A stretch of 25,537 bases of DNA from a virus: IMG/VR virus record IMGVR_UViG_3300030451_005631, positions 1 through 25,537 of that record, one strand, 5' to 3'. This document shows, one piece after another, positions 1 through 25,537 of the stretch; the first letter of the stretch is position 1, and each line of letters opens with the position of its first letter. The translations under genes were made by a program, and so were the position numbers. The notes beneath the pieces are model-generated. The model had not been told where the DNA came from, did not search any database, and saw only the letters and a program-made list of their open reading frames with translations.

Positions 1-121
1 TGTCCTTGACAGCTGATAGTATCTGGTCTGCATTGTGCACAGGAGATACTACTGTAGTGCGTTTGTAGAATTTACCGTCGCTGCGTAGGATAAACTCTTG
101 GTCTAGATACTTTTCTGACAT
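1..121 (-). CDS. Hypothetical protein, N-terminal part only (runs off left edge)
   Basis: An open - strand frame begins with ATG at 121 and reads MSEKYLDQEFILRSDGKF and on to the window edge, giving 40 residues and no stop. It is too short for a family assignment. The reading frame is clean and begins just downstream of the duplicated hairpin element at 129-207, which would form its leader. No Shine-Dalgarno is visible next to the ATG. The transcript contains CCCTCCTGAG twice upstream, a sequence that resembles the anti-Shine-Dalgarno rather than the Shine-Dalgarno. It probably belongs to the same leftward transcription unit as the gene at 215-439. Function unknown. Confidence 0.6.
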   Translation of the reverse strand, partial: MSEKYLDQEFILRSDGKFYKRTTVVSPVHNADQILSAVKD

Positions 122-128
122 GATAAGA

Positions 129-207
129 AGTGAGCAGTTTCATCTCGTGCTCAGGAGGGTAGGTGTTAATTCACAAAGTGAGCAGTTTCATCTCGTGCTC
201 AGGAGGG
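129..207. repeat. Two copies of a 31-bp direct repeat, each containing a hairpin
   Basis: Identical 31-bp blocks lie at 129-159 and 177-207, 48 bases apart. Both are followed by a ggtgttaa tail (160-169 and 208-218), so the unit may be a 48-bp tandem duplication. Each block contains TGAGCA and TGCTCA separated by 11 bases (131-153 and 179-201), able to form a 6-bp stem. The element fills the gap between the gene at 215-439 and the partial gene starting at 121. A leader regulatory element, RNA processing site or protein-binding site would all fit. Confidence 0.8.
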
Positions 208-214
208 ACTGGTG

Positions 215-439
215 TTAAGCCTTGCTTGAAGCTTGTTGCTCCAAAGTAATAGCTGTGAACGAGGTAACATACTCGTGTCCTTCTAGTGTGCGACCACCAG
301 AAACGGCACGGACGTTCTCGGGTGCAGACAGAGCTGCGCGGATGCCATTGTCGCTGACTACGTCAGAGATAGTAGCTTCGTTGTCAAAGTCACGGGTGAC
401 AGAGTTTGTCATACCGTAACGGATTGTTACACTTGCCAT
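215..439 (-). CDS. Small protein, possible beta-grasp (ubiquitin-like) fold
   Basis: This 74-residue protein starts MASVTIRYGMTNSVTRDF. The order is a first strand and turn (residues 3-18), a segment resembling the helix of beta-grasp proteins (TISDVVSDNGIRAAL, residues 23-37), then strands around ENVRAVSGG and a last strand ending TAITLEQQASSKA. This pattern is like the small ubiquitin-like or ThiS-like proteins found in some phages, although there is no C-terminal Gly-Gly and the assignment is by eye. The leader is A-rich with no Shine-Dalgarno and ends in ATT-ATG, as in several other genes here. It is upstream of the repeat element at 129-207 and probably co-transcribed with the next gene. 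Role unknown. Confidence 0.65.
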   Translation of the reverse strand: MASVTIRYGMTNSVTRDFDNEATISDVVSDNGIRAALSAPENVRAVSGGRTLEGHEYVTSFTAITLEQQASSKA

Positions 440-724
440 AATATATTTGGTTTATGTTGTTATTGTTCTTTGTTATTTTTTGGCTACTCACCAAAAATAA
501 AGAAAGTTGATTTTCATTTGACATAGTATACATAACATGCACTATCGAACTCACAAACGGGTTATTCATGCTGTTTGTTTTGTTATTGTTATTGTTTATC
601 ATAGTGGGTAGCCACCGCCCTCGCGTGGACGGTGGCTACTTTTCTACTACTATGCTGATGCTAACGTCGTTTCCGATTATCACATTCTCTTAGAAACCGA
701 TACGCGTGTTTTGTCATGACGGAC
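440..724 (-). other. Non-coding leader region with AAC/AAT-rich tract
   Basis: No convincing gene is present. On the - strand the stretch from about 602 to 441 holds a hairpin (608-639) and then an A/C-rich tract made of repeated AACAAT-like units (about 575-600 and 440-480), which would be an unstructured leader for the gene at 215-439. A TATACT box lies on the - strand around 525-532, but I see no matching -35. An open frame here (390-602) encodes a low-complexity Asn/Lys string and is discounted. Confidence 0.5.
608..643 (+). terminator. Strong hairpin with T-tract on the + strand
   Basis: GTAGCCACCG (608-617) is perfectly complementary to CGGTGGCTAC (630-639), with a 12-base GC-rich loop and TTTT at 640-643 on the + strand. 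In form it is an intrinsic terminator for rightward transcription, which would shield the leftward genes from antisense reading. In the - strand RNA the same hairpin follows the gene at 725-1033 but has no U-tract after it, so it could instead be a 3' stabiliser or processing site. Confidence 0.65.
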
Positions 725-1033
725 TTAACCACCGTAAGGGCGAGAGGAACGATTACCTTTAGCATCATTACGCCTATCTTCTTGGTTACCATAAGAAGAA
801 AAGGTCTTTGGTATAACTAGTGCCATTAGTATGGTTTTTATGGTGAACCACAGTCCTGTGAAGAAGGCTGTAATCATACCTGAGAACGTGCCAATGAATA
901 ACGCTGGCAAACCGAACGTCACTAGTATATCTAGTTTCTTTCGGTGTTTGATTACTCGGTTAACTCCAAGTGTGCGTGTGCACACAAGGAGAATACCGAG
1001 TGAAGAGAAGAATGATAAGATTATGATTTCCAT
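725..1033 (-). CDS. Small phage membrane protein
   Basis: This 102-residue protein starts MEIIILSFFSSLGILLVC. It has about three hydrophobic segments: residues 2-21, roughly 36-60 (ILVTFGLPALFIGTF onward) and 62-75. A charged loop (VIKHRKKLD) separates the first two, and the tail is hydrophilic and Arg/Gly-rich, ending SSRPYGG. I chose the ATG at 1033 because upstream residues in this frame only read through the end of the preceding gene. The resulting 13-bp overlap with the gene at 1021-1884 suggests translational coupling. It would act in the inner membrane. Function is not known; holin, superinfection exclusion and an early host-modifying role all remain possible. It is followed by the hairpin at 608-639. 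Confidence 0.7.
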   Translation of the reverse strand: MEIIILSFFSSLGILLVCTRTLGVNRVIKHRKKLDILVTFGLPALFIGTFSGMITAFFTGLWFTIKTILMALVIPKTFSSYGNQEDRRNDAKGNRSSRPYGG

Positions 1034-1884
1034 CTGTTTACGTCTTTGGTTGGATCTGCATACATGTGAATATAGCCGCGAAGAACGCCTTTCTTGTATC
1101 CACGCATGCCACATGCACTCTCAATATCGTAGATGCTACCTGACTCTAGTAGAGTCTTGAATAGTCTACGTCTTGCTTCTTTGGTGCGGTAGGCTGGTTC
1201 GGGTAGGGATTGTTGATACAAACCATTGAGTAACCCGATGTTGCCTCGTGGTTTGCCGTTGTTCATGCGCAAGGTATCACCGACGTAATGTGAATCGTCT
1301 GGATCACATTCTGGATCTTGCACAAATGCATCTTGATACTCAAGCTTGCGGACGTGCTGCTCAGTTTCATCAAAGAAGCTCTGATCTTCTGGTGTGTATA
1401 CAGGCTCCTTGGTAGTGGGCTCATCCAAGTGAGTGTAATCAATAGAAGAGAGTTGTGAGGACTTCTCTTGATAATACAGCTTGCGTATGCGTTGCATAGC
1501 CTTGGTGTCTTTGCGTCTGCATGCACTGGCAAATGCTCTACGAATGTCTAGTAAGTATTGCTCTTGTTGTTTGGCAAGTGCCTGCATGCACGACATATCG
1601 TTGCATAGCTGATCATCACTTGGATGAGAATGTTCTTGATATGACTTTGATTCAGCAAGCCATTGATCAACAATGATCTGAACCATTACATCATCATCGT
1701 CGCGAGGGACAATGCCATCGCGTATAGATTCACGTTTGATTGCCTTGGCTGTGCGCTTGGCTTCTTTGTAGAGCTGAGCCCACCAGAATTTGTATTCACT
1801 GATTACGTGACCGTCTTCTTCACGAACGTCGTAACGTTCGGCATTGGAGATACCATATAGGATTTCTTGTATTGTATATTGCAT
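1021..1884 (-). CDS. Hypothetical protein with possible C-terminal helix-turn-helix
   Basis: The product is 287 residues when started at the ATG at 1884 (MQYTIQEILYGISNAERYD). The frame stays open to 1938, but that extension would run through the 1901-1953 hairpin, so the internal ATG is preferred. The N-terminal half is helical and charged (WWAQLYKEAKRTAKAIKRES); the middle is acidic. The C-terminal 60 residues (TKEARRRLFKTLLESGSIYD, then ACGMRGYKKGVLRGYIHMY) read like a compact helical DNA-binding domain. I do not recognise the family. A regulatory role is only an inference. It overlaps the downstream membrane protein gene by 13 bp and lies after the hairpin that follows the gene at 1953-2303. 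Confidence 0.7.
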   Translation of the reverse strand: MQYTIQEILYGISNAERYDVREEDGHVISEYKFWWAQLYKEAKRTAKAIKRESIRDGIVPRDDDDVMVQIIVDQWLAESKSYQEHSHPSDDQLCNDMSCMQALAKQQEQYLLDIRRAFASACRRKDTKAMQRIRKLYYQEKSSQLSSIDYTHLDEPTTKEPVYTPEDQSFFDETEQHVRKLEYQDAFVQDPECDPDDSHYVGDTLRMNNGKPRGNIGLLNGLYQQSLPEPAYRTKEARRRLFKTLLESGSIYDIESACGMRGYKKGVLRGYIHMYADPTKDVNRWKS

Positions 1885-1900
1885 AGTAGTTTTGATTTTT

Positions 1901-1953
1901 GTTCGGAATGAGATGTGCGTTCGCAAAAACGCACGCACATCTCAATTCCGAAC
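1901..1953 (-). other. Long intercistronic hairpin
   Basis: GTTCGGAATGAGATGTGCGT (1901-1920) pairs with 1933-1953 over 20 bp, with a single bulged A at 1944 and a 12-base loop at 1921-1932. It begins right at the stop codon of the gene at 1953-2303 and ends 16 bases before the ATG at 1884. The - strand RNA has no U-tract after it (ACAAAAATC follows). It therefore looks more like an RNA-processing or 3'-stabilising structure than a standard intrinsic terminator. Confidence 0.75.
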
Positions 1954-2303
1954 TAAGATTCAAATAGATCGACTTTCTTCTCAAGAGCTCTGAGATTGCG
2001 TCTGATCTTGTATTCTGATTTAATAGTAGATAACACATTACAAACTCTATTACCAAACCCTGAAACCTTTGATATAGATTTCTTTATTTGGGTCTTTGTG
2101 TCTGTGTCGTGTGAAGCATATGGAATCTTCTTACCATTATTGACAGAGTAGCCCCATACTTTGGCTATCTTACCTTTTTGGTATTTGCGGATTTCATAGT
2201 GATCTTTGACTTTGTCAGTCTTGATTGCTACGTCAGAGAGTAGCGCGCTCTTTATTTTTTCTTTGCCATCAATGACAAGAGTATATATTGTTTTGTTTTT
2301 CAT
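1953..2303 (-). CDS. Hypothetical basic protein
   Basis: This 116-residue protein starts MKNKTIYTLVIDGKEKIKS. The first 60 residues alternate hydrophobic and charged positions as in a small beta-rich domain (TIYTLVIDGKEK, HYEIRKYQKGKIAKVWGYSV). The second half is Lys/Arg-rich and probably helical (KTQIKKSISKVSGFGNRV, YKIRRNLRALEKKVDLF). Nucleic-acid binding would fit the charge, but no family was recognised. The ATG at 2303 has an AT-rich leader (TATACTATT-ATG) without a Shine-Dalgarno. The stop codon abuts the hairpin at 1901-1953. Confidence 0.7.
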   Translation of the reverse strand: MKNKTIYTLVIDGKEKIKSALLSDVAIKTDKVKDHYEIRKYQKGKIAKVWGYSVNNGKKIPYASHDTDTKTQIKKSISKVSGFGNRVCNVLSTIKSEYKIRRNLRALEKKVDLFES

Positions 2304-2349
2304 AATAGTATATATTGATTTTGGTTGCGATAACTGCTCAACTAACTCA

Positions 2350-2589
2350 CTACTTGCGACGATTTACCCATTCGTTATAATACTGACGCTGTCTATCCCA
2401 TATCTTTTGCAGATAATCTAGATGTATTTCAGCTTCGGTTTTTGTTTCGAAGTAATCACTCACTCTTGAGTTTGGTAGCCATCCACCTATCTCACTATCG
2501 AAGTATAGTGTTCCTACATAGTAACCAGCATTGCTTTGTAGCACCTGGTGCTTTGAGATTTCATCTCTGTTGTCTACGTCTATATCCAT
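2350..2589 (-). CDS. Hypothetical small protein
   Basis: The product is 79 residues from the ATG at 2589 (MDIDVDNRDEISKHQVLQSN); a GTG at 2595 is an alternative two codons upstream. The middle, GYYVGTLYFDSEIGGWLPNS, looks like two strands of a small beta-sheet. The rest is a helix with many Tyr, Trp and Arg residues (EAEIHLDYLQKIWDRQRQYY) ending NEWVNRRK. This layout is common in small phage proteins of unknown function. The upstream sequence carries the 11-mer tagtatatatt (2611-2621, + strand), which also lies just upstream of the gene at 1953-2303. No function can be given. Confidence 0.65.
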   Translation of the reverse strand: MDIDVDNRDEISKHQVLQSNAGYYVGTLYFDSEIGGWLPNSRVSDYFETKTEAEIHLDYLQKIWDRQRQYYNEWVNRRK

Positions 2590-2650
2590 ATTCACAACTT
2601 ACTCACTTTCTAGTATATATTTATTTTTTCTTTTTTTCTTTGCACGAATA

Positions 2651-2680
2651 TGGGATGCCGAGCCGAAGCCCGACATCCCA
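2651..2680 (-). terminator. Stable hairpin with UUCG loop after the gene at 2687-2962
   Basis: On the - strand the 30 bases form TGGGATGTCGGGC-TTCG-GCTCGGCATCCCA. This is a 13-bp stem with only two wobble pairs, capped by the very stable C(UUCG)G tetraloop. It lies seven bases after the stop codon of the gene at 2687-2962. There is no U-tract after it in that direction, so whether it terminates, pauses or protects the RNA is open. A damaged mirror copy is at about 3462-3490. Confidence 0.7.
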
Positions 2681-2686
2681 AGTGCG

Positions 2687-2962
2687 CTACGACTCGTCGT
2701 GGCGTTCCTTGCGCTCAGGAGCCTTGAACTCGGTGACCACTATGAACTCCGACTTGCCGTCGTCCACCACGTCGAGGTGAACCTCTGCCCCTTTGGGGAT
2801 GGAGCAGTCGTGGTAGACTCGGACGTATTCGCGAGCCTCATCGCTTTGGATGAGTATGGTCGCTCCGAAGTCTCCTGACTCAAGAGGCTCCGCGAAAGAG
2901 CGGACGCATTTGCCGACTTTTTCGGTTATTGTTTGGGTGGTTGCTTTTGCTTGTTTAGGCAC
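2687..2962 (-). CDS. Small GC-rich accessory protein; intact copy of a duplicated gene
   Basis: This 91-residue protein starts with GTG at 2962, preceded by AAAGGA at good spacing, one of the few clear Shine-Dalgarno sites in the window. The residues from about 33 onward form four likely beta strands (GATILIQSD, REYVRVYHD, AEVHLDVVDD, SEFIVVTEFK), as in a small barrel. The N-terminus is Lys/Thr-rich and the C-terminus is charged (APERKERHDES). The G+C content is visibly higher than that of its leftward neighbours. With its own ribosome site and 3' hairpin it looks like an independently acquired 'moron' gene. A decayed inverted copy lies at 3177-3457. I do not recognise the family. Confidence 0.75.
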   Translation of the reverse strand: MPKQAKATTQTITEKVGKCVRSFAEPLESGDFGATILIQSDEAREYVRVYHDCSIPKGAEVHLDVVDDGKSEFIVVTEFKAPERKERHDES

Positions 2963-3042
2963 GTTTTTCCTTTCGTTAGGTTATGTTGAGACCAGATTGG
3001 TCACCCACATGGAATGCAGGTTCTGTCAAGGTGGAGATTTGT

Positions 3043-3075
3043 GTTTTGTGGATCTTAAGATTCACAAAACTTTTA
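3043..3075 (+). terminator. Near-perfect palindrome followed by TTTT, at the centre of the inverted duplication
   Basis: GTTTTGTGGATCT (3043-3055) pairs with AGATTCACAAAAC (3058-3070) with one wobble and a 2-base centre, and TTTTA follows on the + strand. It resembles an intrinsic terminator, although the stem is A/T-rich. It could also extrude as a cruciform, since it lies between the two arms. Confidence 0.55.
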
Positions 3076-3081
3076 TCACAA

Positions 3082-3098
3082 TGACAGCTCTGCTGTCA
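3082..3098. repeat. Short hairpin TGACAGC-TCT-GCTGTCA
   Basis: This is a perfect 7-bp stem with a 3-base loop, immediately to the right of the central palindrome at 3043-3070. No T-tract follows in either direction. It may be a protein-binding site or part of the folded centre of the inverted duplication. Confidence 0.6.
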
Positions 3099-3176
3099 CT
3101 ATCTACAAATTCTACCTTGACAGGTTCTGGTGACCAATCTGGGCTCAACATGTTCTAACGGAAGAAAAACCTCATA

Positions 3177-3457
3177 CTGCCTAAACATGCTAAAGTGACC
3201 GCCCAAACATTTATCCCAACCGAAAAAGTTGGCAAATGCGTTCGATCTTTTGTGGACTTGAGTCAGGTTTCCAGACTTCGGAGCGACCATGCTCGTCCAA
3301 AGCGATGTTGCATGACTCGCGAATTCGTCTGAGGCTGCCGCGACTGATTCAGCCCCAAAGGGTTTTACGAGGTCTCGACGTGGTGGGCGACGGCAAGCCT
3401 GATGCCTTTGGTCACCGAGTTCAAGGGTTCTGAGTGCCAGGAACGGTGCGTCAGCAC
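3177..3457 (+). pseudogene. Decayed inverted copy of the gene at 2687-2962
   Basis: Read on the + strand, this stretch follows the intact - strand gene from its start (CTGCCTAAACATGC against GTGCCTAAACAAGC) to its 3' hairpin. The start codon has become CTG, several short insertions and deletions shift the frame, and stops interrupt it. Fragments of the original protein remain in different frames: LDVVGDGKPDAF matches LDVVDDGKSEF, then the frame changes and the codons for VVTEFK continue out of frame. The Shine-Dalgarno region is partly kept (CTAACGGAAG against CTAACGAAAGG). No product is expected. A 228-codon open frame runs antisense to it and is discussed under rejected items. Confidence 0.85.
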
Positions 3458-3490
3458 CGCTTGGGTGTCGGGATTCGGCTCGGCATGCCA

Positions 3491-3820
3491 TATGGTCGTG
3501 GTCGTCTGTATCTTCCTTGTGTGCAAGACCTTGTGAAGTAGATTCTTTTGATAGGGTGCTTCTTTGAAGCACGACTCTTTTATCCTGTTGCTCATGCATC
3601 ATAACCGATTGCAACTCAATACTTTCCACCATGTGAGTCATGGCTGAAGAGGTCGTGGAATCCGTTGGTGCATGTGCAATAGGATATATGGGTCTTCGAC
3701 GGCAGTTTGTCCGACGATTCATGCAACCAGTAACCTGAATCTGGAACGATGACCCCCATTGGGGGAAACGGCGAGTCGACGACACATAGAGTCCCTACCA
3801 GCATACAAATTTTTGAGTTT
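3491..3820. other. Intergenic stretch without a convincing gene
   Basis: No frame here has a ribosome site or recognisable composition. On the - strand there are overlapping open frames (for example 3616-3837 and 3365-3595) rich in Ser, His, Cys and Arg, which look like chance or decayed coding sequence. Structural items are a hairpin GTGCTTC-TTT-GAAGCAC (3556-3572) and CCCCC-ATT-GGGGG around 3753-3765. The sequence has GC-rich patches like the inverted duplication next to it, so it may be debris of the same insertion. Confidence 0.5.
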
Positions 3821-4073
3821 TTGCTCACACTTCTCACAGTCAGCTTACACTTTTTGAATCAAGCGCGATGTTATAAGTAGTTACTATTATCAAGGACTTA
3901 TGTAATTGCTCACACTTCTCACAGTTTTTTAGCCTATAGTAAAATCAAAATAGTTTTCTCAGAAAAAAGTGTGAATTGTGTGAGCAGAATCGTAAACCAT
4001 TGATACTCTTATAATTTAATTAGCTCACACCCCCTATGTTTTACTGTGAGCCAGGTGTGAATAGTGTGAGCAA
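3821..4073. repeat. Five-copy TTGCTCACAC repeat cluster (iterons or operators)
   Basis: Two identical 20-mers, TTGCTCACACTTCTCACAGT, lie at 3821-3840 and 3906-3925. A further half-site, CAGCTTACAC, is at 3841-3850. Inverted relatives with core TGCTCACACAATTCACAC and TTGCTCACACTATTCACAC lie at 3967-3986 and 4054-4072. A palindromic pair GCTCACA...TGTGAGC is at 4022-4050. Each full site has two TCACA(C) words nine or ten bases apart, about one helical turn. The cluster sits between the leftward accessory genes and the rightward structural operon. It could be operators for a phage regulator, a replication origin, or the terminase recognition site. Confidence 0.85.
3987..4015 (+). promoter_or_regulatory. 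Candidate promoter of the structural operon
   Basis: A perfect TATAAT is at 4010-4015. The -35 position 17 bases upstream is GAATCG (3987-3992), a poor match, so an activator may be needed. The inverted repeat copy at 3967-3986 adjoins the -35 region, and copies at 4022-4050 and 4054-4072 cover the expected start and early transcript. This is the best promoter candidate for the genes from 4106 onward. Confidence 0.45.
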
Positions 4074-4105
4074 CCTTGACAAAGGAACATGAATCATCAA
4101 TACAG

Positions 4106-4630
4106 ATGTCAGTGCCAGACGGTAGAACATATGCTTCAGGTAAGAAGCCCAAACAAGTTGTTAAGCAACAGGCTGCGAAAAGGAGCAGGTGTCATCGTAA
4201 ACGTATGAAAGCTGAGAAGGACATGAAGGAAGCTCAAGGTAAGCTTCGCAAAGTAGAGAAGGAGCTTACTGTTAAGCAACAGTTCCTTGAAATGATGAGT
4301 CAGGCTCCTACACCAGCCCAGCAGCGGAAGGCACTGCTAGCTTTGTTCTACGACAAGGGCATCAACCCGATTGAGGAGCTGCTTGGCTATGCTGCCGATC
4401 CCGAAGTGGATAAGAGAGACAAGATAGCGATATGGAAGGAGATCTGCAGCTACACGCAGCCGAAGCTCAAGAGCGTTGACGTTCAGGGCACACTCAACGG
4501 CGAGATGAAGGTGATGACTGTAGATTATTCAAAAGTTGCAAAGTCTACTCTTGCCAATCCCATAGATGCTGAGATAGTCGAAGAAGATTACGATGAATTT
4601 ATGAGCGAGGAAGATAAGCATGAGGACTGA
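4106..4630 (+). CDS. Terminase small subunit (probable)
   Basis: The product is 174 residues from the ATG at 4106 (MSVPDGRTYASGKKPKQ). The frame can be extended to a TTG at 4076, just after the last repeat copy, but there is no Shine-Dalgarno there. Residues 15-62 are strongly basic and then coiled-coil-like. Residues 68-130 (KALLALFYDKGINPIEELLG, then WKEICSYTQPKLKSVDVQG) match the usual C-terminal part of podovirus small terminases, where a helical pair ends in a 'PKLK-VDVQG' turn. The position just before the large subunit supports the call. Its role would be recognition of the packaging site; the adjacent repeats at 3821-4073 are a candidate target. Confidence 0.75.
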   Translation: MSVPDGRTYASGKKPKQVVKQQAAKRSRCHRKRMKAEKDMKEAQGKLRKVEKELTVKQQFLEMMSQAPTPAQQRKALLALFYDKGINPIEELLGYAADPEVDKRDKIAIWKEICSYTQPKLKSVDVQGTLNGEMKVMTVDYSKVAKSTLANPIDAEIVEEDYDEFMSEEDKHED

Positions 4631-4886
4631 TGAACTTAATAAAATCACTGGTATGCTGGGCGAGCACTTTCGCCACTACGTTCTGATAGCCACACACGAT
4701 GACTCTCCTCTTTCTTATGACGTTAGGTTCAGTGATCCGTATGCAGCAAAGGGGCTGCTGGAGAGTGCAACCGAATACCATGAGAGTTATATTACAAACG
4801 GAGCCCCCGAAGATCTTGACGGAGTTCAATGGATAACCATTGAGGAAGACGACGAGGACGACGAAACAGAATACTACTACGAATGA
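4620..4886 (+). CDS. Hypothetical acidic protein between the terminase genes
   Basis: This 88-residue protein starts MRTDELNKITGMLGEHFRHY. It has a helix, then a beta-rich part (HYVLIATHDDSPLSYDVRF), a second helix (AAKGLLESATEYHES) and an extremely acidic tail (EEDDEDDETEYYYE). It overlaps the small terminase gene by 11 bases and the large terminase gene by 4 (ATGA), so it is translated as part of the packaging operon. Small genes with predicted acidic tails are common near terminases, but I cannot assign a role. No Shine-Dalgarno is visible; re-initiation after the upstream stop is likely. Confidence 0.7.
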   Translation: MRTDELNKITGMLGEHFRHYVLIATHDDSPLSYDVRFSDPYAAKGLLESATEYHESYITNGAPEDLDGVQWITIEEDDEDDETEYYYE

Positions 4887-6196
4887 GTGTACAAGTTCCT
4901 GCACAGGGATGGGAGCCAAGAGGCTACCAGCTCCCTCTGCTCAAGTATATGTCCCAGAAGAAGCGCAACCTGCGTGCGGTTGTTGCGTGGCATCGAAGGG
5001 CAGGTAAGGATCTAACTTGCGTTAACGTGCTGGCTATCAAAGCTTTACAGCGCGTAGGCACGTACTGGTACGTCCTGCCCTACGCCAACCAAGCCAGACG
5101 TATCATCTGGAATGGCATGACGGGCGAGGGCAAGAAGTTCATTGACTACTTCCCAAGGGAGATAGTCGAGAAGAAGAGCGAGCAGGAGATGCGCGTGCAC
5201 CTGAAGAACGGCAGCGTCATCCAGCTGATGGGCTCTGACGATCCTGACAAGATGGTGGGTGCAAACCCTGTAGGCTGTGTGTTCTCTGAGTACAGCATCT
5301 CCGACCCGTCTGCGTGGCAGTTGATCAATCCGATCCTAGCAGAGAACGGGGGCTGGGCACTCTTCAACGGAACGCCTCGTGGCGAGAACCACTTTTACAA
5401 GATGTTGCTGAAAGCACAGTCGGACGGCAAGTGGTACAGTAGCCACCTGTCAGTTAAGGACACGAAGGCGATACCGCCTGACGAGTTGCGTCGCGCCCGT
5501 GACGAGCTGAACAACGAGGCAAGATTCCAATCGGAATACATGTGTTCGTTCAAGACTCCAGTCGAGGGCAGCTACTATGGACCGTATATATCTCGCGCCT
5601 ACCGCGACAAGCGTATACTGGATGAGCTGTCACCTGATCCAATCCTGCCCGTGCACACCGCATGGGACTTGGGTATGGACGACGCTACAACGATTTGGTT
5701 TTTTCAGCTTTTTAAAAACGAGGTGCGCCTAGTGCACTACTACGAGAACAGTGGCGAGGGTCTACCCCACTACGCTAGAGAACTGAATAGGTTCTCAGTG
5801 CAGAACGACATTGTCTACGGCAAGCACTACGCTCCGCATGACATCAAAGTTCGCGAGCTTGGCACAGGTAAGAGTAGGTTGGAGATAGCGAGAAGTATGG
5901 GGTTGAAGTTTACTACTGTGAAGAAGCTACCGATCATTGATGGCATTGACGCTGTTCGTGCTATGCTACCAAGATGCTGGTTCAACAAGGTGCGCTGTGC
6001 TCGTGGGCTAGAGGCACTTAAGGGCTATCACAAGGAGTTCGATTCTAGCCGACAAGTTTTTCGAAAGACCCCTGTTCATGATTCTAACTCTCATGGGGCA
6101 GACGCTTTTAGGACTATGGCTGTGGGGCTCAAGACTCCAAAACTAAATAACAAGAAACAAAAAGCACAGTATGATGTTGCCGCAATTAGTTGGTGA
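4883..6196 (+). CDS. terL: Terminase large subunit (DNA packaging ATPase-nuclease)
   Basis: This 437-residue protein pumps DNA into the prohead through the portal and cuts the concatemer. The ATPase domain is in the first half: a Walker A variant HRRAGKD at residues 37-43, a Walker B region VGCVFSE at 130-136, and the coupling motif NGTP at 162-165. The RNase H-like nuclease follows, with acidic residues in WDLG (D262), PHD (D320) and HGADAF (D407). The adenine-recognition segment RGYQLPLL is at 13-20. Length fits the shorter T7-like or P22-like terminases. It starts in a 4-bp overlap with the preceding gene and overlaps the next by 26 bases. The call is secure at the family level; the packaging mode (pac, cos or terminal repeats) cannot be read from it. 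Confidence 0.95.
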   Translation: MSVQVPAQGWEPRGYQLPLLKYMSQKKRNLRAVVAWHRRAGKDLTCVNVLAIKALQRVGTYWYVLPYANQARRIIWNGMTGEGKKFIDYFPREIVEKKSEQEMRVHLKNGSVIQLMGSDDPDKMVGANPVGCVFSEYSISDPSAWQLINPILAENGGWALFNGTPRGENHFYKMLLKAQSDGKWYSSHLSVKDTKAIPPDELRRARDELNNEARFQSEYMCSFKTPVEGSYYGPYISRAYRDKRILDELSPDPILPVHTAWDLGMDDATTIWFFQLFKNEVRLVHYYENSGEGLPHYARELNRFSVQNDIVYGKHYAPHDIKVRELGTGKSRLEIARSMGLKFTTVKKLPIIDGIDAVRAMLPRCWFNKVRCARGLEALKGYHKEFDSSRQVFRKTPVHDSNSHGADAFRTMAVGLKTPKLNNKKQKAQYDVAAISW

Positions 6197-6551
6197 AGAC
6201 TATAGACTTTCTCTGATAGACGAGGCTACTGTCCTTTACCACACACAGGGCGAGGACTTTATTAGACTGCTAGACTACCACATCAACTGTCAAGAGGGTG
6301 AGGAAAAATATTTTTTTTCGTCACCGACCTATCTTCTTATGGGCGAGGTTCAGGAAGATGAGGAAGGCAGGTACTGGCATCTAGCTTACGCAGCGCACAG
6401 GGGTGAATCATCACTAGCGGTCTTTTTCAAACTTGCGCCCTTTCCACTTGACAGAATTAAATATTGCAGGTATCAAAAAATGAATGAGGACAACTCTCAT
6501 AAGTTTTACAAATGGAAAACTCTTAAACGATTAGTTAATTATGGGCTCTAG
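6171..6551 (+). CDS. Hypothetical protein between large terminase and portal
   Basis: The product is 126 residues (MMLPQLVGEDYRLSLIDEAT); a second ATG at 6174 is equally possible. The sequence has strands around YLLMGEVQEDEEGRYWHLAY and a C-terminal segment with aromatic and basic residues (HKFYKWKTLKRLVNYGL). Phages of this type often carry a diverged acetyltransferase-like protein at this position, with a similar C-terminal 'W-R ... W-x-L-x-R' pattern, but here the acetyl-CoA site is not recognisable. It overlaps the terminase gene by 26 bases and the next gene by 11, so it belongs to the operon. Function uncertain. Confidence 0.7.
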   Translation: MMLPQLVGEDYRLSLIDEATVLYHTQGEDFIRLLDYHINCQEGEEKYFFSSPTYLLMGEVQEDEEGRYWHLAYAAHRGESSLAVFFKLAPFPLDRIKYCRYQKMNEDNSHKFYKWKTLKRLVNYGL

Positions 6552-6780
6552 ACCTACACCACCACCACCTCCACCACCACCTCCCGCACCGCCTCCCCCG
6601 CCAGCACCAGTTGCTCGCCAACCAGTACAACAAGCGAGGAAGCCTTCTCGCGTAGTGTCGGGTGCGTCTGTTATGGGCAGCATGGCAAGACTTGCTAAAA
6701 ACAGACAAAAGAAAACTGGCACAACTAAAGTTCAGGGTCGTGCACCTTTAGGTGGCGGTTCTAGAATGTACGGTGGTTAA
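6541..6780 (+). CDS. Proline-rich small virion-associated protein (inferred)
   Basis: This 79-residue protein begins with MGSRPT and then nine consecutive prolines, followed by another Pro/Ala stretch up to about residue 24. A basic middle (RKPSRVVSG, RLAKNRQKKTGTTKVQGR) and a Gly-rich end (GGGSRMYGG) follow. Small Pro-rich proteins with a basic, GR-containing tail are often encoded directly beside portal genes in podoviruses. By analogy it may be a minor head or head-tail protein. The start overlaps the preceding gene by 11 bases and has the AATT-ATG context. Its own stop overlaps the portal start. Confidence 0.65.
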   Translation: MGSRPTPPPPPPPPPAPPPPPAPVARQPVQQARKPSRVVSGASVMGSMARLAKNRQKKTGTTKVQGRAPLGGGSRMYGG

Positions 6781-8383
6781 ATTACAGCAAAGATACGAAG
6801 AGCTTAAGCTGTTGAGGTCGCACCTCGACAGCATGTTTCTTGATGCCCAGAAGTATGTGCGTCCAAACTCTAATAAGTTTGATCACGCACGAACTACTTA
6901 TCAAGACGATGGCTCTCGTGAACTGTATGATGACACGGCGGTTTGGTGTAATCAGATGTTTGCTAACGGGCTTAGTGCTAATCTTGTACCTAAGTCTGAT
7001 CGTTGGTTCTATTTAAAAATAGTTGGTAAGGATACTGGACAGTATACACCTGAAGAGCGATCTTACCTCCAGGCAGTGGCAGACAGGATTCTGCACGAGT
7101 TCTCTCTACCTAAGTCACAATTCTATACTTCAAGCCATGAATGTTTTCTCGACATTGGTGCTTACGGCACTTCTCCTGTTCAAATTTCTGAAGTGGACGG
7201 TGTTGTTAACTTTCGCTCTCGTCCTCTGGCTGATGTTTTCTTTGACACAGATCAGTACGGCACGGTAGATACAGTATACTATCGCTGCTACAAAAGTGCA
7301 CGTCAGCTTATGATGATGTTCCCGCAGGTCGAGGACATGCAGGGATTTAATAAAGATCAGTCAGTACACAATAAGTATGAGCTTGTTTACACTATAGAGC
7401 CCAACACAGACAAAGCTGCTAAGAAGGGCGGTCGTGTTGGTAAGGGTAGACCTTTCAAAGTAACTTACTGGTCGCCGTCTTTGAAAGAGCCATTACAGGA
7501 AAGTGGTGCTAGTTATTTCACTTTTTTAGTGCCTCGTTGGTCTAAGCTAGCTGATGAGGTCTACGGGCGTGGTCCTGCTTTTTCATGTTTATCTCAGATA
7601 CGCGCTCTTAATAAGATGGTTAAGGAAGTTCTTATCTCGTCTGAGTATCTGAACTTCCCGACATTGACTGCTGAAGAGGATAGCATCATGCTTCCCATGA
7701 AGTATGGCTCGCGTCAGATTATGTTCCATGAGGCGGGTAGCGAAAAGCCACAGCCTATTCTGGCAGGTAATCAGCCACAGCACGTCATGGAGATGATACG
7801 CATGTATCGTGATTCGGTGAACAGATCATTTTTTGTTGATCAGATTATTCGACAAGAGAAGAAGGAGCGTCAAAGCGTAACAGAGATTCAAGATGTAAGA
7901 GGACAGATGCTCAATCAGCTTGCTCCTCTTCTTAATCGAATGGAGTCTGAGTACCTAGCACCAGCTATTGAAGCTACTTTTGAGCTGCTAGAGCGCAATG
8001 GACAGTTACCTGAAGCCCCAGAAAGTATCGGAGAGATGGAGATTAGCTTCACAAGTCCAGCTTCTCAGGCTCAGTTTGCTACTAGACTTAGTGACATTAG
8101 TGCTTTTATGAGAGACTTAGCACCATTAGCTCAAGCTAAGCCTGAACTAGTCCAAGCTATTGACGAACAAAAACTTCTTGAAAGTTATGCTAAATATCGC
8201 AACATAAGCCCTAACGTTGTTAAAACAGCGGAACAGCTAGATCAGATGAAGGCACAGATGGCAGAACAGCAGCAGATGGCACAAGCTGCGCAAATGGCTC
8301 CACAGATTGGTGGGGCAATGAAGGATGTGGCTCAAGCTAAGCAACTAGACCCCGAAGGCGTAGGGCAGCTACTAAATATTTAA
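6773..8383 (+). CDS. Portal (head-tail connector) protein, T7 gp8-like
   Basis: The portal forms the dodecameric ring at the capsid vertex where terminase and tail attach. From the GTG at 6773 (MVKLQQRYEELKLLRSHLDS) it has 536 residues, the same as T7 gp8; a GTG at 6752 would add seven residues. Family landmarks are the N-terminal 'RYEELK...' helix, YDDTAVWCNQMFANGLSANL with the following WFYL, the clip and stem region around 280-330, and a helical, Gln/Met-rich C-terminus (QMKAQMAEQQQMAQAAQMAP) forming the barrel. It overlaps the Pro-rich gene by 8 bases. The family (head-to-tail connecting portal) is clear; only the exact start is in doubt. Confidence 0.93.
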   Translation: MVKLQQRYEELKLLRSHLDSMFLDAQKYVRPNSNKFDHARTTYQDDGSRELYDDTAVWCNQMFANGLSANLVPKSDRWFYLKIVGKDTGQYTPEERSYLQAVADRILHEFSLPKSQFYTSSHECFLDIGAYGTSPVQISEVDGVVNFRSRPLADVFFDTDQYGTVDTVYYRCYKSARQLMMMFPQVEDMQGFNKDQSVHNKYELVYTIEPNTDKAAKKGGRVGKGRPFKVTYWSPSLKEPLQESGASYFTFLVPRWSKLADEVYGRGPAFSCLSQIRALNKMVKEVLISSEYLNFPTLTAEEDSIMLPMKYGSRQIMFHEAGSEKPQPILAGNQPQHVMEMIRMYRDSVNRSFFVDQIIRQEKKERQSVTEIQDVRGQMLNQLAPLLNRMESEYLAPAIEATFELLERNGQLPEAPESIGEMEISFTSPASQAQFATRLSDISAFMRDLAPLAQAKPELVQAIDEQKLLESYAKYRNISPNVVKTAEQLDQMKAQMAEQQQMAQAAQMAPQIGGAMKDVAQAKQLDPEGVGQLLNI

Positions 8384-8384
8384 C

Positions 8385-8657
8385 ATGTCAGTATTATCTA
8401 CTCTTGAGAGGCTTCGTGAGAAATCGAAGCTGAAAGAAGATCTTATAAACATATTGGAGACTCCACAGGGGCAAAGATTTTTTAGAGTCTTGCTTAGGGA
8501 GTGCCATGTAACTAAACCTGTGTTTCATTCAGACAACGCTAAGATGCGCGAATGTGAAGGACGCAGACGTTTAGCTATGAGCTTTCTCACTCTATTGGGT
8601 CAAGACGATCCACAAGAACTTATTAACAAAATAGAGATGGAGAATAAAAACATATGA
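8385..8657 (+). CDS. Bbp19-like small phage protein
   Basis: This 90-residue protein starts MSVLSTLERLREKSKLKED. The core TPQGQRFFRVLLRECHV, a spacer, and ECEGRRRLAMSFLTLL follow the layout of the Bbp19 family first named in Bordetella phage BPP-1. In that family a helix with 'GR-vLw-LLe-cgv' precedes a second helix with 'EGRRnvgl-Ll'. These genes typically lie between portal and scaffold, as here. The function is not established; a structural or assembly role is assumed from position. The gene begins one base after the portal stop and its own stop overlaps the scaffold ATG. Confidence 0.75.
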   Translation: MSVLSTLERLREKSKLKEDLINILETPQGQRFFRVLLRECHVTKPVFHSDNAKMRECEGRRRLAMSFLTLLGQDDPQELINKIEMENKNI

Positions 8658-9568
8658 GTGAAGAAGAAAACACAGGAGGTCTAGGCGGGGGTATCCCCGA
8701 AGAGGTAGCCTCTGAAACCGCAACTGAACCTAATGCTCTTGATTTTACATCAGAGGAGACTTATGGTCAGTTTTTACAATCGTTACCTGAAGAATTACAG
8801 AGTAATGATACATTAAGGAACACTAAGTCTGTTCATTCGTTAGCCGATCAGCTCGTAAATGCGCAAAGTGCCTTAGGCTCAAAGCGTTTAGCTGCGCCTC
8901 AGGAAGACTGGGGCGAAGAGCAGTGGGAGGACTTTTATGAGAATATAAGACCTACCGACGCTGAATACACTATTCCCGACGAAATAACCGTTGGGGAGGA
9001 GAGTGTCCCCGTTGAACTACCTGAGGAAACTCTTCAAGACTTTGTTGATTTTACGGCAGAGCTTGGATTGTCTCAAAATCAGTTTGATCAGCTATACGAG
9101 GCGTATGTAGGAATGGGTATAGAGCAACAACAGCTTGCAGAAGAAGATGTTGAAAAACAAGTTGAAGAGGCAAGAAATTCTGTTCGTATGGACTGGGGTG
9201 ATAACTACGAGGTAAATCTTGCTCAGGCTAATCAAGCCTACGAAGCGATGGCTTCTGAGATCCCCGAGATTAAAGAGCTTGTGGAGTCTGACCCTATAGT
9301 TGCAAACCACCCTGCTGTTCTTAAGTTGTTTCATAGGTTGGCAGAGGTGTCGGGCGATACTTTGCCGCCTGTTACTAACAACCCAGCTAGTGGTTTTGCT
9401 ACTCAGAATACTCATGGGATAAAGACTCAGATTGCTGAGCTAGACTCAGATAATGCATCTTTAATTATGAGTGATCCATCTTCTTTGAATTTGGCTGACA
9501 GAGCTAAACGACAAGAGATTCTTAGCAAACGTGCAAATTTATACAATACTTTGTACGGAGAAGGTTAA
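8654..9568 (+). CDS. Scaffolding (capsid assembly) protein
   Basis: This 304-residue protein is very close in length to T7 gp9 (307). It is strongly acidic, with a flexible Glu/Gly-rich start (MSEEENTGGLGGGIPEEVA) and a typical 'DW.EE.WE.FY..IRPTDAEYTIP' segment at about 92-112, seen in podovirus capsid-assembly proteins where a short conserved stretch precedes the coiled part. The centre is helical (EEDVEKQVEEARNSVRMDWG). The C-terminus is helical with basic residues (NLADRAKRQEILSKRANLYN), as expected for coat-protein binding. Position directly before the major capsid gene supports the role. It starts in an ATGA overlap and ends 25 bases before a strong terminator. Confidence 0.88.
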   Translation: MSEEENTGGLGGGIPEEVASETATEPNALDFTSEETYGQFLQSLPEELQSNDTLRNTKSVHSLADQLVNAQSALGSKRLAAPQEDWGEEQWEDFYENIRPTDAEYTIPDEITVGEESVPVELPEETLQDFVDFTAELGLSQNQFDQLYEAYVGMGIEQQQLAEEDVEKQVEEARNSVRMDWGDNYEVNLAQANQAYEAMASEIPEIKELVESDPIVANHPAVLKLFHRLAEVSGDTLPPVTNNPASGFATQNTHGIKTQIAELDSDNASLIMSDPSSLNLADRAKRQEILSKRANLYNTLYGEG

Positions 9569-9592
9569 AACGACTTGACATGTAAAATAAAC

Positions 9593-9629
9593 AAGGCTAT
9601 CCAAATGATATTGAGGTAGCCTTTTTTTT
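9593..9629 (+). terminator. Intrinsic terminator between scaffold and capsid genes
   Basis: AAGGCTA (9593-9599) pairs with TAGCCTT (9617-9623). Inside, CC (9601-9602) pairs with GG (9615-9616) around a single bulge. A run of eight T (9622-9629) follows. This is a classical rho-independent terminator and would stop most transcription coming from the terminase-portal-scaffold genes. Confidence 0.85.
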
Positions 9630-9744
9630 GGTCTTAATGTCAGCTTTAGATAGCCGTTGGTTCCGTTATAACTAGAAGAGTCCGAAAGGGTAGCTCATCG
9701 AAAAGCAAACTTCTAATTAAAACTTAACTTAAATTATTTAAATT
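9630..9744 (+). promoter_or_regulatory. Structured leader and likely promoter region of the capsid gene
   Basis: Because a terminator lies immediately upstream, a promoter is expected in these 115 bases, but I find no convincing -35/-10 pair; a phage-type promoter is possible. The stretch can fold: TAGAAG (9673-9678) with CTTCTA (9710-9715) encloses GAG...CTC and a CC-GAAA-GG hairpin (9682-9689). The last 25 bases are almost pure A/T and end in AATT-ATG without a Shine-Dalgarno. Confidence 0.4.
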
Positions 9745-10794
9745 ATGCCATATTCAGATCCATCGTATATGACTTCTGACGGAGCTGGTGCTCTTGCTGG
9801 AGGTCTTACTATTACAAATGCTTATGTTCAGGCTTACAAAGCTGGTTTCGAACAAGCATATCAACAAAGTGAGTCTAAACTACAGCCTTACTTCGAAGCA
9901 GAAACACAAAACGAGGAGTTCCAATATTTCGACCGCATCGGCACAGCTGAAGCGATGACTGAGGACGAAACTCGTTATGGTGACAACCCTAACAGTGAAA
10001 TCACACACGATCGTCGTCGGATTGGTCTTAAGGACTATGAACTCGGCAAGTATGTTGATGAAAAAGATCTAAAGCGCGTTCTTACAGATCCAATGAATGC
10101 TTACACACAAGCACTTCTTGCATCTGGTAAGCGTAAGATTGACGACATCATCATCGACAAGTTCTTCGGTGAGGCTTACGTCGGTAAGTCTGGCGGGACT
10201 ACTCGCACTTTCGTGACTGGTTCTACTGTTGAAAACAGCACTAAGATTACTGTTGGCTCCGAGTCAGCTGGTGATATTACTACTGCTGGTGCTTTTGAAA
10301 AAAGCGGAGTTGCTAACACTGAAGGTTTCACCGTTGGTGGTGACTACGACGAAGTAGGCTCTGGTCTTACTCTTGCAAAGCTCCGTGCAGCTCGCACTAC
10401 AATGTTAAAGCTACACGCTATTGATCAAGACACGATTGTTAATTGCTTTGTTTCTGCAAAGCAGCTTGATGATCTACTTGGAATCGAAGAAGTCGTTAGC
10501 TCTGACTTTGCAGTTCGCAAGGCACTTGCTGAAGGTAGTGTAACTACATTCTTGGGCTTCCGCTTCATTCACACTGAGCGTCTTCCACTATCTACTGGTA
10601 CTGACGCAGATGAACGTCGTGTTATGGTTTCGATACCAAAAGCTCTTAAGTTCTCTACAAGCACAGCTCTTAAGGGAGATGTGTGGCGCGTTCCTTCTAA
10701 GAAAAACATTCCTTACGTTTACTTCAAGCTTTCTGCTGAAGCATCTCGTATGTGGGGTGAGGTTTCTGGCGAAATTCGCTGTAACGAAAGCTAA
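9745..10794 (+). CDS. Major capsid protein (HK97-fold type)
   Basis: This 349-residue protein (T7 gp10A has 345) starts MPYSDPSYMTSDGAGALAGG. Recognisable parts are the N-terminal arm with 'LTITNAYVQAYKAGFEQAYQ', the 'YEAETQNEEFQYFDRIG'-type E-loop region, then DRRRIGLKDYELGKYVDEKD with 'DPMNAYTQALLASGKRKIDD', the long spine helix of this group. The C-terminal A-domain includes GFRFIHTERLPL and ends SRMWGEVSGEIRCNES. The family is the phage capsid type seen in many marine podoviruses. No separate prohead protease gene is present, as in T7. The gene stands alone between two terminators, so its dosage is probably set by its own promoter. Confidence 0.93.
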   Translation: MPYSDPSYMTSDGAGALAGGLTITNAYVQAYKAGFEQAYQQSESKLQPYFEAETQNEEFQYFDRIGTAEAMTEDETRYGDNPNSEITHDRRRIGLKDYELGKYVDEKDLKRVLTDPMNAYTQALLASGKRKIDDIIIDKFFGEAYVGKSGGTTRTFVTGSTVENSTKITVGSESAGDITTAGAFEKSGVANTEGFTVGGDYDEVGSGLTLAKLRAARTTMLKLHAIDQDTIVNCFVSAKQLDDLLGIEEVVSSDFAVRKALAEGSVTTFLGFRFIHTERLPLSTGTDADERRVMVSIPKALKFSTSTALKGDVWRVPSKKNIPYVYFKLSAEASRMWGEVSGEIRCNES

Positions 10795-10802
10795 TTCTAT
10801 TC

Positions 10803-10838
10803 GTAGTCTCCCCCGTATATTTGGGGGAGACTACTTTT
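10803..10838 (+). terminator. Intrinsic terminator after the capsid gene
   Basis: GTAGTCTCCCCC (10803-10814) pairs perfectly over 12 bp with GGGGGAGACTAC (10823-10834) around an 8-base loop, followed by TTTTCTTT. It begins six bases after the capsid stop region and ends only four bases before the ATG of the next gene, so the downstream tail genes are read from leak-through or depend on another promoter. T7 has a comparable terminator after gene 10. Confidence 0.92.
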
Positions 10839-10842
10839 CTTT

Positions 10843-11463
10843 ATGTCTACTGAAGCAACGAAGCTTGATATACTGAACTCTGCCCTCAGGATGGTGGGTA
10901 GTTTTCACTTGGAGTCTACGGACACTACAAGCACTACATACGAGATTGCTAACAGCGCATACTCTCAGGCTATCACTGAAGTTTTTGGTGACAACATATT
11001 CAATTACAATACAAAGTTCGTAGAGTTAACTGCTGGAAACTTTACGGCGAATACGGATGAACCGTATCACTATTATTATAGTCTACCAAGTGATTTTAAC
11101 ATACTTATAAAAGTGTGTCATCCTACAGATCACTACAATATAACAGATTACAGATTTTATAACGGGCTGCTCCACTGCAACGATCCTGTGATTGATATAT
11201 ATTATACTTTCATACCAGACTTATCTTCTGCAGCCACTACGCTTCCTGCTTTTCTTACTCGCCTGTTAACTTTACACATGGCGCAAAATATGTCTATTGA
11301 ACTTTCGGGTTCTGAGAACCGCCATGAAATACTACACAAGCAATATACTTTAGCTTTGAGGAGGGCAAGAACTCTTGAAGGTCGTCAGGGACCAGCCCAA
11401 CAATATATAGACGACGGTAATTCATGTATTGTAAGCGCACATCAGACCTATGGCAAGGTATAG
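10843..11463 (+). CDS. Tail tubular protein A (T7 gp11-like adaptor)
   Basis: The 206-residue product (T7 gp11 has 196) starts MSTEATKLDILNSALRMVGS. The opening 'LDILNsALRmvG' helix, the 'YHYYYSLPSDFNILIKV' strand segment with its SLP turn, and the helix with LPAFLTRLLTLHMAQNMSIEL followed by RARTLEGRQGP are the hallmarks of this family. It forms the ring between portal and nozzle. The start codon lies right against the U-tract of the capsid terminator and has no Shine-Dalgarno. It overlaps the next gene by 14 bases, so the two tail proteins are translationally linked. Confidence 0.9.
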   Translation: MSTEATKLDILNSALRMVGSFHLESTDTTSTTYEIANSAYSQAITEVFGDNIFNYNTKFVELTAGNFTANTDEPYHYYYSLPSDFNILIKVCHPTDHYNITDYRFYNGLLHCNDPVIDIYYTFIPDLSSAATTLPAFLTRLLTLHMAQNMSIELSGSENRHEILHKQYTLALRRARTLEGRQGPAQQYIDDGNSCIVSAHQTYGKV

Positions 11464-14400
11464 TAATGTTCAAACAGACTTTTCAGGCGGCTTAATAAGT
11501 GACTACGTCTTAGGGCGCACAGATATTAAGAGGGTAGGTAATTCTGGGCGTAAGTTTAAAAATTTCTTCCCTTCTCTACAAGGTCCTGCTATTTACAGGT
11601 CTGGGTTTAAATATAATAGTACGTTAGATGTACCTATTGATGCTCCCGTTTTAAGTATTGATGTTATTTTAGCAACAGATGTTCCTTACAGAGCGGTGTT
11701 TCTTCCTGAAAGGATTGAAATTTATGACTCAACAGGGGTGCTTAAAACTACAGTAGCCACAGAATACTCTGCTTCAGATGTAAGGGATTTACGTTTTAGT
11801 TCAGAAACAGGCGAACTTTACATTACTCATGGTCGTCATAAACCTAAAAAACTAACAGCTGATATTACTTTTGTATCTGCAGCTCTTCAATCTACAGAAA
11901 TTAATGGCGAGCATCTTCAATTATTTTCTACAGGAGGTTTTGGAATAGAAACATCTTTTGCTGCGTCTGAGGGATACTCTTCGGGGTTTGCTGCTGACAG
12001 TTCATTTTTTGAAGGATCTACTACTCCAGGCAACTGGCAAATAGACCCTGTAGCGGAGAAGATGACGCTATCTTCTGATTTTAGAAATATACGAACAACT
12101 GATATTGTTGTAGCGCAGCCTTCACATGTTGTTCTGTCGAAAGCTCAATTTGATTTTGGAACTGGCACGCTCACTACGGATGAAGAGCGGTTGTTTATGT
12201 TTTCTTTGGTTTCTATGCCAGAATACGATGAAAGTGCTCCAGACAGTGAGAAATTTACTCTTAATAATCCAAATATATCGTTTACGGCTAAGTTTGTAAA
12301 TGATGGTGGAACTAATAAACTTCAGCTTTTTGATCAAAGTAGGGCAAACACTGTTTTGGACGAAATGTTGTTGGCTGATGTTGATGGAGATCTTTTAGAG
12401 GCTGAAATAAAAGTAAATGTTCGTGACTCTGCTGCGACCACAGAGGTAGTTGTGACCTTGCGAAGCATAACAGATGGTACGGATATATCCCATACTCAAA
12501 CGGGTGTTCCTTCAGATTTTTATACAGCCTTGACTAGTTCAGGCGTAAAAACTTCGTATCAGGGAGGAAAGTTATCTGACGGTGGTATTAACACCTTAAG
12601 TATTCACAATGTATTTTTTAGGAATACAACAACATTTGGCACGGATACAAAATTGTTGCTTCGAGCAAATGCTGAAATTCAAGGAGATGATCAGTGGACT
12701 TTGGAAGACTTGTCTTTTGATGTTGAACCTTTCTTGGATAAACAACCCGAGTCTAATAAGTTTAATATACAACAAAATGAAAGATATATTAAAATTGAAA
12801 GTAATACGTCAGATTTTGCCCCTATAGCAGAAGACTTTAGCAGTTCTTTGTTTACAAATCTTAGTGCCGCAGATCCAACTAGAAACCCAGGCACGTATAC
12901 ACTTACAAATGTAGTAGCTGCGTCTGGTACGTCTGGTATAGGTGCAATTTTTACTATTATAGTTGATGCTAACGGTGCTTGCACAGTAACTGATATGTCT
13001 GGTGGCAATGGCTTATACGCTGAAGGCGATACCATAACTATTAATAACGACTCGTTAGGTGGTGGCGGCTCTTCAAACTTTACATTTGAGATAGCTTCTT
13101 TCGACGGACAGTATACTAAAACGTGGTATGTTGAATACACAGTAGACGGAGATAAATTTTTAGCGAAAGCAGTTAGTAAAAGCACTACTAATACCTACGA
13201 TCTTGAAAATCCTACGAATAACATTGTATATGCAGAACCTGTTGTTTCTGTTTTAAATATTGAAGATAACGCAGCTCAGTTATTTTTGTTAGATAATGAA
13301 GAAGCGACAACTTCTGAGGATTCAGATGCTTTAGAAAAAGATGGAGTTCCTAATAACAAAATTCATCTTAGGTCTGACACTACTATATTTAGCGGAGGTT
13401 TTACAAATGCTTGGGTTCGCGTTGGTGATGATAGGCGTAATGATAAAGTTGTTATTGGTAATGACCGCACTCGTATCCGTTGGGTAAAAATTAAAGAGCA
13501 TCGAGGAACGGAGGATCATCCCGTAGAGTTTCTTAGAGGGGCTTTTGACAACACAAAGTATAAAGCTGGCTCTGTCTACAGAATCTATAAAGGTGCACCT
13601 GCGACTGCTTATATGATGGGACCCAATTCAGATGGTGATCAAGTCATAGTTAACGCTGTTATACAAAATACGGCTAACACTACTTTTGCTTTCGTGTCGG
13701 GTCTTAAAACGGGTAACCAAGCTGGTTCTGCTTTAGTAACTACCGCCATGACTGTTGGTAACTTGTCAGAACAAAAACAGTTTGATGTGGTGGAGTGTTA
13801 CAACGATACAGATGATAGTGTTCCGAAAGTTGAAGAGTTTGACTCTGGAAATAATACAGACGGTAATTTAATTAGCCCCCCGTCAAGTTCTACTTTAACA
13901 CTGACAACTATAGCTAATGATGCTTTTCTAAATTCTTCAGAAGATACATTTTCTTCATCTGATTTAAATCGTCATATATTCGGCGGTATGGAATCGGGTA
14001 ATGTTTTTATGAAGATTGTTCGTAATGTAAGTACTCGGCAGGTAATAGTGAAGCTTTTAAATGCCGTGCCGAGAAACAAAAGAACATTAGATTTTGAAAA
14101 TGCGGGTAATTTTGAATTTGTTAAACTCGGTGCATGGTATACTCAAAACTACCCACGCACGGTAGCAAAGTTTGAACAGCGCAGAATTTTTGGTGGCACT
14201 TATAGCAATCCAAACTTTATTTATTTTAGTCGAGTAGACGATGAGGCTAGTTTTCAGCCAACTCAAAACGACGGAGAGGTTTTAGATACAGATGCTATCA
14301 CTTATGCGCTATCTAATAGAAACGCAGGTATTCGCTGGTTGAACGCAGCTAAAGATTTAGTAGTTGGTACTACTGGTGGTATATATAGAATTGTTCCAAA

Positions 14401-15433
14401 TCAGTATCAGTACGGTATTAGTCCAAAAACAATTCGTATGGAATTAACTGAAGAGGAGCCGTGCGAGCAACAAGCTGAAACTGTTGGCAGTTCAATTTTT
14501 TATCCCGATCAATCAGGTACTCGTCTTATGGAGTACAAATATGATCAGTCTTTAAATAATTCTTCTTCTAATGACGTATCTAAGCTAATATATGGTATAT
14601 TTATAGATGATCCAATAGCGCAGGTAGCGTATCAGCACGCCCCGCAACCCAGGATATGGACTAGGACTGTTGGTGGTAAATTGTTTTGTTTATCCTTTCA
14701 TAGACAGGAAGAGTTTTATGCTTGGTCAGAGCAAGAGTTAGGCTCAAACACAGAAAATGCACAAGTTTTAGATATATCTATTGTTCACAGAGGATCTGAC
14801 ACAAAATTAGACCAAGTCTGGATTGTTGTTCAGAGAGGCGAAAGAATAACAACTGAGTTGTTGTCCGAGCCAGATGTTGCACAGACTTCCAACTATCCAA
14901 TGTTAGATAGTTATGTGGAGCTTGTCCGTGACAGTGAAGGTAATTTTGCATCACTTGATGTTAGTTCCTTTTTTGGTCCTACCGATACAGTGGCTGTTAT
15001 TGAAGATGATAAGTATGTTGGAGATCAAGTTTTAGCAAACGGAGTCGTAACCCTAACAAATGAAAGTCTTAGGGCTGGACGTGTTGTCGCTGAAAAAGTT
15101 GTTCTAGGATATCGTTATACAGGAGAGTTGCAAATGATGTTTCCCACATGGGACGCTCAAAACAAACCTGCATACGGAGCAGATACAGCCCGTATAATAT
15201 CATTTAAGGCATTTTTTATTAAGTCGTTTAGCTACTTATTAGGCATAAAGGACAAGTTTGAGGCAGTCACACTGTCTACAGATTACGGAGCTAGTGGAGG
15301 GTTTACTGGCTTTGATAAGGAAAGACCCGTTGCGGGCTCGACTTTTGGCGTGGATAATGTACCAACTATTAAACACGAAGAACCATACCCTTTAACCATC
15401 GCATCAATTATAACTAAAACCGACTTGAACTAA
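11450..15433 (+). CDS. Tail tubular protein B (T7 gp12-like nozzle), enlarged
   Basis: This 1327-residue protein is far longer than T7 gp12 (794). The N-terminus is typical: DFSGGLISDYVLGRTDIKRV and the following KNFFPSLQGPAIYRSGFKYN. The C-terminal platform is recognisable in VGTTGGIYRIVPN and the YRYTGELQMMFP region. Extra beta-rich material fills residues about 190-400, resembling a jelly-roll or LamG-like domain, and about 476-550, where a Gly-rich unit with ANGACTVTDMSGGNGLYAEG and DTITI looks like the small repeat modules of cyanophage tail fibres. These inserts may bind host glycans, as no classical gp17 tail fibre is seen. It overlaps the adaptor gene by 14 bases and ends one base before the next ATG. 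The core assignment is secure; insert functions are inferred. Confidence 0.88.
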   Translation: MARYSNVQTDFSGGLISDYVLGRTDIKRVGNSGRKFKNFFPSLQGPAIYRSGFKYNSTLDVPIDAPVLSIDVILATDVPYRAVFLPERIEIYDSTGVLKTTVATEYSASDVRDLRFSSETGELYITHGRHKPKKLTADITFVSAALQSTEINGEHLQLFSTGGFGIETSFAASEGYSSGFAADSSFFEGSTTPGNWQIDPVAEKMTLSSDFRNIRTTDIVVAQPSHVVLSKAQFDFGTGTLTTDEERLFMFSLVSMPEYDESAPDSEKFTLNNPNISFTAKFVNDGGTNKLQLFDQSRANTVLDEMLLADVDGDLLEAEIKVNVRDSAATTEVVVTLRSITDGTDISHTQTGVPSDFYTALTSSGVKTSYQGGKLSDGGINTLSIHNVFFRNTTTFGTDTKLLLRANAEIQGDDQWTLEDLSFDVEPFLDKQPESNKFNIQQNERYIKIESNTSDFAPIAEDFSSSLFTNLSAADPTRNPGTYTLTNVVAASGTSGIGAIFTIIVDANGACTVTDMSGGNGLYAEGDTITINNDSLGGGGSSNFTFEIASFDGQYTKTWYVEYTVDGDKFLAKAVSKSTTNTYDLENPTNNIVYAEPVVSVLNIEDNAAQLFLLDNEEATTSEDSDALEKDGVPNNKIHLRSDTTIFSGGFTNAWVRVGDDRRNDKVVIGNDRTRIRWVKIKEHRGTEDHPVEFLRGAFDNTKYKAGSVYRIYKGAPATAYMMGPNSDGDQVIVNAVIQNTANTTFAFVSGLKTGNQAGSALVTTAMTVGNLSEQKQFDVVECYNDTDDSVPKVEEFDSGNNTDGNLISPPSSSTLTLTTIANDAFLNSSEDTFSSSDLNRHIFGGMESGNVFMKIVRNVSTRQVIVKLLNAVPRNKRTLDFENAGNFEFVKLGAWYTQNYPRTVAKFEQRRIFGGTYSNPNFIYFSRVDDEASFQPTQNDGEVLDTDAITYALSNRNAGIRWLNAAKDLVVGTTGGIYRIVPNQYQYGISPKTIRMELTEEEPCEQQAETVGSSIFYPDQSGTRLMEYKYDQSLNNSSSNDVSKLIYGIFIDDPIAQVAYQHAPQPRIWTRTVGGKLFCLSFHRQEEFYAWSEQELGSNTENAQVLDISIVHRGSDTKLDQVWIVVQRGERITTELLSEPDVAQTSNYPMLDSYVELVRDSEGNFASLDVSSFFGPTDTVAVIEDDKYVGDQVLANGVVTLTNESLRAGRVVAEKVVLGYRYTGELQMMFPTWDAQNKPAYGADTARIISFKAFFIKSFSYLLGIKDKFEAVTLSTDYGASGGFTGFDKERPVAGSTFGVDNVPTIKHEEPYPLTIASIITKTDLN

Positions 15434-15434
15434 C

Positions 15435-16022
15435 ATGGGAGCAGCAGCAGCACCACTAATGGCAGTAGGAGCCGTAGTTTCCTACGTAGGAGCACAGCGC
15501 GAAGCTCAAGCTCAGCGCATGGCTGCGGAGTCTGCTATTGCTATGGGCAAGTACAATGCTCAGGTGGATGTTAACAATATGGTCGGAGAGCAGGGTGATA
15601 TTCGCTACAGAGAATCTGCACTTGCTCTTAAGAAAAACCAAGAACTTCAAAAAGCAGAGCTTGGGCGACAAGCCTTACAAAAAAAGAACCGACGTGAGCT
15701 AGCGGCATCTAGAACATTTACTCAAAACTTTGGAGGGTCGGCTAGTGATTTGTTTAGATCACAAGAGCTTGAAAGCTATGACCGATTAGCTCGTTTTGAT
15801 TTTGAAAGCTCTCAAGAAACTGCAGGACTGTCTGGTCAACTAGCAGATACAAATCGTCAGTTGGGCTATGCATACCAGCGCGGTATGGCTAATCGTGATT
15901 TAACACTTCGCTCAGCAGCTAATACTGCTGTACAATTTAGAAACCAAGCAAGCCAAACAAGTCTAGCAGGGACTGCTGCTCTCTTCAGTGGACTTGGTAG
16001 CGCAGCCGCAGCATCTCAATGA
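15435..16022 (+). CDS. Internal core protein, T7 gp14-like
   Basis: The 195-residue protein matches T7 gp14 (196) in length and place. It begins with a Gly/Ala-rich hydrophobic segment (MGAAAAPLMAVGAVVSYVGA), which could form the outer-membrane pore after ejection, followed by a long, Ala/Gln-rich helical body with many charged residues (ESALALKKNQELQKAELGRQ). The C-terminus is again Ala/Gly-rich (LAGTAALFSGLGSAAAASQ). In T7 this protein leaves the virion first and helps form the trans-envelope channel. The start codon comes one base after the previous stop. The 3' end overlaps the next gene by 4 bases. Confidence 0.85.
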   Translation: MGAAAAPLMAVGAVVSYVGAQREAQAQRMAAESAIAMGKYNAQVDVNNMVGEQGDIRYRESALALKKNQELQKAELGRQALQKKNRRELAASRTFTQNFGGSASDLFRSQELESYDRLARFDFESSQETAGLSGQLADTNRQLGYAYQRGMANRDLTLRSAANTAVQFRNQASQTSLAGTAALFSGLGSAAAASQ

Positions 16023-18670
16023 TAACACCGAAACAACAGAAAGCTCAATTTTCAGCCTTTGATACTACTTCTAGGTTTAGAAGTGGATTGCGTGACGTTG
16101 GTCAAGCACTTACAAGCCTTGGTCAGTCGGCTCAAACCTATGGTGAGGTTGTTAAAAAGAGAAAAGCTAAAGCTCAGACTATCATTGCTGATAAGGCAGA
16201 AGAAAACAGGCTAGATCAGTTTAATAAAGCTTTTGCAGAGTATGAAGGCGCGTTAAATTCTGGGAACAACGAAGCAATCAACTCAACGTTTGAAAATCTT
16301 GAGAGAATTAGAAATGCCGACTTTACATCTTTTGTTCCTGAGAATATGGGAGGCACATTAGAAGATGAAGAGATTATAGGTGCTTACAATAATGCTTTTA
16401 ATAAATCAACATCTCGTAGGTTAGCTGATGCTGCTTTTAAGCAAAACGAGATGATCGTGTTAAATAATGCTACTGATAATTTACAAAGCTTTATAGGTGG
16501 CGAATCTGAATTTGCAGTAAATCATCTTGGCACAGCAGCAAGCGATGAACAGCTACGGCAGCACTATGCTGGTCAATCTTTTTTGTTGGGTTCTAATGAT
16601 ACAGGACTAGAAGGCGAACCGCTTGAAACATTAAATGGTGAGATTAAAAAAGCTATATTAACAAACTTTACAAATAATATAAAACTTACTGTTTCTGAAG
16701 ATAGCAGAACAGCACAAGTTAATTATTTCAAAGAGCTAACTAAAGAAGCTGCTCACTTGGGTTGGACTCCGCAAGACATACAAAAGATTGAGGATGCTAT
16801 GTTACAGACAGTGGAGGAATCAACTGCTGCTGTGGACGCACTAATGAAACAAGCTGAAGATCTTATTCCTAGAGCAGAATCATTATTAAGCGGCAGTACG
16901 CCAAAACCTGGCGAAGTAGACAGGTACGCTTCTGAATTAAATCAACTTTATCAAGTTCTTAAGGTAAACCGACCTGCTGACGATGCTAAACTAGAACGTC
17001 TTCATGCTACGGTAAATCTAGCTAGTCTTTACATAGTGGGTGATAATGAGCCGTCTGTCGTTCAGGTAATGAACGAATACCGCATGGCAAATCCATCTGC
17101 AAATGCAGACCAGGCTATAAATGAGGTGCTTACTGTTTTAGAAACTTCAGATGCAAAGAAGCCTAAAGACTCAGAGGGTAGGTTGTTTTTATACTTAGAC
17201 TCATCTGCTTTGTCTAAACTTAGAAATTCTTTAGATAACACTAAAACTAGTGTGGAGCGTTCTTTGTCTGCAGGTTCTGCAGATTTTATGCAGTATGTGG
17301 TTCCAGGATTTAGAGAAGAGATGGTTGCTGCTAGAAACGACCCTGCGAAAAGAAGAGAGCTAGAAGCAAAGTATTTTGAATATAGAAAACAAAATCCTAA
17401 AATTTATGGAGAAGCAACTCCGTCTCAGTTTTTCTTACCTGTTGCAGATAAGTTCCCTGATAAATTAGATGGTCAAACTCTAGAAGGTCGATATAAGAAT
17501 GAACTTAAACAGAATAGTTTAGTATCTTTAAATTACTACGCCAATTCAAAACTGTTAGATCCAAATACAACAACAAATGAAGCAGCGTATTACTTAACTG
17601 TCTATACGGGCACAAATGATTTTATAGCTCAAGGACTAACTGACGACCAGGCTCAAACGGCTTTTGGAAACTCTGATATGTTTCAACTGCTTCAGTTGGC
17701 AGTAAATGCTACCGATGAGAATAAACAATTTGCAAAAGATATTATTAAAAATGCTGATTCAGGTTTGGCAATGGCTTCTAAAAGTATGCAAAACACAAAT
17801 CCTGCAGTATCAAAAGCACTAGAGCTATTGATAACTGGTTTAATGCAAGATAGCGTTGCAGATGATTATGATGGAAAGCTAGATAAATTACAAGAAGCTG
17901 AAAAAGGTCGTATTCTTAATAACATTGGATATGCAGATTTAAGCAATAGTTCAGGAACTGTTTTTGTTCCCCCATCTATAATGCAAAAGTATGCAGACCA
18001 AGGTCAGGTTGGATTTAACTGGCTGTTTGGAGATGCTGTTAGAGGTTATTTTACTAATAAGCTGCACCCTGAACGAGTTAGTTTGCTTTACCAAGCAGCG
18101 GTTGCTGCGGCTATAGCGGATAAATACGGAGAGCGATTAGATCAAGCTTCTCAACTAGAAAAAATAGCCGAGTTTTACAAACCACAACCTGCGGATGATG
18201 GATTTCCTGACCCATATGAAAATTATTCAGAGTTTCTCTCAAGGACAGGATATATGTCTGAGGAGTTGTATTATAGAGAAAAGATGATGCCCTTTGTAAT
18301 AGCCTTTGCTAACGGCTCTATGAGTAACAGCATGGAGGTAGAGGGCGAGGAAAAACCTCGTGTAATGCTTAACCTTCCCACATCAGAACTGCACGACGGG
18401 CAAGTGGAGCAAAGAATTTATTTTACGCCACATACAATGTCTGGCGGGGTTACTAAAGTTGGTTTAGATAATGGAGAGCTTGTATATATTACGTTACCTG
18501 AAGTTGATGCTATAATGTCAGAATATGTAAAAGCATACGTTAATCCCCTAGCTAAAGAAAGCGACCCTTTCTTTGGCGAAAGTCCTCTTCGTATAGGCTT
18601 TGGTCGACAAGACTCAATAGTTGAATCTGCTGCAGAAGCAATATTTCAAAGTAAAACTTTTAGAAAATGA
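16019..18670 (+). CDS. Internal virion protein, T7 gp15-like
   Basis: The 883-residue protein (T7 gp15 has 747) lies between gp14-like and gp16-like genes with ATGA overlaps on both sides. It is mostly helical and charged. The N-terminus (FDTTSRFRSGLRDVGQALTS, then LGQSAQTYGEVVKKRKAK) and the frequent 'A..Y..A.....' spacing are typical of the ejection-core tube protein. There are no transmembrane helices and no enzymatic motif that I can find. In T7 the protein forms the hexameric periplasmic tunnel below gp16. The extra 130 residues relative to T7 are spread over the length rather than forming one obvious insert. The call rests on position, size and composition more than on a sequence motif. 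Confidence 0.82.
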   Translation: MITPKQQKAQFSAFDTTSRFRSGLRDVGQALTSLGQSAQTYGEVVKKRKAKAQTIIADKAEENRLDQFNKAFAEYEGALNSGNNEAINSTFENLERIRNADFTSFVPENMGGTLEDEEIIGAYNNAFNKSTSRRLADAAFKQNEMIVLNNATDNLQSFIGGESEFAVNHLGTAASDEQLRQHYAGQSFLLGSNDTGLEGEPLETLNGEIKKAILTNFTNNIKLTVSEDSRTAQVNYFKELTKEAAHLGWTPQDIQKIEDAMLQTVEESTAAVDALMKQAEDLIPRAESLLSGSTPKPGEVDRYASELNQLYQVLKVNRPADDAKLERLHATVNLASLYIVGDNEPSVVQVMNEYRMANPSANADQAINEVLTVLETSDAKKPKDSEGRLFLYLDSSALSKLRNSLDNTKTSVERSLSAGSADFMQYVVPGFREEMVAARNDPAKRRELEAKYFEYRKQNPKIYGEATPSQFFLPVADKFPDKLDGQTLEGRYKNELKQNSLVSLNYYANSKLLDPNTTTNEAAYYLTVYTGTNDFIAQGLTDDQAQTAFGNSDMFQLLQLAVNATDENKQFAKDIIKNADSGLAMASKSMQNTNPAVSKALELLITGLMQDSVADDYDGKLDKLQEAEKGRILNNIGYADLSNSSGTVFVPPSIMQKYADQGQVGFNWLFGDAVRGYFTNKLHPERVSLLYQAAVAAAIADKYGERLDQASQLEKIAEFYKPQPADDGFPDPYENYSEFLSRTGYMSEELYYREKMMPFVIAFANGSMSNSMEVEGEEKPRVMLNLPTSELHDGQVEQRIYFTPHTMSGGVTKVGLDNGELVYITLPEVDAIMSEYVKAYVNPLAKESDPFFGESPLRIGFGRQDSIVESAAEAIFQSKTFRK

Positions 18671-21600
18671 TTCTAGCCCCATCAACAACTAATAGATACC
18701 AAAGAGTTCAATCTTTGGATCAAGTTAGTCGACTTGGTAGTCTTACTGACTATGGAGCGTTAAAGGCTATGGAACAGAATTTTGGACTGGGTTTCCAAAA
18801 CAACTTTTCTATGATGTTGGGTTCGGCTCTGAAAAGAAGGTTATTAGATGATGATGAAGATCCTCGGGTTACAGAAGAATATTTTTATAGCACTCCTGCG
18901 GCAAGATTGGGTTTAGATTTCGATCCTACAGAAAACTCTGCTATGCTAGATTACAGGATATACAAAGCTGCAAATCTAGCTCGCGCAAACGAATACATAT
19001 CAGGACGTAAAAGAGTTGTTAGAAATTTTGCTTCTGCTTTTGCTGGGACAATGATAGATCCTGCCGTTTTTGCCCCCATATCAATACCAACTAGAGCTGG
19101 TAGACTTGGACAGCTTCATAGGGCTGCGGGTAATCGTGCGGCTGCTGCCTTTCACACAGCAAGAGGAACGTTTAAAAACGTACTAATGGTAAACGCTGCG
19201 TATGAAGTTCCGTATGCTATAGCGATGAATGATTTAAATGTACAGAAGTACACCTTTGATCATCTACAGTTGTCCACTGCCATGAACCTTGGGTTTGCTG
19301 GTTTGTTTGGGGGTGTTCACGGGTATGTGGCTAATCGCGCTGCTTTAAAAAACCAACATATTTTAAAGCAGGATGCAGAGTTTACTAAAGCATTCGAAAC
19401 AGACAGTTTTATAGATCAGCTAAGGCAGGTAGACCCTACAGATAATTTTATAGTTTCTCAGATGCTTGATAGATTTCCTGTCTTAAAAGACTGGGCTAAC
19501 GGTCGTACAGATAGTCCTCTAACACCTCAGGAGGCTGAAGCTGCACTTAAAATTATTATGCAGCAGCGTAAGCATTTAAGAATGAAAGCAGCCGCCGTTG
19601 TGTCGGCTAAGCGGCTAGCAAAACGAGCTAATACCGACAGTGTAAATAAGTTGTTAGCTGTTCACAAAAGACAAGTTGGTCGATTAAATGACTTGTTTAT
19701 GTTTGGCAAGCTGCCGAAGGACATGACTCCTGCGGAAAAATCAATCTTGAAAGAACTTTCTGATAAGGGAATTAGAGTTGATGAAGAAGCTCAGGTGCAT
19801 CCTACAGAAGAGTCTATTGTGCCCAATGTTGGGTACGTTTCAGAGGCTGCTAAAATCTACGGAGACAGAATACAATTCCTTGTAGATAGGGCTGATAAGA
19901 CTGCTATAGAGATTGCCAAAGTACGAAAGCAAATACGAGAGATAGATGAGAAAGGCATTATAACTGACCCTGATTTATTGTTGGAGCGAGATGCGTTAAT
20001 TCAAAACGTAGATGAGCTTAGTGAACAATTTAGAAAGGAAGTTGATCGTGTTACAGAGATAGTAGGCAAGAATTATTCAAAAATGCTTCTTGAGGCACAG
20101 GATGTTGTAGATCAAATTATATTTGGACAGTCAGACGTTGTCCTTGTAAAAAGAGATCCAGCCAGCTACGTTAGAATAAGAGAAGGCAAAGGAAAATATC
20201 AAGGGAAGCCCACTAAAACTTTAGGTGCTGTTCGACATGCAGAAAGCCTTGTAACATATATAAACGAACCCTACTTTTTTATTAGTCGCACTGCAAGAGA
20301 GTTAAAAAAAGCTGAGGCTAATGCAGTAAAAAAGAAGAAGATTTTACAGATTACAGATTACAGAGTAAACGAAGGTTTTACTACTACTGATTCTGCTGCA
20401 TTTCTAAGTGTGTTTAGAACGCTTATGCATGAGTCTGTGCACCACATAGAGCAGGTAGATCCTAAGTCGTATGAGTTGTTGCACAACATAGCTAGAGACA
20501 CTGCAACTTTGTCTGGTGCTCCTGATTTAGAGCGACTTATAAGAAATAGAGTTATAGAAGTTGGTTATAGCGTAGATAAATCTCGTAATGAGGTTGCTCC
20601 TAAATTAATTGAATTTGCCATAGGTCAGCCTTTTTTCTGGGACACACTTAAGCAACAAAACCCAGAACTTTATTTTAAAATGTCTAGAATGATAGATTAT
20701 CTTGCTGATAATCTAAATAAGACTATAAACAAGTATGACAGCGTCCCTTTAAATGTCGATATAAAGAATATAGCAGATCCATTTAAGTTAGCTGCTAGAA
20801 TAGCAACTACTCTTACAGAGATAAAAAATAAAGCTTCATTTAAAGCTAAGCTAAAAGAAGCGATAAATAAACGAGATGAGCAACAAGCAAATCTTGAGAT
20901 TAATCCTGCTCGTTTTGATGACGCTGAACTTTCAATAGAAGCTTTTGAAGCCAGTGCTAAAGACCAAGCTAAGTTTGCAGCAGATCCTATAGCTTTTATA
21001 GATGACTCTATAACTAAGTTATTAGGTGGCGATGAGACAGTGTTACCCGCTTTGATGGCACTTACAAAATTACCTTCACAAAAACTGCCTCCTGCCCTCA
21101 ACACTTTTGTTACCGATATGGAGAACAGGGGCTATACTTGGATTACTAAAGATGTAGCAGAGTCTATGGTAAGTAAGGTTCAGGCAGCTCGTAAGCGAAA
21201 TAAGCAAGTAGCTAAAATTGTACTGCAGAACAAAGACTTTAATTCTGTCTTAGGTGGTCTTATAAAACTTACAGATGAAGGCTTGCCCCTAGAGGTTGCT
21301 CAGCGGGTTGGGTATATTCTGTTAGATGAAAAAGGCGGTTCAGCTAAACAGATTGGAAGAGTTAATAGTTTTCTAGAAACTGAAGCCCACGCTGCGCTGC
21401 TTAGAACTATGCACGATGAGATCACTATAAATGGTCTTAAATCTCTTGTTAACAAGCATCGCTCTGCTGCAAAAAAAGTAGATCAACTATCAACCTTTAT
21501 GGATGGTAGTCGTAGAGAAAAAGTTACCTTAGGGACTTCGTTAGCAACACAGAAGATTATTCAAAAACAGCTAGATCAGAATCCTTTGTTAGATTACCTA

Positions 21601-23637
21601 GTCAAAAATGATCTATTGGAGATATTTTTAGGTGAAGACCCAACTAAGTATATGTCTTCATACATTAACACGGAAACAGGCAATAAACAGCTAGCTGCAA
21701 TGTATGGCTCAAGTTTAAAAGAAGCGTCTAACCAGTTGCATAGAGATATAATGAATGCAATGGCTACGGGCAGAATACCTAAGAAGTGGAAAGGCACAGA
21801 ACTTTGGGAGGGGCTTGTAGATATCATTCAAAAGACTAATCGAAATCAGCTAGCACAAATGAATGCCTTGGGAATTACTATTCAAGACCGTAAAGGGTTT
21901 ATGGGATATAGTATGACCTATGATAGAGCCTATGTTAAATCTATGGGCTATGAGGTATTTGAAGCTAAAATGCTTGATATGATAGATATGCCACAAACTA
22001 TCAAAGCACATGGTGGTCTTATGGCAGAGCGTCCTAGTTCAACTAAATCAGGTTTAAAAGATGCGGGTAAGCACAAAAAGTTTAATAAGAAAACATTTCT
22101 TCGTGGGTTGTATAATGAGATTGTTGAAGGTGAGTTTATTCAAGACACTGATATAACAAATCCATCTGTGTTGGGCGGTTATCGAAAAGCAGCCAAAGTA
22201 GTATTTAAGCCCAGCAAGCGGATTGATGCACTTATTGAGTTTGGCAACCGCAAGAACATGGGGCGGTTTATGTTAGAGCAGATAGCCAGTCGCTCTGAAA
22301 ATATTGCTTTAGTAAAGCATGTTGGACACGATGCTAATGGTATACTGCTTTCTTTAATACCATCGCAAGCTACTGCGCTGTCTAAATTAAAGACTAAGGC
22401 TACTATAGATCAGGTAACAGGTAAACTAGATACACCTGTAGATGCTAACCTAGCAGTCACATTTAAAGCAGCAAGGCAGGTTCAAAACATCGCAATGCTT
22501 GGTGGCGCAGGATTTTCTTCGCTTTCTGATATACCTTTAGTTTGGGCTACTCTTCAATATTTAGGCGTTGCTAGTGAAGGACTGCCAGCTTATTTTGCTA
22601 GATACCAAGAAGCAGTTGCTCGCCAGTTCAAGGGTAATAATAAAGAGATGTCTAACTGGTTTAGACAACAAGGCGCAGCATTTGACCAAGTTACTAGAAC
22701 TTTAGCTCAACGTGTTGTTACTGACGACACAGGTGCAACTGGCAAAATTAACACTGCTAACGATTTTATGTTGGAAGCGAACTTTCTTGGACCGCTGACA
22801 GCATCCCACCAGCAACTTTTTATAGATATGCTTACTAGCGGTCTTGCTCAGCAACTTAAGGCTAAGGAGATGAATCCACTGACCAGGGAGCGTTTGAACG
22901 AGTTTGGCATAACTGATAAAGAGATTGTGCAACTAGCGAAGTATGTAGAGAAAACTCCCGACGGCATTGATCGGATTGGACCTTACAATATTAAAAATGC
23001 TAAGTTACAAAGAAAGCTTAGCGGATTTATGAACCAGTATATGCGGGAAGGCGTGATTGAACCTGATGTGGGGGCACAAGCACTATCTCGTTTGGGGCTA
23101 CAGGCAGGAACAGTTAGTGGGGAGACAGCCCGTCTTGCGCTGCAGTATTCTAGCTTTATGATTGCTATGGGCAGGGTTATTTATCGCAGATTTTTAAATG
23201 GCTACACTGGAGACAGCAAAACAGCCGCTTTTAGAAATTCGCACATGTTTGCATATTTTGGCATGGCACTAGCAGCTGCATACTTATCTACAGTTCTTAA
23301 AGATTTGTCTAGGTTTAAAGAGCCAATGAATCCACTAGACATGACTGAACAGGAGTGGATGCGGGTAATTAGACAGTCGGGGCTGCTTGCATACTACGAA
23401 CCCTTCTTTAATGCGGCACAATTCGGCACAGACGCTGCTTTTGGACCCGCAGTGGGCACTGCTACCGACATTGCTTCTTTGGACTTTGGAGAGGCTGTAA
23501 AGCCCTATACAGGGCAAAATCTGCCTGTTATTGGACCTATTGTGAAGCACACAGCTCACACCGCTAATGAAATCATTATTAACTTTCTTGGGGAAGAGAC
23601 AGCAAAATCTGAAGCAACCCCTATTGACAACGACTAA
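18667..23637 (+). CDS. Internal virion protein, T7 gp16-like ejection protein with HExxH peptidase motif
   Basis: At 1656 residues this is the largest gene here (T7 gp16 has 1318). Residues about 115-235 hold the Gly/Ala-rich helices of the family (NFASAFAGTMIDPAVFAPIS, LGFAGLFGGVHGY). HESVHH at 588-593 is an HExxH zinc-binding motif, and NEVAP (E642), 50 residues later, may supply the third ligand, suggesting a gluzincin-type metallopeptidase. I see no lysozyme or transglycosylase motif of the T7 gp16 kind. Residues 1279-1294 (GGAGFSSLSDIPLVWA) and the hydrophobic stretch at about 1529-1548 (FAYFGMALAAAYLST) are further family features, likely membrane-active. In T7 the protein crosses the inner membrane and pulls in the genome. 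It starts in an ATGA overlap with the gp15-like gene. Confidence 0.87.
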   Translation: MILAPSTTNRYQRVQSLDQVSRLGSLTDYGALKAMEQNFGLGFQNNFSMMLGSALKRRLLDDDEDPRVTEEYFYSTPAARLGLDFDPTENSAMLDYRIYKAANLARANEYISGRKRVVRNFASAFAGTMIDPAVFAPISIPTRAGRLGQLHRAAGNRAAAAFHTARGTFKNVLMVNAAYEVPYAIAMNDLNVQKYTFDHLQLSTAMNLGFAGLFGGVHGYVANRAALKNQHILKQDAEFTKAFETDSFIDQLRQVDPTDNFIVSQMLDRFPVLKDWANGRTDSPLTPQEAEAALKIIMQQRKHLRMKAAAVVSAKRLAKRANTDSVNKLLAVHKRQVGRLNDLFMFGKLPKDMTPAEKSILKELSDKGIRVDEEAQVHPTEESIVPNVGYVSEAAKIYGDRIQFLVDRADKTAIEIAKVRKQIREIDEKGIITDPDLLLERDALIQNVDELSEQFRKEVDRVTEIVGKNYSKMLLEAQDVVDQIIFGQSDVVLVKRDPASYVRIREGKGKYQGKPTKTLGAVRHAESLVTYINEPYFFISRTARELKKAEANAVKKKKILQITDYRVNEGFTTTDSAAFLSVFRTLMHESVHHIEQVDPKSYELLHNIARDTATLSGAPDLERLIRNRVIEVGYSVDKSRNEVAPKLIEFAIGQPFFWDTLKQQNPELYFKMSRMIDYLADNLNKTINKYDSVPLNVDIKNIADPFKLAARIATTLTEIKNKASFKAKLKEAINKRDEQQANLEINPARFDDAELSIEAFEASAKDQAKFAADPIAFIDDSITKLLGGDETVLPALMALTKLPSQKLPPALNTFVTDMENRGYTWITKDVAESMVSKVQAARKRNKQVAKIVLQNKDFNSVLGGLIKLTDEGLPLEVAQRVGYILLDEKGGSAKQIGRVNSFLETEAHAALLRTMHDEITINGLKSLVNKHRSAAKKVDQLSTFMDGSRREKVTLGTSLATQKIIQKQLDQNPLLDYLVKNDLLEIFLGEDPTKYMSSYINTETGNKQLAAMYGSSLKEASNQLHRDIMNAMATGRIPKKWKGTELWEGLVDIIQKTNRNQLAQMNALGITIQDRKGFMGYSMTYDRAYVKSMGYEVFEAKMLDMIDMPQTIKAHGGLMAERPSSTKSGLKDAGKHKKFNKKTFLRGLYNEIVEGEFIQDTDITNPSVLGGYRKAAKVVFKPSKRIDALIEFGNRKNMGRFMLEQIASRSENIALVKHVGHDANGILLSLIPSQATALSKLKTKATIDQVTGKLDTPVDANLAVTFKAARQVQNIAMLGGAGFSSLSDIPLVWATLQYLGVASEGLPAYFARYQEAVARQFKGNNKEMSNWFRQQGAAFDQVTRTLAQRVVTDDTGATGKINTANDFMLEANFLGPLTASHQQLFIDMLTSGLAQQLKAKEMNPLTRERLNEFGITDKEIVQLAKYVEKTPDGIDRIGPYNIKNAKLQRKLSGFMNQYMREGVIEPDVGAQALSRLGLQAGTVSGETARLALQYSSFMIAMGRVIYRRFLNGYTGDSKTAAFRNSHMFAYFGMALAAAYLSTVLKDLSRFKEPMNPLDMTEQEWMRVIRQSGLLAYYEPFFNAAQFGTDAAFGPAVGTATDIASLDFGEAVKPYTGQNLPVIGPIVKHTAHTANEIIINFLGEETAKSEATPIDND

Positions 23638-23662
23638 ACACACATATAAGTAAATATAAATT

Positions 23663-24346
23663 ATGGCACATGTTTCTAATACTTCAACGCAAACGAAATC
23701 TGCAACTAAATCTGCACGTTCAGTTAAAAAACAGACTCGTTCACAAACTAAATCTGAATATCCCGAAGCGGGTTCAGACGATCCTCGACATATACGTCTA
23801 AGAATAGGGGGCGGTCCACCAACTCGTGGTATTACTGATACTAGTAATAGCGGCTTTTCTATACAGTGGTCAAAAGACGGTCATGCTAGTGACTATTCAA
23901 GAATAAGCATATCTAGCAATAATCAGCCTACTGTTACTACCCATCAGCAAATTAGAATACTGCACTCCACTCAAGATCATACTGCTCAAGGTGTGCCGTC
24001 TGGAAACGCTGGAAAATACAAACTTTCTTTTGTAGTAACTCAACAATTTACCTTAACTGGCGAAGAAGATTTAAACACTAAAGAGTATAATAGTATTTCA
24101 TCAGTTCTTCCAACAAGGAGAGGAATATGGTTAACAACTAGAGATGATGACGCTATTGATGAAAGTCCAGATTACTTAAATAAGGAGTATTATTTTATAA
24201 CCACAGGTCTTAACGAGTTTGAAATAGATTGCTTTGATGATGGAGACGCTTCAAACCCTGCTATTACAATTATGGTTAATGAAGATGCGGTAATGACAGC
24301 TCTTATTAGCGACATTGAACTTTACTACTTAGGAGCTCCGAGTTGA
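23663..24346 (+). CDS. Candidate tail fibre or adhesin protein
   Basis: The 227-residue protein follows the ejection genes, where T7 has its tail fibre gene. The first 38 residues are Ser/Thr/Lys-rich and disordered (KSATKSARSVKKQTRSQTKS). The rest is beta-rich: IRLRIGGGPPT, GFSIQWSKDG, YKLSFVVTQQFTL, EFEIDCFDDGD, AITIMVNEDAVMTALIS and a last strand DIELYYLGAPS. This suggests a single jelly-roll-like domain on a flexible linker. I find no known family; a virion-surface or receptor-binding role is inferred from position and fold. A 25-base AT-rich gap precedes it, and the start is in the AAATT-ATG context. Its stop overlaps the start of the tiny gene that follows. Confidence 0.7.
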   Translation: MAHVSNTSTQTKSATKSARSVKKQTRSQTKSEYPEAGSDDPRHIRLRIGGGPPTRGITDTSNSGFSIQWSKDGHASDYSRISISSNNQPTVTTHQQIRILHSTQDHTAQGVPSGNAGKYKLSFVVTQQFTLTGEEDLNTKEYNSISSVLPTRRGIWLTTRDDDAIDESPDYLNKEYYFITTGLNEFEIDCFDDGDASNPAITIMVNEDAVMTALISDIELYYLGAPS

Positions 24347-24504
24347 TCGTGGATACTTTAATTAGAGGCGCAGTAGCACCAGCAGGGTTTTTTGCCTGTG
24401 TTGAATTACAAAGTATTAATGGTTTTGTAAGTTTTGTTGTAGGTGTAGCTACTATAATTTTTTTAGGATTATCTATATATAAGCTAATAAAAGAACTTAA
24501 ATGA
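24343..24504 (+). CDS. Tiny membrane protein, holin-like
   Basis: This 53-residue gene starts with TTG at 24343, seven bases after AGGAG (24331-24335), and its start overlaps the preceding stop (TTGA). A GTG two codons later (24349) is the alternative. The product reads LIVDTLIRGAVAPAGFFACV, then INGFVSFVVGVATIIFLGLS and the basic end IYKLIKELK. There are one or two transmembrane segments with a short charged tail. Size, hydrophobicity and place next to other membrane genes fit a holin or pinholin, but there is no family proof. Its stop overlaps the next ATG by 4 bases. Confidence 0.7.
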   Translation: MIVDTLIRGAVAPAGFFACVELQSINGFVSFVVGVATIIFLGLSIYKLIKELK

Positions 24505-24896
24505 CCACTGAACTTATAGCTATGCTTGGGGGTGGAGCCTCTGGTTTTGTATTTAAGTTGATTGGACAGCTTGTTGCTAATCAGCAAAGCACTGTAGATG
24601 CTATGCTTAAGAAACAAGCAGCAGCTGATGAAAGCCACCAGAAAGCCGCTGGAAGGGGCGGAGAGTGGGTTAGAAGGGTCATAGTATGCACTGTGCTGTT
24701 TGCGGTCGTTATAGCCCCATTTATATTGGCTCACAGCCCCGAGGGAGTGACAGTAGGACAGGAAACAAAGGGTTTCTTTGGTTTATTTGGAGGCGTTAAG
24801 TATCAAACTCTTAACGGTTACCTAATCCTACCAGAAGTTCGTCAAACAGTTTTAGCAATCGTTGGGTTCTATTTTGGATCCTCTACCATTAAATGA
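24501..24896 (+). CDS. Putative holin-type membrane protein
   Basis: The 131-residue protein starts MTTELIAMLGGGASGFVFKL. Hydrophobic segments are at about 4-25, 60-78 (VIVCTVLFAVVIAPFILAH) and 109-131. A charged helical linker (DAMLKKQAAADESHQKAAGR) separates the first two, and a conserved-looking 'VGFYFGSSTIK' ends the protein, a pattern shared with many phage three-helix holins and related membrane proteins. It would sit in the inner membrane and could time lysis. It overlaps its neighbours by 4 bases on both sides, so translation is coupled across the small membrane genes. No endolysin gene is visible within the window; it may lie to the right. Confidence 0.72.
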   Translation: MTTELIAMLGGGASGFVFKLIGQLVANQQSTVDAMLKKQAAADESHQKAAGRGGEWVRRVIVCTVLFAVVIAPFILAHSPEGVTVGQETKGFFGLFGGVKYQTLNGYLILPEVRQTVLAIVGFYFGSSTIK

Positions 24897-25048
24897 ATGA
24901 AACCTTACAACTTATATCTGCGCTCACCCCAGTTTTAATTGCTATCATTACATTAATTATTGTATTAGCTAGAATGCACTATAACTTAGAGTCACTAGCA
25001 GAAAAAGTAAAAGTATTATTCGACTTCCACAACAAACGTAAAAAATAG
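24893..25048 (+). CDS. Tiny single-span membrane protein
   Basis: The 51-residue product starts MNETLQLISALTPVLIAIIT at an ATGA overlap with the preceding gene. One transmembrane helix (about residues 11-27) is followed by an amphipathic, basic helix (NLESLAEKVKVLFDFHNKRKK). This layout would suit an i-spanin fragment, a holin partner or an antiholin. There are no cysteines or lipobox. No family is recognised. It forms the third of three consecutive overlapping membrane-protein genes. Confidence 0.7.
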   Translation: MNETLQLISALTPVLIAIITLIIVLARMHYNLESLAEKVKVLFDFHNKRKK

Positions 25049-25060
25049 AAAGTAAATATT

Positions 25061-25423
25061 ATGGCATTACCCGCATTTATAGCAGGAGGCGTAGCACTTG
25101 GTCGAGGAGCTGGAATGGCTTACAAGGCTGGAAAAGCTGGTGTTTCTGCAATTAAAAAATCAAAGAAAGTTAAAGCAGCACTAGCGAAGGCTAAAGAAGC
25201 TGCCAAAGTAGCTAAAGACAAAGGAACACCTGCAGCTAAAGAGGCAGCTAAGAAAGCAGCCGAAGCAGCTAAGAAAGCAGCCGAAGCAGCTAAAAAGAAA
25301 GCTCCTGCAGCTAAAGAGGCAGCTAAGAAAGCAGGTAAAACTGTTAAAGTTGCAGCTCGAGACTTTGCTCGAGGAGCAAAAAATGAATTTAAACGTCAAC
25401 AAAAAATTCGTCGTAATCAGTAA
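25061..25423 (+). CDS. Lys/Ala-rich, histone H1-tail-like protein
   Basis: This 120-residue protein begins with a Gly/Ala-rich hydrophobic segment (MALPAFIAGGVALGRGAG) and continues as nearly pure Lys/Ala/Glu helix from residue 28 to about 95, with repeats of the form AAKEAAKKAAEAAKK. It ends with RDFARGAKNEFKRQQKIRRN. The composition resembles the C-terminal tail of histone H1 or bacterial Hc1/AlgP-like proteins, which bind DNA non-specifically. The glycine-zipper-like N-terminus may instead target membranes. The start has a weak AGAAAG and an AAATATT-ATG context. The stop overlaps the next gene. Family is not established; DNA compaction or a membrane-acting amphipathic role are both possible. 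Confidence 0.78.
   Translation: MALPAFIAGGVALGRGAGMAYKAGKAGVSAIKKSKKVKAALAKAKEAAKVAKDKGTPAAKEAAKKAAEAAKKAAEAAKKKAPAAKEAAKKAGKTVKVAARDFARGAKNEFKRQQKIRRNQ
25229..25334 (+). repeat. In-frame repeats within the Lys/Ala-rich gene
   Basis: A 31-base block is repeated exactly at 25229-25259 and 25304-25334, 75 bases (25 codons) apart. Between them a 21-base unit, gaagcagctaagaaagcagc plus c, occurs twice in a row with a third, altered copy. The repeats keep frame, so the protein can grow or shrink by recombination. Length variation among related phages would be expected. Confidence 0.85.
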
Positions 25424-25537
25424 TGCCTAAGGACGCTTGTTACTACAAAGTTAAAGCACGTTATCGTGTGTTTCCATCTGCGTATGCAAGTGGAGCGATT
25501 GCTAAGTGTCGTAAAAAAGGAGCCGCCAACTATGGAA
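25423..25537 (+). CDS. Small Cys-containing phage protein, N-terminal part only (runs off right edge)
   Basis: An ATG overlapping the preceding stop (TAATG) opens a frame of 38 residues up to the window edge: MPKDACYYKVKARYRVFPSA, then YASGAIAKCRKKGAANYG. The pattern 'ACY-KVK-RY-vfPSAYASGA-aKCRK-GA-N-G' is one I know from a small domain found in many phages and in giant viruses (I believe the DUF5872 type), with two conserved cysteines and a basic, compact fold. Function is unknown. It appears to be the next member of the rightward operon. Confidence 0.7.
   Translation, partial: MPKDACYYKVKARYRVFPSAYASGAIAKCRKKGAANYG

What the first reader, a model, noticed from the sequence alone, without database searches (positions are those of the whole stretch)
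2651..3490. Old inverted duplication of a GC-rich gene: intact left arm, decayed right arm
The gene at 2687-2962, its leader and its 3' UUCG hairpin are mirrored on the + strand, with exact blocks shared but with substitutions, indels and a lost start codon. The divergence argues against an amplification or assembly fold-back, which would give identical arms. Selection kept one copy and let the other decay, yet the mirrored leader (2984-3042 against 3105-3150) is better conserved than much of the coding part. So the inverted DNA structure itself, or the two outward leaders, may be functional.
Basis: seen in the sequence. Interest (0 to 1): 0.75.

Follow-up and report, generated by a model that had tools for sequence, protein, structure and literature searches.

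The report
Phage gene with co-evolving mirror copy
In a family of marine phages a small gene always sits head-to-head with a non-coding mirror copy that changes in step with it, so one DNA strand can fold into a roughly 860-base hairpin, and in several members (this one included) the hairpin tip is a small hairpin also found in single-stranded-DNA phages and small plasmids, which points to a role in starting replication or transcription on single-stranded DNA.

Summary
In detail: 2643-3500 is an imperfect palindrome (arms ~72% identical, E 1e-124), with an intact minus-strand gene in the left arm and a broken mirror copy in the right. It is not a decaying duplicate. A 97% identical contig assembled in a bacterial MAG and more than 35 related phage contigs have the same arrangement at the same place before the terminase genes; five groups share no nucleotide similarity in the arms. 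Every relative with the gene and enough sequence has the mirror arm. When the gene changes, the mirror arm changes with it (200 two-sided matched changes against 63 left-only). New mismatches favour G.T/G.U over A.C on the + strand, 133 to 8, so the + strand hairpin is what is kept (or the - strand one avoided). In this phage and several relatives the tip is a conserved hairpin (GTCAAGGTGGAGA...TACTACCTTGAC) that I also found, with unrelated stems, in inoviruses, microviruses, a rolling-circle plasmid, other small plasmids and other tailed phages. I read the locus as a giant single-strand hairpin element with an early OB-fold-like gene inside its stem, probably a single-strand initiation site. 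That function, and whether DNA or RNA folds, is inferred.

The parts
2643..3500 (+). whole imperfect palindrome (P1); predicted single hairpin of the + strand, -582 kcal/mol as RNA (- strand -510)
2643..3036 (+). left arm; its complement carries the gene
2687..2962 (-). 91-aa protein gene, predicted five-stranded OB-like fold; family of 72-91 aa in all P1 contigs, dN/dS 0.06-0.49
2651..2678 (-). hairpin at the 3' end of the gene (intrinsic terminator with T run in several relatives)
3023..3040 (+). 5' half of the conserved tip hairpin (type I cap) CTGTCAAGGTGGAGATTT
3043..3070 (.). variable hairpin inside the cap
3107..3123 (+). 3' half of the cap AAATTCTACCTTGACAG (holds TTGACA, 3117-3122)
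3124..3500 (+). right arm: non-coding mirror of leader, gene and 3' hairpin, with insertions and deletions shared by relatives
3501..3815 (+). adjacent conserved non-coding block (CCCCCATTGGGGGAAAC...GAGTCCCTACCAGC); also in relatives without the palindrome, so a separate element

Best explanation
SHOWN: the left-arm gene and its non-coding mirror form one conserved module in which the + strand can fold into a hairpin of about 860 nt; the mirror arm is kept complementary to the gene as the gene evolves; in this phage and several relatives the tip is a conserved hairpin cap that occurs, on other stems, in ssDNA phages and small plasmids. INFERRED: the module is a single-strand element. When the + strand is single-stranded (displaced or lagging template during replication), it folds; the cap marks a start site for host RNA polymerase or primase (like complementary-strand origins and Frpo/ssi single-strand promoters). 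Because the stem holds the whole unit from tip to terminator of the first early gene, an OB-fold-like protein, that gene is double-stranded, and possibly transcribable, even on single-stranded DNA.
For: Same architecture at about -2300..-1400 from terL in 34 contigs, plus L042, L062, L098, L099, L110, L111, L117, L118, though TerL is 78-98% identical and the arms fall into five nucleotide-unrelated groups. Gene and palindrome always together. Two-sided Watson-Crick changes 200, left-only 63. Matched-to-mismatched changes of the right arm A>G+C>T 133 against T>C+G>A 8, without mutational bias (polarised 101:86; flank 97:101) and without self-structure of the right arm alone; control palindrome P2 shows no G.T excess. 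+ strand MFE lower than - strand in 15 of 16. Cap in 4 Zot-bearing inovirus contigs, 2 microviruses, a Rep_1 rolling-circle plasmid and other small plasmids (MOBV/RepL), with basal stems above shuffles in most. Caps with a -10-like box 16-17 nt after the TTGACA-like box in L120, L164, L171, L173, L176, L178. Early operon holds PolA, primase and helicase genes.
Against: No -10 box at the right distance in the window clade. No sequence match of the cap to the F plasmid ssb-upstream region or the M13 intergenic region. No known ssDNA phase for these tailed phages. Some relatives have a different tip (type II). Transversion mismatches are not depleted as A.C is, which fits selection against the - strand hairpin equally well. 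A few palindromes show no G.T bias (L058, L075, L077). The SSB-like fold match is not significant.
Confidence: 0.45

Rival explanations
1. RNA: a + strand transcript through both arms folds into a giant hairpin RNA (regulatory, antisense to the gene, or a structural ncRNA). The pairing constraint is on RNA.
For: G.U-type changes tolerated on +; + strand MFE lower; type II tips show stems with different sequence in different phages; neighbouring conserved non-coding block.
Against: No Rfam match; no convincing + promoter found left of the palindrome; the + transcript would have to be antisense to the gene; the cap is shared with replicons several of which have an ssDNA phase; the neighbouring block occurs without the palindrome.
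Confidence: 0.25
2. DNA-level concerted evolution only: an old palindrome is kept matched by gene conversion or template switching, with no function of the right arm.
For: Two-sided changes include nearly as many transversions as transitions (92:108) and cluster; left-only changes are rare; some palindromes look freshly homogenised (L077, L111).
Against: Does not explain retention in every gene carrier, the strand-asymmetric mismatches (133:8), or conserved tip modules on unrelated arms.
Confidence: 0.17
3. Selection against pairing on the - strand: the early mRNA carries the mirror arm as antisense leader, and the right arm is pushed to break that pairing while conversion restores it.
For: The rarest changes are exactly those that would keep a G.U pair on the - strand, rarer than transversions.
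Against: Gives no reason to keep the right arm at all; promoter of the gene unknown.
Confidence: 0.08
4. One reading: one-off duplication with a decaying copy and useful outward leaders.
For: Right arm non-coding; leader best conserved.
Against: Mirror tracks the gene across unrelated sequences; leader lost in L014.
Confidence: 0.03

Closest known systems
Frpo / ssi single-strand promoters of conjugative plasmids (PMC11541004; Masai and Arai 1997 as cited there)
   Same: Imperfect hairpin on one strand; TTGACA-like box in the stem of the cap; lies next to a gene with an SSB-like predicted fold, as Frpo lies upstream of ssb.
   Different: No -10 at the right spacing in the window clade; no sequence similarity to the F ssb upstream region; here the whole gene lies inside the stem.
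Complementary-strand / single-strand origins of inoviruses, microviruses and rolling-circle plasmids (PMC5714925)
   Same: The cap sits in intergenic regions of such replicons in gene-sense orientation.
   Different: The cap itself is not a described sso type that I could find; tailed phages are not known to need one.
GOLLD, ROOL and OLE large phage/bacterial RNAs (PMC12286853)
   Same: Large structured non-coding element in phage genomes.
   Different: No Rfam hit; a long near-uniform duplex; one arm codes for protein on the other strand.
Hairpin RNA genes born by inverted duplication of a protein gene (known from plant microRNAs; own knowledge)
   Same: Inverted duplicate of a coding gene.
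   Different: Here the mirror keeps following the gene over long evolution.

Membership tests
Frpo/ssi single-strand promoter | long hairpin of one strand | tested here: met
Frpo/ssi single-strand promoter | -35 in the duplex stem and -10 at 16-18 nt | tested here: not met
   TTGACA at 3117-3122 but no -10 in the window clade; present in other cap carriers
Frpo/ssi single-strand promoter | sequence similarity to F plasmid Frpo | tested here: not met
Frpo/ssi single-strand promoter | adjacent SSB gene | tested here: inconclusive
   five-stranded OB-like model, SSBs top the PDB list but E 0.06
Frpo/ssi single-strand promoter | transcription from single-stranded template | not testable with these tools
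   needs in vitro assay
Single-strand (complementary-strand) origin | fixed polarity in replicons with an ssDNA phase | tested here: inconclusive
   met for the cap elsewhere: Zot inoviruses, Phage_F microviruses, Rep_1 plasmid, motif on the gene-sense strand; no ssDNA phase shown for the window phage
Single-strand (complementary-strand) origin | initiates complementary-strand synthesis | not testable with these tools
   needs experiment
Known structured RNA family (Rfam) | match to a covariance model | tested here: not met
Ordinary decayed gene duplicate | right arm diverges independently of the left | tested here: not met
Assembly fold-back | identical arms, absent from other assemblies | tested here: not met

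The most novel reading that the evidence does not exclude
A self-complementary minigene: the phage carries the missing second strand of its first early gene in cis, so that the complete unit (tip, leader, OB-fold protein, terminator) becomes double-stranded and readable while the genome strand is single-stranded; the mirror arm co-evolves with the gene for that reason, and the tip is a mobile cap shared with ssDNA phages and rolling-circle plasmids.
Probability: 0.2. Interest if true: 0.92.

Novelty: categorically new. Interest (0 to 1): 0.78.

Why it matters
I know of no described phage element in which a protein gene and a non-coding mirror of it are kept in register as one giant hairpin while the sequence itself turns over. 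It makes a test case for whether strand-specific folding of phage DNA or RNA is under selection, and it exposes a small hairpin cap, apparently undescribed, shared by inoviruses, microviruses, small plasmids and tailed phages, whose function (single-strand initiation is my guess) is directly testable in laboratory M13 and plasmid systems.

Tried and rejected
Assembly artefact (rejected: L098). Known RNA family (Rfam negative on window, relatives, L077, plasmids). Pure composition or mutation bias as cause of the G.T excess (rejected by polarised changes, and by the composition of flanks and silent sites). Local structure of the right arm alone. The 3' block as part of the same RNA (occurs without palindrome). 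Bidirectional terminator at the centre of L014 (A run, not T run, after the stem). Sigma-70 promoters in the loop of the window clade (no -10). Homology of the cap to F Frpo and M13 origins. A wider cap scan with a short pattern gave mostly coding chance hits; the gapped pattern was clean apart from about two likely chance hits (L170, L172). PHROG, Pfam and PDB sequence searches for the OB-like protein found nothing significant; one family member used as query had no match in isolate phages. Literature searches, in an open-access library only, found no description of the motif or of such a palindrome.

Full report
What was checked. The window is a 25,537-base IMG/VR virus record with a tailed-phage structural block on the + strand (terminase, portal) and early genes on the - strand to the left. 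Between them lies the reported inverted repeat. It is real: it spans 2643-3500 about a centre near 3073, 72% identical with gaps, E 1e-124, in blocks of 29-47 nt at 83-94%. The leader (91%) and the 3' hairpin (94%) are better kept than the coding part (85%, many indels), and substitutions between arms ignore codon position. The gene 2687-2962 is open and its family is under purifying selection between relatives (dN/dS 0.06-0.49); the right arm has no intact copy.

Not an artefact. A contig in a MAG labelled Sneathiella is 97% identical to the window over this stretch and has the same 858-nt palindrome. It also hints at an alphaproteobacterial host, though binning of a phage contig is weak evidence.

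It is a conserved module. Relatives were fetched with TerL. At about 2300 to 1400 bases before terL, 34 contigs have a 600-900 bp palindrome with arms 65-79% alike, although their arms fall into five groups with no long nucleotide similarity to one another, while TerL stays 78-98% identical. The left arm carries a - strand gene of one protein family (72-91 aa), ending 40-45 nt inside the outer end in most. A profile search showed a strict link: contigs with the gene and enough sequence have the palindrome (two that my filter missed, L042 and L062, have it too), and contigs with full upstream sequence but no gene show no such palindrome. The conserved non-coding block to the right (window 3501-3815) occurs with and without the palindrome and is a separate element.

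The mirror arm follows the gene. Between related contigs both arms change together: 200 two-sided Watson-Crick changes, 63 left-only and 366 right-only. Window and L098, with 7 differences in 858 bases, already include one such double change (2855/3291, TG to GC) and three changes between a G.T and a Watson-Crick pair. Right-arm indels shared between groups (for example the missing GCCT near 3257) survive beside sites that changed in step. Whether this is gene conversion or compensatory selection I cannot fully separate; transversion doubles (92 of 200) and clustering favour conversion for part of it.

Which strand folds. Right-arm changes from matched to mismatched are A>G 69 and C>T 64, which leave G.T (G.U) pairs on the + strand, against T>C 6 and G>A 2. 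Polarised changes show no mutation bias in the right arm (101:86) or the flank (97:101). The right arm alone has no excess structure on +, so the constraint is on pairing with the left arm. A second palindrome close by (P2, about 3820-4070) shows 194 G.T against 283 A.C. Seventeen of 20 clusters have G.T above A.C (sign test); the clusters are related, so this is not a strict probability. Caveat: transversion mismatches are common, so the data say 'pairing on + is kept or pairing on - is avoided'. G.T wobbles are tolerated in DNA hairpins as well as in RNA, so this does not decide between them.

The tip. Aligning the loops showed two interchangeable tip modules on unrelated arms. Type I, in the window (3023-3040 with 3107-3123), is a 12-bp stem with one G.T wobble and a small internal loop: CTGTCAAGGTGG-AGATTT...AAAT-(A/T)-CTACCTTGACAG, holding a variable inner hairpin. 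Type II is a branched structure with stems of different sequence in different phages. Pattern scans found type I outside this clade: in four contigs with Zot (inoviruses; L120 also has the gene II replication protein), in two with the microvirus capsid protein, in a Rep_1 rolling-circle plasmid of Moraxella bovis, in MOBV/RepL and other small plasmids, and in other tailed phages, several at the same kind of divergent site before late genes. In 24 of 31 distinct examples the cap continues into a basal stem reached by at most 2 of 100 shuffles of the flanks. In six of them a -10-like box lies 16-17 nt after the TTGACA-like box, as in single-strand promoters; the window clade lacks it. The cap does not match the F plasmid ssb upstream region or the M13 intergenic region, and I found no description of it.

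The protein. AlphaFold gives a five-stranded barrel-like model (pLDDT 76); SSB proteins head the PDB list but without significance. No significant Pfam, PHROG or PDB sequence match. It is the first gene of the leftward early block, which in relatives also holds DNA polymerase A, an AEP-type primase and helicases.

Interpretation. I commit to a single-strand hairpin element: the + strand folds, the cap is the recognised part, and the stem holds the first early gene. Shown: conserved palindrome, gene linkage, co-evolution, strand asymmetry, cap sharing. Inferred: that DNA rather than RNA folds, that the cap starts synthesis or transcription, and that the gene benefits from being double-stranded in the hairpin. 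The most serious rival is a giant + strand hairpin RNA.

Noticed in passing
window 3820-4070: A second, AT-rich palindromic repeat region (GCTCACAC / GTGTGAGC words) before terS; in relatives the word changes (TAGACAC, GTCACAC) but arms stay matched, as expected of a fast-evolving protein-binding site such as an operator, origin or packaging site.
   Followed up: partly
window 3501-3830: Conserved non-coding block with ATGGGGGAAA...ACAAGGAGTCCCTACCTGCGNATCCAATTTTCAATTTT consensus in about 46 related contigs, 1060-1180 bases before terL, independent of the palindrome; function unknown, hairpins of variable sequence inside.
   Followed up: partly
window 2279-2290, 2306-2317, 2611-2622 (+): Motif TAGTATATATTG repeats next to starts of - strand early genes (10 near matches, 3.1 expected); possible early promoter or leader signal.
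   Followed up: partly
L120, L164, L171, L173, L175, L182, L123-L126: The cap hairpin in inoviruses, microviruses and small plasmids appears to be an undescribed single-strand element worth its own study.
   Followed up: partly
L045 275-459, L055 216-400, L077 585-769: Type II tips carry extra long inserted hairpins of unrelated sequence between GGAGGAG and GACCCTAAGCAC, as if an apical insertion site.
   Followed up: no
L077, left of 277: Tandem AGTATATCTATAGGTCTGTTGA repeats just left of the palindrome.
   Followed up: no
L098: Near-identical phage contig binned in a Sneathiella MAG: a host lead for this uncultured phage group.
   Followed up: partly
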